Shown here: positions 1-64,000 of the stretch, one piece after another | Numbering within the stretch: the first letter of the stretch is position 1 | How the letters are laid out: each line of letters begins with the position of its first letter | Assembly (NCBI RefSeq): GCF_030577135.1 | Contig: NZ_JAUIRR010000001.1 | Span: 599,561 to 663,560 of the forward strand | Origin: Sulfurimonas sp. hsl 1-7 | GTDB lineage: Bacteria > Campylobacterota > Campylobacteria > Campylobacterales > Sulfurimonadaceae | DNA length: 64,000 nt | Reading direction: 5' to 3' | Made by a program: the position numbers and the translations under genes | Notes under the pieces: generated by a model | What the model saw: only the letters and a program-made list of their open reading frames with translations | Told to the model about the DNA's origin: nothing | Database searches by the model: none

Positions 1-720
1 AAAACCATCCTCACATCCTCTTAGGTATCCAGAGCCAAAGAGATTGTAGTGATTTAGATAGTGGTATAGGTTATAGATAATTTTCTTTGTATTATATGCT
101 TTGCTCTTTGGATAGGCTTTCTCATAGCTTTCATAAAAAGCTGAAGAAAATCCTCCAAACATCTCACTCATAGCGATGTCCACTTCCCTGTCACCGAAAT
201 AAGTAGCAGGATCAATCAGCCATACAGTATCTTTACCATAAAGTACGTTTCCACTCCATAGATCTCCGTGAACAAGGCTTGGATGTTTTGTATGAAAATT
301 TAGAAAATCTTGCAGTTCGTTTTTATTGCTTTGTAGCAGTTCTGAAAAACTCTTTTGAAGCTCGTAGTTTTTAATAAGTGAGATTTGGTACTCAAGCCTG
401 TACTCCACAAAAAAACTTCCCCAATCTTTTGAAACTGTATTTTTTTGGGGGTTAAGGCCAATGTAATTATCTTTCTCATAACCGTAATATTCATAACTCT
501 TCTGATGCAGCAGTGCAAGACCTTTGCCAAGAGCTGTAAAGTGTTCTTTAGTTGGCTGCACCTCCTTTATATACTCTATGTGGAGTTCATTCTCATTCAC
601 CAAGTTAAAATCAGGTACTGAGATATAGGAGTTCTCTTGCAGTGCATTTTGCAGAAGTGTTAACCCCTCTGCCTCTTCTTTTGACGACTGATTATGTTTG
701 ATAAACATTTTTTGCATCAT
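1..720 (-). CDS. Fructosamine/ketosamine-3-kinase family protein (3' end cut by window edge)
   Basis: The minus strand is open from the ATG at 720 to base 1, giving 240 residues without a stop. The translation carries the aminoglycoside-phosphotransferase-like kinase motif HGDLWSGN (catalytic Asp) and the metal-binding DPATYFGDREVDIAMSEMF block typical of fructosamine kinases. These enzymes phosphorylate sugar adducts on protein lysines so that they can be removed. The family is about 290 residues long, so roughly 50 C-terminal residues lie outside the window. The start codon is 3 nt downstream of the FtsH-like stop, so the two genes are probably co-transcribed. A second ATG follows the first immediately (MMQKM). 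Family assignment is firm; the physiological substrate is unknown. Confidence 0.85.
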   Translation of the reverse strand, partial: MMQKMFIKHNQSSKEEAEGLTLLQNALQENSYISVPDFNLVNENELHIEYIKEVQPTKEHFTALGKGLALLHQKSYEYYGYEKDNYIGLNPQKNTVSKDWGSFFVEYRLEYQISLIKNYELQKSFSELLQSNKNELQDFLNFHTKHPSLVHGDLWSGNVLYGKDTVWLIDPATYFGDREVDIAMSEMFGGFSSAFYESYEKAYPKSKAYNTKKIIYNLYHYLNHYNLFGSGYLRGCEDGF

Positions 721-723
721 GCT

Positions 724-3126
724 CTATTTTGTTTTCATAGCTCTGTTAATGATTTTTTTGAGTTCCTCACCGTCGATCACCTCTTTTTTAATGAGTTTTT
801 TTGCAACCGCTTCAATGGCAGGCCATAAGCGTTTTACCTCTCTTTGGGTTTTATGTTTCGCTTCTTCGATCCAGGCTATCATACGCTCTTCTATCCGTCT
901 TGAGAAAAGTTTTCTATCATAGACTGATTCAACACCGCTTACATTGAGGTAGCCGATCTCATCATCCATCCCAAAAAGAGCAACGGCAGCATACACCTGC
1001 ATGCTGGCAACTTCTAGATCATTAATAGCTCCGGTTTCCATCCCCTCTTCACCAAACTTTTCCATTTTCGCTATACGCCCAGCTAAAAGCACACATACAT
1101 CATTAAAAAGTTCTTCTTTTGAGGTTGCATCGACATAGTCGTCATTATGGTAAGAGACAAATCCCAAGGTCTCGCTTCTTGGTGCAACCGTCACCTGCTC
1201 TATTTTTATATCCGGCAGTAAGAAGTAAGAGAGCACTGCGTGCCCCGCTTCATGGTACGCTGTTTTTGCCATAGACTTCTCAATATCTCGTATCTGTTTG
1301 TTCTCTAATTTAGTTCCATATTTTATAATATTAATTTGCTCTAAAAGGATCTCTTCCGTGAGTTCTTTAAGCCCTTTTCGCGCAGCCTGCAAGGCAGCTT
1401 CTTGCCCTATACGCTGGAGTTCGTTTCCGCTAAGACCGGATATGTAGCGAACAACTTTCTCTACATCTATCTTTTTGTCATGCGGTTTTTTGAGCACCTC
1501 TTCAATGAAAAAGCGTCTTGCTTCCATATCGAGTTTCGGTACCTCTATGCGTATGTCTAAACGTCCCGCTTTGCTAAGCTCTTCAGGGATATTTTCAACA
1601 TTGCTAAGCGTTGCTATCGTAAAAACTGGTGATTCAAAACTACCGTTTAAAATATCCAGTTCCTCTGCAACAGGAGTGGTACTCATCAGCGAAATCACTC
1701 CGCCCATTACTCCCGGTGTATCTATATCTTCTAAAAGCACGATCGCAGGAGCTGCGGCAAAAGCCTGTGCATATGCTTTATGTATCTTAGCTGCATCAAA
1801 AAGTTCCGCACCGCTTACAACAATGTACGGCATATCACTCTCATTAGCAAAAGCACGGGCTAAAAGCTTTTTCCCCATACCGTGAGGGCCGTATAAGAAC
1901 ATCCCCTTTGGAGGTGTCATATCGAACTGCTTTAAGCGCTGAGGCTCTTTTAAAAGAGCAAGCACTTCTAGCAGCTCATCTTTCACCCTTTGTTGTCCTG
2001 CAACATCAGTAAACTTGATGTCCGAAACATGTAAAGCATCGGGAGTTAAGATAGAGAGCTTCTCTTTTGCATAAAAAGCGTTTTTGATCTTACACGTTAC
2101 ACTTTTACCCTCTTTTGTGATCTCCCAATCCAAAGTGATACGCATATGCTGCTGAGAGATCTTCTTAATGAAAAGGTGCTGCTCTTTCAGCACATTGTTT
2201 ACAAACTCCATAGCCTCATCTAAGACATCGAAATGGATCTGTTCTAGATCAGGGGTAATTTTGAGTGCTTCATATACCTGTGTAAAGATAAGCTCCGGCA
2301 CTTTTTGTATGATATGTCTTGCATTTATATAGGGTGAGAGTGAGAGTGTCAACAAAGATGCAAACTTGTCAAAGTTTGAATACTCGATCTCAAGCTTGGA
2401 ATCTTTTGCAAAATGTTGCGACATCTCATGTATTGTCCTTGCAGCAATTTTGATTAACGCTGAAAGAGAAAGACGGTTAAAGGGGATCACTGTATGTTCA
2501 TTTAAAAGTGAAAGCAGTTTTTTATCAAATGCCTCCTCTTTTACACCACCGACCATTACAAACTCTTGGGCAAGCTTTTCCATAAGATAGGTATGTGCTT
2601 GAAGCGGATCTGATTGTAAAAGCTCTTTAAAATCCTGTCTCTGTACAATAGACCCAAGTTTTGTCGTACTCATAATTACAATCACTTTGGAAAAGTCCAC
2701 TTCATTCTTTTCGTTGCCGCCAAAGAGCGAGTATAAAGCCAGCTGTGTTTGAAAATCCCCTTTTTCAATATCTTCAAAAAAGAGTATAGATTTTGGATTT
2801 TCTCTGACGAACTCTGTCACTTCAGCAGAGATAGAGGGCAGAGAAAACTGTTCCATCCCCATAGAGACATTGCCGCTGTATTGTTCCATATTGAATGTTT
2901 TTATCTGTTGGAGTTCTTTGTCTGAATGTAAGAGGGTTTGTGCAAGATAGTGCTTCCCGCTGTTTGCAAGTCCTATAAAGGTAAAAAGTGCCCTTACCTT
3001 TTGTTTCGATTTTAGCAAACTGGATTGCAGCAGACTTTTTGTAAGTGCTTGTACAGCTTCTTGTTGATCAAAAATTTTTTCGTTTAATTGCTCTTCGATT
3101 GAATTATCATAACTTGAATTTTCCAT
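724..3126 (-). CDS. FtsH-like M41 zinc protease with two degenerate AAA domains
   Basis: 800 residues. The C-terminal third is an M41 peptidase: HEAGH at 625-629 and the third zinc ligand Asp at 703 in GAINDLE. Before it is an FtsH-type AAA domain (about 365-600), but its Walker A reads GPHGMGKK (413-420, final Thr replaced by Lys) and its Walker B reads LLEDID (464-469) instead of the usual IDEID. The spacing after SGAELF is about six residues shorter than in FtsH, so the aromatic FVG pore loop appears absent. The N-terminal 300 residues form a ClpB/ClpA-like AAA domain, also altered: GLANSGKH (52-59) and FFEDIEK. There are no obvious membrane segments, unlike true FtsH. RBS AAGGTG lies just before the ATG. 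Likely a soluble proteolytic or regulatory protein; function unknown. Confidence 0.8.
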   Translation of the reverse strand: MENSSYDNSIEEQLNEKIFDQQEAVQALTKSLLQSSLLKSKQKVRALFTFIGLANSGKHYLAQTLLHSDKELQQIKTFNMEQYSGNVSMGMEQFSLPSISAEVTEFVRENPKSILFFEDIEKGDFQTQLALYSLFGGNEKNEVDFSKVIVIMSTTKLGSIVQRQDFKELLQSDPLQAHTYLMEKLAQEFVMVGGVKEEAFDKKLLSLLNEHTVIPFNRLSLSALIKIAARTIHEMSQHFAKDSKLEIEYSNFDKFASLLTLSLSPYINARHIIQKVPELIFTQVYEALKITPDLEQIHFDVLDEAMEFVNNVLKEQHLFIKKISQQHMRITLDWEITKEGKSVTCKIKNAFYAKEKLSILTPDALHVSDIKFTDVAGQQRVKDELLEVLALLKEPQRLKQFDMTPPKGMFLYGPHGMGKKLLARAFANESDMPYIVVSGAELFDAAKIHKAYAQAFAAAPAIVLLEDIDTPGVMGGVISLMSTTPVAEELDILNGSFESPVFTIATLSNVENIPEELSKAGRLDIRIEVPKLDMEARRFFIEEVLKKPHDKKIDVEKVVRYISGLSGNELQRIGQEAALQAARKGLKELTEEILLEQINIIKYGTKLENKQIRDIEKSMAKTAYHEAGHAVLSYFLLPDIKIEQVTVAPRSETLGFVSYHNDDYVDATSKEELFNDVCVLLAGRIAKMEKFGEEGMETGAINDLEVASMQVYAAVALFGMDDEIGYLNVSGVESVYDRKLFSRRIEERMIAWIEEAKHKTQREVKRLWPAIEAVAKKLIKKEVIDGEELKKIINRAMKTK

Positions 3127-3159
3127 TTTTCACCTTAATGCATTATAATACTCGGTAAT
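3127..3159. promoter_or_regulatory. Very short divergent promoter with a shared palindromic -10
   Basis: Only 33 bases separate the divergent start codons at 3126 and 3160. They contain ATTATAAT, which supplies TATAAT on both strands (+ 3144-3149; - 3142-3147). The + strand -10 lies 10 bases before the ATG of the lipM-type gene, so that transcript would be nearly leaderless. On the minus strand an AAGGTG ribosome site follows the hexamer. Transcription in the two directions probably cannot initiate at the same time. This is inference from spacing only. Confidence 0.45.
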
Positions 3160-3951
3160 ATGAAAACCATTATACAAAAAATTCGTTTATTAGATACCAC
3201 TGCAGCAAATGCTTCATACAATATGGCCGTAGATGAGGCACTACTACAAAGCTCCATAGAGAGTAATACTCCTGTTTTAAGAATATACGAGTGGAAAAAT
3301 GCATTGAGTTTTGGACGTTTTAACAATATAAACGATACTCTGAATCTTAAAATGGTGGAGGCTAAAAATATCTCTTATGCACGGCGCCTAACGGGTGGCG
3401 GGGTGCTAGTTCACGGAGGGGATATATCTTATTCGTTAATAATACCGCAAAGCGTAGTAAGCGCTCTTGGTGTCAAGGAGAGTTACAGATACCTTTGCAG
3501 TTTTTTGCTTAACTTTTATAAAAAATTAGGCTTGGATGCCAAGTTTGCCCAAGATGCAAATCTAAGTATCTCAAAGTCCAACATTTGCACCGCTTCCAAT
3601 GAGCCTTACGATATCACTATAGATGGAAAAAAGATTGGCGGTAACGCGCAAAGATACAGTAAAAACACTCTTTTTCAACACGGCTCAATTCCACTCACTA
3701 TAGATACGAAACTTTTTGAAAAGCTCTTTTTAGAAGATCCGAAACTAGGAGATATAAATACATTGGAAAAGCTTGATATATTTTCAAGTAAAGATGAATT
3801 AAAAAAACTAATGATACACTCGTTTATAGAAAGTTTTAATTCGGAACTTATACCGGATCGATTTAGTGAGCAAGAACTACACCTAATAAATGAGTTGCAA
3901 AAGAGAAAATATGACACTTATAGTTGGAATATAGATGCAGTACACGTTTAA
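3160..3951 (+). CDS. lipM: Lipoate-metabolism acyltransferase, probably octanoyltransferase LipM type
   Basis: 263 residues of the BPL_LplA_LipB fold. It shows RRLTGGGVLVHGGDISYS (substrate loop), GKKIGGNAQR with the conserved Lys158, and QHGSIPL. Cys143 lies exactly 15 residues before Lys158, the spacing I recall for the catalytic Cys of Bacillus LipM, which transfers octanoate from octanoyl-ACP to GcvH or E2; LplA ligases lack that Cys. The next gene is lipoyl synthase, which overlaps by 17 bases, so octanoylation and sulfur insertion are coupled. Lipoate ligase LplA or a LipL-like amidotransferase are the alternatives. The start is supported by a close -10 element rather than by a strong ribosome site. 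Confidence 0.75.
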   Translation: MKTIIQKIRLLDTTAANASYNMAVDEALLQSSIESNTPVLRIYEWKNALSFGRFNNINDTLNLKMVEAKNISYARRLTGGGVLVHGGDISYSLIIPQSVVSALGVKESYRYLCSFLLNFYKKLGLDAKFAQDANLSISKSNICTASNEPYDITIDGKKIGGNAQRYSKNTLFQHGSIPLTIDTKLFEKLFLEDPKLGDINTLEKLDIFSSKDELKKLMIHSFIESFNSELIPDRFSEQELHLINELQKRKYDTYSWNIDAVHV

Positions 3952-4798
3952 AAGAAAGCCGGAGTGGCTGAGAAAAAAGATCAATTTTAGTATCAATAAA
4001 GAGTTGGAATCGCTTCTAGAGGAACATAACATAAGTACAGTATGTCAAGAAGCGATGTGCCCCAATATTAGTGAGTGTTTCTCAAAAAAGCAGGCCACTT
4101 TTTTCATTATGGGTACGGAGTGCACGCGACGATGCAGTTTTTGTGCAGTCGATAAGGGGCATCCAAAACCTCTAGATAGCAACGAGCCTCAAAACATTGC
4201 TCAAGCAGTAAAGATTATGGGCTTAAAACACGTAGTGATTACAAGCCCCACCCGTGATGATCTCTCCGACGGGGGAGCACTGCACTTTTGTAAAACCGTA
4301 CAGGCAATTAAAGAACTGGACAACTCCATCGTCGTTGAGATACTGATCCCCGATCTACAAGGTGACAGTGAAGCTCTTAAAAAAGTTGCAAACTGCGGTG
4401 CAGACATAATTGCTCATAACATTGAAACGATCTCCAGACTCTACCACATTCGAAAAGGTGCTTCATATAACCGCTCACTGGATGTACTAAAAATGTTAAA
4501 AGAGTACAATCCAAAAATAGCTACAAAAAGCGGGATCATGGTTGGCCTCGGTGAAAAACGCGAGGAGATTTTAGAGTTGATGCAACACCTCTTAGATGTA
4601 GGATGTCAATACTTCAGCATCGGACAGTATCTCCAACCAAGCCAAAAACATGAAAATATAGTAGAATATGTAGAACCAAACGAGTTTGAAGCACTTAAGA
4701 TCATTGGGCTTGATATGGGGTTTAGATATATACAAAGCTCTCCGTATACAAGAAGTAGTTATATGGCACATCAATATCTGGAGCAGCAAAATGGATAG
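3935..4798 (+). CDS. lipA: Lipoyl synthase
   Basis: 287-residue radical-SAM enzyme that inserts two sulfurs into protein-bound octanoyl chains. Both cluster motifs are present: auxiliary cluster CX4CX5C (Cys37, Cys42, Cys48) and radical-SAM CX3CX2C (Cys63, Cys67, Cys70). The conserved C-terminal RSSY is present, and its Ser ligates the auxiliary cluster in the family. Length is normal. It overlaps the upstream acyltransferase by 17 bases and the lpdA start by 8, giving a tight translationally coupled trio serving the lipoylated E2 encoded on the opposite strand at 6363-7592. Confidence 0.95.
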   Translation: MQYTFKRKPEWLRKKINFSINKELESLLEEHNISTVCQEAMCPNISECFSKKQATFFIMGTECTRRCSFCAVDKGHPKPLDSNEPQNIAQAVKIMGLKHVVITSPTRDDLSDGGALHFCKTVQAIKELDNSIVVEILIPDLQGDSEALKKVANCGADIIAHNIETISRLYHIRKGASYNRSLDVLKMLKEYNPKIATKSGIMVGLGEKREEILELMQHLLDVGCQYFSIGQYLQPSQKHENIVEYVEPNEFEALKIIGLDMGFRYIQSSPYTRSSYMAHQYLEQQNG

Positions 4799-6140
4799 AT
4801 ATGAAGTAGTAATAATCGGAGCAGGCCCGGGAGGCTATCAGGCAGCATTAGAGCTTGGAAAAGCAGGTAAAAAAGTATTACTGATCGACAAAGAAAAAAA
4901 GAAGATCGGCGGAACCTGCTTAAATGTCGGATGTATCCCTACGAAAAACTATCTTCATAATGCCGAATTTATATCTAAAATAGAGCATTTTATAGACTCC
5001 GGTGTAGATCTTCAATACGGAGGACTCGATCTAGGACGCTTGCAAACAAAGACCACTGCACTTATAGATGAGATTAGAGGCGGTGTGGTATGGATGCTTG
5101 ACCAAGCAAGTGTTGCACTGCTTTACGGGGAAGCAACATTTGTCGATCATCAAACCATCCAAGTTGATGACAAAACAATAGAGTTTGAAAAATGTATTAT
5201 AGCTACTGGTTCAAAACCAAGAGAGTTAAAACTTTTACCGTTTGACTCCAAACAGATCATCTCAAGCAACGATATCTTTACCCTCGAAGCACTTCCAAAG
5301 TCTATTACGATAGTTGGAAGCGGTGCCATAGGGTGTGAAGCGGCATCTTTTTTCAATGCATTTGGTGTAAAAGTAACACTTCTAAGCAGAGGTGAGATGA
5401 TACTCTCTAAAGAGGATATAGATGTTGCCAAGGCTCTTAAACGTGTATTTAAAAGAGAAGGGATTAATCTAATAGACTCTGCTGTAATAGAGAGTGTAAT
5501 AAAAAAAGATGATGGCGTTGAACTTATTGTTCGAGCGCAAGAGAATGAACAGGTACTAAAGAGTGATCTTGTTTTAAGCGTGAGCGGGCGAATACCCAAT
5601 ACTGCCGAGTTAAATTTAGAAGATGCAGAGGTTCAACTTGATTCCAAAGGTTTTATAGAGATAAATGAAGCATTTCAAACGACAAATAGTAATATCTACG
5701 CCGTGGGTGATTGCATAAACACACCCGGACTTGCACATACAGCTTACAAAGAGGGGAAAATCACCGCTTACAACATTATAAATTCTGATTCAAAACCAAA
5801 TATACACATATCACCATCTACTGTCTATACAAATCCGCAAGTGGCAAGCTGCGGTTTAAAAGAGAGCGATGCATACAATGAAGCGGTTGATATAGAGGTA
5901 AAAAAAGTATATTTCAAAGCAAATGCAAAAGCAAAAATCTTAGGCGACGATTCCGGCTTTGCAAAAGTTATACTCTCCAAAACAGACGGTACCATTTTAG
6001 GTGCGGCTATTATTGGTGTAGAAGCTACGGAGATCATCCATGAGCTTGTATTTGCCGTAGAGAAAAAACTCACCATAGATGAGCTAAGAGATGTAATTCA
6101 TGCCCATCCAAGCGTGTCGGAGATTATAAGTTATCTATAA
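4791..6140 (+). CDS. lpdA: Dihydrolipoyl dehydrogenase (E3)
   Basis: 449 residues from the ATG at 4791, which overlaps the lipA stop codon; an upstream in-frame ATG at 4686 lies inside lipA and would add a non-homologous extension. FAD-binding GAGPGG is near the N terminus, the redox disulfide is GGTCLNVGCIPTK, the NAD-binding motif is GSGAIGCE, and the C-terminal dimer interface contains the catalytic His-Glu pair (HAHPSVSE). It reoxidises dihydrolipoamide on E2 and reduces NAD+. Placement with lipM and lipA and convergent to E2/E1 genes points to the 2-oxoacid dehydrogenase complex in this window. Its stop overlaps the convergent ACP-like gene by 17 bases. Confidence 0.95.
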   Translation: MDRYEVVIIGAGPGGYQAALELGKAGKKVLLIDKEKKKIGGTCLNVGCIPTKNYLHNAEFISKIEHFIDSGVDLQYGGLDLGRLQTKTTALIDEIRGGVVWMLDQASVALLYGEATFVDHQTIQVDDKTIEFEKCIIATGSKPRELKLLPFDSKQIISSNDIFTLEALPKSITIVGSGAIGCEAASFFNAFGVKVTLLSRGEMILSKEDIDVAKALKRVFKREGINLIDSAVIESVIKKDDGVELIVRAQENEQVLKSDLVLSVSGRIPNTAELNLEDAEVQLDSKGFIEINEAFQTTNSNIYAVGDCINTPGLAHTAYKEGKITAYNIINSDSKPNIHISPSTVYTNPQVASCGLKESDAYNEAVDIEVKKVYFKANAKAKILGDDSGFAKVILSKTDGTILGAAIIGVEATEIIHELVFAVEKKLTIDELRDVIHAHPSVSEIISYL

Positions 6141-6366
6141 AATAGTTCGCCATATCTTCAACTGAACCCACTTTTGCATAATCAGCTTCAGGAACTTCAA
6201 CACCTGTCTTTTCATGCATAGCAGTTAAGATCTTTAAAAAATCAAAAGAATCTATCTCTAGCGAGCGTTGTATATTTTCATTAAACTCTATCTCATCCTC
6301 TTCAACATCGGGTGCAATCTCAAGTATCTCTTTTACGATCATATTTTGTAACTCTTCTTTATTCAT
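6124..6366 (-). CDS. Acyl-carrier-protein-like protein in the 2-oxoacid dehydrogenase operon
   Basis: 80 residues, acidic, with the four-helix ACP pattern. Ser40 in EIDSFDFL matches the phosphopantetheine attachment site (usually DSL; here DSF). The gene is last in the E1alpha-E1beta-E2 operon and overlaps E2 by 4 bases. An ACP is not a structural part of these complexes. Because the lipM-type octanoyltransferase next door should take octanoyl-ACP as donor, this could be a dedicated octanoyl carrier for E2 lipoylation; that is inference. A general fatty-acid-synthesis ACP would normally sit with fab genes. Confidence 0.8.
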   Translation of the reverse strand: MNKEELQNMIVKEILEIAPDVEEDEIEFNENIQRSLEIDSFDFLKILTAMHEKTGVEVPEADYAKVGSVEDMANYFIDNL

Positions 6367-7592
6367 AATAACTCCTTTGGATTTTGTAAAACATTATTTA
6401 ATTTATCTAAAAACTTTGCACCGACTCTGCCGTCTGTTGCGCGGTGATCCCCAGCTAGTGTCGCCTGCATCACTTTTCTTACACAAAGTGCATCCCCTTC
6501 GGCCCAAGGAGCATCTTTTATGATACCAAATCCAATCACTGCAACTTGCGGCGGGTATATTACGCCAAATACGCTGTCAACTCCCAAATCTCCTAAGTTT
6601 GTAATCGTAATTGTCTGAGCCATCAATTCACTCGAACGCAGTTTACCTGCACGAGTCCTTGTTATTAAATTACTCAGCGAATCCATAGTATCATTCAAGT
6701 TCATAATATCTGCATTTAAAAGTGCCGGTGTTATCAAACCGCCTTTTCTTAGAGCTATAGCAATTCCGGGATGGATCGCTTTACTTATGTGCAGTTCCTC
6801 TTCATGCCAAAAACCGTTTAACTCGGGCACCTCTTGTAAAGCCAATGCCACTGCACGTATCAACATAGCAATAGGGAGTATTCTCTCTTTGATACTTCTT
6901 TGCTTATTCAACTCTTCCAAATACTCTAAAGCAGGAGTCATATTTATAGAAGTTGAAAGATAGTAGTGTGGTATCTCGGCATTTGATTTGCTCATAGCTG
7001 CTGCTATAGCTTGACGCATACCCTCTTTAGTATCTTTGGTTTCACTCTTTTTCTTCTCTTGAGGTTTTTCCTCTTTAACAACCACTTTTACCTCTTGTGG
7101 ATTTAAAGCCTCTAACTGAGCAAGCTGAATAACACCATCTATTGGCGTTATCGTTGAAATGTCTATACCTAACTCCTCAGCTCTTTTTCTAGCTGCGGGT
7201 GAGATTTTCAGTTCTCTGCTTTGAACCTTTACAACAGGTTCCTCTTGAGGTTCTAACTTCACTTCCTTTTTAGGCTCTAGCTCCTCTTGTTGTATCACCT
7301 CTTTTGGCGGTTCAACCTCTACTTTTTCTTCTACTTTTACCTCTACACTCTCATTTGCATCTGAAGCTATTATCGCTAATGGGGTGCCAACCTTACATTC
7401 GGTCTCCTCCTCCACCAAAAGCTTTTCAACTATGCCGTCTTCAAAAACCTCTATCTCTATAACACCTTTAGAGGTTTCAACTTCGGCTATCACATCTCCT
7501 TTGCTAACTTTGTCACCCTCTTTTACATGCCACTCCATTAAAATGGCGGACTCCATATCGGCACCGAGACTCGGCATTACAAATTCACTCAT
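6363..7592 (-). CDS. pdhC: Dihydrolipoamide acyltransferase (E2), probably of pyruvate dehydrogenase
   Basis: 409 residues in three parts. An N-terminal lipoyl domain carries Lys42 in ETSKGV. After a Glu/Lys/Pro/Val-rich linker (about 85-125) comes the peripheral subunit-binding domain ([15 protein letters not shown]), then a short linker and the acyltransferase domain ending in DHRATDG (His383, Asp387). It accepts the acyl group from E1 and passes it to CoA. The single lipoyl domain and E1 alpha/beta partners fit PDH, acetoin or branched-chain complexes; substrate cannot be fixed from sequence alone, but the neighbouring acetyl-CoA synthetase favours pyruvate or acetoin. Overlaps E1 beta and ACP by 4 bases each. 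Confidence 0.92.
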
Positions 7593-8569
7593 GATACACC
7601 TACCATTTTTTTAACAGTTTCAACTATTTTGTCCGCCTGTGGCAACGCCGCATCCTCTAAATGTTTGGCATAAGGAAGCGGTACCTCTGCCGTACATACT
7701 CTAGCCATAGGAGCATCAAGTTCATAAAAAGCCTGCTCGTTAATGCGAGCCATAATCTCGGCAGATAAACTTCCGCTCTTCCAACCCTCATCTACTATAA
7801 CGACTCTGTGTGTCTTAGCGATTGAAGCCATAATAGTCTCATCATCCAATGGACGAAGTGAACGCAAATCTATCACCTCTGCATTAATTCCCTCTTCTGC
7901 CAAAGTTTGGGCAGCTTCAAGTGACTTAAAGAGGCTTATTCCATATGTAAGGATAGTTACATCTTTGCCTTCTTTTTCTATTTTTGCTTTACCTATAGGA
8001 AGCGGTTTTGCACTTGTATCAAGCTCACCCTTATCATTATAAAGGAGTGCATTTTCAAATACAAGTACAGGGTTGGGGTCTTTGAGTGCTAAACCGACCA
8101 TATCGTATGCATCTTGAACGGTAGCCGGAGTTAAGATCTTTAAACCGGGAATATGTGCGAACCAGCCTTCAAGCGAGTGTGAATGCTGAGCTCCAAGCTG
8201 TTTGCCCCCACCTGTTGCCATACGTATAACTAAAGGAACATTGAACTGTCCACCCGACATATGTAAAAGTGTTGCAGCATTATTCATTATCTGATCAAGT
8301 GCTAAAAGGCTGAAGTTCACTGTCATAATCTCTACAATCGGGCGCATGCCGTTTAATGCTGCACCGATTCCCGCACCCGTAAATGTAGATTCACTAAGCG
8401 GAGTATCTATAATCCTTTGCTCACCAAACTTCTCTAGAAGCCCCATGCTTACAGCATAACATCCACCGTAATGTCCGACATCTTCACCCATTAAAAATAC
8501 TCGCTCATCACTACTCATAGCATCATCTATAGCAGCTCTTACAGCCTCGCGATACGTTGTCTCAGCCAT
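7589..8569 (-). CDS. pdhB: 2-oxoacid dehydrogenase E1 beta subunit
   Basis: 326 residues, the normal length for PDH-beta/acetoin dehydrogenase beta. Recognisable blocks: [10 protein letters not shown] at the N terminus, the conserved [17 protein letters not shown] segment, and the C-terminal transketolase domain with [11 protein letters not shown]. It forms the alpha2beta2 E1 heterotetramer with the upstream gene product, decarboxylating the 2-oxoacid and acylating the E2 lipoyl group. It overlaps E1 alpha by 8 bases and E2 by 4, so all subunits are translationally coupled. Confidence 0.93.
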
Positions 8570-9536
8570 TACTCACCTCCGAGTATACAAACTTCTCTAA
8601 ATCCTCTATCGGTTCCAATTCTGAGTTTTCTGCAAACTCTACAGCTTCATCTATAACGTTTTGTATATCTGCCTCTATCGCTTTAAGATCAAGGTCAGAC
8701 CATAATCCTGCATCTTTTAATCTTTCTTCAAAAACAACCAAAGGACCTTTTTCTTTCCACTCTTTTACTTCCGCTTTCTCACGGTAAAGTTCTGCATCAA
8801 ACATAGAATGGGCACGAAAACGGTAGGTTAAACACTCCAAAAAAACAGGTTTGGAAGTCTCTTTTATATCTTCTACCGCACGCGTAGCAGCTTTAGCGAC
8901 CTTTACAACATCCATCCCGTCAATCTGTTTTGCATGGATGTTGTAAGACTCGGCTTTTTTATAGATATCTGTTTGAGATTCCGTATATCGCAAAGCAGTC
9001 CCCATAGCATATTGGTTATTCTCACATACAAAGAGTATAGGCAACTCCCATAAAGCGGCAAGGTTAAGCGATTCATGGAACTCACCCTCTGCAACTGCAC
9101 CGTCACCAAAGATAGCTACGGTAACTCTTTTTCTATTTTGCATCTTATCAGCCAGTGCCATTCCGACAGCTAAAGGAAGACCGCCACCAACTATGGCACT
9201 CCCACCGTAAAATCTGCTTTTAGCATCAAAAAGGTGCATAGAACCACCGCGTCCACGTGAACATCCATCCACTTTTCCATAAAGTTCAGCCATCACACTC
9301 TTAGCGCTTATTCCACGCACCAATGCATGACCGTGTTCTCTGTATGTTGCCAGAATTGCATCATCTTCACTAAGGGCATCTGCAAGGCCGACAGCGACCG
9401 CTTCTTCTCCAATATAAAGATGTAAAAAACCTCGTATCTTTTGTGCTGAGTAAAGCTCTACACACTTCTCTTCAAAACGGCGGATCAGCAACATTTTTGA
9501 GTAAAACTCTTTTGCTTTTTCTATAGTTAGGTTCAT
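8562..9536 (-). CDS. pdhA: 2-oxoacid dehydrogenase E1 alpha subunit
   Basis: 324 residues from the ATG at 9536, preferred over the in-frame ATG at 9557 because AAGGAA sits at ideal distance before it. The thiamine-diphosphate motif GDG...ENN ([14 protein letters not shown] through FVCENNQ) is intact, as is the RFRAHSMFD region near the phosphorylation-loop position. It binds ThDP and decarboxylates pyruvate or a similar 2-oxoacid. First gene of a four-gene operon E1alpha-E1beta-E2-ACP. A perfect palindrome upstream (9584-9606) may be its operator. Confidence 0.93.
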
Positions 9537-9583
9537 ATAAATTCCTTTTAGTAACACAGTGCAAACTTGTCTCTTCTCCGGCT

Positions 9584-9606
9584 ATATTTTAGCAGCGCTA
9601 AAATAT
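9584..9606. promoter_or_regulatory. 23-bp perfect palindrome upstream of the E1-E2 operon
   Basis: ATATTTTAGC, spacer AGC, GCTAAAATAT: two perfect 10-base arms. It lies between the acetyl-CoA synthetase stop (9627) and the E1 alpha start (9536). No T-run follows on the minus strand, so an operator is likelier than a terminator. The right place for it would be at or just upstream of the -10 of the dehydrogenase operon. Confidence 0.5.
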
Positions 9607-9626
9607 GCTCGTCAAAGAAGTTTCTA

Positions 9627-11381
9627 CTACTCTACTTCCAAAGTGGAAGTGTCGCCCTCCGGTAATCCCATCTCTCTGGCTTTAAGCAAGCGTCTCATAA
9701 TTTTACCGCTTCTTGTTTTTGGCAGATTCTCTTGAAACTCTATCTCTTTAGGGGCTACTGCAGCTCCCAGCTTTTTACGTCCGAAACCTATAAGTTCCCG
9801 TTTAAGGTCCTCACTAGGCTCATAACCCGATTTTAGAGATACAAACGCTTTTACAAGCTGACCTATCATCTCATCGGGCTTACCTATAACTCCCGCTTCG
9901 GCAACGGCTTCATGCTCCATTAAAGCACTCTCAACCTCAAAAGGTCCCACCATATGCCCCGATGTTTTTATGATATCATCAGCACGTCCGACAAACCAGA
10001 AGTAGCCGTCTTCATCTTTGTAGGCTAAATCACCGGAGATATACCAACCGTCTTTAAAACATTTATCGTATTTTTCCTGATTATGCAGATACATTCTAAA
10101 CATAGAAGGCCAGCCCGCTTTTAATGCCAAGTCCCCCTCAACATTCGGCTCTGTAACTTCTGTAACACTTCCGTCGTCGTTTTGACGCAAAATTGTGGCA
10201 GTAATGCCGGGCAACGGTCTTCCCATGGAACCGGGACGGATAGTCTGAGATGCATAGTTTGAAATCATAATGCCACCTGTTTCACTCTGCCACCAGTTAT
10301 CGTGTATGGGTAAATTGAGTTTTTCATTCCCCCACACTACTGCTTCAGGGTTTAAAGGCTCACCTACACTCAAAATCAAACGAAGGTGAGATAAGTTGTA
10401 CTCTTTTAAAGGCTCATTATCAATTCTCATAAGTCTTCTGATTGCCGTGGGTGCCGTGTACCATATACTCACCTTTTCATCTTGCAGTATCTTATACCAT
10501 CTTGTGGCATCAAACTCCGCCTCATCTACAATATTTGTAACCCCGTGTATCCACGGAGTAATAATTCCGTAAGAGGTTCCTGTAACCCAGCCCGGATCGG
10601 CTGTACACCAGTAAATATCATCTTCATGTAGATCAAGTGCATATTTTCCGCTCATGTAGTGGGTATATACAGCTTTGTGAACATGAACAACACCCTTTGG
10701 CATTCCGGTAGTACCGCTTGTAAAATGGAGAACTGACATATCTTCTTCATCCGTATCAGCAATTACAAACTCCTCAGATGCGCTCTCCATCAATTTGTTA
10801 TATGACAATACCTTCTCGTTCTCATGCTCGTTTGCATCGAAAAGGATTATATATTGAAGTTCTGGAAGTTTGTCTAGAATAGGGATGAGTTTCTTTTTGT
10901 AGAGTTTTTGTGTAGTTAAAATTAGTTTGGCATCACCGCTGCTTAAACGCTGGAGTATCGGTTCAGGGCCAAACTGGGAAAAGAGTGGACACATGACGTT
11001 TTGATTTTTCAGTATCCCTATGGCTGAGATATAGAGTTCGCTTTTTCGGGTTGAGAGTGTAAATACCCGCTCCCCTTTTGCTATACCTAAAGTTTTTAAA
11101 ACATTTGCAAACTTTGCGCTGGATCTTTTTATCTCGAGATAGGAGAAAGTTTTCCTCTCCCCCTCTTCAGAAAGCCATATCAGTGCAGTTTTATCTTTGT
11201 TTTTACCTTCGGCATGTCGGTCTATAGCTTCATAGGCTATATTCAATCCGCCGCCGGGAAAATAATCAAACTCTTTTGCGAGCTCGCTCCAGTCAAACTT
11301 TGCATATTCTTGTTCATAATCAAGAAGATTGGGCTTGAGAGGCAACGAATCTATATCTTTTGTAATCCACGTACTATCCAT
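9627..11381 (-). CDS. acsA: Acetyl-CoA synthetase-like AMP-forming acyl-CoA ligase
   Basis: 584 residues with the ANL-superfamily motifs in order: P-loop [12 protein letters not shown], the adenylate-binding NWWQSETGG, the hinge block [23 protein letters not shown], and the catalytic lysine [11 protein letters not shown]. It activates acetate (or a short acid) to acyl-AMP and acyl-CoA. Length resembles the shorter Bacillus AcsA type rather than the 650-residue Acs. It is upstream of and co-directional with the E1-E2 operon, separated by 90 bases. Propionate or another short acid is possible as substrate. Confidence 0.88.
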
Positions 11382-11507
11382 ATCAGATCCCTTATTTTAC
11401 AAGTATCTCTAAATAACAGTTTTATGTATGATAGCACATAATATAAAAAATTGATAATAATTTTTTTTAATATAATGCAGGAGTTTTTAAAGAGCCTGCA
11501 CAAAGGT

Positions 11508-12593
11508 TTATTGATGAGTACTTACAAATGCACTGTAAAGCTCTTCAAAACCTTTTTCACTAGAATGTTCAACAGATTTCATTGTCTCTACCGCTTTATC
11601 ATAGTTTTTCTCTTTCCATAAACCTATAGCTTCTTTGATCGAGTTATGAACATTTGCATGATGCGTCGATACGCTGCTGATCACATTTGGTGCATTTTTG
11701 ATCTGTTCTTTGTTTTCATCAAACCATTTACCAAATACACAACTATGTTCATCACCTATAGTTGGGGTATCTCCGTTAATAAAGGCATTGTACCCTAGAA
11801 GTTTCAGCAGGATATGGTCAAGTTTACCGTTTCCGATACCAATCTCATGAGTGATGTTAGAAGTTATTTCAGAAATTCTTTGTGAATTACGGATAACAAA
11901 ATCGAGCTCTTCAAAAAATGCCGAGAGTGTTTCCGTCATCTGATTTGTATTTTCTCTGAATAGTTCAGAGATATCTTGGATATCAGATGTATTTTGTTTG
12001 AGCTGGCTAATGCTTATCTCAACCTCTTGCGTCGCTTTTTGTGTACGCTCGGCAAGTTTTCTAACTTCATCTGCAACTACGGCAAAACCGCGTCCATGTT
12101 CACCCGCACGTGCAGCTTCAATAGCAGCGTTTAATGCAAGTAGATTTGTTTGATCAGAGATATCTTTGATCAGATTGATTATCTCGCCGATAGATGTCAC
12201 ACTGTTGTTAAGCGATGATGCTCCGTTGTCTAAGTTTACAGCCTCTTGCGCAATTTGGTCAATAGACTCATTGATCGAGTTCCCCTCTTTTTGCACAGTC
12301 TCTATTCTATGGCTTGTTCTTCCGTTTAGTTCACCCGCTTCATCAAGTGCATCTACAGACGATTGTAAAATATTTCTAACAAAGCCGACACCGCTTTTAT
12401 ATGAAAGTAAAAGCATTTGAATAATATCGTTACGAGCATCACCCTCTTTTGAAACTGTTAGAGTACTTGCAGTCTGCTCTTTTTGTGCAAGTAAAGCTTT
12501 AAGTTCGCTCACCTCTTCTTTAAGTCTGTCATTCTCGCTTTGCAGCTGTTGTACTTTTATTTTTTCTTGATCACAATTACTAAAAAATCCCAC
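11508..12593 (-). CDS. Soluble methyl-accepting chemotaxis protein with C-terminal CZB domain (TlpD-like)
   Basis: 361 residues starting at GTG 12593 behind GGAG. There is no membrane segment: residues 10-45 are a coiled coil, the middle is the signalling hairpin with the canonical tip ([20 protein letters not shown]), and the C terminus has the chemoreceptor zinc-binding pattern ([23 protein letters not shown]). It should couple to CheW/CheA in the cytoplasm. The architecture equals Helicobacter TlpD, a cytosolic receptor for oxidative or energy stress. It is a single gene, divergent from the AlkD-like gene. Confidence 0.9.
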
Positions 12594-12715
12594 GTAAGAT
12601 CTCCATATATTTTATTACTTGGGTATATGATATATAAATAACCATTAATCCACTCTTTAGTCAATAATCCCTAAAATATGAGAAGTTATAACTATTTCAA
12701 ATTTTAGGTGCTCAA

Positions 12716-13426
12716 ATGTTTGAACAAATATCTTCAGAACTTCAACACTATATCGATAAAACATATCAAAAGAGTTATAAAGGTTTTTTCAAAACTAAAA
12801 AAGGTGAATATAGTGCTGAGGATATTTTCTTGGGCATTAGAGTCCCAGAACTTCGCAAATCTGTGAGAAAGTACTTTCAAACACTTTCATTTGAAGATAT
12901 AAAAAAATTTTTGTATTCCCCCTATCATGAGTACAGACTTTTTGCTCTTTTGGTTTTAGTTGCCAAGTATCAACACAAAAACAGTTCAGTCAAAACACAA
13001 CAACAGATCTATAACTTTTATGTCGAAAATATTGGGCAAGTTAACAATTGGGATTTGGTTGATGTTACAACTTCACACATCATCGGGGATTATCTTTTTG
13101 ATAAAGACAAATCACCTCTTTACAATTTTGCAAATTCAGATAATCTCTGGCAAAAAAGAGTTGCTATCGTCAGTACCTTTTATTTTATCAAACGGGGTGC
13201 TTATGAAGATACATTGAAAATTGCAGATATACTTTTAGACGATACTCACGATCTCATCCATAAAGCAGTCGGCTGGGCTATTAGAAATGTTGGAAATGAA
13301 GATATGCAGGTTATGATAAAGTATCTACAACCGCGCTACAAAACTATGCCGAGAACGACACTTCGTTACGCAATTGAGAAATTAGATAAAGAGATACAAC
13401 AAAAATATCTCAAAGGATTAATATAA
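12716..13426 (+). CDS. DNA alkylation repair protein, AlkD-like HEAT-repeat glycosylase family
   Basis: 236 residues made of helical repeats. The IFLGIRVPELRKSVRKYF start, the NNWDLVD block and KAVGWAIRNVG toward the end are typical of the AlkC/AlkD family, which removes positively charged alkylated bases without base flipping. The catalytic-type Trp and Asp (NNWDLVD) are present. Monocistronic, after a 120-base divergent spacer shared with the chemoreceptor. Substrate not determinable by eye. Confidence 0.82.
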   Translation: MFEQISSELQHYIDKTYQKSYKGFFKTKKGEYSAEDIFLGIRVPELRKSVRKYFQTLSFEDIKKFLYSPYHEYRLFALLVLVAKYQHKNSSVKTQQQIYNFYVENIGQVNNWDLVDVTTSHIIGDYLFDKDKSPLYNFANSDNLWQKRVAIVSTFYFIKRGAYEDTLKIADILLDDTHDLIHKAVGWAIRNVGNEDMQVMIKYLQPRYKTMPRTTLRYAIEKLDKEIQQKYLKGLI

Positions 13427-13428
13427 AA

Positions 13429-13452
13429 TAGTATATAGTACTTTATATACTA
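13429..13452. terminator. AT-rich hairpin between convergent genes
   Basis: TAGTATATA, six-base loop, TATATACTA: a 9-bp perfect stem just after the AlkD-like stop that covers the stop codon of the convergent small membrane protein. It may end transcription from both sides, but it is all A-T apart from one pair and has no clean T-run, so the call is weak. Confidence 0.35.
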
Positions 13453-13635
13453 CTGAGAAATTACATTGTCGAAATAAAACGCAATATTGATTAATACTCC
13501 GCCAACTAAAGAAACAATAGCCAATTCATTGGTAGTTAAATCGACTAACGATAAGTTTTCTAACGCCATTAGGCATAAAAACATGACGAACGAAAAACCA
13601 AACCATAAAGCAACAATACCAAAAAACTTTCTCAT
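13450..13635 (-). CDS. Small two-helix membrane protein, unknown function
   Basis: 61 residues with two hydrophobic segments (about 5-27 and 38-55) and a positively charged N terminus (MRK). A good ribosome site (GGAGA) lies before the ATG, which favours a real gene over the overlapping alternative frames. Nothing in it identifies a function. It sits convergent to the AlkD-like gene and divergent from flgA. Confidence 0.6.
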   Translation of the reverse strand: MRKFFGIVALWFGFSFVMFLCLMALENLSLVDLTTNELAIVSLVGGVLINIAFYFDNVISQ

Positions 13636-13717
13636 ATATTTCTCCTTCTCTTTTCACTATATTATCACAATCATTTATAAAAGATGCTAGAATATTATAA
13701 ATCTTTTTAAAAATAGG

Positions 13718-14611
13718 ATGTTTCACTCAATAACTATGTATATTAAAACCATTTTTCTATTACTTTTTGCACTACAACTCTCCGCATTGGAACTGCAAAG
13801 AAACTACTTTATCAAAGAGGACGATATAAAGCTCTCACATATCATAACCAGTGTAGAGGGGTCTGAGGACCGTATACTTTTTTCACTCTTAAATGACAGA
13901 CACATCAAAAGAGTAACTGCCAAAAAACTTATAAGCACTTTGAAAAAACTCGGCTATAAAGATATCCACTCAAAATATCCGTATATACAGTTTAATAAAA
14001 TAAGCCCTATAGATACGACAAAAATCGAAGAGTATGTAACAGAGCACTATAAAAATAAGTATAACGGTATTCTTATCAAAGAGGTGCAGGTATATCCTCG
14101 TACATTTATGGAGCAAATGCCTAAAAACTATACGTTAGTAGAGATGCGTTCACGGGAACATCTTTCAAATGATGGTGTCGTAGCAATTAAAACGGATCAA
14201 AATAAAAAAATATTTTTCAATTACAGAATCAAAGCGTATGTAAATATCTTTGTATTAAAAAATGATCTTCAAAGAGATGGGGAGTTATCTACACTAAACA
14301 CGATAAAAAATAGTATAATTCTAGACAAATTTAGGGCGATGCCGGTTCAAACTATTGAAAACGGTACCTTAGAGCTCAAACATACAATGAAAAAAGGGCA
14401 ACTCTTAACTCTGCGTGATGTTGAGCCCCTTGCTTTGATCAAACGGGATTCTTCTGTTAATGTCACCTTGCAAAATGGTTCCATTGTGATCTCATTTAGT
14501 GCCCGAGCACTTCAAGACGGCAGAAAAGGTGATCTTATCTTTGTTGAGAATGACAAAGGGAAAAAGATCAAAGTAGTTGTTGTAGGAAAAAACAAGGCAA
14601 AAGTGAAATGA
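13718..14611 (+). CDS. flgA: Flagellar P-ring assembly chaperone FlgA
   Basis: 297 residues with an N-terminal signal sequence (hydrophobic stretch about 10-24) for periplasmic export and a C-terminal SAF/FlgA domain (VNVTLQNGSIVISFSARALQDGRKGD). FlgA guides FlgI assembly into the P ring. It is longer than E. coli FlgA because of an additional N-terminal periplasmic part. The start at 13718 has AGG directly abutting it; the next ATG at 13736 would give a tidier signal peptide. It overlaps ubiX by 4 bases, as in Campylobacter. Confidence 0.85.
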   Translation: MFHSITMYIKTIFLLLFALQLSALELQRNYFIKEDDIKLSHIITSVEGSEDRILFSLLNDRHIKRVTAKKLISTLKKLGYKDIHSKYPYIQFNKISPIDTTKIEEYVTEHYKNKYNGILIKEVQVYPRTFMEQMPKNYTLVEMRSREHLSNDGVVAIKTDQNKKIFFNYRIKAYVNIFVLKNDLQRDGELSTLNTIKNSIILDKFRAMPVQTIENGTLELKHTMKKGQLLTLRDVEPLALIKRDSSVNVTLQNGSIVISFSARALQDGRKGDLIFVENDKGKKIKVVVVGKNKAKVK

Positions 14612-15126
14612 AAATAGTAGTCGCAACAAGCGGAGCAAGCGGAGTAAATCTCGGATTAAAAACTCTAGAGTTACTTCCCGATGAAATTGAAAAACATTTT
14701 ATTATGAGTGAAAACTCAAAAACCGTACTCCAAAAAGAGCAAAACATTACCTACCATGACAATGCAGATATCTCCGCAAGTGTTGCTTCGGGCTCTTTTG
14801 GGGTAGATGCCATGATCATAGCGCCTTGCAGTATGAACACATTGGCAAAAATTGCATGCGGGATCAGTGACAACCTCATTACACGATGTGCAGCAGTTAT
14901 GATTAAAGAGCAAAAAAAGCTCATTTTAGCACCTCGCGAAATACCTTTTTCGGCAATAGCACTAGAAAATATGCATAAACTTGCATCTTTGGGGATTATA
15001 ATAGCACCGCCTGTAATGGCATACTACTCAGAACAGCAAACTTTAGATGATATGGAGAACTTCGTGATCGGAAAATGGTTCGATCTCCTAGGCATTGAAA
15101 ATAACTTATACAAACGATGGGAATAA
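14608..15126 (+). CDS. ubiX: Flavin prenyltransferase UbiX
   Basis: 172 residues. Starts VVATSGASGVNLGL (phosphate-binding loop), with the APCSMNTLAKIACGISDNL block and REIPFSAIALENM. It makes prenylated FMN, the cofactor for UbiD-type decarboxylases. In the conserved flgA-ubiX-coaD-tmk order. Slightly shorter than most UbiX (about 190). Confidence 0.9.
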   Translation: MKIVVATSGASGVNLGLKTLELLPDEIEKHFIMSENSKTVLQKEQNITYHDNADISASVASGSFGVDAMIIAPCSMNTLAKIACGISDNLITRCAAVMIKEQKKLILAPREIPFSAIALENMHKLASLGIIIAPPVMAYYSEQQTLDDMENFVIGKWFDLLGIENNLYKRWE

Positions 15127-15129
15127 TAT

Positions 15130-15621
15130 ATGAATAAAATTGCACTATATCCTGGAACATTTGATCCGATTACAAATGGACACTATGATATTATCGAACG
15201 TGCTAAGAACTTATTTGATGAAGTAGTCATTGCAGTTGCAGTTTCAGTTGATAAAAAACCGATGTTTACGTTAGAAGAGCGTATAGAGATGGCAGAAGCT
15301 GCTACAAAACACTTAGAGGGTGTACGCGTTGTAGGTTTTGACAATCTTACAGTTGAGCTTGCAAACGAGCATAATGCAAAAGTGCTTATTAGAGGGCTGA
15401 GAGCCGTAAGTGACTTTGAGTATGAACTGCAATTAGGTTATTTGAACAACTCTCTTGATGATACAATCGAGACGGTGTACTTAATGCCTAAACTCAAACA
15501 TGCATTTGTAAGTTCTTCAATTGTGCGAAACCTTTTAAAATTCAACGGAAAAACAGAACATCTTTTACCGCCTGAGGTTCAAAAGATTATTGGGGGTATG
15601 AACTCATGTACATTGCCATAG
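15130..15621 (+). CDS. coaD: Phosphopantetheine adenylyltransferase
   Basis: 163 residues, full length. Nucleotidyltransferase motif YPGTFDPITNGHYDIIERA at the N terminus and the ISSTxVR-like SSSIVRNLL near the C terminus. Catalyses the fourth step of CoA synthesis. Starts 3 bases after ubiX; its end overlaps tmk by 16 bases. Confidence 0.97.
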   Translation: MNKIALYPGTFDPITNGHYDIIERAKNLFDEVVIAVAVSVDKKPMFTLEERIEMAEAATKHLEGVRVVGFDNLTVELANEHNAKVLIRGLRAVSDFEYELQLGYLNNSLDDTIETVYLMPKLKHAFVSSSIVRNLLKFNGKTEHLLPPEVQKIIGGMNSCTLP

Positions 15622-16181
15622 AGGGGATCGACACTGCAGGAAAAAGCACACAGATAGCGGCTCTTGCAAATAACTTTCCCGATGCCGTAATCACAAAAGA
15701 ACCCGGTGCTACAGAATTGGGTAAAGAGATAAGAGAACTTGTTTTATCGGCTCGCGCAAAAAGCAAAAAAGCGGAATTTCTACTCTTTTTAGCCGATCGT
15801 GCGGAGCATTTAAAAGAGGTGATCGAGCCAAATATAGACACAAAGATGATCATCTCCGATCGCAGTGCAATCAGCGGTGTGGCATATGCATTGATTCACG
15901 GTGAGATAGCAGAAAACGAACTTGTATCTCTAAACAATTTTGCAACAAACAACACTTACCCCCAAAAAGTTTTTTTACTCAAACTCACAAAAGAGGAGCT
16001 TGAGTTCAGACTCTCTCAAAAAGAGCTTGACGGTATAGAACTTCGCGGCAGTGAATACCTTCTTGGAATCCAAGATGCGATCATAAAAGCGGCGGAACTT
16101 TTAAACATCGATCTCATTACGATCGATGCGACACAAAGCATAGAGAGTATTACGGAAGAAATATTAACTAATATCAATTAG
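15606..16181 (+). CDS. tmk: Thymidylate kinase
   Basis: 191 residues. P-loop EGIDTAGKSTQ, the DR(Y/S) motif as SDRSAISGVAY, and a LID region. Phosphorylates dTMP to dTDP. It starts inside coaD, so translation is probably coupled. The P-loop has a Thr where many Tmk proteins have Gly (GIDGAGKST), a mild variation common in campylobacterotan sequences. Confidence 0.95.
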   Translation: MYIAIEGIDTAGKSTQIAALANNFPDAVITKEPGATELGKEIRELVLSARAKSKKAEFLLFLADRAEHLKEVIEPNIDTKMIISDRSAISGVAYALIHGEIAENELVSLNNFATNNTYPQKVFLLKLTKEELEFRLSQKELDGIELRGSEYLLGIQDAIIKAAELLNIDLITIDATQSIESITEEILTNIN

Positions 16182-16254
16182 TATAAAATATTTTATAAAG
16201 ATAAAAATGGTATCCTTTCATACTTTTTTATAACACCAATTAGCAAGGCAAAAA

Positions 16255-17469
16255 ATGATTAAATCTCTTCGTGGAATGAATGATATTTTAAATGATGACG
16301 AGTATAAAAGATACACTTACTTTTTAAAAACGGCAACTCAAGTTGCTACTCGTTACGGATTTCATTTTATTGAAACACCGATATTAGAAGAAACAGCACT
16401 TTTTAAACGTTCTGTTGGTGAGTCTAGTGACATTGTCGGTAAAGAGATGTATCAGTTTACGGATAAAGGTGAAAACGATGTTTGTATGCGTCCAGAAGGA
16501 ACTGCAGGTGTTGTTCGTGCTTTTATTCAAAATAAACTTGATCGTGCCGGCGGGATTCACAGATATTTTTACCATGGACCAATGTTTCGTTATGAAAGAC
16601 CGCAAAAAGGTCGTTTAAGACAATTCCACCAGTTTGGATGTGAAAGCTTCGGTGTGGACTCTGTTTATGAAGATGCTACGATCATTATGATGGTAAGTGA
16701 TATTTTAAAAGAACTCGGTATCGGGTACCGCTTACAACTAAACTCTTTAGGTGATCACAACTGTATGCCTGAATACCGTCAAAATCTGATAGGCTTTATT
16801 GAAAGTGTTGAAGATGAGATTTGTGAAGATTGTGTAAGAAGAAAATCGACAAACCCTATTCGTGTACTTGACTGTAAGAACGATAAATGTAAATCTCTTT
16901 ATGTCAAAGCTCCAAGACTGATCGATTCTTTATGTGAAACTTGTGAAAGTGACTTTGAACAACTCAAAAAGATCTTAGATAAAAGCGGCATCGAATACGA
17001 GATCGATACAAACCTTGTTCGCGGATTAGATTACTACTCTAAAACAGCATTTGAGTTTGTAAGCGACAATATCGGATCTCAGAGTGCAATTGCAGGTGGT
17101 GGTAGATACGACAGACTTGTAGAGTTCTTAGACGGGCGCCCTACTCCTGCAGTTGGTTTTGCAATGGGGATCGAAAGACTTTTAGAGCTCATCGAGATGC
17201 CAGAAGAAAAACGCAGCGGTTACTACATCGGTGCTATGGATGATGAAGCTGTTGAACTTGTACTTAACATTACACATAAGAAAAGAGCTACAAAACAAGT
17301 TACTTGTGAATATAAAACTAAAAACCTGAAAAACCACCTCAAAGGTGCAGACAAAGTAAATGCAAGATTTTGTTGTGTAATCGGTACTGATGAGATGCAA
17401 AACGGTACTATATGGGTGAAAGATTTAGAAACTAAAACGGAAGAGACAATTAAACTAGAGGACTTCTAA
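16255..17469 (+). CDS. hisS: Histidyl-tRNA synthetase
   Basis: 404 residues, class II synthetase. Begins SLRGMNDILNDD; motif 2 RPEGTAGVVRA with MFRYERPQKGRLRQFHQFG; histidine-A motif LVRGLDYYSKTAFEF; motif 3 with GFAMGIERLLEL; C-terminal anticodon domain. Preceded by a 73-base gap with a possible promoter. Its stop abuts the speA start. Confidence 0.97.
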   Translation: MIKSLRGMNDILNDDEYKRYTYFLKTATQVATRYGFHFIETPILEETALFKRSVGESSDIVGKEMYQFTDKGENDVCMRPEGTAGVVRAFIQNKLDRAGGIHRYFYHGPMFRYERPQKGRLRQFHQFGCESFGVDSVYEDATIIMMVSDILKELGIGYRLQLNSLGDHNCMPEYRQNLIGFIESVEDEICEDCVRRKSTNPIRVLDCKNDKCKSLYVKAPRLIDSLCETCESDFEQLKKILDKSGIEYEIDTNLVRGLDYYSKTAFEFVSDNIGSQSAIAGGGRYDRLVEFLDGRPTPAVGFAMGIERLLELIEMPEEKRSGYYIGAMDDEAVELVLNITHKKRATKQVTCEYKTKNLKNHLKGADKVNARFCCVIGTDEMQNGTIWVKDLETKTEETIKLEDF

Positions 17470-19299
17470 TTGAAAAATTTCGGTATTGACATCTGGTCAA
17501 ATAAAAACTTTTTAATCGAAAACGGTGAGATCAAACTCAACTACAAATCTATGCCTTCATTGTATGAAATCATAAATGATATTCGTGAAAAAAATGTTAA
17601 GGGACCTACATTACTCAGGTTCCCACATCTTATTAAAAAGCAAATTACAACTCTTTATAATTACTTTGAAAAAGCGATTAAGGACAATAACTATCAAGGA
17701 AAGTTTCAAGCAGTTTTTCCTCTCAAAGTAAATCAGTTTCCGGCTGTTGTAGAAGCTATTACTCTTAAAGGCGAAGAGTACAACTACGGCCTTGAAGCGG
17801 GAAGTAAGGCTGAACTCATCCTAGCAATGGCAAAAACTCCAAAAGAAGCCAATATCACTGTGAACGGTTTCAAAGATGAGGAGATGATCACACTAGGTTT
17901 TATGGCTGCACAAAGCGGTCACAAAATCACTATTACGATAGAAGGACTGAATGAACTTGAAACGATCATAGAAGTTGCTAAAAAATCAACACTTAAAGTT
18001 CCAAATATCGGTATTCGTATACGTCTTCACAGTGCCGGCAGCGGCATCTGGGCAAAAAGTGGCGGTATGGATGCAAAATTTGGTCTTACTTCTACTGAAA
18101 TTTTGGAAGCTGTCAAACTTTTAAAAGAAGCCGATCTACTTGATAGTTTAAGTATGATCCACTTTCATATCGGTTCACAAATGGCAGATATCGCTCCATT
18201 GAAAAAAGCATTACGTGAAGCTGGACATATATATGCCGAACTGAAAATGATGGGTGCTAACGGTTTAAAAAACATCAATATTGGTGGTGGACTTGCTGTT
18301 GAATATGATCAACATGAAACTTCATGCACACGCAACTATTCTATAGATGAATTCTCAAGTTCTGTTGTATTTCTTATTGGTGAAATCATGAACTCTAAAG
18401 GGGTTGAACACCCTGATATTTTCACAGAATCCGGACGTTTCATTGTAGCTTCCCATGCAGTTTTAATTACCCCTGTACTTGAACTTTTTTCTCAAGATTA
18501 TCAAGAAAAATCTTTAGAATTCAAAGAGTTAAATCCACCTCTTGTTGAAGAGCTTATAGAGCTGAATCGTCTTTTAACTAATGCGAACTGTATAGAGTAT
18601 CTTCACGATGCACTTGATCATATGGAATCTCTTTTTACACTTTTTGATCTCGGTTATATCGACTTACAAGACAGATCAAATGCAGAGATTTTAGTGCATA
18701 ACATTATCAAAAAAGCGCTTTATCTGAAATCTTCTAATCCTACAAACGAGTTAGAGCAGCTACAAAACCAGCTTCAGGAACGCTACCTTATCAATGCATC
18801 TATCTTCCAATCTTTACCGGATTATTGGGGTCTGGGGCAATATTTTCCTGTAATGCCGATCCATCATCTCAATACTCCGCCGCTTCGTGCTGCATCACTT
18901 TGGGACATTACATGTGACAGTGACGGTGAGATAGAGTTTAATCCTGAGCGTCCACTCTACCTTCATGATATTAATATAGATGAAGATGATTATTTTTTAG
19001 CATTTTTCAATGTCGGGGCATATCAAGAGACTTTAGGGATGCAACATAATCTCTTTACAAAACCTAATGAATACACAGTAGAGATTGATGATAACGGATA
19101 TAAAATTATTAATGAGATAGAATCAAAAAATATCCTTGATATCCTCGATGATATCGGTTATGACAAAGAAGAAATTTTAAAGAAACTTAAAACTGATCTA
19201 GAAAGTAGTAGTTTTATTACAGAAAAAGAAAAAAGTGATACACTATCGAAGCTAGAGATATATTTAAATCAAAACGGCTATTTAAGAACTACAAACTAA
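17470..19299 (+). CDS. speA: Biosynthetic arginine decarboxylase
   Basis: 609 residues, with a TTG start directly after the hisS TAA. PLP-lysine block AVFPLKVNQFP, GLEAGSKAEL, the HFHIGSQ segment and GGGLAVEYD are those of fold-III decarboxylases. Converts arginine to agmatine for polyamine synthesis. The hisS-speA-cysE order is the Campylobacter one. Confidence 0.95.
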   Translation: MKNFGIDIWSNKNFLIENGEIKLNYKSMPSLYEIINDIREKNVKGPTLLRFPHLIKKQITTLYNYFEKAIKDNNYQGKFQAVFPLKVNQFPAVVEAITLKGEEYNYGLEAGSKAELILAMAKTPKEANITVNGFKDEEMITLGFMAAQSGHKITITIEGLNELETIIEVAKKSTLKVPNIGIRIRLHSAGSGIWAKSGGMDAKFGLTSTEILEAVKLLKEADLLDSLSMIHFHIGSQMADIAPLKKALREAGHIYAELKMMGANGLKNINIGGGLAVEYDQHETSCTRNYSIDEFSSSVVFLIGEIMNSKGVEHPDIFTESGRFIVASHAVLITPVLELFSQDYQEKSLEFKELNPPLVEELIELNRLLTNANCIEYLHDALDHMESLFTLFDLGYIDLQDRSNAEILVHNIIKKALYLKSSNPTNELEQLQNQLQERYLINASIFQSLPDYWGLGQYFPVMPIHHLNTPPLRAASLWDITCDSDGEIEFNPERPLYLHDINIDEDDYFLAFFNVGAYQETLGMQHNLFTKPNEYTVEIDDNGYKIINEIESKNILDILDDIGYDKEEILKKLKTDLESSSFITEKEKSDTLSKLEIYLNQNGYLRTTN

Positions 19300-19307
19300 G
19301 GTATTTT

Positions 19308-20009
19308 ATGGGTATTTTCGCGCTAATTAAAGAAGACTTTTCCAATGCTTACAAGAACGATCCGGCATTAAGTTCTAAACTCGAGTTCTTATTTAATTAT
19401 CCGGGTGTTTGGGCTATTGCTTGGTATAGAGTTGCACACAAACTTTACATATCAAACTTTAAAGGGTTAGCTAGAATTTTAATGGGGCTTGCTCAGATAA
19501 TGACAAACATTGACATCCACCCGGGTGCACAGATTGGTAGACGTGTATTTATCGATCACGGTACTGGCGTAGTTATCGGTCAAACAACTATCATTGAAGA
19601 TGATGTACTGATCTACCAAGGGGTAACACTTGGCGGTGTATCACTGACTCACGGTAAACGCCACCCTACTATTAGAAAAGGTGTTGTTATAGGTGCCGGT
19701 GCTAAAGTTCTTGGAAATATAGAGATCGGTCAAGATGCAAAGATAGGTGCTAACTCAGTTGTTGTTAAAGCTGTTCCTTCTTGTTCAACTGCTATCGGTA
19801 TCCCTGCACACGTGATAGAAAAAGGAAGATGTAAAGATCCGTTTATGCACAATATGCTTCCGGATATCAATAAAGAGATGTTTGAGTACCTGCTTAAACG
19901 TGTTGCAATACTTGAACATATTCTCGTTGAAGATAATAAAGAGCTACTCGATCAAGACCTAGAGCTTGAACATATCTACGACTCTTTTATTAAATCGATG
20001 AAAAGTTAA
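19308..20009 (+). CDS. cysE: Serine O-acetyltransferase
   Basis: 233 residues. N-terminal helical part, then left-handed beta-helix hexapeptide repeats with the active-site sequence HPGAQIGRRVFIDHGTGVVIG and TLGGVSLTHGKRHPT. Forms O-acetylserine for cysteine synthesis. Begins 8 bases after speA. C-terminal tail has no obvious sequence ending like the CysK-binding Ile of E. coli CysE (it ends in KS). Confidence 0.95.
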   Translation: MGIFALIKEDFSNAYKNDPALSSKLEFLFNYPGVWAIAWYRVAHKLYISNFKGLARILMGLAQIMTNIDIHPGAQIGRRVFIDHGTGVVIGQTTIIEDDVLIYQGVTLGGVSLTHGKRHPTIRKGVVIGAGAKVLGNIEIGQDAKIGANSVVVKAVPSCSTAIGIPAHVIEKGRCKDPFMHNMLPDINKEMFEYLLKRVAILEHILVEDNKELLDQDLELEHIYDSFIKSMKS

Positions 20010-20028
20010 TGAGAAAAACTCATTAACT
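20004..20028. terminator. Bidirectional hairpin between cysE and the ferritin-like gene
   Basis: AGTTAATGAG, AAAAA loop, CTCATTAACT: a perfect 10-bp stem that contains the cysE stop codon in one arm and reaches the convergent gene's stop in the other. On the minus strand a short T-run (CTTTTC) follows. Probably ends both transcripts. Confidence 0.6.
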
Positions 20029-20542
20029 AATTCATATTTGATTTAATACTCTCAATAAAATCAGCTATATCATCATGAAGTGCTTGCAAGTCCTCTTCAT
20101 GTTCCACTTCATCGGCTAAAATCTCATTGACCATATTGTAAGTGATAATATCTTTGTCTTTTACAATCTCTGCAATACTTGAATAGGTACTTATCGCACA
20201 CTGCTCCCCTTTGATCGAATCATCTAAAATAGACACAACATCAAAGTTACTTGGTTCTTCATAGCCGCAGTTTGTTTGAGTAAACCACTCTTTTGGATTT
20301 AATATGGGAGTGCCCCCTAGCTGCAAGATTCTATCTGCAACCATGTTGGCATGTCGGAGTTCATCAGTAGCATGTTGTGTCAACTCAGCAATTGCTGCAT
20401 CTTTCATAATCCCCTTGACAACTTTTGCTTCTATAAAGTACTGATAATATGCAAGCCATTCATCTGCATAGGCTTTGTTTAAAAGTCTTATAACTTCATC
20501 AATTTCTACACCCTTGATTATCGAATTTCCACGTACAGCCAT
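20027..20542 (-). CDS. Dps-like ferritin (DPSL/thioferritin type)
   Basis: 171 residues of ferritin-like four-helix protein. Iron ligands fit a bacterioferritin-type di-iron site: E in ADEWLAYYQY, ExxH as TDELRH, E in KGEQCA, and ExxH as DEVEHEED. Two cysteines (TNCGYEEP and GEQCAIS) match the Cys pair that defines the DPSL subclass known from Sulfolobus, Pyrococcus and Bacteroides, used in iron storage and peroxide defence. The gene lies in the opposite direction inside the otherwise conserved cysE-aspC block, so it is probably an insertion. A general bacterioferritin-family protein is the fallback call. Confidence 0.78.
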   Translation of the reverse strand: MAVRGNSIIKGVEIDEVIRLLNKAYADEWLAYYQYFIEAKVVKGIMKDAAIAELTQHATDELRHANMVADRILQLGGTPILNPKEWFTQTNCGYEEPSNFDVVSILDDSIKGEQCAISTYSSIAEIVKDKDIITYNMVNEILADEVEHEEDLQALHDDIADFIESIKSNMN

Positions 20543-20678
20543 CTGATCTCCTTCTAATTTTCATTGTTTGTATCCATAAACTATATAACACTCCCCCTTA
20601 AAGGAAAATAATTATTATCTACCAATTATTTTAGTAAAAATTGTTCGAAAAAAGAGTCTCACTTAAGCAATATATTTG

Positions 20679-20684
20679 TATAAT
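20679..20684 (+). promoter_or_regulatory. -10 element of aspC
   Basis: Extended -10 TGTATAAT lies about 30 bases before the aspC ATG (20714), which has AAAGGG as ribosome site. No clear -35, as is usual in Campylobacterota. Confidence 0.5.
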
Positions 20685-20713
20685 TGCTGATTATTTTCAC
20701 CTAAAGGGTTGTA

Positions 20714-21877
20714 ATGCTAACAAATCGCATAAATACACTATCTGAATCTATTACTATAGCTATTTCAACATTAGCTCAGGAACTAAAAGCTGAAGGAAAA
20801 GACATCCTTAGTTTTTCTGCTGGTGAGCCAGACTTTGATACACCACAAGTTATTAAAGATGCTGCTATTAAAGCTATTAATGATGGTTTTACAAAATATA
20901 CTGCTGTTGATGGTATTCCAGCGCTTAAAAATGCTGTAATTGATAAACTTAAAAGAGAAAACGGAATCACTTACGCGCCGAATCAAGTAATTGTAAACAA
21001 TGGTGCGAAACATTCACTTTTCAATCTTTTTTCTGCAACTATTCAAGAGGGTGATGAAGTTATTATCCCTGCTCCGTATTGGGTAACTTATCCAGAGCTA
21101 GTAAAATACTGCGGCGGTACTGTAGTAGAGATTGAAACTCAAGATTCTACAGGTTTTAAGATAACTCCGGAGCAATTAAAAGCTGCGATCACTGATAAAA
21201 CAAAAATGTTAATTTTAACTACTCCGTCAAATCCGACAGGTGCAGTATATTCAAAAGCTGAACTTGAAGCACTTGCAGAAGTATTAAAAGGGACAGACGT
21301 TTTAGTAGCATCGGATGAGATGTACGAGAAGCTTGTATATGATGGAGAGTTTACATCAGCTGCAAGTATCAGTGATGATATGTATAAACGTACAATTACT
21401 ATCAACGGTTTATCAAAATCGGTTGCAATGACTGGATGGCGTTTTGGTTACATGGCTGCAGCAGATGCAGAGCTTATCAAAGCAACTAAAAAGCTACAGT
21501 CTCAAAGTACGTCAAATATCTGTTCAATCACTCAAATGGCAGCTATTACAGGTCTTGACGGTTCTGCAGATGCTGATATTGAGATGATGAGAAAAGAGTT
21601 TGCGGCACGTCGTGATGAAGCTGTAAAACTTTTCAATGAAGTTGATGGACTAAGTGTTTTAAAACCTGACGGTGCATTTTATCTATTTGTAAATATCAAA
21701 GAGGTAAGTAATGATTCACTTACATTTGCAAAAGATCTTTTAGCAAAGAAAAATGTTGCTGTTGTACCGGGTGTAGGTTTTGGTAGTGAGGGTTATTTCA
21801 GATTCTCATTTGCAACAGATATCAACTCAATCAGAGAAGGTATTGCAAGAATTGAAGAGTTTGTAAAAGAACTGTAA
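20714..21877 (+). CDS. aspC: Aspartate aminotransferase (class I, Iγ-like)
   Basis: 387 residues. PLP lysine in NGLSKSVAMTGWRFGY, NNGAKHSLFNL, TPSNPTGAVY and the C-terminal FRFSFAT arginine are those of aspartate/prephenate aminotransferases. Interconverts aspartate/2-oxoglutarate and oxaloacetate/glutamate. Codons are A/T-rich and regular, as expected for a well-expressed housekeeping gene. A strong terminator follows. Confidence 0.93.
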   Translation: MLTNRINTLSESITIAISTLAQELKAEGKDILSFSAGEPDFDTPQVIKDAAIKAINDGFTKYTAVDGIPALKNAVIDKLKRENGITYAPNQVIVNNGAKHSLFNLFSATIQEGDEVIIPAPYWVTYPELVKYCGGTVVEIETQDSTGFKITPEQLKAAITDKTKMLILTTPSNPTGAVYSKAELEALAEVLKGTDVLVASDEMYEKLVYDGEFTSAASISDDMYKRTITINGLSKSVAMTGWRFGYMAAADAELIKATKKLQSQSTSNICSITQMAAITGLDGSADADIEMMRKEFAARRDEAVKLFNEVDGLSVLKPDGAFYLFVNIKEVSNDSLTFAKDLLAKKNVAVVPGVGFGSEGYFRFSFATDINSIREGIARIEEFVKEL

Positions 21878-21888
21878 CCATTCTGTAA

Positions 21889-21920
21889 ATAAGGGGTAAT
21901 CACCCCTTATCTATTTTTAT
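21889..21920 (+). terminator. Rho-independent terminator after aspC
   Basis: ATAAGGGGT, AATC loop, ACCCCTTAT: a 9-bp perfect GC-containing stem followed by a T-rich tract (CTATTTTTATTT). Twelve bases after the aspC stop. Confidence 0.85.
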
Positions 21921-22025
21921 TTCCCCTATTTTCACAAAAAATCCCATTTTTATATCCCTGTAAGTTGATTAAATGTACACTCATGTATATTACTTTTAGT
22001 AATAAAATTACAAAAAGGTTACATT

Positions 22026-22253
22026 ATGGCTAAAGCGAAGAAAAAAGAGGAAGAAAAAGAAGCTCTTAAAAAAGCGAAGAAAAAAGCTGCTAAAAAAGCA
22101 AAAAAGAAAGCAGAGAAAAAAGAGAAAGAGAAAAAGGCCAAAAAGAAAAAAGTTGCTGCTAAGAAAAAAGTAAAAGCAGAAAAAAAAGATAAGAAAAAAA
22201 ATCGTGACAAAAAAAAGTCTAAAAAGAAAAAAGAGAAAAAATCTAAAAAGTAG
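22026..22253 (+). CDS. Extremely lysine-rich small protein (histone-H1-like tail composition)
   Basis: 75 residues, 44 of them Lys, the rest mainly Ala and Glu, with a single Arg and no aromatic residue. RBS AAAGG stands 8 bases before ATG and a promoter-like TATATT is upstream. Composition resembles Lys/Ala-rich tails of bacterial histone-H1-like proteins, so nucleic-acid binding or condensation is likely, but low complexity precludes homology. Three A8 runs in the DNA could allow slippage. It stands alone between the aspC terminator and a convergent gene. Confidence 0.7.
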   Translation: MAKAKKKEEEKEALKKAKKKAAKKAKKKAEKKEKEKKAKKKKVAAKKKVKAEKKDKKKNRDKKKSKKKKEKKSKK

Positions 22254-22266
22254 TTTTTTCAGATAA

Positions 22267-22289
22267 AAGAGGGAACTAACTCCCCTCTT
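22267..22289 (-). terminator. Hairpin terminator for the 67-residue protein gene
   Basis: AAGAGGG, nine-base loop, CCCTCTT; read on the minus strand it is followed by TTTTAT. It lies in the short gap between the two convergent small genes and is likely the terminator of the leftward one. Confidence 0.55.
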
Positions 22290-22300
22290 CTAAATCCCAC

Positions 22301-22504
22301 CTACTTTACAGCTTTTAAAGCTTCTATTACTGCATCTACATTTTCTAATGGAATATGTACTTTCCATTCCGGATTATCAGCGTTTCCATCTAAAGAGATA
22401 CCGATACTCGCAACTGTAGCACTGTTAGGACCGTAAGGCTCTTCAATTTTTGTTACTGATATAACACCCTTATTTGTTCCACTTAAAGCAATAGTTTGAG
22501 ACAT
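22301..22504 (-). CDS. Small conserved-looking soluble protein, unknown function
   Basis: 67 residues with a strong ribosome site (AGGAGG). Predicted beta-rich N terminus (alternating hydrophobics in ISVTKIEEP, VASIGISLDG) and a C-terminal helix (NVDAVIEALKAV). No motif recognised. It is co-directional with lpxD and 48 bases downstream of it, possibly the last gene of that operon. Confidence 0.65.
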   Translation of the reverse strand: MSQTIALSGTNKGVISVTKIEEPYGPNSATVASIGISLDGNADNPEWKVHIPLENVDAVIEALKAVK

Positions 22505-22552
22505 AACAAACCTCCTAAATTGATTATAGGATTAGTTTATCTAATAATCTAT

Positions 22553-23506
22553 TTACTTTTTCAAAAGTCTGGAAAGTGTCCCTTGTAGTTTTAACCACAT
22601 TTTGTGATCCATTAATGGAAAGCCTGCAAAAACTTTTCCGTTTTCCGTAATAGTTTTCGTAACACCGCTTCTAGCTGCAAAGGTATTAAAATCACCAGTA
22701 CTAAGATGTCCGGCAACTCCACTTTGTGCACCAAATACATTGTTTCTTCCTATAATAGAAGAACCTGCCATACCTGTTTGTGCAGCAAATACACTTCCTT
22801 CACCGATAACACAGTTATGTGCCACTTGGATCAGGTTATCGAGTCTTGCACCTTTTTTGATGTGAGTAGAACCAAATACTGCTCTGTCGATAGAAACATT
22901 TGAACCAATCTCTACATCATCTTCGATTACAACATTACCGTTATGGTAGATCTTTTTATGTTGACCTAATCTGTTTGAAGCAAAACCAAATCCATCACTT
23001 CCGATTACAGTCCCTGCATGGATGATACAATCAGATCCTATCTTACAATCTCTGTAAACAACTACATTTGGATAAAGGATAGTATTCTCACCAATCTCAG
23101 AGCCAGAACCTACATATACTCCGGCCATGATTGTACAGTTTTTACCAATCTTTGCACCGTTTGCAATCTCTGCTTTGGCTGAGATATCACACCCTTCACC
23201 GATAACTGCACTTGGAGCATCTTTGTCTTCAAGAGCTGCAGAGAAGTATTTTGAAAGAACTGCCATCTGCCAGTATGTATCTTCAACTACTAAAGCTACG
23301 CTACCCTCAGGTACATAATCTTTTGTTTTTCCATCAACAATAATAGCAGCAGCTTTTGTGCTTGCCATATCTTTTACATATTTTGCATTTGATATGAATG
23401 AAAGTTGCTCACTAGAAGCATCTTTTAGTGTATTCATAGAGTTGATTTCACAATCAACTCCAGAGAAATCAGCACCGATAATAGAAGCTATTTCACTAAG
23501 TTTCAT
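22553..23506 (-). CDS. lpxD: UDP-3-O-acylglucosamine N-acyltransferase
   Basis: 317 residues. N-terminal uridine-binding domain and a long hexapeptide-repeat beta helix, with the catalytic-His region QVAHNCVIGEGS. Adds the second hydroxyacyl chain in lipid A synthesis. It abuts ilvH (1-base gap), the lpxD-ilvH-ilvB order known in Campylobacter. Confidence 0.95.
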   Translation of the reverse strand: MKLSEIASIIGADFSGVDCEINSMNTLKDASSEQLSFISNAKYVKDMASTKAAAIIVDGKTKDYVPEGSVALVVEDTYWQMAVLSKYFSAALEDKDAPSAVIGEGCDISAKAEIANGAKIGKNCTIMAGVYVGSGSEIGENTILYPNVVVYRDCKIGSDCIIHAGTVIGSDGFGFASNRLGQHKKIYHNGNVVIEDDVEIGSNVSIDRAVFGSTHIKKGARLDNLIQVAHNCVIGEGSVFAAQTGMAGSSIIGRNNVFGAQSGVAGHLSTGDFNTFAARSGVTKTITENGKVFAGFPLMDHKMWLKLQGTLSRLLKK

Positions 23507-23507
23507 A

Positions 23508-23984
23508 CTATCTCTCTAGTGCTACTGCACCACTTCTTACGATCTCTTTTGGATTGTATCTCTTCATAGAGTTTAAGAAGTTATCAATTCTTTTAGGCTC
23601 ATCAGCAACCATTACAATTACCGTACTCTCACCTGCGTTTACAATCTTTCCGTTATACGCTTCGCAGATAGTATTGATATCACTTAGATTTTCAGTGATA
23701 TCAAACTTTACAAGAGCCATCTCTTTTTCAACCATATCTTCATGCTCATATACACGTAGAACAGGGATAAGCTTATGAAGCTGCTTTGTGATCTGCTCCA
23801 TAATTTTCACAGAACCTAAAGTTGCAATCGTTAAACGAGAATACTTAGTATCAGGAATAGGTGCAACAGTTAATGATGTAATGTTATACCCGCGACCAGA
23901 GAAAAGGTCAGTAATACGAGATAATACACTCGCTTCATTAACTACGATAACTGAGATTACTCTCCTTGCATTATCAGTCGTCAT
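23508..23984 (-). CDS. ilvH: Acetolactate synthase small regulatory subunit
   Basis: 158 residues. N-terminal ACT domain (VNEASVLSRITDLFSGRGYNI region) that binds valine, and the C-terminal activation domain. Shares one base with the ilvB stop. Confers valine feedback on the catalytic subunit encoded upstream. Confidence 0.95.
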   Translation of the reverse strand: MTTDNARRVISVIVVNEASVLSRITDLFSGRGYNITSLTVAPIPDTKYSRLTIATLGSVKIMEQITKQLHKLIPVLRVYEHEDMVEKEMALVKFDITENLSDINTICEAYNGKIVNAGESTVIVMVADEPKRIDNFLNSMKRYNPKEIVRSGAVALER

Positions 23985-25681
23985 TACTTATCCTCCTTTT
24001 TCTCTAATAACATCATGTTAAATAAACTTCCACCGGCAGGAACCATCGGAAGTACGTTTTCAAATCTCTCAACAACAACATCAATGAATGCAACTACATT
24101 TTTCTCAACTGCATCTTTAAGTGCCGCATCAAATTCCTCTTTTGTAGTTACTCTATATCCTACACCGCCAAAAGCCTCTGCTAACTTAACAAAGTCAGGT
24201 TGCATAGAAAGGTCAGTTTCAGAGTGACGCTTGTCATAGAAAAGCGTTTGCCACTGACGTACCATCCCTAAGAAGTTGTTATTTAAAATAATATTGATAA
24301 CCGGAAGTTTCTTCTCAACTGCCGTCATCAACTCTTGAACATTCATAAGAATTGAACCGTCACCCGTAAAGTTTACACTTACTTTTTCAGGCGATGCAGA
24401 TTTTACACCCATAGCTGCCGGAAAACCGAATCCCATTGTTCCAAGTCCACCAGAACTTATAAACTGGCGAGGTCTTGTAAATGGATAGAATTGAGCCGAC
24501 CACATTTGGTGCTGTCCAACATCTGTAGAGATATTTGCATCATCACCTAGGATCTCTCCAACTCTTTGAATAACCCATTGCGGTTTAATTCTTTCAGAAT
24601 CCTCATGGAATGTTAAAGGATGAAGCGCATTAAAATTCTCAATAGTTTCTCTCCAAGACTCATATCTTGAACCATCAATACTATCAGCCTGAGCTAACAT
24701 CTCATTAACAACATTTTTAACATCACCAACGATCGGATAGTCTGCATTTACAAGCTTAGAGATACTAGCAGGGTCAATATCTACATGGATAACTCCTGCA
24801 TTTTTAGCAAATTCGCTTAGTTTTCCTGTTACACGATCGTCAAATCTAGCACCAAGAGCGATAATAAGGTCAGTTTCACTCATAGCCATATTTGAAGCGT
24901 AAGAACCGTGCATACCCAGCATACCGATTAGATACTTATCATCATGTGATAAAGTTCCACGAGCCATAAAAGTCTCAACTGCAGGAATTTGTGTTTTATG
25001 TATAAGGTCTCTTACTTCATACGCTGCATTTGAGTTGATAATACCACCACCAAGGTAGAAAAGAGGACGTTTTGCTTCAGCAATCGCTTCCATCGCTTTT
25101 TTAATTTGACGAGGATTCCCCTTAACGTTTGGCTTGTATGTCTCTAAATCTAGTTCAATATCATAGTTAAACTCTTCGATCTGAGCCGTAACATCTTTTG
25201 GAATATCAACATGAACCGGACCAGGACGACCAGAAGCTGCGATATAAAACGCTTCTTTAAGTACACGTGGTAAATCTTTTGCATCTGTAACTAAATAGTT
25301 GTGTTTAGTACAAGAACGGCTGATCCCAACTGCATCGATCTCTTGAAACGCATCTGTTCCGATTAAACTCATAGGAACCTGTCCAGAGATAACAACTAAA
25401 GGGATTGAATCCATATACGCATCAGCTAAACCTGTAACTGCATTCGTAAAACCAGGTCCACTTGTAATCATAGCGACGCCGACTTTTCCACTAGCTTTTG
25501 AATATCCTTCTGCAGCATGTACTGCTGCTTGTTCATGACGAGTAAGAATGTGCTGAAAACCATCTTGTTTATATATCTCGTCATAGACATTCATTATCGC
25601 TCCACCAGGGTAGCCAAAAACTGTGTCTACACCTTCGGCGATTAGTGCTTCGATTACCATCTGTGCGCCACTAATTTGCAT
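23984..25681 (-). CDS. ilvB: Acetolactate synthase catalytic subunit
   Basis: 565 residues, complete. ThDP glutamate region GYPGGAIM...HEQAAVHAAEGY, and the ThDP-Mg motif GDGSILMN...NNNFLGMV. Forms acetolactate or acetohydroxybutyrate from pyruvate for branched-chain amino acids. RBS AGGAGA before ATG. A TATAAT on the minus strand (25723-25728) is the probable promoter; no leader peptide or T-box was seen in the 137-base leader region. Confidence 0.95.
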   Translation of the reverse strand: MQISGAQMVIEALIAEGVDTVFGYPGGAIMNVYDEIYKQDGFQHILTRHEQAAVHAAEGYSKASGKVGVAMITSGPGFTNAVTGLADAYMDSIPLVVISGQVPMSLIGTDAFQEIDAVGISRSCTKHNYLVTDAKDLPRVLKEAFYIAASGRPGPVHVDIPKDVTAQIEEFNYDIELDLETYKPNVKGNPRQIKKAMEAIAEAKRPLFYLGGGIINSNAAYEVRDLIHKTQIPAVETFMARGTLSHDDKYLIGMLGMHGSYASNMAMSETDLIIALGARFDDRVTGKLSEFAKNAGVIHVDIDPASISKLVNADYPIVGDVKNVVNEMLAQADSIDGSRYESWRETIENFNALHPLTFHEDSERIKPQWVIQRVGEILGDDANISTDVGQHQMWSAQFYPFTRPRQFISSGGLGTMGFGFPAAMGVKSASPEKVSVNFTGDGSILMNVQELMTAVEKKLPVINIILNNNFLGMVRQWQTLFYDKRHSETDLSMQPDFVKLAEAFGGVGYRVTTKEEFDAALKDAVEKNVVAFIDVVVERFENVLPMVPAGGSLFNMMLLEKKEDK

Positions 25682-25722
25682 GAAAAGTCTCCTAATTTTT
25701 TTATATTTATGTAAAAGTTTTG

Positions 25723-25728
25723 GATTAT
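25723..25728 (-). promoter_or_regulatory. -10 element of the ilvB-ilvH-lpxD operon
   Basis: TATAAT on the minus strand, 42 bases before the ilvB ATG. The spacer 25682-25818 otherwise shows only AT-rich sequence. Confidence 0.4.
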
Positions 25729-25818
25729 ACTTAAATGAAGCTATATTTTAAGTTAAAAATTCAGACTTCTTGTAAAACTATATGAAAGATATGAGAGAAG
25801 ATAAAAAGATAAGCTACT

Positions 25819-27948
25819 TTACTCTAAAATAGATCTCATTATCATAGAAGGTCTCCAACGTGATTGAGAACCTTTTGGAAGTAGTTCAAGGTTGAGTTTT
25901 GTTTCCGGATAATACTCTTTAAAAGTCTCGAAAAAGTTATTTATCTGGTCTGTTTCACCAAATAAAGAAAGGTAGTTTTTGACACCTTTTTCAATGCTGC
26001 TTTGCACAACTCTATTATTAACGGAATTTTCTAGCTGAGAGATGTAACACCAAGAAAAAATCGTCGCTAGCGACATATGTTTAGAGTTGATGTTCAGATA
26101 CTTTTCAAGCACCTTTTTAACACCTATTACGTCTCCTGTAACTGCATAGGTATTAGCTATACTTACATCTTCATTCCATTGATCTTGAAGCCATTTTCCT
26201 TCAGGAGTTTCTTGAATATCTTCAAGCTGAGCCATTGCATCGTAAGCCTCTGCCATGTTATTAGATTTTATAGCTAAATAAAATTTTTGTTTTACTTCAA
26301 TATCTTTAAGTATCTCTATCGATTCCTCTTTAAAGTCATCAAAATCTTTTAAAACACTCAAAAGTTTTCCAGCAGTATGCAAGTCATCTTGTGCCAGTGC
26401 ATCATGCGCCTTCATATAAAGGTTGTCCGAAAAACTCATCAGTGTCGTATATTCAGGCAACTCTGTTAAAAAAGGATTCTGTTTAATCAGCTGCATTGCC
26501 ATTTTAAAATCTTTTTTAGAGATAGACTCTCTAAATCTTAAATAGATAGCTGATTTTGTAAAAAGTTCCTGGATAAACTTTGTCTTTTCACTAATCCCAC
26601 GATACGGCATCAACATATCTTTTGCACTCTGTAAAGTTTTTGGATTGAGCATCATCTTTTGTGCTTTTGCAAATGAAGTTTTCCATTTTGTCTCAAGAGC
26701 TCTATAGATTTTTGTATCTTTATATACAGGAAAAGAGTTAGCCAAAGAGTATGCAAGAGCTAACTTATTGTTTCTCGCATTATCTACAAACTTTGGATAC
26801 TGTGCATAATCTAGAAAAAGCTTTTGGATTATCTTATTTTTTGAAGGGATATCTTTAAACTGATTCAATAACAGTTGTGCCCTGCTTCTATCTCCGTTTT
26901 CAAGTGCGATTTTTGCTTTTTCTAATGTTTTTTCCCATAGGTTTGACACTAATTCGTAGATACTTGTGTATCTCAAAATCGGGTTTTTTTCTATCTCCTC
27001 TTGAATCGCTTCAAACTGCTTGTTTTTCAAGAGTATTTTAACTTGTTCAAGTCCCTCAAAAATATCATAATAGATTAAAAAACCATCTTCCGTACCAATG
27101 ATAAGCTCATTTTTTTCTCCGTCAAACTCCATCGCCGTAATAGGTGATGTCATTTTAATAAACCTAGTAGAGATAGCCTCGTAAGTGTTGAGATCATACA
27201 CAAGTACATACCCTAAATGTGTCCCTAAAAATAGGAACCTTTCATCATCACTGATAACCATCTCACGCACATCGTCATGGATACCTTGCAATCTTGTAAT
27301 CACTTTTGATGTGTGGATATTCCATATAATAGCTTTTGAATCTTTATCTATACTAACAAGCTTGTTTTTATTAAAGAACTTGACCTTCATTACCGGAGCA
27401 GCATGAGCTCTAAGTCGTTCTTTTGGAGTCATTGTAACAAGGTTATAAACAGATATTTTTCTGTCATAACTAGCCGTTGCTACCCAATTGGCATTTTTTG
27501 AAAATGCAATATCGTTAATAGTATCTATATGGGAAGGAAGCGTAAACATTAGCTTGCCGCTTTTTACATCGATGGCAAAGATTTTTCCGTCATCTCCGCC
27601 TGAGAGCATAAATCTGTTTAAAGGATCAATTGCTACACATGATGCCTCACCGTGATGTCTGTCAACTTTAGCTACAAGTTTCTTTGTTTTTGCATTGTAA
27701 AGTCTGGACTCCTTGGCATCGGCAGACAGAGATGCAAGATAGTACTGGTCCTGACTAAAGTCAACAACATTTGTCCTATAATCTTTATGCTCAATACCCG
27801 CTTTAAATCCATCCATAAGAGAGAGTGAATCGTTATTAAAAAATCTGATGGTAGTTTCATTATCTATTACTAAAAGTGTGTTGCCTTCTTTATACAGTTT
27901 TAATAACACAATAGGTTTGACAACACTTTTACTTTTGATAACTTTCAT
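25819..27948 (-). CDS. WD40-repeat protein with long helical C terminus
   Basis: 709 residues. The first ~310 form a WD40 beta-propeller of about seven blades (for example GEASCVAIDPLNRFMLSGGDDGKIFAIDVKSGKL is a typical blade, shown here as GGDDGKIFAID; others contain DTINDIAFSKNANWVATASYD). The remaining ~400 residues are helical with repeated hydrophobic-acidic pattern, like TPR/HEAT-type scaffolds. No signal peptide or membrane segment. It starts 3 bases after ilvA and runs with it. Role unknown; a scaffold for protein complexes is plausible from domain type only. Confidence 0.75.
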   Translation of the reverse strand: MKVIKSKSVVKPIVLLKLYKEGNTLLVIDNETTIRFFNNDSLSLMDGFKAGIEHKDYRTNVVDFSQDQYYLASLSADAKESRLYNAKTKKLVAKVDRHHGEASCVAIDPLNRFMLSGGDDGKIFAIDVKSGKLMFTLPSHIDTINDIAFSKNANWVATASYDRKISVYNLVTMTPKERLRAHAAPVMKVKFFNKNKLVSIDKDSKAIIWNIHTSKVITRLQGIHDDVREMVISDDERFLFLGTHLGYVLVYDLNTYEAISTRFIKMTSPITAMEFDGEKNELIIGTEDGFLIYYDIFEGLEQVKILLKNKQFEAIQEEIEKNPILRYTSIYELVSNLWEKTLEKAKIALENGDRSRAQLLLNQFKDIPSKNKIIQKLFLDYAQYPKFVDNARNNKLALAYSLANSFPVYKDTKIYRALETKWKTSFAKAQKMMLNPKTLQSAKDMLMPYRGISEKTKFIQELFTKSAIYLRFRESISKKDFKMAMQLIKQNPFLTELPEYTTLMSFSDNLYMKAHDALAQDDLHTAGKLLSVLKDFDDFKEESIEILKDIEVKQKFYLAIKSNNMAEAYDAMAQLEDIQETPEGKWLQDQWNEDVSIANTYAVTGDVIGVKKVLEKYLNINSKHMSLATIFSWCYISQLENSVNNRVVQSSIEKGVKNYLSLFGETDQINNFFETFKEYYPETKLNLELLPKGSQSRWRPSMIMRSILE

Positions 27949-27951
27949 AAT

Positions 27952-29169
27952 CTACCTGATATACCCTTCTGATTTTAAAGCTGCATAGATCTCATCTTGA
28001 TGCTCTTTACCTTTTGTTTCTACATGTACAGTTACATTCGCATCACCGTAATCGAGTGATACCGACGTTCTGTCATATGCAATATGAACAATGTTTGCAT
28101 TGAGATCTCTTAGTATCTCAGTAAAACGCATCAATGAACCCGGTTTATCAATCAGCGTTACCGTAAGATTCATCTTACGATGTGACTTTATAAGACCTTT
28201 TTCAATGATCACAGAAAGCAGTGTAACATCCATGTTACCGCCGCTTAGAACCACTGCTACATTTTTATCTTTTATATCTTTTACTTTATCGTGTAAAAGT
28301 GCTGCAACACCGACTGCTCCAGCCCCTTCAACAACAAGTTTTTGTTTCTCTAAAAGGTATAAAATTGCACTTGCAATCTCTTCATCATCAACACTGAGTA
28401 CTTCATCTACATATTGCAGGGCATAATCAAGTGTGATCTTTGATGTATCACGAACAGCTATACCATCGGCAATTGTACGAACTTTTGTAGTATCTACGGC
28501 AGTTTTCAACTCATACGAGTTTTTAAATGCAGGTGCACCGCTTGCACTGACACCTATAACTTTCGTCTCAGGAGAAAGCGCTTTAACAGCAGTTGCAATA
28601 CCTGCAATAAGTCCACCGCCACCAATAGGTACGATCACTGCATCTAACTTGTCACACATATCTAGGATCTCTAAACCGACTGTTCCCTGCCCTGCGATAA
28701 CTGCTTCATCTTCAAAAGGGTGTACAAACGTAAGATCATTCTTTTGCGCATACTCTTTTGCATACCCGTACGCTTCATCATAGTTACTACCGTGAAGTAC
28801 AACTTCGGCACCGTAGTGTTTCACACCGTTTACTTTTGTCAGCGGTGTTGATTCAGGCATAACGATTACCGCTTTAATCCCAAAACGACTAGCTGAAAGT
28901 GCTACACCCTGCGCATGATTTCCTGCACTAGCAGCGATAACACCTTTTGCACGTTCATTGTCAGAAAGAGAAGCTATCTTATTGTAAGCGCCGCGAATTT
29001 TAAAAGCACCCGTAATTTGAAGATTTTCTTTTTTTAGAAAGATATTTGCGTTTGTAAGTTCACTTAAATATGGAGCAGAAGCCAGAGGTGTCTTTACTAC
29101 AACTCCCTCTATACGCTTCTGAGCTTGTTTTATAGTTTCTAAATTTACCAAAGATGTGCCTAGCTGCAA
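27952..29169 (-). CDS. ilvA: Threonine ammonia-lyase (threonine deaminase) with C-terminal ACT domain
   Basis: 405 residues. PLP lysine in GAFKIRGAYNKI, the phosphate-cup GGGGL, SAGNHAQG, and a C-terminal ACT domain (LTVTLIDKPGSLMRF). Length fits the TdcB/IlvA short form with one ACT domain. It provides 2-oxobutyrate for isoleucine, consistent with the ilvBH genes nearby. Start overlaps the CoA-binding gene by 10 bases. Confidence 0.93.
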   Translation of the reverse strand: MQLGTSLVNLETIKQAQKRIEGVVVKTPLASAPYLSELTNANIFLKKENLQITGAFKIRGAYNKIASLSDNERAKGVIAASAGNHAQGVALSASRFGIKAVIVMPESTPLTKVNGVKHYGAEVVLHGSNYDEAYGYAKEYAQKNDLTFVHPFEDEAVIAGQGTVGLEILDMCDKLDAVIVPIGGGGLIAGIATAVKALSPETKVIGVSASGAPAFKNSYELKTAVDTTKVRTIADGIAVRDTSKITLDYALQYVDEVLSVDDEEIASAILYLLEKQKLVVEGAGAVGVAALLHDKVKDIKDKNVAVVLSGGNMDVTLLSVIIEKGLIKSHRKMNLTVTLIDKPGSLMRFTEILRDLNANIVHIAYDRTSVSLDYGDANVTVHVETKGKEHQDEIYAALKSEGYIR

Positions 29170-29591
29170 AGATTTCTATGATCAACCATTGCACATTGAT
29201 TTTGTACAACTTTGATACCGGCATTTTTCGCTTTTTCAGCCGCTGCATTGTTTACTATACCTTTTTGTGCCCAAAACACATCGATATCACCACGCTCGAT
29301 ACATGCATCTGCAATCGGGTCTAACGCATCAGGTTTTCTAAAAATGTTTACCATATCAACTTTAAAAGGGATCTCTTTTAAACTTCTATATACCGTCTCA
29401 CCAAGGATCTCATCCTCTTTTGGATACACAGGTACTATTTTGTACCCTTGTGCTTGCATATATGCCGCTACTCTGTAAGAATCTTTTTCAGGATTTGGAG
29501 ACAAACCTAAAACTGCAATAGTTTTTACACTATCAAAAATCTCTTTAACTTCATCCATATTAGAATTTACTGTCGGAAATTCGCACTCCAT
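29160..29591 (-). CDS. CoA-binding domain protein (YccU family)
   Basis: 143 residues with a Rossmann-like CoA_binding domain: AVLGLSPNPEKDSYRVAAYM, IVPVYP, and FWAQKGIVN. Related to the small subunit fold of succinyl-CoA synthetase; function not established in the family. First gene of the ilvA-WD40 run. Confidence 0.88.
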   Translation of the reverse strand: MECEFPTVNSNMDEVKEIFDSVKTIAVLGLSPNPEKDSYRVAAYMQAQGYKIVPVYPKEDEILGETVYRSLKEIPFKVDMVNIFRKPDALDPIADACIERGDIDVFWAQKGIVNNAAAEKAKNAGIKVVQNQCAMVDHRNLCS

Positions 29592-29661
29592 TTTTATCCT
29601 TTGATTATGTTTTTAATGTGATTATATCGAAAAATCTCCAAGTTTTATAGGAACTGTTGCA

Positions 29662-30003
29662 TTATTCCATTGTTAAACTCATCAAATACATCTCTTCACC
29701 GTCTATCACTTCTACATTTATAGATTCGCACTCAGGGCAACAATAATGATTTTTTTCTAAGCTGTTTTCTTCACCGCATTCATGACACCGCACTACAACA
29801 GGTTGTATCTGTATGATAAATTCAGCCTCTTCGCATATAGTTTTCTCTTTAAAACTATTAAATGCAGTTTCAAACAGATGGATTTCAATACCGCTCATCA
29901 CCCCTATTTTTGTAACTATTTTTGTTACTTTTGAGGCCTTATTCTCTTTTGCAAGATCTTCAACTTGATCCAACAATGCCTGTACTACGCTATATTCATG
30001 CAA
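29662..30003 (-). CDS. hypA: Hydrogenase nickel-insertion protein HypA
   Basis: 113 residues when started at TTG 30003, which gives the obligatory MHEYS N terminus with Ni ligand His2. An upstream in-frame ATG at 30087 would bury that histidine inside a 28-residue extension and overlap hypE, so it is rejected. AGGA precedes the TTG at good distance. The zinc site is two CxxC pairs (CHECGEEN and CCPECES). Delivers Ni to the large subunit together with HypB. Last gene of the hypBCDEA operon, 19 bases after hypE. Confidence 0.92.
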   Translation of the reverse strand: MHEYSVVQALLDQVEDLAKENKASKVTKIVTKIGVMSGIEIHLFETAFNSFKEKTICEEAEFIIQIQPVVVRCHECGEENSLEKNHYCCPECESINVEVIDGEEMYLMSLTME

Positions 30004-30022
30004 ACTATTTTCCTTTAAACAT

Positions 30023-31021
30023 CTAACATATCCTAGGCAGCAACTCACCTGTGGGCATCTCAAGAAATCTTTTTGTACCGTGTCCACTTTTGAGTATCAC
30101 TTTAGCGGGATACTCCTGTGTTATCTGTGCTATCTCAACAGAGTTTGCAGAGTTTTCAAATCTTCGAAGAACATTGATCGCTTTAGCTGCATCAGCTTTT
30201 GGTATCGCTAAGATGAAAGTCCCCTCATTTGCCAGATTCATAGCCTCAAAACCGAGCATTTCACAAAGACCGTACACCTCTTGCGATACAGGGATCTTCT
30301 CCTCTTGCACCTCTATACAAATATTTGACTGTTTTGCCCACTCATTTAGCACGGCACTTACACCTCCGCGCGTTGCATCACGCATCGCAGTTATGTTTAT
30401 TCCCTCTTTTATAAGCGCTTCAACTTGAACATAAAGAGATGCACAATCGCTTTGCAGATTACTTGAGAGTTCTATCCCCTCACGTGCTGCAAAAATTGTC
30501 GCACCGTGACACCCTATATCGCGAGAGAGTAAAATGACGTCATCTTCAGATATTTTATTTGCACTCACCCCTTTTTGCTCGATCTCACCGATCCCCGTCG
30601 TGTTTATAAAGATTTTATCGACACTCCCTTTGGGAACCACTTTGGTATCGCCGCTTACAATTACGGCATTGTTTATTGCCAACTCTTTTTTCATAGAATC
30701 TACAATCTTCTCAAGCTCTTCAAGAGAAAAACCCTCCTCTATGATCACCGAACAGGTAAGGTATTTCGGTTTTGCACCCATCATTGCCAGATCGTTACAA
30801 GTTCCGCAAATTGCCAGTTTCCCTATATCTCCACCGGGGAAAAAGATCGGAGAAACCGTAAAACTGTCTGTTGAAAACGCTAACTCCCCGTTATGGATCA
30901 CCGCTGCATCTTCACTTTTTTCTAAGATCTCATTGGCAAAGGCTTTGTAAAACACTTTCGAGATCAGCTCGTTATTCTCTTCACCGCCGTTTCCCATAGC
31001 TAAAGTAATTTGTTTGTTCAT
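30023..31021 (-). CDS. hypE: Hydrogenase maturation protein HypE
   Basis: 332 residues, AIR-synthase-like ATPase that dehydrates a carbamoyl thioester to a cyano group. Ends in the essential PRIC with C-terminal Cys. N-terminal glycine-rich GNGGEENNELI and ATP-binding SGDTKVV blocks are intact. It overlaps hypD by 4 bases. Confidence 0.97.
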   Translation of the reverse strand: MNKQITLAMGNGGEENNELISKVFYKAFANEILEKSEDAAVIHNGELAFSTDSFTVSPIFFPGGDIGKLAICGTCNDLAMMGAKPKYLTCSVIIEEGFSLEELEKIVDSMKKELAINNAVIVSGDTKVVPKGSVDKIFINTTGIGEIEQKGVSANKISEDDVILLSRDIGCHGATIFAAREGIELSSNLQSDCASLYVQVEALIKEGINITAMRDATRGGVSAVLNEWAKQSNICIEVQEEKIPVSQEVYGLCEMLGFEAMNLANEGTFILAIPKADAAKAINVLRRFENSANSVEIAQITQEYPAKVILKSGHGTKRFLEMPTGELLPRIC

Positions 31022-32142
31022 AAAAGATTCCCGTATTTATAATAGGCTGCACAAGCACCCTCGCTACTTACCATACAGCTTCCCATAGGTGTACTCGGTT
31101 TGCATGCAGTTCCAAAGATAGAACACTGCGGCGGAGTAGCCTTACCTTTAAGTATATCTCCGCAAATGCAAAGTTTATGATCGTCAATCAGCTCGCTTTT
31201 TAGAAGTTCTTCGTAGAGTACCTCTGCGTTATAAGCACTATACTCATCCCGAAGTTTGAGTCCGCCGTTTGGAATATCTCCCAAACCTCTAAATCTAAAA
31301 TGTGGCGCTTTTTCAAAATAGTTCTCATTTAAGGTTTGTGCTTTTAAGTTCCCCTCTGTATTTACGGCACGTTTGTACTGCACTTCAAGCTCACATCTTT
31401 TCTGGGCAAACTGTCGTACAATCATAGAGATCGATTCCATTACATCAACAGGCTCAAACCCTCCAACAACTACGGGCTTTTTATACTCACTTGGGAACTT
31501 ATCATAGATCTGACTTCCGCTGATGACACTCACATGACTCGGTCCTAAAAATGCGTCGATCTTACACTCATCATCAGCTAAAAGCAGCTCCATCGCTTCG
31601 GGAACCGTTACATGGTTTATATGAAACAAGATATTTGAGATATTTTGTTTCACGACAACATCTAAAAGTGCCGCGCTCATCGGTGTCGTAGTCTCAAAAC
31701 CGATCGCAAAGAAGATTATTTTTTTCTCGGGATTCTCTTTGGCAATTTTCAGGGTATCGAGCGGCGAATATACAAAACGCACATCAGCACCTTGTGCGCG
31801 TGCATCTTGCAAAGAACCCTTAGAACCCGGGACTTTTATCATATCACCCAAGGTTACAAGGATCACATCCTCTTGCATCGCTAAGATGTAGGCATGGTCT
31901 ATCCGCTCTTTTGGCATGATACAAACAGGGCATCCCGGCCCGTGTAGAAAGTTGATATTCTCAGGCAGTAGTTGTTGCAAACCATACTTCATGATCGTAT
32001 GTGTATGACCGCCGCACACCTCCATAATGTTTATGGGAGAAGAGAGCTTTTTCGCCTCTTCTTCGATCAGCTTTGCATACCCTTGAATCACTTCCGGGTC
32101 TCTAAAACCGGTATAGAGGTCTTTGAGCTGTAGTTCACCCAT
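31018..32142 (-). CDS. hypD: Hydrogenase maturation protein HypD
   Basis: 374 residues. Contains MEVCGGHTHTI, HGPGCPVC, GFETTTP and the C-terminal cluster cysteines (CICGDILKG, C-SIFGTAC). It holds a [4Fe-4S] cluster and, with HypC, assembles the Fe(CN)2CO unit. Start and hypC stop share one base. Confidence 0.97.
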   Translation of the reverse strand: MGELQLKDLYTGFRDPEVIQGYAKLIEEEAKKLSSPINIMEVCGGHTHTIMKYGLQQLLPENINFLHGPGCPVCIMPKERIDHAYILAMQEDVILVTLGDMIKVPGSKGSLQDARAQGADVRFVYSPLDTLKIAKENPEKKIIFFAIGFETTTPMSAALLDVVVKQNISNILFHINHVTVPEAMELLLADDECKIDAFLGPSHVSVISGSQIYDKFPSEYKKPVVVGGFEPVDVMESISMIVRQFAQKRCELEVQYKRAVNTEGNLKAQTLNENYFEKAPHFRFRGLGDIPNGGLKLRDEYSAYNAEVLYEELLKSELIDDHKLCICGDILKGKATPPQCSIFGTACKPSTPMGSCMVSSEGACAAYYKYGNLL

Positions 32143-32432
32143 TATTTGCCTCTATTTGGACAATTATCATCCTCTTCGACCAAGTTTTGCCGCTCTTGCT
32201 CATCCATCTTCTCAACTAATTCGCTGTATACTTTTAAAGACTCCAAAGCATCTGCTTCATCTAGCTTGTTCATAATAAAACCGATGTGTAAAAGTACATA
32301 ATCCCCTATTTTTACATCATCCTCTTCCATCAGATCCAAACCTGCTTCACGAGTAATACCCATAGTATCTACCGTTGCTACGTTTCTCTCTTTATCTATC
32401 TTTACAACTTTGCTTGGAATTGAAAGGCACAT
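32142..32432 (-). CDS. hypC: Hydrogenase maturation chaperone HypC
   Basis: 96 residues beginning MCLSIPSKVV; Cys2 is the Fe-binding residue. C terminus is acidic and extends to ~15 residues beyond the usual 80, ending NCPNRGK. Starts 1 base after hypB. Acts as a shuttle between HypD and the large-subunit precursor. Confidence 0.96.
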   Translation of the reverse strand: MCLSIPSKVVKIDKERNVATVDTMGITREAGLDLMEEDDVKIGDYVLLHIGFIMNKLDEADALESLKVYSELVEKMDEQERQNLVEEDDNCPNRGK

Positions 32433-32433
32433 C

Positions 32434-33234
32434 CTAAGCTCTCATCTTGCGTTTAAATTCGATCCACTCTATAACTCTTTGGATCGAGGCAGGCTCTTTT
32501 ACGCTTACCTCTAAGATGTCAACACCCGGTTTGATTTTTCGTGCCTCTTTTTTTTCATGTTCGAGGTCATAATCAAAGTGCTCTATTAAGTCCATCTTCG
32601 TTATTAAGATCAGATCAGCCTGTCGAAACATTACGGGGTATTTTTCTATCTTGTCACTTCCCTCGGGAACTGAAACCAGAACAATGTTTAAATGGGTTCC
32701 GACATCATACGAAGCGGGACACACAAGATTGCCCACATTTTCTACAAAACACAGATCAATCTCATCAAGCGGCATCGCATGCAATCCCTTGTGAACCATA
32801 AAGGCATCCAAATGGCACGCTGAGCCTGTTTGTATCTGATAGGCAGGGATTCCTTTTGCTTTAATTCTATCAGCATCACGCGAAGTCTCCAAATCCCCCT
32901 CGATAACACCAAATTTAAACTCTGCCAAATCTGCCATAGCTTCAAGCAGTGCAGTTTTTCCGCTTCCCGGTGAGCTCATAAGGTTAATACTCAGTACATT
33001 GTGGTTATCAAAGTGGCTGCGGTTATGCGCTGCTTCATGGTTGTTTTTATCTAAAATCTTTGTAATGACACTTATAGTTTTCGCATCGTTTAACTGCGGG
33101 TTATGGTGCAGTGTTTCATGCGCAGCCTGATGCTCGTGTGAGTGATCATGAGTATGTTCATGATGATGGTGATGATGCTCGTGCCCATCTCCTAAAGTTG
33201 TTCCTGTTATACTACATCCGCAATCTGCACACAT
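32434..33234 (-). CDS. hypB: Hydrogenase nickel-incorporation GTPase HypB, His-rich
   Basis: 266 residues. The N terminus has the high-affinity nickel motif MCADCGC (Cys2, 5, 7) and then a His-rich stretch (about residues 18-45, with six consecutive His) for Ni storage. The G domain has SSPGSGKTALL, ENVGNLVCP and TKMDL. GTP hydrolysis drives Ni transfer. Downstream of the nickel permease gene. Confidence 0.97.
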   Translation of the reverse strand: MCADCGCSITGTTLGDGHEHHHHHHEHTHDHSHEHQAAHETLHHNPQLNDAKTISVITKILDKNNHEAAHNRSHFDNHNVLSINLMSSPGSGKTALLEAMADLAEFKFGVIEGDLETSRDADRIKAKGIPAYQIQTGSACHLDAFMVHKGLHAMPLDEIDLCFVENVGNLVCPASYDVGTHLNIVLVSVPEGSDKIEKYPVMFRQADLILITKMDLIEHFDYDLEHEKKEARKIKPGVDILEVSVKEPASIQRVIEWIEFKRKMRA

Positions 33235-33256
33235 ATATTTTAATCCCTTTAATTAT

Positions 33257-33898
33257 TTATGCCAAAAGCATGTTTGATCCGACTGCTACGGAAACGATTC
33301 CCGCAGCTGCAAACACTCTTCTTACATTTCTCTGATTTGTTAAAAACTCTTTATTGATATATAAAATCACTACCCCGAAGCTTAGAAAAACAACACTTAC
33401 ACCAAATACAAAAGCAAGTACCATAGAAAAATCTACCACCTGATTTTCCAAAACGCCCAGAGTGACAAGCATTCCGCGAACTCCGCCTATCCCCATAAGT
33501 GCGCCCATAGTCCATGCCGATGTCGATGCATAGGAACTGTTATGGGAATGCTCTTTTCCAAAATAGATGTGCATATGCTCTTTGTCATCATGGATGTGTT
33601 TGTTGAGATGTATTTTGTTTGATGCAACCATATACAAAAGATATACACCCATAGCGATAATTACGCTTGAAGCTATTATATCTCCGTACATAGTAACATT
33701 TTCGGGTAAATTATAGCTCTGTAAAATTTTTGCAAATAGAAAAAGTGTGATCCCGTGACCAAAAGCAAACATGATCGTAATCATCATCGTTTTTTTGATG
33801 GACTTTCCTATGGAAAAATCGGCTATAGCAGTTAAATGATCAGCTCCAAATGCATGTAAGATTCCATACCAGAGCATGAGAAAATAAGCCGTTTCCAT
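33257..33898 (-). CDS. Nickel permease (NiCoT/UreH-like)
   Basis: 213 residues with about six membrane segments. HAFGADHLTAI is the HX4DH signature of Ni/Co transporters, and GHGITLF the second conserved segment. A cytoplasmic/loop segment is His-rich (HIHDDKEHMHI and KEHSH). Its position in front of hypB implies Ni2+ supply for the hydrogenase. Substrate inferred from motif and neighbourhood. Confidence 0.85.
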   Translation of the reverse strand: METAYFLMLWYGILHAFGADHLTAIADFSIGKSIKKTMMITIMFAFGHGITLFLFAKILQSYNLPENVTMYGDIIASSVIIAMGVYLLYMVASNKIHLNKHIHDDKEHMHIYFGKEHSHNSSYASTSAWTMGALMGIGGVRGMLVTLGVLENQVVDFSMVLAFVFGVSVVFLSFGVVILYINKEFLTNQRNVRRVFAAAGIVSVAVGSNMLLA

Positions 33899-34038
33899 AT
33901 ATGAGTCCTTATACCGCGTGCGTATATATTCAATTTTAAAAGATTTTATATTACATTACGTAAAACAAACATAAAAAAGCCAATTTCTTAGGTATAAGTA
34001 GTTAAACTTTTAGCAAAACAGTATTTTAAAGGGAAGAT

Positions 34039-34578
34039 GTGAAAGAGTTAGTAGTTTTAGGTGTCGGAAATATCTTACAGCATGATGACGCTATAGCAGT
34101 ATATGCCTCACAGTATATAAGCGACAACTACACTTTTTCACCCGACATAGATATTATAAACGGCGGAGTTGAGGGGATAAACCTTCTCAACTTTTTTATG
34201 GAGTACAAATACATCCTCATTCTTGATGCTATAGATATAGAAGATGAAGCGGGAGCTATTTACCATATCCCCTCAGAGGAGCTTACAGGTTTTGGAGTGA
34301 ATTCCGGAAGTGCGCACGACATTGGAGTACTTCAATGCTTTGAGCTTTTGGAACTGATGGGGAAAAAGGCACCAAAGTCTAGTGTTCTTGGGATCGTACC
34401 ACATAAAATAGATACCCATATAGGTCTAAGCGAAACACTCCACGAAAAATTTGAGATCTACATACAAACACTTCTAAACATTCTTAGCGATCTCAATATA
34501 ACGGCTACAAAAAATGATGCTGAAGTATTTCTTGATGATGTGATCGAGAAGTTTAATAACCCTAGAGGGCTGTATTAG
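34039..34578 (+). CDS. Hydrogenase maturation endopeptidase (HyaD/HybD family)
   Basis: 179 residues, GTG start with AAAGGGAAG upstream. All three predicted metal ligands are present: Asp16 (or 17) in GVGNILQHDDA, Asp63 in ILDAID and His93 in SAHDIG, numbers close to E. coli HybD (16, 62, 93). It cleaves the C-terminal tail of a hydrogenase large subunit after Ni insertion. Divergent from the hyp operon, across a 140-base spacer. A second, substituted paralogue is at 39775-40308. Confidence 0.9.
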   Translation: MKELVVLGVGNILQHDDAIAVYASQYISDNYTFSPDIDIINGGVEGINLLNFFMEYKYILILDAIDIEDEAGAIYHIPSEELTGFGVNSGSAHDIGVLQCFELLELMGKKAPKSSVLGIVPHKIDTHIGLSETLHEKFEIYIQTLLNILSDLNITATKNDAEVFLDDVIEKFNNPRGLY

Positions 34579-34679
34579 AGTTTTTTTATTTCTGCCAAAA
34601 TACAAGTTATTTTTGTTTTTTTAAGTTAATATACATATAATATATCTAATTAAATTGTTTACCTAACAAAAGGATTTAA

Positions 34680-35642
34680 ATGAGTAGAATTTTTGAAGAC
34701 AATGAAATAGAAGGTAAAACTGGAACAGAACTCCAACAAGCTACACAGCAAATCAAACAAAGATTTGATCAAAAGAGAGGTTATTATCATAACTTACGCA
34801 ATCAACAAACTTTTTTTGAAAACTGGAATGAACTCAACCAACGTATAATTGATTTTGACACTAAATACTTCACTCCATGGAACCAACAATGGGCTACTAT
34901 TCAAAGAACAAACAATCCCCAAAGCATTTTAACTTCTTTTCAAAATGCTTTGGTCTTTTTTAACGACATGGATGAATTTATACTCAGCATATCAAATACC
35001 AATCAGAACAGTGAAGAGATTGAAAGTTTAAAAACAGAAATACTACAACATGTTGAAAGAGATATTTTAGATTTGAAAGCAAATATTTCTTCCGAAATAG
35101 AAAGAGGCATCAATAATTTGGTTGGTTTAAAAGCTGAATTAGGATTACAAAAAAACTTTAAAGATAATATTGATACAGAATTAAAAACCTCTATGAAATT
35201 TCGCTTTCGTTTTATGTCAGGATTTATGATAACATTATTTTTATTACCAATGCTTGTTTTATCTACATATTATTTTGATATTTTTAAAAATATTAATACA
35301 ACTGAACTATATGTTTTAAGGATCGGTATAACTATTTCACTAGCATTTTTTTCTTATTTCTTGTATTCTCAATATAAATTATATCAAATAATTTGCTTAC
35401 GTTACTCACACTTACAAGGTTTTTTAGGTGGTGGAGCAACATTTATTGGACAAATCATTGGATCAGAAAATTCAGAATTAAAACAAGATATTAATAAAAA
35501 ACTTGCCGAATTATTTATGGAATTAGAACATGTTTTTGGAGTTGCTAAAAAAAGTTCACATCCAGCTGAAATCTCTATTGAAAAAACAGGTGAACTTCTT
35601 GATAAGATTGCAAACATAACAAATGCATCTCCAAAAGCTTAA
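34680..35642 (+). CDS. Membrane-associated coiled-coil protein, unrecognised
   Basis: 320 residues. Residues 1-165 are polar, Gln/Asn-rich and helical with coiled-coil character; two membrane segments follow (about 181-200 and 215-236); the last 80 residues are helical again. A short cytosolic hairpin-like topology is likely. No family recognised. It is more AT-rich than its neighbours and separates the maturation protease from the hydrogenase structural genes, meeting hupL tail to tail with a 4-base overlap. That makes it a probable insertion unrelated to the hydrogenase. Confidence 0.7.
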   Translation: MSRIFEDNEIEGKTGTELQQATQQIKQRFDQKRGYYHNLRNQQTFFENWNELNQRIIDFDTKYFTPWNQQWATIQRTNNPQSILTSFQNALVFFNDMDEFILSISNTNQNSEEIESLKTEILQHVERDILDLKANISSEIERGINNLVGLKAELGLQKNFKDNIDTELKTSMKFRFRFMSGFMITLFLLPMLVLSTYYFDIFKNINTTELYVLRIGITISLAFFSYFLYSQYKLYQIICLRYSHLQGFLGGGATFIGQIIGSENSELKQDINKKLAELFMELEHVFGVAKKSSHPAEISIEKTGELLDKIANITNASPKA

Positions 35643-37321
35643 AAAGCTACATTAGTAGTTTTATACTTTGCAAGTTCTTTCCCTTTTGCATCTATAACAT
35701 GCACCGCACATGCCAAACATGGATCAAAAGAGTGGATAACCCGCAATACTTCTAACGGCTTTTCTCTATCTTCTATCTTTAAACCAATTAAGCCCTCTTC
35801 GTATGCACCTCTGAGTCCGTCAAAGTTTTTCGGTGTGGCATTCCAAGTTGTCGGAGCTATTACCGAATAGTTTTGTATCTTTGCATCTTTTATGTTGATA
35901 AAGTGAGAAAGCATCCCTCTTGGCACTTCCAAAAATGCCCTTCCCTGCGTTTGTGTCTCTAAAGCTTCAAAACTGTACTTTGTCCATGTATCGGTATCGT
36001 AGTATTTTATATTTTGCAGCAACTCTGAAGCAATCTTGAAAATATACTCACATACATAAATGCTCTCTATTGCGCGGGCTGCATTTCTCCCTACAGATGT
36101 ACAAATATCGATGAGTTCCAAATTGGTCTCTTTTAAGAACTCATCTACAAATGAAGTGATGAGAGGATTCTTTTTAGAATAGCTTATGAGCAGTCGTGCG
36201 AGCGGTCCCGTCTCCATCGGCTGTTTATCGTAACGCGGGGCTTTGATCCATGAGTACTTGTCATCATTTTTTGCTGTTTTTAAAGAGCCGTCACTGTTTA
36301 GATCGGTATATTTTACTTCCTGCTCGGGCGTACTACCGTCATACCAAGATCGATCAACCTCTTCGGTAATTTTTTCAGGATCAAAATCTTGCACATTCTC
36401 AAAATCGTGCTTGTAGATTACACCGTCGCTAAAGAGTTTTCTCTCCCCTTCAAAGCTGTAACCGCCCGATGACATGTAGTTCCCATTAGCTCTTCCGATG
36501 CCCGCTTTTATCTCATCACGATACACCATCGCCAAGAGTTTTGCATCCGGAAGGTATGCCCGCTGGATAAACTCCTGTGCCTCTTTCATAATGAAAAGAT
36601 AGTCATTTACCCTTTGAGGATTCAACATATCTGCTACACTTGTCACTCCGCCAACTACCAGAGTTTGGGGATGGGGAGTTTTTGCACCGAAAATCGCTAC
36701 CGCTTTACTCACCTTTGTTTGAAACTTGAGCGCTTCGAGATAGTGAGAAATAAGCAGCAGGTTTTGCTCAGGAGAGAGTTTATATGTTTTATGCCCCCAG
36801 TAGCCGTTGGCAAATGGGCCGAGCTTTCCACTTTTTACAAAAGTATCCAGTTTTTTCAATGTCTCTTCATAGTGAGAATGGGAGTTTCTAAAAGGGTTTT
36901 CATGGTACTTGTGTGCCTCTTTGGATGTCATTTTCGGATCAGCATTTAGGGCACTGGTTACATCCACATAGTCTAAAGAGTGCAGATGATAAAAATGAAC
37001 CACATGATCCTGAATAAACAGTGCCATAGCCATAAGATCACGAATGATCTCGGCATTTTTAGGAATCTTAAGAGAGTATGCATCTTCAACACACGTTATA
37101 GCTCCACGAAAATGGGAGTTTGTACACACGCCGCAAATACGCCCCGCCATCAATCCCGCATCTCTTGGATCGCGACCTTGTAGTATAGTCTCTATTCCTC
37201 GAAACAGCTGTCCGCTTGCCCAGGCATCTTGAACGACATTGTTCTCATCCACCTCAACCTCTACACGCAGATGTCCCTCTATTCTCGTGATTGGATCGAT
37301 AACAATTTTTTTAAGACTCAT
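35639..37321 (-). CDS. hupL: [NiFe]-hydrogenase large subunit
   Basis: 560 residues. The N-terminal Ni motif RICGVCTNSH (Cys63, Cys66) and the C-terminal DPCLACAVH (Cys535, Cys538) provide the four Ni/Fe-binding cysteines; cleavage after His541 would remove a 19-residue tail. It lacks a signal peptide, as expected since the small subunit has none either. It starts inside the end of the small-subunit fusion gene (11-base overlap). Enzyme class is most like the cytoplasmic group-2-type uptake hydrogenases, judged by partner and motifs; group must be confirmed by phylogeny. Confidence 0.95.
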   Translation of the reverse strand: MSLKKIVIDPITRIEGHLRVEVEVDENNVVQDAWASGQLFRGIETILQGRDPRDAGLMAGRICGVCTNSHFRGAITCVEDAYSLKIPKNAEIIRDLMAMALFIQDHVVHFYHLHSLDYVDVTSALNADPKMTSKEAHKYHENPFRNSHSHYEETLKKLDTFVKSGKLGPFANGYWGHKTYKLSPEQNLLLISHYLEALKFQTKVSKAVAIFGAKTPHPQTLVVGGVTSVADMLNPQRVNDYLFIMKEAQEFIQRAYLPDAKLLAMVYRDEIKAGIGRANGNYMSSGGYSFEGERKLFSDGVIYKHDFENVQDFDPEKITEEVDRSWYDGSTPEQEVKYTDLNSDGSLKTAKNDDKYSWIKAPRYDKQPMETGPLARLLISYSKKNPLITSFVDEFLKETNLELIDICTSVGRNAARAIESIYVCEYIFKIASELLQNIKYYDTDTWTKYSFEALETQTQGRAFLEVPRGMLSHFINIKDAKIQNYSVIAPTTWNATPKNFDGLRGAYEEGLIGLKIEDREKPLEVLRVIHSFDPCLACAVHVIDAKGKELAKYKTTNVAF

Positions 37322-39737
37322 CTTCTACTTCCTCTTCATACTTTCTCTCATTGGCAAACTTATCAAAAAAACCGGCCTCTACACACCCCATACAACCATG
37401 ACCCGCTTGAACAGGCCAACTTGTACCACCGTTAAACTTCATAGTCGGGCAGTTTGCATTTGCATAAGGACCTTTACATCCCATCTCAAAAAGGCAGTAC
37501 CCTTTTTTGGCACCCTCATCGCCCCACTCTTTTACAAACTCACCAAGTTCATAGTGTCCGCGTCTCTCACAGTTGTCATGGATTCTCCCCTCGTAAGCCC
37601 ACAGAGGTCTGTTGAACGAATCCAATGGCGGTAACTCTTCGAACATCAGGTACGAAAGAAGTGTGCCTACAATATTTGTCGGGTTTGTAGGACAACCCGG
37701 TATGTTTATAACATCGTCACGCCCAAGCGCTTGTGCTACACCTACAGCTCCCGTCGGGTTTGGAGCAGCAGCTACCACTCCGCCGTCAAATGCACAACTT
37801 CCAACCGCCATAATAAGTGCCGCATCTTTGGCTGTTTTTTGTAAAAGTTCAAGTCCCGTTGTACCCTTTGGACCGATTCTTAAGTACTTTCCATCCATTG
37901 CAAGCGGAACAGCCCCCTCTACTATGAGGACATACTCCCCTTTTTGATTTTTAACGATATCTTCTAAAACAGTTTCACTCTGATCACCGCTTGGACTCAT
38001 TAACAACTCATGATAATCCAGCGACACATAATCAAATATCAGATCTTCTATTGCCGGGTTTTCCGATTTTATAAAAGCTTCCGAGTTCCCACTACAATCT
38101 GCCAGCTCCAGCCAAATAATAGGTACGCGGTTGAGTGTTTTGATCCCTCTTTCTACAACCTCTTCAAAATTGGGGTGCAGTTGCATATTTGCAGTTACCA
38201 TAGAGATCCAACTGTTGACTTTATGCTTTTCGATCTCTATCGACTCTAAAGCATTCTCCAAATTCTCTGCGGAGAGGTTGTTTCTAGGATGCAAAGTGTT
38301 GAATTTATCAAGACGTTTTTGTACAGCTTGTATCTCTTTTTCTCTTTGTAGCTCCTCAGGAGTTTTTCTCACCATATTTGGATCGATGAGATCTTGCGAG
38401 TCTTTTATGATATCTTGTACCATCACCTTACATTTTCCACATACACGACCCGCCTGGGAAAACGGTGCCAACTCAGAAAATGAAGCGATTCCCGTCTCTT
38501 TTACAATATCTACAAGGTCTTGCTGATACACATGTTCACAACTACATACAAGTCTTCCGCGCTCACCTACAAGTCTGTTCTCATAAAGGTAGTTAATATC
38601 TACTTTTTGTCCGCTATCCATAAGCGTCTCTAAATACCCTACGTCAACATTTGAGTTTATCCCGATAAAGCGTGTCAGTTTATCCCCGTTGAAAAAGTAC
38701 TCATCTATTCTGTTGTCTTTTTTCGATGTTATTAAAACCTTTTCATACTCACAAGAAAAAGATGGAGAGCGCACCTCTATAAGATCGAAGTTCCCAACTT
38801 TGAGCATATCTACATCGATCTCACGAGTGAACTCTTTTTTCTCCAGGTTTAATATATGAGCAATGGCACAATCAGCCTGAAGTGTACACGCTTTTACATG
38901 CCCCGCTATAAAGTTAAACTCTTCCACTTCAGCACATTCACCTATAGCATAGATATTTTCATCTTCGGTTTGCATATAGTTATTTGTAAGAAGCCCTTTA
39001 TTCGACTTAAGAACATCACGAAACAGTTCTATATTTGGTTTTATTCCCACTCCAAATACAACAAAAGGGTTTTCAATTTTCATCTTCTTGGTTTGCAGGG
39101 AAGTTATCTCGGAGTTGACTACCTCTTTATCTATAATCTCATCCTCATACGAGATCGAGACTTTTCCATTTTCTGTGTAAGAGTTTTCTATAGTTTTAAT
39201 AGCATCGATCGAGAGGTCTTTACTGTAAAGAGCGTTAGAGCGTACAAGGAGTGTAATATGCTTGACCGCATCCATATCACTCAATGTTTCAAGCAGTTCG
39301 AGTGCTATCGGTCCGGCACCTACGATCACAACCTCTCTGCCCTGAACACCCTCATGGATCTTTTTACAATCACGGGCACTTCTAAAAACGGTAGCGTTTG
39401 AAATGTTTTGTATATCAAAGAGTGTAATAGGTAAAGAGCCTGTAGCGATAATGAGCTTGTCATAACCGTACATTGCATCCTCGGTTAATACACGCTTATG
39501 CTCTCTGTCAATAGATGTAATTTTTTGACGCAGTTCCAGTTTTATCTTAGGGTGGAGCGGGATGGCAATATCATCGACTTCATCAGAGTCGTCTACCAAA
39601 CGGCATAAGTGGATTCTGTCATACGAGGGATACTCTTCATCACTTAAAAGAACTATATCTAAAGAGATATCCTCTTGAATCAGTTTATTTGCAATATAAG
39701 CACCTGCAATCCCCGCACCGATAATTACAACTCTCAT
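37311..39737 (-). CDS. Fusion: FAD/NAD(P) oxidoreductase + BFD [2Fe-2S] domain + [NiFe]-hydrogenase small subunit
   Basis: 808 residues in one uninterrupted frame. 1-~375: NirB-like pyridine-nucleotide-disulfide oxidoreductase (FAD motif GAGIAGAY at 7-14, second dinucleotide motif GAGPIALE at 140-147, FAD-binding IYAIGECAE). 390-445: BFD-like domain with Cys398, 400, 433, 436. ~450-530: helical linker. 535-808: complete small subunit with Cys548, 648, 682 (proximal), His720, Cys723, 748, 754 (distal), Cys763, 782, 785 (medial). The usual CxxC at the proximal site reads CSGN, Asn551 replacing the second Cys. There is no Tat signal, so the enzyme is cytoplasmic. Predicted electron path: NiFe site, three clusters, [2Fe-2S], FAD, NAD(P). 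Overlaps the large-subunit gene. Confidence 0.93.
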   Translation of the reverse strand: MRVVIIGAGIAGAYIANKLIQEDISLDIVLLSDEEYPSYDRIHLCRLVDDSDEVDDIAIPLHPKIKLELRQKITSIDREHKRVLTEDAMYGYDKLIIATGSLPITLFDIQNISNATVFRSARDCKKIHEGVQGREVVIVGAGPIALELLETLSDMDAVKHITLLVRSNALYSKDLSIDAIKTIENSYTENGKVSISYEDEIIDKEVVNSEITSLQTKKMKIENPFVVFGVGIKPNIELFRDVLKSNKGLLTNNYMQTEDENIYAIGECAEVEEFNFIAGHVKACTLQADCAIAHILNLEKKEFTREIDVDMLKVGNFDLIEVRSPSFSCEYEKVLITSKKDNRIDEYFFNGDKLTRFIGINSNVDVGYLETLMDSGQKVDINYLYENRLVGERGRLVCSCEHVYQQDLVDIVKETGIASFSELAPFSQAGRVCGKCKVMVQDIIKDSQDLIDPNMVRKTPEELQREKEIQAVQKRLDKFNTLHPRNNLSAENLENALESIEIEKHKVNSWISMVTANMQLHPNFEEVVERGIKTLNRVPIIWLELADCSGNSEAFIKSENPAIEDLIFDYVSLDYHELLMSPSGDQSETVLEDIVKNQKGEYVLIVEGAVPLAMDGKYLRIGPKGTTGLELLQKTAKDAALIMAVGSCAFDGGVVAAAPNPTGAVGVAQALGRDDVINIPGCPTNPTNIVGTLLSYLMFEELPPLDSFNRPLWAYEGRIHDNCERRGHYELGEFVKEWGDEGAKKGYCLFEMGCKGPYANANCPTMKFNGGTSWPVQAGHGCMGCVEAGFFDKFANERKYEEEVEDES

Positions 39738-39774
39738 GACTCACCTCATATAGCATTTCTTTGCTCTTATTGTA

Positions 39775-40308
39775 TCAAGAATTAAAGTAACTCGCTACTA
39801 TCTCATCCAATTCTATAACATTTTCTCTTTGCTTGGCTTCAATTCCCAACAATTTCATTTGAGATAGCACACTTTGAATATATATTTGCCACTCTTTTCT
39901 TAAAACGTCACTCACTCCAACCTCAACACTCATAATGTCATTTGGGACAATACTTATAACTGTTGTCTTAGCTACAGTTCCGGACAAAGAACATACTTGC
40001 AACATCTCGGCAATTTCAACTTCGCTCGCTGTCTTTTTGACTATGTCACCCTCTAAGAACTGCTCTGTATTTTTTATGATTATCTCGCCTGCATCTCTGT
40101 TTTGCTCCGAAGAGGTATTGACAATGAGGAGTTTATCATACGCTTGTAACAGCTCCATAAGTTTTAGTCCTAAAGTCCCGCCCTCTATTATCTCAAAGGG
40201 GATAGAAAAATCGTAGTTCTCTTTTATATAACGCACGGCATAAACGCCTATACCTTCATCTTTAAAAAGAACGTTTCCCGAACCCACCAGTGCTATGTTT
40301 TTTCCCAT
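39775..40308 (-). CDS. Hydrogenase-maturation-protease paralogue lacking two metal ligands
   Basis: 177 residues that align throughout with the protease at 34039 (GSGNVLFKDEGIGVYAVRYIKENY, GG..GLKLMELL, ISIVP). The first acidic ligand position is kept (Asp17/Glu18), but the position of Asp63 is Asn64 (LLIVNTSS) and that of His93 is Ser95 (TASEVE). Between hypF (1-base gap) and the fusion gene, so made with this hydrogenase. Either it uses other residues to process HupL or it acts as a non-catalytic chaperone. Family is clear; activity is doubtful. Confidence 0.8.
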   Translation of the reverse strand: MGKNIALVGSGNVLFKDEGIGVYAVRYIKENYDFSIPFEIIEGGTLGLKLMELLQAYDKLLIVNTSSEQNRDAGEIIIKNTEQFLEGDIVKKTASEVEIAEMLQVCSLSGTVAKTTVISIVPNDIMSVEVGVSDVLRKEWQIYIQSVLSQMKLLGIEAKQRENVIELDEIVASYFNS

Positions 40309-40309
40309 C

Positions 40310-42541
40310 TTATTTCTCTTTTTTCATATGCAGTGCATAGTAGGCTTGACCAAGAGATATACCACCGTCATTGATCGCAGTTTTACTCTGGAAATAGTAA
40401 TCTATACCATTCTTTTCAAAAGCTGCAATAGTTTTTTCAAGCAAGGTTTTGTTTTGAAATACACCGCCGCTCAAAATCACAGGCAGTTCGGGATGTTTAA
40501 GTGCGAGCTCAACCATTATATTTTTGAGTGTATTTATAAATTTTGAGGCGATCAATGCTTTTTCTTTTTCGTTTAATATCTCTACTATCATCTCTTTAAA
40601 CTCTATTATCTCATTGTTGATTCTATAGGGATAACTTGCATCACTTTTATGCTCTTGTGCACACTTCTCAACGATCAGCCCGCTTTCCCCCTCATAACTT
40701 AGGTTATTTAGGTTACCGCCAAAAGCATACACGGCATCAAACAATCTGCCGATCGAACTGCTCTTTGGAGAGTTTAGCTGTTTTGTGTACATGAGGTGGT
40801 AATTATCTATCTCTTCTTTGGAAAAGGAGTTTACTAGCTCATGCTCCATCTCTAAGATCTCCTCTTTAGTAAAAGATTCAAACAACAATGAAAGTGCTAC
40901 ACGTCGAGGTTCTTTTACAGCCTTTTCTCCCCCTAAAAGAGAGAACTGTTGAAGATGATACAATCGTTTATACTCACTTGAACTCACACGTAAAACTTCA
41001 CCGCCCCATAAAGTGGCATCATCTCCGTAACCAGTACCGTCAAAACAAAATGCTAAAGCCTCATCTTCCAAGTTATACTCTGCCATACACGCCAGTGCAT
41101 GTGCATAGTGGTGTTGCACTTCCAAAAGCTCTGCATCTTTATGCTCAGCAATGTAGCTTTTTGCCCATTTACTCGTTTCATAGTGTGGATGTTTATCGCA
41201 TACAATGATGTCGGGTTCAAAATTGTACAGCCGTTTAAAAGTATCAAGTGTGCGTAAGAAATACTCAAAGGCTTCGAGTGAATTTAGGTCGCCTATGTGG
41301 GGAGAGAGGATCATATGGTTTTCAAATGCCAAAGTGATGGTACTTTTTTGATGCGCACCGAGAGCGAGTATCTTTTTAGTAGATGTGTGCTTTTGATGAA
41401 AACTTTGTGGTGTAAATCCGCGGGCATTTCTTAAAACGATCTGCTTCTCTGCAACACTGCAAACCACACTGTCATCACAGGCATTAACTATCTCTCTATT
41501 ATGTGAGAGAGTGTGTTCAAGAAACGGAAGCTTTTTATGCAACTCCTCTTCATCGGTAATGATAGGCTCATCACCCAAGTTTGCACTTGTTGCCACTATA
41601 GGATGCTCAAGCTTTTCTAAGATCAGCTCATGCAGAGGGGTATAAGGTAAAAACACACCTACTCTGTCAATATTTGGTGCTATGAGAGAGGATAAAAAGC
41701 TGTTCTCTTTTTTTCTCACTATAACTATGGGACGCTCTTTTGAGAGGATCAGCTCCTCATCTTTCTCGCTCAAGTAAGCTGCCTTTTTAATTTCTTCAAT
41801 ATCTTTAAACATCACCGCAAAAGGTTTCGTCGGACGGTTTTTATGTTTTCTTAGCTCCTGCACCGCTTGATCGTTTGTGGCATCACACACTATATGAAAC
41901 CCGCCCAACCCTTTGAGCGCCAAGATTTTGCCATCGTTAATATAACCGGCAAACTCCTCTATGGAAAAGTTCAGTGTAGGTCCACAATCAAAACACGAGC
42001 TTGGCTGTGCATGAAAACGGCGATCTGTCGGCTCGCTATACTCTTTTTGACACTCCTCGCACATCTCAAACTCTTGCATTGAGGTGTTTTTTCTATCATA
42101 GGGCAGCTCTTTAACTATGCTGTATCTCGGTCCACAGTTTGTACAGTTGATAAAAGGGTATTTGTAACGTCTGTTTGCTGGGTCGTTCATCTCATCTCTG
42201 CAATCTTGGCACATTGAGATATCTGGCGAGAGCATTGTAGTGACATCGGTATTATTTGAGCGAAGAATTGAAAACTCTTGCGTGTTTTGGAGTTCAAGTG
42301 TTTGTAGCTCGATCCTGTCTATGCGAGCCAATGGCGGGTGTTTCTCTTTTAGCTCTTCTAAAAAACTCTCTATAGAGCTATTTAGCCCTTCAACCTCTAT
42401 AACTACACCCTCGCCGCTGTTTAATACATATCCTGACAATGAGTGCTTAAGTGAGAGCTGATATACAAACGGGCGAAATCCGACACCTTGTACCACCCCT
42501 GCTATATCCAGTCTTAATCGTTTTTGAGAGTTCTTTTTCAT
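40310..42541 (-). CDS. hypF: Carbamoyltransferase HypF
   Basis: 743 residues, full length. Order: acylphosphatase domain (GVVQGVGFRPFVYQL), two zinc fingers (CQDCRDEM...CTNCGPRYS and CEECQKEY...CFDCGPTL), YrdC-like domain (LKGLGGFH, KNRPTKPFAVM), and Kae1-like domain (HHYAHALACMAE, SGGVFQN). Makes the carbamoyl group for HypE, i.e. the CN ligands. It heads the operon hypF-protease paralogue-fusion-hupL, apart from hypBCDEA. Confidence 0.96.
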   Translation of the reverse strand: MKKNSQKRLRLDIAGVVQGVGFRPFVYQLSLKHSLSGYVLNSGEGVVIEVEGLNSSIESFLEELKEKHPPLARIDRIELQTLELQNTQEFSILRSNNTDVTTMLSPDISMCQDCRDEMNDPANRRYKYPFINCTNCGPRYSIVKELPYDRKNTSMQEFEMCEECQKEYSEPTDRRFHAQPSSCFDCGPTLNFSIEEFAGYINDGKILALKGLGGFHIVCDATNDQAVQELRKHKNRPTKPFAVMFKDIEEIKKAAYLSEKDEELILSKERPIVIVRKKENSFLSSLIAPNIDRVGVFLPYTPLHELILEKLEHPIVATSANLGDEPIITDEEELHKKLPFLEHTLSHNREIVNACDDSVVCSVAEKQIVLRNARGFTPQSFHQKHTSTKKILALGAHQKSTITLAFENHMILSPHIGDLNSLEAFEYFLRTLDTFKRLYNFEPDIIVCDKHPHYETSKWAKSYIAEHKDAELLEVQHHYAHALACMAEYNLEDEALAFCFDGTGYGDDATLWGGEVLRVSSSEYKRLYHLQQFSLLGGEKAVKEPRRVALSLLFESFTKEEILEMEHELVNSFSKEEIDNYHLMYTKQLNSPKSSSIGRLFDAVYAFGGNLNNLSYEGESGLIVEKCAQEHKSDASYPYRINNEIIEFKEMIVEILNEKEKALIASKFINTLKNIMVELALKHPELPVILSGGVFQNKTLLEKTIAAFEKNGIDYYFQSKTAINDGGISLGQAYYALHMKKEK

Positions 42542-42564
42542 TGGTTTGATTATACCTGATATAT

Positions 42565-42572
42565 GCTATACT
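42565..42572 (+). promoter_or_regulatory. Extended -10 of the MOSC gene; nearly leaderless
   Basis: TGC then TATACT ends 6 bases before the ATG at 42579, so the transcript would begin at or within a base or two of the start codon. The same TGCTATACT-N6-ATG arrangement precedes arsR at 50137. Confidence 0.45.
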
Positions 42573-42578
42573 TCAAAG

Positions 42579-43115
42579 ATGTATAACCATTCGTATCCAG
42601 TTTTTATCCACTATATTTTCACCTCTCCAAAACACAACTACTTTACAAGAGAAAAATTTGACGCAGGCGATGCACCTACCATAGAGCATTCAAATATAAA
42701 ACTTTATAAAGATAAAGGGTTAGAGGGTGACCGCTTTGAGTTTTCGAAATATCCGATCACACTCATCTCTGCCGAAGTGATCGATGAGACCTCTAAAGAA
42801 TTAGGCTTTGAGGTAGATCCGAAACTGTTCCGTAGAAACATAGTTATTAGTGGCATCCATCTTAATTCTTTGATCGGAAAAAAGTTTTATCTGGGTGATG
42901 TGCTTTGCGAAGGTGTGGCTCATTGTGCACCCTGTACCTGGATGAATGCCGTGATCGCAAAAGGTACTTACAAGTTGATGAAAGGGAGAGGCGGTCTGCG
43001 TATAAGAGTTTTAAGCGATGGAGTATTGGAACTTGGAAGTACTACGATCACTACCGATGAAGCAATCACGCTTGAGCCCATTACTCCCCTTAGCACTCCA
43101 AAAATACCAACTTAA
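42579..43115 (+). CDS. MOSC-domain protein
   Basis: 178 residues from ATG 42579; an upstream TTG at 42546 lies within the promoter and is not used. RRNIVISGIHLNSLIGKKFYLGD and the cysteine in CEGVAHCAPC match the MOSC domain of molybdenum-cofactor sulfurase C termini and YiiM-like proteins, which bind or transfer activated sulfur to Mo enzymes. Substrate unknown. Divergent from hypF, so perhaps only a neighbour. Confidence 0.82.
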   Translation: MYNHSYPVFIHYIFTSPKHNYFTREKFDAGDAPTIEHSNIKLYKDKGLEGDRFEFSKYPITLISAEVIDETSKELGFEVDPKLFRRNIVISGIHLNSLIGKKFYLGDVLCEGVAHCAPCTWMNAVIAKGTYKLMKGRGGLRIRVLSDGVLELGSTTITTDEAITLEPITPLSTPKIPT

Positions 43116-43136
43116 ATATTTAAAATAGTATATAGT

Positions 43137-43583
43137 TTACAACATACTTCTAAGTATGATCGCATAATGCAATACTACGAGGTTTAAAAACAGAACCATT
43201 AAAGAGGAACTGCGTGAAAGAAAGTTTTGCAGTTTTGTACGACATTTGCCATTTGTTTTAAAGGCCACAACAAAGTGTATGATAGTAAAGAGTATTACAA
43301 ATGCAACAAGCATCATCTTATTGAAAAAGACAGTTCCAAGCGGGCTTGTATCACCCTCTAAGAGTGCATATATTAGCCCTTTGTCATCTGCCATCAAGAT
43401 ACCGCTTACAAGCAGGATTACAAGTGATACAATCTCAAAATAGCCGAAAATCGGGCCAATATTTGGATACACCTCTTTTTGTTTCGATTTATCTCGAAGC
43501 GATACTCCCAAAACAAACATAAAGATCGAACCGCCGATCCAAGCCATTGCGGCCATTAGGTGAAAGTGTATTAAAAACTCCAA
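43137..43583 (-). CDS. CopD-like four-helix membrane protein
   Basis: 148 residues with four hydrophobic segments. FHLMAAMAWIGGSIFM resembles the conserved His/Trp segment of CopD-type copper-resistance and related haem-binding membrane proteins. His residues occur in segments 1 (HFH), 3 (IIHF) and 4 (LHYA), fitting a haem- or copper-binding bundle. No cop genes are nearby; role unknown. Confidence 0.6.
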   Translation of the reverse strand: MEFLIHFHLMAAMAWIGGSIFMFVLGVSLRDKSKQKEVYPNIGPIFGYFEIVSLVILLVSGILMADDKGLIYALLEGDTSPLGTVFFNKMMLVAFVILFTIIHFVVAFKTNGKCRTKLQNFLSRSSSLMVLFLNLVVLHYAIILRSML

Positions 43584-43644
43584 ATATTTCCCTTATACAA
43601 TCTAAAATTGTATTTTAACGGATCTTCTTTGTCAAACTCTTTAA

Positions 43645-45303
43645 TTAGTTGTCGTCTCTAACTTTCTTTTGCAGTTTTTTAATGATATTCAATTGTTGTT
43701 GAGATATATAATGATTTAAGTCCTCTTCAATATTCTTCTCATCATCAAAATTTACAATCACTTTAAAACCTGATTTTATAGCTGAGATTTTTTTAACTGT
43801 TCCTGCATATTTATTTTCTTTTTGATTAAAAGATGCCCAGATAAGCACAAACTTTCCCTCTTCTAAATCATGTAAATTTTCAGATACCAGGACACAGGTT
43901 TCTGAAGATAAAGATTTAATATATGCCTTAAACCTGCCTTTTGATGTCTTTACACTAACTAACAATGGTCGTTCAAGTTTCACACGAATCTTTCTTCGAT
44001 CGAGTGGAGATTCATCTACATATTGAAAATCATGTATTAGTAGCCTGTCGCCATTTGTTTGAATATCTTTAACAACTGCCTGAATATTATTTCCTTCGTT
44101 CATTTTAAGATAGACTTTATCATTTACCTTCATGGAGTACAGTGCCAGTTTACGAATCTTTACTACTAAACTATCTCTATTTATGTGTAAAATCTCTGCA
44201 TCGGACTTTATTGCAAGTTCAAAATGGTAGTTAGTCAATGAAAGTTTTATATCCTCTTTTTGATGACTTTTCATTACTTCTAAGATCGTTGTCGCTTCTT
44301 CTGTTAATAGTTCTTCTTCCGATAAGCATTCTTCTTTTTCAAGACTCTCTCCAACACTGTTTTCCAATACATGAGCGACTCTTTGCTGTCGGAGAGTATG
44401 TACAAGTTCATCCACTCTTTGCCATCTAAGAGTATCTGCAAGTTCTTCCACTTCTGGCTGCAAAGGATTATCTACACGTTCTTCTATTCTTTCCAGACTC
44501 ACTAGATACCTACCATCAGAATACATTTTAATAATGTACATTTTCATCATAATCTCTTTTGCAAGAGTATGATCAAAAATAGAAACTTTACAATTCCCTC
44601 TATTATCTAAAAGTATATTATTTAGCCAATCTATATATTGTTGTGATCTAAATAATTCTTCATCAGCATCCACTTGATTTATAAAACTAAAAGGATGGGA
44701 AAAGCGTTGTTGGAAACCATCCAAACCACTCATCCCCGTAGCAGCAAAAAAGGTCTGATTCGCCAAATAAATATTTTCTTCTCTAAATTTAAAAATAATA
44801 TTTGTTTGTGTATCTATAATCTGTTGCACTCTTTCTATATAGTATTCCTCACAATCACCATCTTCACTGTTGTGTTCTAGAGAGAGTGTATATCTTATAT
44901 CGTAATTCTTTAATACATTTGCAATATTACGATCAAAGATCTCACCGATTTTTTGTTGAAACATATTGTATTCAGAAAGGTCATTTGAGAACTGATTTAA
45001 TTTATTGAAAACGGCATCACGTAAATAAGAGCATATTAAAAAGATATCTGTCGATTTAATATTTTTCTTAATCATAAGTTCGACAAACTTATCCATTATA
45101 GGGCAAGTACCAACTTCTCTTTTCCCTATGAGAATTCTAATATTATACCTGACTATTGGCTTTGCAAACTTCTCGGCAAAACTATTTAAACTAATCTTGT
45201 AGCGTAAAAATAGTTCTTTGATAAGAGGCTGAGAAAGCCATTGATAAACAATTTTATTCGACTGAGGTTCAAGCCAGTTTCCAATTTTTTTTAATTCGCT
45301 CAT
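43645..45303 (-). CDS. Cytoplasmic sensor-like protein with degenerate PilZ domain
   Basis: 552 residues, no membrane segment. 1-140: globin/RsbR-N-like helical sensor region (weak). ~160-270: PAS-like fold. ~290-340: acidic linker with a duplicated 12-residue unit. ~345-540: two beta-rich segments, the second with RRKIR (460s) and IKSLSSETCVLV, resembling the c-di-GMP-binding PilZ motifs RxxxR and D/NxSxxG but without the second motif's Gly. May be a c-di-GMP-linked effector, plausible given two GGDEF proteins in the window. Preceded by a 200-base AT-rich spacer. Confidence 0.55.
   Translation of the reverse strand: MSELKKIGNWLEPQSNKIVYQWLSQPLIKELFLRYKISLNSFAEKFAKPIVRYNIRILIGKREVGTCPIMDKFVELMIKKNIKSTDIFLICSYLRDAVFNKLNQFSNDLSEYNMFQQKIGEIFDRNIANVLKNYDIRYTLSLEHNSEDGDCEEYYIERVQQIIDTQTNIIFKFREENIYLANQTFFAATGMSGLDGFQQRFSHPFSFINQVDADEELFRSQQYIDWLNNILLDNRGNCKVSIFDHTLAKEIMMKMYIIKMYSDGRYLVSLERIEERVDNPLQPEVEELADTLRWQRVDELVHTLRQQRVAHVLENSVGESLEKEECLSEEELLTEEATTILEVMKSHQKEDIKLSLTNYHFELAIKSDAEILHINRDSLVVKIRKLALYSMKVNDKVYLKMNEGNNIQAVVKDIQTNGDRLLIHDFQYVDESPLDRRKIRVKLERPLLVSVKTSKGRFKAYIKSLSSETCVLVSENLHDLEEGKFVLIWASFNQKENKYAGTVKKISAIKSGFKVIVNFDDEKNIEEDLNHYISQQQLNIIKKLQKKVRDDN
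44378..44449. repeat. Two tandem 36-base units inside the PilZ-like gene
   Basis: Units 44378-44413 and 44414-44449 agree at 29 of 36 positions and encode two 12-residue copies (ELADTLRWQRVD and ELVHTLRQQRVA) in the linker. In frame, so length variation would not break the gene. Confidence 0.7.
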
Positions 45304-45504
45304 CTATAGTCCATCTCATACATTATGAAACTATCTTTCAATATAGTATAAATAATGTGATATATTATTTTAATAAATTATATATCATACTAAATAGAAA
45401 ATTGTAATATTTATTAAGATTATTTTATTTTTTTATATATGGGGATAATTTTTGTGATAATAATATAATAAAAATCTATACAATATTGTTGAAAAGATAT
45501 AAAT
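45304..45504. other. AT-rich intergenic spacer
   Basis: Two hundred bases, nearly all A/T, with several TATAAT-like matches on both strands and no ORF or convincing structure. Contains the promoter of the PilZ-like gene presumably; no gene seen. Confidence 0.5.
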
Positions 45505-46248
45505 TTAAACTATTTTTTCTTGCCCTAAGCGGTACAATGCGAAGTCGTATTTTAAGGGATCTTCTTTGTCAAACCCTTTAAGTGTCTCTGTCAGCTCAAT
45601 CGCAGCATGAAGATCATACGTTTTTCTCTTAAGCAGACCCAGTTTACGACTTACGTTAAAAGTATGTGTATCTAGCGGCATAATAAGGTGAGCCTTATCT
45701 ACCCTGCTCCAAAGCCCAAGGTCTATCTCATCTGAGCGAACCATCCATCTCAGCCACATCATCCAACGCTTTAGTGCTCCGGCACCCTTTGTTTTTGTTG
45801 TTACTTTTCCGACTAAAAAAGTGTAGCCTCTTGAGCTGTGTGGGTAGAGCTCATACAGTTTTTCTATGAGCACATTAATCCCCTCTATGACATTAGAGTT
45901 CTCTTTATATCCGCTTACAAAAACATCCTCTAAAGTGGTGTGCTCTTCTAAACGTTTGAGTGCTATAAACAAAGCGATCACATCAGCGTTTGTTTGAAAT
46001 CTGTAGTAGTGTTTTTTTAATCCCTCTTCGATCTCTTCATCGCTCTTTTGCAAAAGTGAGAAATCTAAAGAGTCTAAAAAATTCACGATCTGCTTTACGT
46101 TTCCATAGGCAAAAAGGGAACATATCAGTGCTATTACATCGCTATTGTATTTTCGTGCAACTATAATGGGGTCGAGCTTCTCTTCACACACCTCTTCATA
46201 AGAGTTACGCAGTGCAACCTCACGATCGAGCAGCTCTTTTACATTCAA
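45505..46248 (-). CDS. TIGR02757-family protein (DUF2400), HhH-like fold
   Basis: 247 residues. RKYNSDVIALICSLFAYGNVKQI and MWLRWMVRSDEIDLGLW and PLDTHTFNVSRKLGL are the family's conserved blocks; the last resembles the catalytic Asp segment of endonuclease-III-like HhH glycosylases. Function not established. Overlaps the rpoN start region by 4 bases. Confidence 0.8.
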   Translation of the reverse strand: MNVKELLDREVALRNSYEEVCEEKLDPIIVARKYNSDVIALICSLFAYGNVKQIVNFLDSLDFSLLQKSDEEIEEGLKKHYYRFQTNADVIALFIALKRLEEHTTLEDVFVSGYKENSNVIEGINVLIEKLYELYPHSSRGYTFLVGKVTTKTKGAGALKRWMMWLRWMVRSDEIDLGLWSRVDKAHLIMPLDTHTFNVSRKLGLLKRKTYDLHAAIELTETLKGFDKEDPLKYDFALYRLGQEKIV

Positions 46249-47522
46249 GAGAGACCTAATTGGTAGAGTTTCTTTCTCTCACTTGAACCCGCGATATTGA
46301 GCTGTTTACGATACTTTGCAATTGTGCGGCGCACCATTTTTACTTTGAACTTCTCTTGGATAAGATCAAGCAGTTTCATATCGCTCAGAGGCTTTTCACG
46401 ACTCTCCGCTTTTACTAGCCCTATTAAGAACTCTTTGATAGCCGCATTACTTACATCTTCGTCAATTGCCGTAGTAAAAAAGTCTTTCATTGCTAATACA
46501 CCGCGATCACAGGCGATATACTTGTTTGCAATGGCACGCGAGATCGTTGAGGGGTTATGCCCAAACTCGTCTGCCAAAGTTTTAAGAGTGAGCGGCATAA
46601 TCTGCCCGCCGATAAAAAAGTCGTACTGATACTCAACGATCATAAGACCCACTTTATAGAGTGTCGCTTTTCTCATCTCAAGGGCATCTACTAAAGATTT
46701 CGCTTCTTTTATCTTCTGGCTTATAAAGTCGTGTTCAACTCCGTAAGATGTATCTATGTTGATAGCAGGATAGTAAGCATCGTTTAGCTTCACTTCGATC
46801 TGCTGCTCATCGTTAAAGTAGATCATCAGATCGGGAACTACGTGGCTTGAGTCCTCTTGGTACTCAATGTTCGGCGGGTTTTTAAATGTAGAGATAATGT
46901 GCATCACCTCTGAGAAATATGGCTGATTTGAATAGCTGTGAATGTTTTGCAGATCGTTTATCATCTCTACTGCCAGCGGATAGGCTTCATTTGAAATCTC
47001 GGAGTTGTCAAGCTGAAATAAAAATGACTCTGAGAGATCTTTTGCACCGATCCCCATAGGCTCGATATGGGCAAATCGCAGACGAACTTTTTCAAAAGCA
47101 TCAAGATCTATGTTATGCTCTTGACAAAACTCATCACTCTCCCCCTCATAGTAACCGTTTTCATCCAGGTTTGCTACTACAAACTGTGCTATTGCTTGAG
47201 AGATAGGTGTAGGGAATAAAGGCGCTTCAAGCTGCTCATCCAACACCTCATACAAACTTTTACTCTGAATAGTAAGCGCTTCTATCTGTTCAGTTCTTGA
47301 GTTGTTTACACCGCTGCCAGATACGATCTTTTTTGGGATCTTCTTTTCAAAATCCTCCTCATATCCCGACTTTACCTCTACAACAGGGTTTGCACTGACA
47401 AAGGGCTCCATAGCCTCACCCAAGTCTGAAAGACTAGAATGAAGTATCGGAAGCCAGTTTCTCAGTGTATTTGAGAGTTTGTGCTTGGTTTCAACACTTT
47501 GCGATTGCCTAAGAACTGCCAA
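46245..47522 (-). CDS. rpoN: RNA polymerase sigma-54 factor
   Basis: 425 residues, TTG start at 47522. Core-binding region, the DNA-binding HTH (TLKTLADEFGHNPSTISRAI) and the RpoN box RRTIAKYRKQL close to the C terminus. The N-terminal Gln-rich activator-interaction region is short and divergent: RQSQSVETKHKLSNTLRNW. In this phylum it drives mid-class flagellar genes. The rpoN-lptB-tsaE order is typical of Campylobacterota. Confidence 0.95.
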   Translation of the reverse strand: MAVLRQSQSVETKHKLSNTLRNWLPILHSSLSDLGEAMEPFVSANPVVEVKSGYEEDFEKKIPKKIVSGSGVNNSRTEQIEALTIQSKSLYEVLDEQLEAPLFPTPISQAIAQFVVANLDENGYYEGESDEFCQEHNIDLDAFEKVRLRFAHIEPMGIGAKDLSESFLFQLDNSEISNEAYPLAVEMINDLQNIHSYSNQPYFSEVMHIISTFKNPPNIEYQEDSSHVVPDLMIYFNDEQQIEVKLNDAYYPAINIDTSYGVEHDFISQKIKEAKSLVDALEMRKATLYKVGLMIVEYQYDFFIGGQIMPLTLKTLADEFGHNPSTISRAIANKYIACDRGVLAMKDFFTTAIDEDVSNAAIKEFLIGLVKAESREKPLSDMKLLDLIQEKFKVKMVRRTIAKYRKQLNIAGSSERKKLYQLGLS

Positions 47523-47530
47523 TGCCGAGC

Positions 47531-48253
47531 CTACAATTTAAAGTTTTCACCGAGATAGTGCGTTCGAACATCTTCGTTTTGTCCGATCTCCTCACTCGTT
47601 CCGCTTGCAAGCAGTTCACCCGATTTAATAACATACGCTCGATCACATACATCTAACGTTTCACGAACATTATGATCAGTAATAAGTACACCGATATCGT
47701 AAGAAACAAGTTGATGGATAACTTTTTGAATGTCCATAACCGCGATTGGATCAACCCCCGCAAAAGGTTCATCAAGAAGTAAAAACTTCGGATGATTTAC
47801 AAGCGCACGAGCAATCTCGACACGACGACGCTCACCACCTGAAAGTGAGATACCTTTACGATAACGAATCGGCTCAATGTTGAACATATCAAGCAGTTCT
47901 AAAATACGCGCTTCCTGCGCAGCTTTGTCTTTGATCCCGACCTGTGCAGCGATCATAAGATTGTCCTCTACACTAAGGTCTTTAAAGATCGAAGCCTCTT
48001 GAGGCAGGTACCCAATCCCCTTTAAAGCTCTTTGATGCAGCGGTTGACCCGTCAACTCATCCTCATCAAAAAACACTTTTCCGTCACTTGCAGCAACAAG
48101 TCCGCAGATCATATAAAACGTAGTTGTTTTTCCAGCTCCGTTTGGTCCAAGAAGTCCGACAACTTCACCGCTTTTTACCTCTAAACTAATCCCTTTAACA
48201 ATGTTAAGGTCTTTAATGCTTTTTTTTAATTCAACCGCTTTTAGCGTATGCAT
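47531..48253 (-). CDS. lptB: LPS export ABC transporter ATPase
   Basis: 240 residues, complete ABC ATPase: Walker [10 protein letters not shown], signature [15 protein letters not shown], Walker [10 protein letters not shown], switch His in ITDHNVRET, all at LptB positions. Powers extraction of LPS with LptFG. Overlaps tsaE by 13 bases and precedes rpoN. Confidence 0.96.
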
Positions 48254-48660
48254 ACAGTATACTCTCTTTTATCATCTGAAATCTTTTCTATCTCGATCGA
48301 AACTACGTCAAATCCCGCTGCATCGAGTATCTTCTCTAGCTCGTCATTACCCCACTCTATGAAGTGCAGTCCCGGCTTTTCAAGCTCTTCAAGCATCCCC
48401 AGAGCTACAAAATGATCAAGCCCTTTGTTGTAGATGTCGTAATGGTACGTATCATCTCCGTAACATTGTTGGAGCGAGAATGTAGGTGATGTTACATCAT
48501 CACAAAGTCCTTTGAGTTTCGCTATAGTTTTTACTAAAGTCGTTTTTCCGGCTGCAACGTCACCTTTTAAGATCACGACACCTGCACTAAAACGGTCTAA
48601 AAACTCAGACGCGAACCCATCCAATTCCGATAATCCCAGTGTGTATGTTGTCTCTTTCAT
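48241..48660 (-). CDS. tsaE: tRNA threonylcarbamoyladenosine biosynthesis ATPase TsaE
   Basis: 139 residues. P-loop [17 protein letters not shown], and HYDIYN/IEWGND are the family's conserved blocks. Supports TsaB/TsaD in t6A formation. Its stop lies inside lptB. Confidence 0.93.
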
Positions 48661-48671
48661 AGCCTACTCTT

Positions 48672-49658
48672 TCACAGCTTATTTGATATCTCAACAATCT
48701 GTTTTAATTTCTTCTTGGCACGTGCATTTGCAAGTGCTTCTCTACCCATCTCCAAACCATCTTGAATATCACGCGCAAGCCCCTCAACCATCAATGATGC
48801 TGCAGTGTTTAAAAGTACAATATCTCTTTGTGCAGTTGTTCCATTATTATTGAAGATATCAAGCATAATCTTTGCATTTTCTTTAGCTTCACCGCCTTTG
48901 ATAGCCTCCAGAGGTGCTAAAGAGAGTCCATAGTTTTGCGGGTCTATTTCAAACTCTTTTATCATACCATTTTCTAAACGCGTTGCATAGGTAATATCAC
49001 TAATACCTATCTCATCCATCCCCTCTTTAGAGCTTACAACCAACGCTGAAGTAGCACCGTTCATCTTTAGTGCTTCAGCCATCTTTGTCGTAAAGCTTTT
49101 ATCGAATACTCCAAGCATATACTTCTTAATATCTGCCGGATTTGTTAACGGTCCTAATACATTAAAGATAGTTTTATGATCGATCGACTTTCTGATCGGC
49201 ATAATAAACTTCATTGCCGGATGATGGTTTTGAGCAAACATAAAACACCAGCCCGCTTCTTCTAAAAGTCTTGCGTTTTGTTCTATACCTAAAGAGAGAT
49301 TTACCCCTAAAGCCTCTAGAACATCTGCACTTCCGCTTTTTGAAGTGATTGAGCGGTTTCCGTGTTTTGCAACCATACCGCCGCATGCAGCTGTAAGTAT
49401 TGAGGTTGTAGAGGAGATATTGAAACTCCCTATCTTGTCTCCGCCCGTTCCAACGATGTCGATCGCCTTATCTCTTGTCTCATCAGATATAGGAAGTTTT
49501 ACAGCATGCGCTCGCATCACTTCAGTAGCCGCTGCGATCTCATCAACAGGTGTAGTTGCATCAAGAGCGATACTTTCTAAAAATTCTTTCATCTGCACAT
49601 CATCCATTTGATGCTCAAACAGTTGGGTGAATTTTATTTTTGCTTCTTCATAGGTCAT
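48672..49658 (-). CDS. trpD: Anthranilate phosphoribosyltransferase
   Basis: 328 residues. PRPP-binding VGTGGDKIGSFNISST and the anthranilate-site KHGNRSITSKSGSADVLEALG are intact. Second step of tryptophan synthesis. No other trp genes are adjacent. Confidence 0.95.
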   Translation of the reverse strand: MTYEEAKIKFTQLFEHQMDDVQMKEFLESIALDATTPVDEIAAATEVMRAHAVKLPISDETRDKAIDIVGTGGDKIGSFNISSTTSILTAACGGMVAKHGNRSITSKSGSADVLEALGVNLSLGIEQNARLLEEAGWCFMFAQNHHPAMKFIMPIRKSIDHKTIFNVLGPLTNPADIKKYMLGVFDKSFTTKMAEALKMNGATSALVVSSKEGMDEIGISDITYATRLENGMIKEFEIDPQNYGLSLAPLEAIKGGEAKENAKIMLDIFNNNGTTAQRDIVLLNTAASLMVEGLARDIQDGLEMGREALANARAKKKLKQIVEISNKL

Positions 49659-49659
49659 A

Positions 49660-49905
49660 CTAAAGCTCCTCTACGTACTGATGTTGTAATGATTTTGGTG
49701 TTGATTTTGTTGTAGGTATTTGTAATACTTTATATTTTTTCGGCTCTTTTAAATAGTTGATTGTAATAATATTTCCAACTTCAACATTTTTACTCGCTTT
49801 TACTACGATGTCATTTATAAGCACAACACCGTTTGCTATCATATCTTGAGCGACTGATCGTCTTTTTGTAATATTTACTGCATTTAAAAATTTATCTATT
49901 CTCAT
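49660..49905 (-). CDS. S4-domain RNA-binding protein (RqcP/HslR-like)
   Basis: 81 residues. MRIDKFLNAVNITKRRSVAQ is the S4 alpha-L motif, followed by GVVLINDIVVKASKNVEVG. Related to the ribosome-associated RqcP/Hsp15 proteins that bind stalled 50S subunits; exact role uncertain. One base from trpD. No more genes follow on its upstream side until arsR. Confidence 0.88.
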   Translation of the reverse strand: MRIDKFLNAVNITKRRSVAQDMIANGVVLINDIVVKASKNVEVGNIITINYLKEPKKYKVLQIPTTKSTPKSLQHQYVEEL

Positions 49906-49940
49906 GTATCTAATTTATCCAGTTCTTCGTCTATAAACTT

Positions 49941-50003
49941 TTTCAAGCTTTCTTGTGAAGCTCAGACCGTAGGGAGGATTTGCCTTCGCAAGAGAGCTTG
50001 AAA
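49941..50003. repeat. Large imperfect inverted repeat (20-nt arms) in the arsR upstream region
   Basis: TTTCAAGCTTTCTTGTGAAG (49941-49960) faces CTTCGCAAGAGAGCTTGAAA (49984-50003). The two mismatches become G-U pairs in the + strand RNA, so it folds as a 20-pair stem with a 23-base loop (49961-49983). It lies between the divergent S4 gene and arsR, where no terminator is needed. Confidence 0.75.
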
Positions 50004-50088
50004 CAAGTCGCTATTATTTCCTTCTTATTGTAGGGAAAAAAAACTAAAAGTTTCGTAAGAGTTGGAACTTTTTTTGCTATAACAATAC

Positions 50089-50108
50089 ATATCAATATAT
50101 CTTGATAT
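50089..50108 (+). promoter_or_regulatory. Probable ArsR operator
   Basis: ATATCAA, six bases, TTGATAT is an inverted repeat of the kind bound by ArsR/SmtB repressors. It ends 17 bases before the -10 (50125) of the ars operon, overlapping the -35 position. Confidence 0.7.
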
Positions 50109-50121
50109 ATAAATAGTTTCC

Positions 50122-50130
50122 TGCTATACT
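50122..50130 (+). promoter_or_regulatory. Extended -10 of the ars operon
   Basis: TGCTATACT ends six bases before the arsR ATG (50137). Transcription would start at the ATG, giving a leaderless mRNA; no ribosome site is visible. Confidence 0.6.
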
Positions 50131-50136
50131 ACTTTC

Positions 50137-50448
50137 ATGGAAATATTTTTACAAACAATCGGCTCTATTAATGATGAAACGAGAATTAAAATACTCAGGT
50201 TTATCAACGAAAACGGTGAAGTGTGTGTCTGTGACATAGAAAGCTCTTTTAATATGATTCAGTCACGCATCTCAAGACATCTTAAAATTTTAAGAGACGG
50301 CGGCTTTTTAAAAGTCAGACGTGAAGGACGCTGGGCATACTACTCTATCCGCTCTCCTATAGATAAATTTAGAGAAAATGTTTTAAACGAGATCGCTTGT
50401 CTTGATCTTGAAATCCCTCAATTAAAAAAAGGTTGTGAAATTGAATAA
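50137..50448 (+). CDS. arsR: ArsR-family metalloregulator
   Basis: 103 residues, winged helix. Metal site CVCD (Cys30, Cys32) in the helix before the recognition helix matches the As(III)-binding ELCVCDL type; recognition helix QSRISRHLKILRDGG. Should repress its own operon until arsenite displaces it from the operator. First gene of a seven-gene operon. Confidence 0.93.
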   Translation: MEIFLQTIGSINDETRIKILRFINENGEVCVCDIESSFNMIQSRISRHLKILRDGGFLKVRREGRWAYYSIRSPIDKFRENVLNEIACLDLEIPQLKKGCEIE

Positions 50449-50845
50449 AAAAGTTTTAATACTCTGTACAGGAAACAGTTGCCGCTCAATTATGGCAGAA
50501 GCATTGATAAATGCAAAACTCGGTGAGTGCGTAGAAGCGCAAAGTTCGGGTGTAAAAGCAAGTGGTGCGGTCAATCCACATGCTCAAGCTCTACTAGAGT
50601 CAAAAGGATACTGGAGAGATGAATACCATTCAAAAGTAATCGAGACGGTTTTAGATACTCCGTTTGATTTAGTCGTAACTGTATGTGATCATGCAAAAGA
50701 GACTTGTCCTATGTTTCCAAAAGCCGTGAAGACTATACATGTAGGTTTTGATGACCCTTCGGGTAAAGCGGTAGAAGAGTATGAAAAAACACTCAATTTA
50801 ATTGAGAAAGAACTTTTACCAGTAGTGAAAGAGGAGCTGTGCTAA
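50435..50845 (+). CDS. arsC: Arsenate reductase, thioredoxin-coupled (LMW-phosphatase fold)
   Basis: 136 residues from GTG 50435; TTG at 50441 is better spaced from AAAAAAGG and may be the true start. Active-site CTGNSCRS (CX5R) and the second pair CDHAKETC are the three cysteines of the Staphylococcus pI258-type enzyme. Reduces arsenate to arsenite with thioredoxin. Overlaps arsR. Confidence 0.93.
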   Translation: MKLNKKVLILCTGNSCRSIMAEALINAKLGECVEAQSSGVKASGAVNPHAQALLESKGYWRDEYHSKVIETVLDTPFDLVVTVCDHAKETCPMFPKAVKTIHVGFDDPSGKAVEEYEKTLNLIEKELLPVVKEELC

Positions 50846-51790
50846 ATGTGGTATGAGCTCTCAAAAGAATTTATTTACAATGTCGTAGGGCTCGAAGGCA
50901 AATTAGCTGATGCTACCCACTTTTTTATCTATGACACGATAAAAATTTGGTTCTTACTTCTGACAATCATTTTTGCAGTTTCGTTTTTGCGTACATGGGT
51001 AAATACCGAATATGTACGTGCCCACCTGCAAGGAAAATCTGCACTTTACGGTCATGTGGGTGCTTCACTTTTTGGAATCATAACACCGTTTTGTTCTTGT
51101 TCTGCTATACCTTTGTTTTTAGGTTTTATTCAAGCACGTATACCTATCGGGGTAACTTTTAGTTATCTGATCTCAGCACCTATGAATAATGAGATTGCCA
51201 TCGCTATGCTTTTTGGTATCTTTGGCTGGCAGATTACGTCTATCTATATAGCTTTTGGTTTAACGGTCGCAATACTCGGCGGTTGGCTCATAGGAAGACT
51301 TGGAATGGAAAAAGAGGTACTGATGGATGTCAAGCCGATCGAAGGTGAACTTGAAGCTACACTGGTAAAACTCTCTTTTAAAGAGAGAGCTAAAGAAGCG
51401 TGGAATTACACATTAGATATTTTCAAAAAAATCTATCTCTATGTAATGCTTGGTGTAGGTGCAGGTGCATGGATCCACGGTTATATCCCGACAGACTTTA
51501 TAGCTACATACACAGGTGAAGGAAATCCATTTGCAGTTATCGTTGCTGTACTTATGGGGATACCGATGTATTCAAATGCAGCGGGTGTAATGCCATTGGT
51601 TGAAGTACTCACAAGCAAAGGGATGCTGCTCGGGACAGCGCTAAGTTTTATGATGGCAGTAACAGCCCTTAGCCTGCCGGAAGCATTGATACTTAAAAAG
51701 ATCATTTCACTCAAACTTATCGGTATCTTTTTTGCCATTGTAGGAAGTGGGATCATTGCTATCGGGTATCTATTTAATATCATTTTATAA
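50846..51790 (+). CDS. Permease of the ArsP/YraQ (DUF318) family
   Basis: 314 residues, about eight to ten membrane helices. TPFCSCSAIPLFLGF (Cys83, Cys85) and the second GIPMYSNAAGVMPLV half-repeat are the family signature. Begins directly after arsC. By context it exports arsenite or a thiol/organoarsenical; in the family, ArsP moves methylarsenite, YraQ-type substrates are unsettled. Confidence 0.82.
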   Translation: MWYELSKEFIYNVVGLEGKLADATHFFIYDTIKIWFLLLTIIFAVSFLRTWVNTEYVRAHLQGKSALYGHVGASLFGIITPFCSCSAIPLFLGFIQARIPIGVTFSYLISAPMNNEIAIAMLFGIFGWQITSIYIAFGLTVAILGGWLIGRLGMEKEVLMDVKPIEGELEATLVKLSFKERAKEAWNYTLDIFKKIYLYVMLGVGAGAWIHGYIPTDFIATYTGEGNPFAVIVAVLMGIPMYSNAAGVMPLVEVLTSKGMLLGTALSFMMAVTALSLPEALILKKIISLKLIGIFFAIVGSGIIAIGYLFNIIL

Positions 51791-51800
51791 AGGAAAAAGA

Positions 51801-52046
51801 ATGTTTAAAGTAAACAATACACAAAACGGTGTTAAAGCATTTTTAGGCGGATTCAATGCCGAAGATGTTAATGCAAAAGTGCAAGAGTGTAAAGATGGAA
51901 ACTGCAGTTGTAATTGTGACCCGCAGATGATGGAAAAAATTGAAAATATTGAAGTTTCAAGTGAAGCAAACGGAGCGAGCATTACAATTACGGGTGATGT
52001 AAAAGCCGAAGAGTTAGAACCAATGATGAAGGAGTGTTTATTATGA
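51801..52046 (+). CDS. Cysteine-rich mini-protein of the ars operon
   Basis: 81 residues, ATG 51801 after AAGGAAAAAGA; the in-frame ATG at 51747 lies inside the permease. Four cysteines in CKDGNCSCNC (CX4CXCX C), then a beta-alpha-beta C-terminal region and a fifth Cys near the end (KECLL). Ferredoxin-like metal-chaperone size, no family recognised. It may bind arsenite or serve as thiol relay between permease and the redox proteins downstream. Confidence 0.7.
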   Translation: MFKVNNTQNGVKAFLGGFNAEDVNAKVQECKDGNCSCNCDPQMMEKIENIEVSSEANGASITITGDVKAEELEPMMKECLL

Positions 52047-52276
52047 AAATAGAAGTATTAGGAACGGGATGTTCAAAGTGTATCCAATTAGAAGCTGTAG
52101 TAAAAGAAGCCGTTGCTAAGAGCGGTAAGTTTGTTCAGATAGAAAAAGTAGATGACATCATGAAAATCATGGAGTATCAGGTAGTAAGTACTCCGGGACT
52201 TGTAATAGATGGGAAAGTGGTAAGTACGGGTAAAGTTCTAAGTGTAGATGAAGTTCTCGCTTTAATGGAAGCATAA
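52043..52276 (+). CDS. Mini-thioredoxin (redox-active disulfide protein 2 type)
   Basis: 77 residues, ATG 52043 after AAGGAG at ideal spacing; the GTG at 52034 is an unnecessary extension. GTGCSKC gives the CxxC of the TM0996-like thioredoxin family, followed by STPGLVIDGKVVSTGKV (cis-Pro). It is often encoded with DUF318 permeases in other genomes. Overlaps the upstream gene by 4 bases. Confidence 0.9.
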   Translation: MKIEVLGTGCSKCIQLEAVVKEAVAKSGKFVQIEKVDDIMKIMEYQVVSTPGLVIDGKVVSTGKVLSVDEVLALMEA

Positions 52277-52278
52277 TC

Positions 52279-52980
52279 TTGCAAGAAGCTGTTTTAGCCC
52301 TTCTTGAATCAAATACACTGTTAGCATTTATCGGTGCATTTGGTGCGGGCAGTATCACGGCTATTGCACCCTGCTCTCTTATCTCAGTACCTCTACTAGT
52401 AGGTAGTTCGGTAGCTCTCAATAAAGATTTAGAGGGTAAAAAGAAAGTTCTTTATACTTATGCTTTTGCCTCACTGTTTGCCCTCGGTGTTATGATAAGC
52501 TTTTCAATTTTAGGTTTTATCGTTGCAAAGTTTGGCGGCTTTTTCTCAATAGCTCCAATATGGGCATATATCTTGGCCGGATTCCTTAGTATATTAATTG
52601 GATTATACGCATGGGGTCTCTTTGGGCAAGTGAACAAATCATCAATCATGACACACCTTATAAAATACAGACTTTTTGGCGGTTTTTTAATAGGGATTAT
52701 CTTTGGTTTAGTGAGTACTCCATGTGCCTCTGCTCCCCTTGTAGCTATTATCAGCGTTGCGGCAAACAGCGGGTATATATATGCTTATGGACTTATATTA
52801 ACATTTGCATTGGGGCATTCAATGCTCCTTTTAATAGCAGGGGTTTCAGTAGGTTTTACGCAGAGTATTACGTCAAGTAAAGTTGTGTCACACATATCAA
52901 ATTATATCAACAAAGGTTTTGCCCTTATGCTCATAGGTATAGGTATCTATTTTGCATGGCAGGCCTATTTACAGTTTTAG
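52279..52980 (+). CDS. CcdA-like thiol-disulfide membrane transporter
   Basis: 233 residues, TTG start, about six helices. APCSLISVPLLVG and STPCASAPLVAI supply the membrane Cys pair of CcdA/DsbD. It carries reducing equivalents from cytosolic thioredoxin to periplasmic thiol proteins; the next gene is such a protein. Confidence 0.9.
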   Translation: MQEAVLALLESNTLLAFIGAFGAGSITAIAPCSLISVPLLVGSSVALNKDLEGKKKVLYTYAFASLFALGVMISFSILGFIVAKFGGFFSIAPIWAYILAGFLSILIGLYAWGLFGQVNKSSIMTHLIKYRLFGGFLIGIIFGLVSTPCASAPLVAIISVAANSGYIYAYGLILTFALGHSMLLLIAGVSVGFTQSITSSKVVSHISNYINKGFALMLIGIGIYFAWQAYLQF

Positions 52981-52988
52981 GAGAAAAA

Positions 52989-53366
52989 ATGAAATTATTT
53001 TCAATACTATTATTGCTATTGAGCCTGAATGCTACGGCAGATGAGCAGATGCTCAAAGAGAGTCAATTTAAATATGTCGAAATGAGCATCGGAAAAGGGA
53101 AACCCTTCTTTTTAGAAGTTGGTGCAGAGAGCTGTCACAGTTGTGTAATTATGGGAAAGATGCTTTATAAAGTCACGCAAAAACACCCTGAATACAATAT
53201 CCATTTTATCAATGTACAAAAAGAGAGAGATGCTGCTTATAAGTTAAAAGTTAGAATGATACCTACTCAAATAATTTTTGATAAAAACGGGAAAGAGGTG
53301 TATCGCCACATAGGAGTTTTCAGTACAGATGAACTGAATAAGCTGTTTCAGACTTATTCTTTTTAA
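52989..53366 (+). CDS. Exported thioredoxin-fold protein
   Basis: 125 residues, ATG 52989 following AGGAGA. Signal peptide (KLFSILLLLLSLNATADE), then thioredoxin fold with AESCHSC (CxxC) and cis-Pro in RMIPTQI. Probably periplasmic partner of the CcdA-like protein. Last gene of the ars operon. Confidence 0.88.
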   Translation: MKLFSILLLLLSLNATADEQMLKESQFKYVEMSIGKGKPFFLEVGAESCHSCVIMGKMLYKVTQKHPEYNIHFINVQKERDAAYKLKVRMIPTQIIFDKNGKEVYRHIGVFSTDELNKLFQTYSF

Positions 53367-53380
53367 ATGGTTTTGAACTC

Positions 53381-55216
53381 TTAAAAAAGAGCTTCAAAAT
53401 CCTCTTGATTTAAAGGTTTGTAGAACAGGTATCCTTGATAGAGATCACAGTCTAACTCTTCAAGGAAATCTTTTTGATATTTCTCTTCCACCCCTTCAGC
53501 GACAATAGAGAGGTTCATATTTCTAGAGATCTCTATAATACTTTTTACAAGTAAAGCTTGTTGTTCGTCATCAAGTTTTGAAACAAACGACTTGTCAATT
53601 TTCAACTCATCAATCGGCATCTCACGAAGATAACTCAAAGATGAATAACCAGTCCCAAAGTCATCCATTGAGAACTTAATACCGAAGTTTTTGAGTTTAT
53701 TAATAACATCTACTATCTTTTTAAGATTATCTGATGTACTTGTCTCCGTGATCTCGAAAATAACCTGTGTTTTGAAACTATAGATATTATAGCGGTCAAA
53801 AAGTTTTTCCACCATATCTATAAAAGCGTTATCTAGAAACTGTCTCATACTGATATTTATAGAAATCTGTGCTAGTCTTATCCCGCTTCGATCCCATTTT
53901 ACAAGTGCTTGTAAGGCACGTTCAAGTATATACTCTCCCAGTTCGATGATATACCCAGTATTTTCAGCTATCGGTATGAAAACATCCGGAGATACATCTC
54001 CTATCTGTTCGTTATGCCATCTTGCAAGTACTTCACACCCTATTATCTTGCCTTGTGAGTTTACTTGTGGTTGGTACTGCAGTTTTACTTCACTGTTATC
54101 AACTGCAAAATGTAAATGTCTTTCAATTTCAAGTTTCTTCTCTATAATTTTACAAAGTTCATCATTAAAAATGATGATTCCGTCGCGCCCGTTATTTTTC
54201 GCTTCATACATAGCAATGTCGGCTTCTTTTAGGAACTCGTTTGCTTGAAGTCTTGGATTGTTAATAATACTGATACCGATACTTGCACTGATAAAAAGGT
54301 GGTTATTGTCAATGATATACGAGCATTTGATAATATCTAACAACTCTTGCGCAAACTCTTTTGCATCTTCAAGACACTGTTGATTCGTATTGAATCCTCT
54401 ACTTAAGATACAAAACTCATCCCCACCCAGACGTGCTACGAAATGTTTCCCCTCTCTTGCAAGTCCCGTCATTCTTTTTGAAACTTCTATGAGAAGCTGA
54501 TCACCTATATCATGTCCAAGAGTATCGTTAATCGTCTTAAAGTGGTCAAGGTCAATGAGTAAAAGATACGTAAAACGGTCTTTATTCTCTTTTACGGAAC
54601 TCTCTAAAACCTCAATAAAAAATCTTCTATTACCTAACCCTGTTAAATAATCATGATATGCTTGAAACCTGCTTTTTGTAAGGTATTCGTGTGTATTTTT
54701 CGCAGCATAAAGCAACACTATGCTCAACACTACCGTAAAAAATGCAAGGATATAACTATATGTAGATGCAACAAGTATAAAATAAAGTGTAATAGGCAGC
54801 ATCAATGTAATTACCGTCGAGATAACCAACTTCTTTTGCGATGCCAAGATCGTAGCAGCAACAACGGTACAGCCAAGCTGTGTAGCTATTGCCATATAGT
54901 GCATATCTATAATAGTGTGCTTGACATAATAAGCGAACATAAAAGTCCAGGCAGAGAAATAAAGAAACATAAAACGGCGTACTTTGCCTAACCATATCTC
55001 TTGTTGTTCAATTGTCTCACATTTTTTGTATTGTTCGTACAGTATATATCCGTACAGTGAAACGATAAGAATTGAGAAAAACCACCACAGTTCCACTACC
55101 ATACCTGTATAGATATATCCTGTAATAAGATAACCCGGAGAAGTTCCAACTAAAAGTGCGATAACAACCAAAATTTGTCGATGCATAAATTTATAAAAAC
55201 TTATATTTTCATTCAT
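53381..55216 (-). CDS. Membrane-bound GGDEF-EAL c-di-GMP enzyme
   Basis: 611 residues from ATG 55216 (an in-frame TTG at 55231 lies five codons upstream). Six or so N-terminal helices (to about 190), then GGDEF with intact RLGGDEF but no RxxD inhibitory site (EGKH instead), then EAL with CEVLARW, NISMRQF, ITETS, DDFGTGYSSLSYL and ELKIDKSFV, so all phosphodiesterase metal residues are present. Probably bifunctional or a net phosphodiesterase. Divergent from the methyltransferase gene. Confidence 0.9.
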   Translation of the reverse strand: MNENISFYKFMHRQILVVIALLVGTSPGYLITGYIYTGMVVELWWFFSILIVSLYGYILYEQYKKCETIEQQEIWLGKVRRFMFLYFSAWTFMFAYYVKHTIIDMHYMAIATQLGCTVVAATILASQKKLVISTVITLMLPITLYFILVASTYSYILAFFTVVLSIVLLYAAKNTHEYLTKSRFQAYHDYLTGLGNRRFFIEVLESSVKENKDRFTYLLLIDLDHFKTINDTLGHDIGDQLLIEVSKRMTGLAREGKHFVARLGGDEFCILSRGFNTNQQCLEDAKEFAQELLDIIKCSYIIDNNHLFISASIGISIINNPRLQANEFLKEADIAMYEAKNNGRDGIIIFNDELCKIIEKKLEIERHLHFAVDNSEVKLQYQPQVNSQGKIIGCEVLARWHNEQIGDVSPDVFIPIAENTGYIIELGEYILERALQALVKWDRSGIRLAQISINISMRQFLDNAFIDMVEKLFDRYNIYSFKTQVIFEITETSTSDNLKKIVDVINKLKNFGIKFSMDDFGTGYSSLSYLREMPIDELKIDKSFVSKLDDEQQALLVKSIIEISRNMNLSIVAEGVEEKYQKDFLEELDCDLYQGYLFYKPLNQEDFEALF

Positions 55217-55298
55217 TAATTTTTTCCACAATGTATAACTAATATTTATTCTATCACATTTTTATCAATACACTTTTATATTCAGGAATGTTTTTTGC

Positions 55299-56213
55299 AT
55301 GTTACCGTCTATGTTAAGTTTATACTCAAAATCACTTTTAGAAATTATCGAAATATTAAAAGAACAAATAGATACTATTAATGAGCATGATACGATCGCT
55401 TTTGAAGTCTATAATCCTGATAAAGAAAGCTCAAGTACAACTATTATTCATTCTTATAAAACATGGGTTGATCTCGCTCAGCTTTTAAAATGTAAGATGT
55501 TAACGCCCCAAGCTATAGATGAAGATTACGTTGTAATCCGATATAAAAAACTTTCACGTGACAGTTTTCATGCCGTAGATGCAGATAAAGAGGAAAAGTA
55601 TGGAGCAGATTCTATCTTTGCACAGATAAATAAAAATGAAGAAACATCGTTTATCTACCACTATGCCCAAGCGCTGAAAAATGTAAAGCTCGATCAAAGA
55701 GTAAGAGTTTTAAATCTCGGTGTCAATAACGGTGATGAATTTGAGGTGATAGAGAAACTCTCCTCGAACTTTGAAAATATTGAACTTCTTGGAATTGATT
55801 ACTGTGCATCTGCTATTGAGGATGCAAAAGAAAAGTTTCAAGGGAAAAACAATGTCAGTTTTATGCAGGCCGACATCAATGAACTGAACTCTTTAGAACT
55901 TGGAGAGTTTGACCTTATCATCAGCATAGGGACACTGCAAAGCTCAAACCTCAATCTCAACAAAACGTTTATGTCGATCGTGCAAAATCAGCTCAGCACT
56001 GAGGGTGCACTTATCTTGGCGTTTCCAAACTGCCGCTGGATTGACGGGGAGATGATATACGGAGCTATGATGCGCAACTATAACTACTCAGAGATGTCAA
56101 ATCTTTATAAAGATGTAGTGTTTTGTAAAAAGTATCTCCAACAAAAGAAATTTCGTGTTACCATAACGGGAAAGGATTATATCTTTTTAACAGCTACATC
56201 AATTAGGAAGTGA
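55299..56213 (+). CDS. SAM-dependent class I methyltransferase
   Basis: 304 residues. N-terminal 115 residues are unassigned; motif I VLNLGVNNGDEFEVI (lacking one Gly of GxGxG), acidic loop LLGIDYCASAI, and post-I QADINELNS. RBS AGGAA. Substrate unknown. Two bases before the phosphoesterase gene, so co-transcribed. Confidence 0.8.
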   Translation: MLPSMLSLYSKSLLEIIEILKEQIDTINEHDTIAFEVYNPDKESSSTTIIHSYKTWVDLAQLLKCKMLTPQAIDEDYVVIRYKKLSRDSFHAVDADKEEKYGADSIFAQINKNEETSFIYHYAQALKNVKLDQRVRVLNLGVNNGDEFEVIEKLSSNFENIELLGIDYCASAIEDAKEKFQGKNNVSFMQADINELNSLELGEFDLIISIGTLQSSNLNLNKTFMSIVQNQLSTEGALILAFPNCRWIDGEMIYGAMMRNYNYSEMSNLYKDVVFCKKYLQQKKFRVTITGKDYIFLTATSIRK

Positions 56214-56214
56214 T

Positions 56215-57318
56215 ATGAAAAGTTATATGTTTTTCTCTGTCTTATCAATTTTATTTGTATCGCTTCACTCGTTGTTCTACCTGAGAGTGATCAGAAGACT
56301 GCTTGTAAGTTCGCAAGTTAAAAAGGCTCTGACATCTCTGCTTGTTCTAAACTTTTTACTCAACCTCTCCTACTTCTTCATACGATACAGTGATCTGCTC
56401 CCTTATGAGCTTTTATATCTCTCTTCGACATCAATAGGAGTTACTTTTGTCTTACTTTTGTATCTCATCTTGCATGAAGTGCTCAATATTTTTCACTTCT
56501 CACTCAAAAAGGTGCAACGCTCAAAAAGGGAGTTTATTAAAAAAACCGGTGACGGAGCCCTACTCGCTCTTGCAACTTCTTATGTAACTGCGGGGGTATA
56601 TGAGGGGAGTAAAGAACCTGTTATCAATGTAGTAAAAGCAAATCTTTTTGATTTTTCTATAGTTCAGATCAGTGATCTGCATATCGGAGGACTTATAGAT
56701 AAAGAGTATGTAAAAGAGAGTGTTATAAAGATAAATACTTTAAACCCTGATCTCGTTATGATCACGGGTGATCTGGTCGATACCGAGATAGAATCTATCG
56801 CAGAAATAATCGTAGAGTTAAACAACATCGAATCTAAGTATGGAATCTACATGGTTTTAGGGAATCACGAATATTTTCACAACCCTTATAAGATCATAGA
56901 TTTCATCAAAACACGAACAAAGGTCAAACTACTCCTAAACGAATCCGTTACAATCGAAGCACTCAAAGTAAATATAGTGGGTGTAAATGATCTTTTTGGA
57001 TATAGAACAGGTATTTTAGCACCTAACTTTGCCAAAGCATTTAGTCAGGTAGATAAAAACTATCCATCTATCCTGCTCTCACACCAACCAAAATCGTTAG
57101 AGCTCCTTGGTTCACATAAACCAAAACTCATACTAAGCGGTCATACCCATGGGGGACAAATCTGGCCTTTTAACCATCTGGTGATGTTGCAGCAGCCATA
57201 CCTTAAAGGGTTACACACTTTAGATTACGGCGGTAAGATCTATGTAAATTCGGGCATAGGATTTTGGGGTCCCCCTATGCGTCTGGGTTCTCAAGCCGAA
57301 ATCGCATATATTATTTAG
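56215..57318 (+). CDS. Membrane-anchored metallophosphoesterase (YaeI/YkuE-like)
   Basis: 367 residues. Three N-terminal helices, then the calcineurin-type motifs QISDLHIGG, ITGDLVD, LGNHEY, SHQP and SGHTHGGQIWPF, all with metal ligands. SKREFIKKTGDGALL right before the catalytic domain resembles a Tat signal in which one Arg is Lys. In the family the substrates include UDP-diacylglucosamine-type lipids or membrane phosphoesters, unproven here. Confidence 0.87.
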   Translation: MKSYMFFSVLSILFVSLHSLFYLRVIRRLLVSSQVKKALTSLLVLNFLLNLSYFFIRYSDLLPYELLYLSSTSIGVTFVLLLYLILHEVLNIFHFSLKKVQRSKREFIKKTGDGALLALATSYVTAGVYEGSKEPVINVVKANLFDFSIVQISDLHIGGLIDKEYVKESVIKINTLNPDLVMITGDLVDTEIESIAEIIVELNNIESKYGIYMVLGNHEYFHNPYKIIDFIKTRTKVKLLLNESVTIEALKVNIVGVNDLFGYRTGILAPNFAKAFSQVDKNYPSILLSHQPKSLELLGSHKPKLILSGHTHGGQIWPFNHLVMLQQPYLKGLHTLDYGGKIYVNSGIGFWGPPMRLGSQAEIAYII

Positions 57319-57326
57319 TGTAACTT

Positions 57327-59759
57327 CTAACTTTCAACACGATCACGTCCGGCTTCTTTTGCTCTGTAAAGAGCTTCATCAGACTCTCTTAATAGTTGTA
57401 ATAGAGTTTTATCTCCTTGCAGTTCTGCAACCCCAATACTTACTGTAAAAGAGATACTCTCCCCTTTATTGTTTATGTATTGTAAAGCTCTTATCTCTTT
57501 TAAAATTTTTTCAGCAAATAAAAGAGCACCTTCATGGGTAGTATTTTGTAAACATATGACAAACTCTTCCCCGCCGATACGACCGAAAATATCACTCTCT
57601 CTTAAAAGTGAACCTATTTTATCGGCAAAAAGTTTTAGTACTTCATCCCCCACCTGATGACCGTAAGTATCGTTCACGTCTTTAAAATAATCGATATCAA
57701 GAGAGAGTAATTGAAATGGAGAGTTGTTACGTTTGGCTACTTTAAATAACTGCTCTGCTAATTCCATAAAATACCCACGGTTATGTATACCCGTCAACGC
57801 ATCTGTATGTGCTAACTCTTTTAACCTATTATTCGCTTCATATAATTCCTCTGTTCTTTCATGAACTTTTCGATCAAGTTCAAGGTTTACTCTTCGAATA
57901 TGTAAAAACTGAATAATACCAACAATGAGAATAGAGATAAAAACATAGATCCAAATAGCATACTTCTTCAATACATCAAAAGGTGTTATTTCAACCTTGT
58001 CATAAGGTTGTAAGTGAAGCTTTTTTAAGACCTCATGAACCGATGAATAATCGAGTGGAACTGTCCATCCTCCTATATCTGCCGCAATAGCTTCAGGGGA
58101 GTTTTCCGGCATATTGATAAGAGCAGTCATAACCTCTTTTGCAGTATTTTCAGGAACATGCTTTAGTTTTGCAAACGGCCATTCAGGATAGAGCTTTGTT
58201 GACGTTGCATAAGGGAAATCCTGATATTGTTGAGTGTTTAAAATTCTTATATTTTCGAGATCAATCTGCTTTTCTTTTGCCAAATGTTCCAAGGTATCAC
58301 TTCTAACTGTCCCTATTTCTGCTTGAGAGTTTAAAACGGCATAAACTACGGCATCATGGGTATCATAAAACTTTAACTTTATGTCGTCAACATCCATGCC
58401 CCTATCGTGTAAAAGTTCATATGCCATAATCCATCCACCAAAAGAGTCTTCATTCACAGCAGCAAACTTTCGTCCCTTCACCATTTCAATATTTTTAACT
58501 TTAGACTCTTTACTTGTAAAAATAACACCGCCAAAATAGCTACATGTTTTCTTTTTTAAACACTTGCTTTTCAAAGTAGCTATTCGGGAGATCCCGTATT
58601 GGTTCTCGAGTTGTACATAGTTCACACTGTTTACGAGTAAAAAGTCGATACTTTTCTTTTTTAGATGTTCTTCTATCTCGTCAAAAGAGAGCGGATGAAT
58701 CACAACGTGATACTCTTCTAAACTACGGTTTAGGTAAGTAGCCAAAGGCTCCCATCTCTCTAAAGTTTTAGCACCCCCTCTTTTTGCCAAAATACCTATA
58801 TTAAGGCGTTTTTTGTTATAACCGCTAGGATCGATGTATGGTGTAAAATCAAATTTTTGTTCTAAAAGACCTGTCACTCTGTACCAGTTAACAATCTTAT
58901 CGATCTGCTTTAGACTGATTGTTCCAATATCGCCGTTTTTATTAAGTGCGAGTTTTTTTAGAATTTTCCCTTCATAAATAAGACTCTCTATAGATTTGTT
59001 TTGTGAGTTGTATTTATCGTGTATAATTTTTGCAGTTTCTTCGATGTGTTCAAAAGCCCATTTCCACCCTTCTATAGACGCTTTATAAAAAGCTTCTGCA
59101 CGCTCCGGATGGTTTTTTAGTTCATCTTCAGATGTAAAGATTATATCTTCATAAAAATCAAAACCGTAATCTCGCGGATCAAATACTTTGTATGGTATCC
59201 CAGCACGTTCTAGAAAAAAAGGCTCATTCGAAAGATAACAGGCCATTGCATCTGTTTTACCGTTTATAAGGTCTTTGATTTTAAAACTGTGCTGTTGAAA
59301 ATTGATATTGTCATACAATAACCCTTTTGAAAGCAGCATCGCTTTAATTGTAGCACCGTTAGCTACATCGTTGGTTATCATTATGTTTTTATGATTGAGG
59401 TCTTTGAGAGTTTTGATTTTAGGATTTGTACTGATGAGTACCGATGGTGAGCGTTGAAAGATAGCACCTAAGAGTACTATAGGACTACCCTCTGCCCGAT
59501 TGACTAATAAAGAGGAACGACCTATCCCATATTGTGCTTTTTGAGAGACAACCTCTTTTACAACATTAGTCTTAGGTGTCATCTCTTTTATGGTGACATC
59601 TAATCCAATTGCCTCATAATATCCTCGCTCTTTAGCGATGTAGTAACCGGCAAATTGAAACTGGTGCAACCACTCTAATTGTAAAGATATCTTTTCTTTT
59701 GCTCCAAACAGAGAGCTTGAGAGCAATAGAACTATTATAAATTTTAATAACGTTCTCAT
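57327..59759 (-). CDS. Diguanylate cyclase with two periplasmic solute-binding domains
   Basis: 810 residues. Signal peptide (1-19); NMT1/THI5-like binding domain (25-~310, WLHQFQFAGYYIAKERGYY); a second PhnD/phosphonate-binding-like domain (~317-585, LNIGILAKRGG, PLSFDEI); a membrane helix near 600-625; short coiled coil; GGDEF domain with RIGGEEF and upstream RESD (RxxD inhibitory site). Probably binds one or two small molecules outside and makes c-di-GMP inside. The NMT1 domain suggests pyrimidine- or sulfonate-like ligands, unproven. Confidence 0.9.
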   Translation of the reverse strand: MRTLLKFIIVLLLSSSLFGAKEKISLQLEWLHQFQFAGYYIAKERGYYEAIGLDVTIKEMTPKTNVVKEVVSQKAQYGIGRSSLLVNRAEGSPIVLLGAIFQRSPSVLISTNPKIKTLKDLNHKNIMITNDVANGATIKAMLLSKGLLYDNINFQQHSFKIKDLINGKTDAMACYLSNEPFFLERAGIPYKVFDPRDYGFDFYEDIIFTSEDELKNHPERAEAFYKASIEGWKWAFEHIEETAKIIHDKYNSQNKSIESLIYEGKILKKLALNKNGDIGTISLKQIDKIVNWYRVTGLLEQKFDFTPYIDPSGYNKKRLNIGILAKRGGAKTLERWEPLATYLNRSLEEYHVVIHPLSFDEIEEHLKKKSIDFLLVNSVNYVQLENQYGISRIATLKSKCLKKKTCSYFGGVIFTSKESKVKNIEMVKGRKFAAVNEDSFGGWIMAYELLHDRGMDVDDIKLKFYDTHDAVVYAVLNSQAEIGTVRSDTLEHLAKEKQIDLENIRILNTQQYQDFPYATSTKLYPEWPFAKLKHVPENTAKEVMTALINMPENSPEAIAADIGGWTVPLDYSSVHEVLKKLHLQPYDKVEITPFDVLKKYAIWIYVFISILIVGIIQFLHIRRVNLELDRKVHERTEELYEANNRLKELAHTDALTGIHNRGYFMELAEQLFKVAKRNNSPFQLLSLDIDYFKDVNDTYGHQVGDEVLKLFADKIGSLLRESDIFGRIGGEEFVICLQNTTHEGALLFAEKILKEIRALQYINNKGESISFTVSIGVAELQGDKTLLQLLRESDEALYRAKEAGRDRVES

Positions 59760-59760
59760 A

Positions 59761-59801
59761 TAATGATAATAACATAATAATTCTAAAAGTTATTATCATT
59801 A
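59761..59801. promoter_or_regulatory. Perfect inverted repeat in front of the diguanylate cyclase gene
   Basis: TAATGATAATAAC (59761-59773), 15 bases, GTTATTATCATTA (59789-59801). AT-rich arms with GATAAT and ATTATC elements resemble a Fur-type box, but spacing is wider. It begins two bases before the start codon at 59759, so is in the promoter/leader. No T-run follows, so it is not a terminator for the RND operon. Confidence 0.5.
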
Positions 59802-59805
59802 ATAA

Positions 59806-59833
59806 GAAAAATCTTAACTAGACGCCTTCTAGT
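59806..59833 (-). terminator. Terminator of the RND efflux operon
   Basis: ACTAGA, CGCCT loop, TCTAGT (59817-59833), followed on the minus strand by AAGATTTTTC. It overlaps the stop of the RND permease gene. Short stem, so moderate support. Confidence 0.55.
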
Positions 59834-62800
59834 CGAGATTTTCGTTCTTATAAAACTTTCTCAACCATAAGTCTATCGGGTTGATAAGTCTATAAAGTAC
59901 TGGCACTACAAAAAGAGTCAGTAACATTGAAGAGATAAGCCCGCCGATAACCGCTATAGACATCGGTGCTTTTGTTTCACTTCCGAGTCCATCTGCAATT
60001 GCCAACGGTATCATCGCAAAGATCATTGCAAATGTCGTCATAAGTATCGGACGGAGTCTTTTTTCTCCCGCTTCAATAAGCGCCTCATCTGCACTTTTAC
60101 CTTTTTGCATAGCAGCATTGGCAAAATCAACAAGAAGTACGGCATTTTTCCCAACCATACCCATAAGCAGCATAAAACCGATCATTACAAAGAGCGAGAA
60201 CTGTAAGCCGCTAAGGTAAAGTGCCAGCATCACACCGATAATACTCAGCGGCAGAGAAACCATAATGATGATCGGTTGAATTAGCGACTCGTATAATATC
60301 GCCAAGATAATATACATAAGTATGATACTCAGCCCTATCGCCGTCGCAAACGCCTGCCCTGTTTTTCCCATCTCTTCGGCAAATCCAGTAAAACGGTATG
60401 TTACGCTTTCTGGCATCAACTCATCAATTTTTGCCTGAGTATAACTAATAGCACCCCCTAGATCAAGACCGAAAAGATCGGCATATATACTTACCTGTCT
60501 TTGTCTGTCATAATGGTAAATAGTAGCCTGTGATGTTGACTTTTCAATCTCTACAAGCCCGTCTAAGTACACCAATTCTCCATTGTTTGAACGCAGCTGA
60601 ATCTTTTTAAGATCCTCTATCCTTTTTCTATCTTCGTCATTAAAGCGTAAAGTGATGTTATACTGTTTTGCATTGTCTTCAAAGTATGAGATCTCCATAT
60701 CACTTGAAAATGCCACCGAAACAGCTTGTGCTATTTGTGAAGCGGTAATCCCTTGACGGTTTGCATTCTCTCTCAAGATTCTCACCGAGTACTCAGGCTT
60801 TGGATCATCAAGGTTTGTATCGACATCTTTAAAACCGTCTTTTGCTCGTAAATACTCTACAAGATTCTCTTTTGCCACTCTCAAATCTTCAAACGAATCA
60901 GATTTGAGTACAATCTGATACGGTACACTGGCACCTGCTCCTTTAATATTTGGAATAGCTGCAGCAGTGATGAAAAGGTCTTTTGAAAATACCGAAAGCT
61001 TCTCTCTGAAATTCTGAATGATCTGCTCTTGGTTGAGTTCTCTTTTTTGCATCTCTACAAGTTTTACATAGATCAATGCTTTGTTAATCTCTTGTGAAGA
61101 TGTATAGCCCACGTTTAAAGTAGTAAACTCTACATTTTCATTTTCTTCAACCATAGACTCAATCTTTTTGCTTTTTTTGATCATCTCCTCTAAAGAGATT
61201 CCCGCATCTGCTTTTATCTTGATCTCAAACTCGCTCTTATCCTCTTTAGGGATAAAATCCATTCCTATGGCAGGGAAAAGACTCAGTGATGCTATAAATA
61301 TACCTACAACACCGATCAGTGTTAAAAATTTAAATCTTAGTGCACCTTTTAAAAGCACTTCATATACTTTGTCAATCACTCTAAATATCGGCTCAGTAAG
61401 ATCATAAAATTTACTCTCCCCTTTATGTAAAGCTCTTGCACTTATACTCGGGATAAAGCTCATAGCAATTGTATATGAGATGATGATCGCAAAACCAACC
61501 GTCATCGCAAACGATTCAAAGAATTTTCCAACAATACCCGTCATGTTACTCACAGGGATAAATACAGCTAAAAGCATAGCCGAGATCGCTAAAACGGCAA
61601 ATGCCATCTCTTTAGCACCTTCAAATGCAGCTTCAAATTTACCCATACCCGATTCAAGTTTCTTATATATATTTTCCACGACAACGATAGCATCATCGAT
61701 GATGATCCCAATCGCCAGAGTAAGTCCAATCAGTGTCATTTTATTGAGCTCATACCCCATGTAGTTCATCAATGCAAACGTACCGAAGATCGATGATGGA
61801 ATCGCAAGAGCCGAAACAAACGTAATCGTAAAGTTACGTAAAAACAGAAATACGATAATAGCCGCTAAAATAGCTCCGTAGATAAGATCAAACTCAACAT
61901 CTTCGAGTGAATGGATAATAAACGGAGTTGTATCTTGAAGCATCTTTACTTCAAAACGCTCCCCTGCAAGTTTTTGTAACTCAGGTACTACCTCTTTAAC
62001 ACTTTTTACAACATCCAGAGTATTTGTCCCGGAGATCTTTTGCACCTCTAAAGTAACACCCTGTACACCGCTTAAAGATGCATAACTTTTCGGATCGCTG
62101 AGTGTATCTTTTACCTCTGCAATATCTTTAAGTCTTACGTCATCTTTGATGATGATGTTTTTAAGTTCATCTACACTTAAAGCATCCGCTTTTGTTTTTA
62201 AAATAAACTCATTAGTGTTTGTAATAACTTTACCCCCACCAATCTTTACATTCTCTTTCTGCACAGCATCATTAAGTTCTAAAACCGTAATACCATACTT
62301 GTTAAGCGCTTGAATATTTGGAAAGATCTTGATCTCTCTGTCTCTGTATCCGATGATATTAATAGCACCTACACCCATAATCTTTTGCAATGCAGGTTTT
62401 GCTTTCTCATCTGCAAACACCATAAGGTTTTGAATTGTGTCGCTTTTTGCCGTTAAAAAGATATTGATAACACTTGCACCGCCGATATCCAGTTTACTTA
62501 CAAGCGGTTTTTTCGCATCACGCGGCAGTTCAACTGCTGATACTTTGTCCCTTACATCATTTGCTGCTTCATCAATGTCACGCTCTAAGAAGAACTTTAC
62601 GGTAACAATACTCACCCCGTCACTACTTTGTGAAGTGATACTGTCAACACCGCCGATTCTTGAGATCGCCTCTTCCACCTTGTCTGTCACCTGAGATTCG
62701 ATCGTACTTGGTTCAGCCCCTGGATAAGCCGTTTTGATCGTTACCAACGGGAAATCAACATTCGGAAAGAGTGCCGATGGCATAGATTTAAAACTCATAT

Positions 62801-62870
62801 ACCCGAAGATAACCAATGTAATTACATACATCAGTGTCGCTATAGGTCTTTTAATCGCTAATTTATACAT
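59829..62870 (-). CDS. RND-family efflux permease (HAE1 type)
   Basis: 1013 residues, complete, two similar halves each with six helices and a large periplasmic loop. The helix-4 proton-relay residues are IIIDDAIVVVENI (Asp-Asp), typical of hydrophobe/amphiphile exporters rather than the CzcA metal type. Exports drugs, bile-like or other compounds with the adaptor and the outer-membrane protein encoded just before it; substrate unknown. Ten bases after the adaptor gene. Confidence 0.93.
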   Translation of the reverse strand: MYKLAIKRPIATLMYVITLVIFGYMSFKSMPSALFPNVDFPLVTIKTAYPGAEPSTIESQVTDKVEEAISRIGGVDSITSQSSDGVSIVTVKFFLERDIDEAANDVRDKVSAVELPRDAKKPLVSKLDIGGASVINIFLTAKSDTIQNLMVFADEKAKPALQKIMGVGAINIIGYRDREIKIFPNIQALNKYGITVLELNDAVQKENVKIGGGKVITNTNEFILKTKADALSVDELKNIIIKDDVRLKDIAEVKDTLSDPKSYASLSGVQGVTLEVQKISGTNTLDVVKSVKEVVPELQKLAGERFEVKMLQDTTPFIIHSLEDVEFDLIYGAILAAIIVFLFLRNFTITFVSALAIPSSIFGTFALMNYMGYELNKMTLIGLTLAIGIIIDDAIVVVENIYKKLESGMGKFEAAFEGAKEMAFAVLAISAMLLAVFIPVSNMTGIVGKFFESFAMTVGFAIIISYTIAMSFIPSISARALHKGESKFYDLTEPIFRVIDKVYEVLLKGALRFKFLTLIGVVGIFIASLSLFPAIGMDFIPKEDKSEFEIKIKADAGISLEEMIKKSKKIESMVEENENVEFTTLNVGYTSSQEINKALIYVKLVEMQKRELNQEQIIQNFREKLSVFSKDLFITAAAIPNIKGAGASVPYQIVLKSDSFEDLRVAKENLVEYLRAKDGFKDVDTNLDDPKPEYSVRILRENANRQGITASQIAQAVSVAFSSDMEISYFEDNAKQYNITLRFNDEDRKRIEDLKKIQLRSNNGELVYLDGLVEIEKSTSQATIYHYDRQRQVSIYADLFGLDLGGAISYTQAKIDELMPESVTYRFTGFAEEMGKTGQAFATAIGLSIILMYIILAILYESLIQPIIIMVSLPLSIIGVMLALYLSGLQFSLFVMIGFMLLMGMVGKNAVLLVDFANAAMQKGKSADEALIEAGEKRLRPILMTTFAMIFAMIPLAIADGLGSETKAPMSIAVIGGLISSMLLTLFVVPVLYRLINPIDLWLRKFYKNENLD

Positions 62871-62880
62871 ATTTTTTTAC

Positions 62881-63588
62881 CTATTTACTTTGTGTAATGA
62901 TTGTACCGTCACCAAAAAGGCCAACCATAAGATCTTTTGCTTTTACCTCAGCCTGCACTTTACGGTTGTTCTTGTTTGCCAGTGGATATATTTTTGAGAT
63001 AACGCCCGTATATACTGTATCTTCCCCATCTATCTTATACTGAAATTTATTACCCACTTTTACATCTTTGTAATATTTTTGATCAAACTCTAAAACAAGT
63101 TTTCTCTCATGCTTGCTTTGGATCTTAAATACGGTTTTTAGCATCATCCCGTTTACCGTATCACCCACTTCTATCTCTTTAAAAAAGATCACCCCGTCAA
63201 ACGGAGCACGAAGATATGTTTTATCAAATAGTGACTGTGTATAGTCCAGCTTTGCTTTTGCACTCTCATACTTTAAAGCATACGCATCAAACTCAGAGGC
63301 ATCGATCAGGTTTTTAACCTTTTGCTGTCTTTCATAATCTTTTTGCGCATATTTATAAACAACCTTTGCACTCTCAAGATTTGCTTTTGCATCTCTGTTT
63401 TCTAAAGAAGCTAAAACCTCTCCTTTTTTAACAGTGTCTGAGATATCTACGTTGACACGCTCTACTATTCCGCCTGCATCAAATGCCAGTGATGCACTTT
63501 TTTGTGCCAAAACATTAAACGTTGCATACACTTCGCCTGCCGATAAACTCATAGCAAGACCAACTAAACCTATAAATATCTTATTCAT
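62881..63588 (-). CDS. RND periplasmic adaptor (membrane-fusion protein)
   Basis: 235 residues, shorter than the usual 350-400. Signal peptide (KIFIGLVGLAMSLSAGEVYA), lipoyl/hairpin part (GIVERVNVDISDTVKKGEVLASLENRD...LRAPFDGVI), and beta-barrel part. The membrane-proximal domain seems absent or reduced. Bridges the RND pump and TolC-like channel. Overlaps the upstream gene by 8 bases. Confidence 0.88.
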   Translation of the reverse strand: MNKIFIGLVGLAMSLSAGEVYATFNVLAQKSASLAFDAGGIVERVNVDISDTVKKGEVLASLENRDAKANLESAKVVYKYAQKDYERQQKVKNLIDASEFDAYALKYESAKAKLDYTQSLFDKTYLRAPFDGVIFFKEIEVGDTVNGMMLKTVFKIQSKHERKLVLEFDQKYYKDVKVGNKFQYKIDGEDTVYTGVISKIYPLANKNNRKVQAEVKAKDLMVGLFGDGTIITQSK

Positions 63589-64000
63589 CTAAAAACTCCT
63601 CTAAATTTTTTCCGTTGTAAAAGTAATATAAAGCATAGGCAACCTCTAAGTTGTTTAACGCTTCGTTATATGTAGCTTCAGCTTCCGTATGTGAACTCAG
63701 TGCATCGAGATACACCACATTATCTACGATCTTGTGGTTATATTTTTCCGTAATTGTTTTTAGGGCACTTTTTGAAGCTTTTAGTGCACTCGCAGCACTG
63801 GCAATGTTTAACTTTGCCGTTTTAATGCGCTCATGTGAAAGCTCAATGTTTATCTCTTGCTCTTTTGTTTTGTACGCTATCTCACTCTCTAAAGCTTTTG
63901 CCTGTAAAACCAGTGCCTCTTTTTGCTCAGCTAACGTTCCAAAATCAAACAAACGGATATTTGCACTTAACATCAGCGTGTTTTGATTATCTAAAAGAGG
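63581..64000 (-). CDS. TolC-like outer-membrane efflux protein (5' end outside window)
   Basis: The frame stays open from the stop at 63581 to the window end, 139 residues visible. LSANIRLFDFGTLAEQKEAL and the long helical heptad pattern with repeated NVA/TAEATYNEAL-like alpha-barrel segments fit the second half of an OEP protein. The ATG at 63973 is internal. First gene of the three-gene efflux operon. Confidence 0.8.
   Translation of the reverse strand, partial: PLLDNQNTLMLSANIRLFDFGTLAEQKEALVLQAKALESEIAYKTKEQEINIELSHERIKTAKLNIASAASALKASKSALKTITEKYNHKIVDNVVYLDALSSHTEAEATYNEALNNLEVAYALYYFYNGKNLEEFLDE

Follow-up and report, generated by a model that had tools for sequence, protein, structure and literature searches.

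A soluble Clp-FtsH fusion in Campylobacterota that combines an intact M41 zinc site with two degenerate AAA domains

FtsH is the textbook example of an ATP-driven protease. The phenylalanine of its FVG pore loop is stated to have a role in substrate threading (PMC9020784), and a single arginine finger, R318, is named for TmFtsH (PMC8943139). Among Lon proteases, the closest described case of a degenerate motor is LonC. MtaLonC carries the Walker A sequence GPPSLGKHE and has lost the Walker B glutamate, the sensors, and the arginine finger. It exhibits no ATPase activity, binds six nucleotides per hexamer, and needs no ATP to degrade unfolded proteins, whereas folded ones are not degraded (PMC3391209). 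Known losses in the FtsH family run the opposite way, with the peptidase being lost, as in FtsHi. We found no published report, among open-licence papers, of M41/FtsH proteins with dead motors. The protein described herein is encoded in a 64,000-nucleotide stretch of DNA (hereafter the window) from Sulfurimonas sp. hsl 1-7, and its features are listed in Table 1.

Table 1. Features of the fusion gene, given as window positions and as residues of the encoded protein.
Feature	Window position	Strand	Residues	Remark
Whole gene	724..3126	(-)	800 aa	Soluble Clp-FtsH fusion, D1 + D2 + M41; ATG start
D1, ClpB-D2-like AAA+ domain	2089..3123	(-)	2-346	Degenerate
D1 Walker A, GLANSGKH	2950..2973	(-)	52-59	His in place of Thr/Ser
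D1 Walker B, FFEDIEK	2761..2781	(-)	116-122 (E118, D119)	ED in place of DE
D2, FtsH-like AAA domain	1315..2034	(-)	365-604	Degenerate
D2 Walker A, GPHGMGKK	1867..1890	(-)	413-420	K419 kept, Lys in place of Thr
D2 pore-loop-1 (FVG) deletion site	1777..1809	(-)	440-450	Six residues gone relative to FtsH
D2 Walker B, LLEDID	1720..1737	(-)	464-469 (E466, D467)	
D2 arginine-finger region, GRLDI	1552..1566	(-)	521-525	R522 (first Arg) kept, second Arg replaced by Ile525
M41 peptidase domain	736..1293	(-)	612-797	
Zinc-binding HEAGH	1240..1254	(-)	625-629	
Third zinc ligand	1018..1020	(-)	Asp703	

Domain layout and motif states

A Pfam scan of the 800-residue protein returned a Clp-type AAA_2 match at residues 48-186, an AAA match at 409-530, and a Peptidase_M41 match at 617-792; the same scan found no Lon domain. 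The first-pass annotation had proposed that the protein lacks the membrane anchor of FtsH and carries a ClpB-like AAA domain at its N terminus, and both proposals are borne out. No transmembrane-like segment is present when hydropathy is calculated over 19-residue Kyte-Doolittle windows (maximum 1.29, versus 1.85-3.12 in the FtsHs compared), and D1 fills the N terminus. The predicted structure (mean pLDDT 81, pTM 0.47) is that of a monomer built from a shallow alignment of 24 rows, 3 of them covering D1. Residues 2-346 of this model match the C-terminal (second) AAA domain of ClpB (4ciu, Z 22.1), and residues 370-785 match FtsH (7zbh, Z 33.0, 3.1 Å, 360 residues). The protein is 34% identical to the genome's own FtsH and scores 219.9 bits against the NCBIfam FtsH model, for which the cut-off is 600.

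Both AAA domains are altered at positions used for ATP hydrolysis and substrate handling. As the annotation had read from the sequence, and as our alignments agree, the Walker A Thr/Ser is replaced and Walker B reads ED in each domain, and the FVG pore loop of D2 is missing by length. Furthermore, alignment with the genome's own ClpB reveals that D1 has lost the pore loop that reads GYVG in ClpB and that SL occupies the arginine-finger position where ClpB has NR. The sensor-1 Asn of D2 is replaced as well. Retained in D2 are K419, R522, and D469, with K419 being invariant throughout the fusion family. The equivalent D1 lysine, K58, is also kept and is nearly invariant. We tentatively equate R318 of TmFtsH with R522. 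Loss of the second D2 arginine is weak evidence because Cdc48-type domains, which carry GRLDQ or GRFDK in this region, likewise lack that residue. The earlier suggestion that the motors are dead holds in part: the motifs look dead beside an intact zinc site, although both Walker A lysines and one trans-arginine position are retained.

The M41 zinc site is complete, in agreement with the initial claim. Moreover, every derived family member (defined below) whose row includes the motif conserves the catalytic Glu and the three zinc ligands, and H, E, H, and D are kept in 11/11 members of a short clade that has no D1. In the window's clade, a single M41 invariant is lost, the GGRxAE Glu, and it is not among the H, H, and D ligands. 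It could be argued that the protein is a non-proteolytic binding protein or scaffold whose zinc site is structural, given that the superfamily has pseudoproteases (FtsHi, PMC9020784). The fusion family itself includes three mirror cases in which the D2 ATPase motifs are intact and HEXXH is broken (YEAGH in L054:4989-7613, YEAGR in L088:2949-5573, and REAAH in L089:5968-8502). However, the conservation of the full catalytic set throughout the derived group makes a non-proteolytic role very unlikely for the window protein.

Family, tree, and origin

Relatives that score far above ordinary FtsH are present in 51/299 genomes of the order, counting the listed matches at E below 1e-80. The family is placed in Campylobacterota on the basis of the 51 retrieved loci and two named Sulfurovum loci; in a wider contig scan, the matches listed were mostly ordinary FtsH. 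In a tree built on D2+M41 with canonical FtsH as the outgroup, the fusion family forms one group (support 100/100). Nested in this family is a derived group of 40 rows (support 100/100) that excludes the other long proteins. The derived group splits into five parts, namely the window's clade (f1/f20), f18, f4/f1, the short clade without D1 (f6/f7), and one f15 row.

The D2 pore loop 1 is missing in every family member, and all derived members that have D1 lack both its pore loop and its arginine finger. A family alignment had been put forward as a check on the substitutions, and it reveals that the motif pattern of the window protein is fixed in its own ten-member clade, with variants in all 40 derived rows. 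The D2 Walker state is GKK with ED in the window's clade, GKT with mostly DE (DEID) in f18, GKT/S with EG, EN, ES, EE, or DN in f4/f1, and GKS/G/K with ED or KD in the short clade. In most of f4/f1, Gly, Asn, or Ser stands in for the D2 catalytic Glu. The tree implies at least eight changes in D2 Walker B and six at the Walker A Thr/Ser position. HEXXH changed twice if the FtsH paralogue L003 is counted, and thus once within the fusion family.

The first-pass annotation had also held that parallel changes in both domains argue for selection rather than decay. Selection is well supported (see below), but the parallelism is weak, as D1 and D2 degenerate differently in sister clades. The D2 ED motif is limited to the window's clade and the short clade, and the AU test does not reject a topology that unites the two (p-AU 0.365). 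Repeated selection for ED is therefore unsupported, and this Walker B state may have arisen once instead of several times in parallel.

In five basal long proteins (L041, L047, L051, L052, and L056), the D2 Walker motifs are canonical, and in each of these except L052, D1 has a Clp-type pore loop, an arginine finger, and DE. Homologues with canonical motifs, which had been named as a sign of sequence-specific decay, do exist, but they form a basal clade that displays the ancestral state and not recent decay. Thus, loss of the motor is derived. We infer that an ATP-driven Clp-FtsH protease from conflict-type loci was adopted by the host cell and that its motor was subsequently lost.

Several of the ATPase-intact fusions lie in loci of the conflict type. 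In L047:629-12355 and L051, the gene is near genes for TIR and TrkA_N proteins and for a DUF4062 + STAND-like NTPase, and in L056:5001-10941 it adjoins a DUF4062 NTPase. In all three of these loci the fusion is directly beside the DUF4062 STAND-like NTPase, an arrangement that might represent a defence operon. The fusion in L041:286-5587 lies downstream of a NERD + UvrD-type helicase, and that in L052 downstream of a UvrD_C-like fragment. No conflict-type neighbours were recognised beside derived members in a clustering comparison that was annotated in part. A phage or plasmid origin was considered and rejected, as no relative was found in viral contigs and, among plasmid and phage records, none covers 80% of a family member. 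PADLOC matches to IetA reflect AAA similarity alone.

Neighbouring genes of the fusion are ordinary within each genus, and none is conserved across clades. For this reason, no partner is inferred from gene order. Lipoate/2-oxoacid dehydrogenase genes adjoin the fusion here and elsewhere solely in a same-genus relative. Thirty-three bases (window 3127-3159) separate the gene start from a divergent ORF at 3160 that resembles a lipoate ligase, and this divergent arrangement is also kept in the same-genus relative L057.

Besides the fusion, the same genome encodes an ordinary FtsH (contig C4) and a further FtsH paralogue at L003:208-1845 (C1:427213-428847). This paralogue is membrane-anchored, with its Walker motifs, pore loop, and both arginines intact, and its zinc site is destroyed (YQAGK), which makes it a bacterial FtsHi-like pseudoprotease. 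Perhaps the fusion protein is the protease subunit of a mixed complex and is fed by an ATPase-active partner such as the FtsHi-like membrane paralogue, canonical FtsH, or ClpB. The genome does hold both canonical FtsH and a paralogue that is the mirror image of the fusion, having an intact AAA domain and a broken peptidase. However, the paralogue occurs in 25/26 relative genomes at the cut-off, and the majority of these lack the fusion, so the two do not specifically co-occur. Given also that no neighbour gene is conserved across clades, we regard a mixed complex as an improbable arrangement.

Selection on the motor domains and a possible mechanism

The window's clade keeps 42% of the AAA invariants and 94% of the M41 invariants of canonical FtsH, on the basis of 58 AAA and 16 M41 positions taken from 22 canonical FtsH sequences. 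Within this clade, dN/dS is 0.010-0.064 for the most similar pairs and 0.108 at most, with some saturated dS values left out. The ratio is low in all domains and is about 0.02 for D2. D1 is the fastest-evolving domain and has been lost outright in the short clade. Purifying selection on D1 and D2 is strong and exceeds the needs of a mere spacer, which counts against a pure-scaffold view of these domains. Because dN/dS is well under 1 in all domains and conservation extends across the 40-row clade, the sequences indicate that the motor changes are held by selection and that the gene is not decaying. Decay would account for the patchy presence of the family among genomes, and one copy (L017:1465-3892, in genome G078) is split by a frameshift into two overlapping frames within M41, at approximately residue 652 in the numbering of the window protein. 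Nevertheless, with dN/dS of 0.01-0.11, full-length frames, and an invariant active site in the window's clade, decay is scarcely credible.

Selection of this strength could also be expected if the protein were an atypical but working AAA+ protease, in which slow ATP hydrolysis remodels the ring and powers the degradation of loosely folded substrates. Slow hydrolysis is conceivable because K58, K419, and R522 are kept and acidic residues remain in both Walker B motifs; the low D2 ratio and the GKT and DEID motifs retained by the sister clade f18 also favor this reading. However, neither ring has its pore loop, D1 has lost its arginine finger and D2 its sensor-1 Asn, and the clades degenerate in different ways, including replacement of the catalytic Glu in most of f4/f1. 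We therefore consider a working motor unlikely.

Instead, the protein is probably a cytosolic M41 peptidase that cuts peptides and unfolded proteins without ATP, as judged from its motifs and by analogy with LonC. Presumably, the zinc peptidase would form hexamers in the cytosol, with the two stacked AAA layers serving as a static scaffold. With no substrate-gripping pore loops in either ring, and with the residues for Mg-ATP hydrolysis replaced, the assembly would neither unfold nor thread its substrates. Threading is not expected because it requires both the pore loops and the hydrolysis cycle, which are missing by sequence. Peptides and already unfolded chains might simply diffuse to the M41 sites and be cleaved there in an ATP-free manner. 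A threading motor would seem dispensable because the short clade, which has no D1, keeps its H, E, H, and D residues.

Retention of the P-loop lysines points to possible nucleotide binding, in which the nucleotide would act as a gating or structural ligand. Indeed, the retained lysines, together with low dN/dS, suggest a role for the AAA layers in nucleotide binding or in holding the hexamer, and nucleotide binding by both degenerate AAA domains is likely. It is tempting to speculate that ATP or ADP is bound unhydrolysed in the two AAA layers and that occupancy opens or closes the M41 chamber. By this doubtful extension, the Clp-FtsH machine of conflict-type loci, once driven by ATP, would have evolved into an energy-state-sensing, fuel-free protease. 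The regulation of the peptidase suggested in the first-pass annotation is likewise speculative.

Comparison with described systems

The fusion protein shares with FtsH the order of D2 and M41, the fold, and the HEAGH plus Asp zinc site. It differs from FtsH in having no N-terminal membrane anchor, an additional ClpB-like D1, no aromatic FVG pore loop, and altered Walker A, Walker B, sensor 1, and second Arg positions. D1 resembles the second AAA domain of ClpB/Hsp100 proteins in fold and motif order. Unlike those proteins, the fusion has one Clp-type AAA domain, which lacks the GYVG pore loop and arginine finger and has ED in Walker B.

Plastid FtsHi pseudoproteases (PMC9020784) are likewise FtsH-family members that are missing one activity. 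However, FtsHi proteins are membrane-sited and have lost the peptidase, whereas the fusion protein appears to have lost the motor and kept the peptidase. The FtsH of the MoxR-vWA ternary conflict system (PMC7159879) also has two AAA domains, the first of which is inactive, but both are FtsH-type, the second is active, and MoxR and vWA genes are found alongside. No MoxR or vWA genes were seen adjoining the fusion gene.

The relatives of the fusion protein are graded, in that the motor is intact in some, partly lost in others, reduced by one ring in the short clade, and accompanied by a lost peptidase in a few. As a result, the role of each AAA part could be tested on natural proteins. The closest likeness is to LonC, which also combines a degenerate AAA region with an intact peptidase, and the Thr-to-His change in the MtaLonC Walker A is the same as that in D1. 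The LonC peptidase is of the serine-lysine Lon type and is unrelated to M41. LonC also has one AAA-like module and no ClpB-like layer. By ordinary FtsH standards (anchor, pore loop, and Walker motifs), the fusion protein is not an ordinary FtsH; it is an M41/FtsH relative that, judging from its motifs and the LonC analogy, likely works like LonC. A conserved clade that has kept the peptidase and shed the motor would be the M41 counterpart to Lon's LonC.

Follow-up and report, generated by a model that had tools for sequence, protein, structure and literature searches.

Hydrogenase maturation proteases are described as docking on the large subunit of the enzyme, from work on HupW/HoxW and on HydD with HydB (PMC2670836; PMC5299533). 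The D(G/C/F)GT region has been proposed for substrate recognition (PMC2670836), and recognition of the precursor's nickel is ascribed to the metal site (PMC5299533; PMC12134894). In Salmonella, HyaD and HydD are found in stable complexes with the large subunit, and the protease–large-subunit complex is undetectable in a strain unable to make the metal cofactor (PMC5299533). Such stable complexes make binding without cutting plausible for a dead protease. However, these proteases are active, the Salmonella complex is cofactor-dependent, and the available portions of the papers, on which these statements draw, describe no dead paralogue. Dedicated non-catalytic assembly factors are represented by the chaperones HoxL/HoxV and HupF/HupK (available portion of PMC12134894), which resemble the role proposed below but belong to other families, whereas the protein considered here descends from a protease itself. 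No description of a dead HybD-family paralogue was found in the literature searched, a search with subscription papers mostly outside its scope, and the word "maturation" does not occur in the available portions of three Sulfurimonas papers (PMC4584964, PMC7952632 and PMC10066037).

Two HybD-family proteins in one hydrogenase locus

The window is the whole stretch of 64,000 nucleotides analysed here, from the genome of Sulfurimonas sp. hsl 1-7 (2.28 Mb in 15 contigs, 99.99% complete). A profile search of this genome returned two PF01750 genes, one PF00374 gene and one PF00346 gene. By length and score the lone PF00346 gene encodes a complex I subunit, and an overlooked group 4 hydrogenase was rejected on these grounds; the genome therefore has one NiFe hydrogenase. 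The features of its locus are collected in Table 1. The large subunit, with its DPCLACAVH motif and uncut extension, must consequently be cut. All large-subunit C-termini scoring above 200 bits and carrying the DPCxxCxxH motif retain 14–25 further residues, and loss of the extension, which would make proteases needless, was rejected.

Table 1. Hydrogenase, hyp and protease features of the window
Feature	Position	Strand	Remark
hypA, hypE, hypD, hypC, hypB and a gene for a 213-aa protein	29662..33898	minus	Names of the hyp genes follow the annotated S. paralvinellae locus, to which they are similar
Intact partner protease, 179 aa	34039..34578	plus	GTG start; Asp17/Asp63/His93; presumed cutter
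NiFe hydrogenase large subunit (hupL)	35639..37321	minus	Sole PF00374 gene found in the genome
Large-subunit C-terminal extension	35642..35698	minus	19 aa past DPCLACAVH; peptide predicted to be removed
Fused flavoprotein-BFD-hydrogenase small subunit (hupS), 808 aa	37311..39737	minus	Flavin-dependent pyridine nucleotide oxidoreductase and BFD [2Fe-2S] domain, then hydrogenase small subunit
Pseudo-protease gene, 177 aa	39775..40308	minus	HydD descendant with HybD fold
Ser95 codon (AGC)	40024..40026	minus	HybD His93 equivalent; ligand lost
Asn64 codon (AAT)	40117..40119	minus	HybD Asp62 equivalent; ligand lost
EGGT stretch of the pseudo-protease	40174..40185	minus	D(G/C/F)GT region equivalent
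Glu18 codon (GAA)	40255..40257	minus	HybD Glu16 equivalent; sole metal ligand kept
hypF	40310..42541	minus	Directly upstream of the pseudo-protease gene

The pseudo-protease reading frame begins 1 nt past the hypF stop codon and lies 37 nt before the fused hupS gene, a spacing that fits a single transcript for the three genes; read on the plus strand, the same interval has many stops. A 320-aa protein encoded between the partner gene and hupL (34680–35642) has no Pfam or NCBIfam match and no counterpart in the sister locus L046. The 213-aa protein of the hyp region is hypothetical in the S. paralvinellae annotation; our guess is a transporter.

The pseudo-protease scores 44.7 bits against Pfam HycI PF01750 (cut-off 23) and 83.4 bits against TIGR00072 (cut-off 47.45). 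Its predicted structure (pLDDT 91.4) has the E. coli hydrogenase 2 maturation protease HybD as best match in the PDB (1cfz, E 6e-16), with the fold shared over nearly the full length (TM 0.89 by target length, rmsd 1.9). Profile matches and a HybD-like fold thus make it a member of the PF01750/TIGR00072 family by descent, although it falls below the cut-off of the narrower TIGR00140 (hupD; 87.5 vs 151.8), a cut-off also out of the partner's reach (105). Identity to HybD is 24%. Alignment with HybD bore out the sequence-only reading that Asn64 and Ser95 stand at the last two ligand sites, those of Asp62 and His93, and showed the Glu16 equivalent to be kept. The site residues were the same across separate alignments, and an alignment artefact was rejected. 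The pseudo-protease thus differs from HybD in having two ligands replaced and in coming with an intact second family member. It lacks the full ligand set of an active hydrogenase maturation endopeptidase (Glu or Asp, Asp, His), and its non-catalytic status is strongly supported.

The partner at 34039 has this set and is the only one of the two family members in the window genome with a full metal site. Its model (pLDDT 87.8) likewise has HybD 1cfz as best PDB match. The two paralogues align along their length, as had been noted (53 of 176 residues identical, 30%; E 1e-27). Asp63 and His93 of the partner hold as ligands, but Asp16, proposed as the first, does not: HybD Glu16 aligns with Asp17, and Asp16 aligns with HybD Asp15, a residue that is also conserved.

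Distribution and descent of the pseudo-protease

Pseudo-proteases were typed in 85 genomes from four families of Campylobacterales. The family of the window organism was sampled with 200 genomes, 135 of them with a match to P0001 and 24 of these not or only partly typed. Its 67 pseudo-protease genomes comprise the 57 closest orthologues fetched, window included, all of which have lost the Asp and His sites (Glu/Asn/Asn in 55; Glu/Asn/Ser in the window and its sister genome G089), and 10 more distant copies with Glu/Gly/Asn. A further 18 genomes belong to three other families, the third represented by one genome (G618), and have Glu or Asp at the first site, Gly or Ser at the second and Asn at the third. 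Across all typed copies the second site is Asn, Gly or Ser, and the third is Asn except for the Ser of the window and G089. After removal of rows truncated or masked at a site, 83 non-identical pseudo-protease rows read ENN (55), EGN (13), DSN (8), ESN (4), ENS (2) and DGN (1); intact HydD-type rows read EDH (62) or DDH (20), and the partner reads DDH in 68 of 68 non-identical rows. Judged from these rows, local decay in the window lineage is not what accounts for the lost ligands.

Of the 85 genomes, 78 also yielded an intact partner of the 34039 type, and the seven misses are fragmented drafts. Within the family it is present in 63 of 67, three times as contig-end fragments (G008, G121, G196), and is missing from drafts of 110 to 140 contigs (G012, G125, G149, G166); outside, it is present in 15 of 18 and missing from drafts of 200 to 480 contigs (G340, G350, G360). 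Among the 44 family genomes typed with an intact HydD only, one has the partner (G015), a doubtful bin that is 81% complete and 7% contaminated. The partner occurs without a typed pseudo-protease in G015, in G114, whose intermediate copy is masked by N and thus not counted, and in G134 (57% complete). Only two PF01750 genes are present in 11 of 13 near-complete genomes chosen for checking. The pairing of a conserved pseudo-protease with an intact protease is strongly supported. The origin of the pseudo-protease looks single, so that the co-occurrence counts are not independent events. A motif scan of 397 genomes was crude and missed variants such as the window's own copy; of eight matches fetched, six had no HybD-family gene.

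One alternative is that the pseudo-protease still cuts, using other chemistry at its Glu/Asn/Asn (or Ser) site. No variation was seen in 34 family rows at Glu18, Lys92-Thr93-Ala94 or Glu96-Val97-Glu98-Ile99, which implies some function for the pocket. Yet Asn, Gly and Ser all occur at the second site, the third can be Asn or Ser, and the residues flanking the third are less tightly conserved in other families, which is unlike a catalytic residue; an intact partner is, besides, nearly always at hand. We regard this alternative as very improbable, and the different mechanism entertained in the sequence-only reading is not supported.

In a tree of 152 rows from the one family, 66 pseudo-protease rows form a single clade (100/98) nested in HydD-type proteases (98/89), which places them in the HydD subfamily by descent, and 56 partner rows form a separate clade (100/96). 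A quick tree of 167 rows from three families kept the pseudo-protease clade intact (SH-aLRT 96 over 39 rows) among intact HydD. The cheapest history would have the ligands lost once, around the time the partner joined the locus; the partner may be a HydD duplicate or an incomer. In the 167-row tree the partner clade includes a third, His-less group. This further set of HybD-family proteins lacking the His ligand, with Asp, Asn or Thr in its place (L231–L236 and L238–L241, from G137, G153, G177, G197, G117, G181, G152, G034, G180 and G195), is one clade within the 34039-type clade, and no hydrogenase or hyp gene was detected in the few kb fetched around its genes.

The nearest intact relatives of the pseudo-protease are the single-protease Campylobacterota proteases, for which we take HydD to be the name (e.g. 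Arcobacter, L034, L035, L039). They have a similar gene neighbourhood and share the TLG and KTAxEVE stretches; unlike the pseudo-protease, they keep Glu/Asp/His, and no 34039-type partner was seen beside them. In 82 intact HydD-type rows, 32 columns reach a conservation of at least 93%. The 83 pseudo-protease rows have lost four of these (kept in less than 10%): the Asp ligand, the His ligand, a Pro (residue 80 of the window's pseudo-protease) and a Gly (residue 119). These four are retained at 94% or more in 68 partner rows, a count that excludes L242, a partner fragment at a contig end. The partner rows are without eight other HydD columns; of these, six are still present in at least 84% of pseudo-protease rows, including the opening residue of D(G/C/F)GT. 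That the two sets of lost columns do not overlap carries no significance by itself (chance about 0.30), and the HydD-specific residues may have been absent from the partner lineage all along. According to the available portion of PMC2670836, cleavage by HycI is unaffected by Asp38Asn, and the partner's Asn at the first D(G/C/F)GT residue therefore need not harm it.

Between the window and G089 the pseudo-protease has a dN/dS of 0.078; the corresponding values are 0.255 (partner), 0.057 (large subunit) and 0.136 (HypF). The window pseudo-protease is under strong purifying selection. Pseudogene decay was rejected on this value and on the lack of internal stops in the 57 copies. The related proposal of a redundant copy being lost in a lineage now without a HydAB hydrogenase could appeal to the stem of the window/G089 pair, the longest seen in the 57-row clade (0.95), and to its odd Ser95. 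The pseudo-protease ratio lies below that of the intact partner, however, and together with the unbroken reading frames this makes the proposal scarcely credible; we disfavour it.

The hydrogenases that accompany the pair

Most relatives have the pair within a HydAB-type hydrogenase locus, with no fused hydrogenase in the stretch fetched. The large subunit of these loci is short (often 436 aa) and ends in DVCSVCTTH without an extension, and the loci also carry hypF, hypBCDEA and a roughly 640-aa protein weakly similar to HypF. The gene for this protein stands before hypF in many HydAB loci (L255:9814-11739; e.g. L049, L052, L057) and is annotated as hypothetical in S. paralvinellae; the window has no second HypF-like match. 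In the window and G089, HydAB is absent and the fused hydrogenase, the only one, lies between both protease genes. The expectation that the pseudo-protease should serve the fused enzyme thus holds for the window lineage but fails in most relatives. A pseudo-protease special to the fused hydrogenase was rejected, since most relatives have the pair with HydAB and share the loss of Asp and His.

Seven loci combine a fused hydrogenase with the pseudo-protease (the window, L046, L058, L066, L067, L160 and L163), and in none was a protease of its own seen beside the fused enzyme, L058 being truncated where its contig stops. Other genomes have an intact protease in this place, with Asp/Asp/His or Glu/Asp/His (e.g. 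L122, L125, L190, L210, L215, L229). G025 is a counter-example: besides the pair it has, at another place, a fused-type hydrogenase accompanied by a protease of its own (L121). In the single-contig genome G016, two full-length large subunits are matched by no PF01750 genes other than the pair, and G010, G027, G036, G044, G051 and G062 each combine two full-length large subunits with two PF01750 genes; it would therefore seem that the pair is not limited to a single enzyme. G030 has two large-subunit genes with equal PF00374 scores (C1:248670-250265 and C1:1329783-1331378), which suggests a duplicated hydrogenase locus.

S. paralvinellae (G001) has one full-length PF00374 large subunit. Its hydrogenase and hyp locus with both proteases (L255) is on a 49.8-kb plasmid (NZ_CP041407.1), where the partner gene has a transposase next to it and the hydrogenase genes have a site-specific integrase upstream. 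Uptake of H2 by this species is reported in the available portion of a review (PMC4584964), but the species is reported, in the available portion of PMC7952632, to have a group IV hydrogenase too, so that the H2 data do not single out one enzyme. A second PF00346 gene is present in its genome.

Over 25 loci, pseudo-protease distances track those of HydB (r 0.93, partial 0.80) and partner distances those of HypB (r 0.89, partial 0.63); neighbouring genes travel together, and these ties are therefore weak. Between the two proteases the partial correlation was 0.79 with HypD as control, 0.56 with HypD and HypB and 0.33 with HydB (n 40–42), and covariation was gone with HypD, HypB and HydB together (partial r −0.03, n 25).

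That linkage could explain the correlation with HydB leaves room for a conserved, non-catalytic pseudo-protease that does not act on the large subunit, and instead regulates the partner or acts on HypF, the small subunit or another Hyp step. Most Sulfurimonadaceae-type loci have its gene directly after hypF, as does the window. On the other hand, in the EGN, ESN and DSN lineages the gene does not follow hypF but is flanked by the structural genes of the hydrogenase on one side and the HypF-like gene on the other, and in single-protease loci such as L104 and L183 an intact HydD holds the same position. We consider a target of this kind unlikely.

Proposed roles of the pseudo-protease and its partner

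The reading that we think probable is that the conserved HydD-type pseudo-protease is a large-subunit-binding assembly factor working beside the intact cutter at 34039. In it the predicted fold and much of the HydD-specific cleft sequence are preserved, Asp62 and His93 have gone, and without these residues it should neither sense nickel nor cut as proposed for HybD. The window genome has one hydrogenase with an uncut extension and exactly this pair of proteases, which makes the intact partner almost certainly the protein that takes off the large-subunit C-terminal peptide. The pseudo-protease would bind the large-subunit precursor and hold or present it, as a dedicated assembly factor. Of the two possibilities first raised for the locus, the one in which the intact protease cuts and the other copy has become an assembly factor is well supported.

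That the target is the large subunit is a weakly supported conjecture from the comparisons above, and it is likewise conjecture that the two proteins act as a heterodimer or in turn. By analogy with the cofactor-dependent Salmonella complex, if binding depends on the metal site the dead copy may be unable to bind. Somewhat further from the data, and tentative, is the possibility of an obligate two-protein protease, in which the dead HydD twin would provide large-subunit recognition and the intact twin nickel sensing and cutting, the pair having moved to a new substrate once the fused hydrogenase was the sole one left.

In conclusion, the residues missing from the pseudo-protease are those thought to let hydrogenase proteases read nickel in the finished site, and a dead copy kept next to a live one provides a natural case in which binding is set apart from sensing and cutting. 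There is also a warning for annotation, as the dead copy of S. paralvinellae is recorded as a "hydrogenase maturation protease". The clade with dead and live copies belongs to a widespread group of H2-oxidising bacteria, and our analysis suggests that hydrogenase trimming is divided between a cutter and a non-cutting helper in the window bacterium and many of its relatives.
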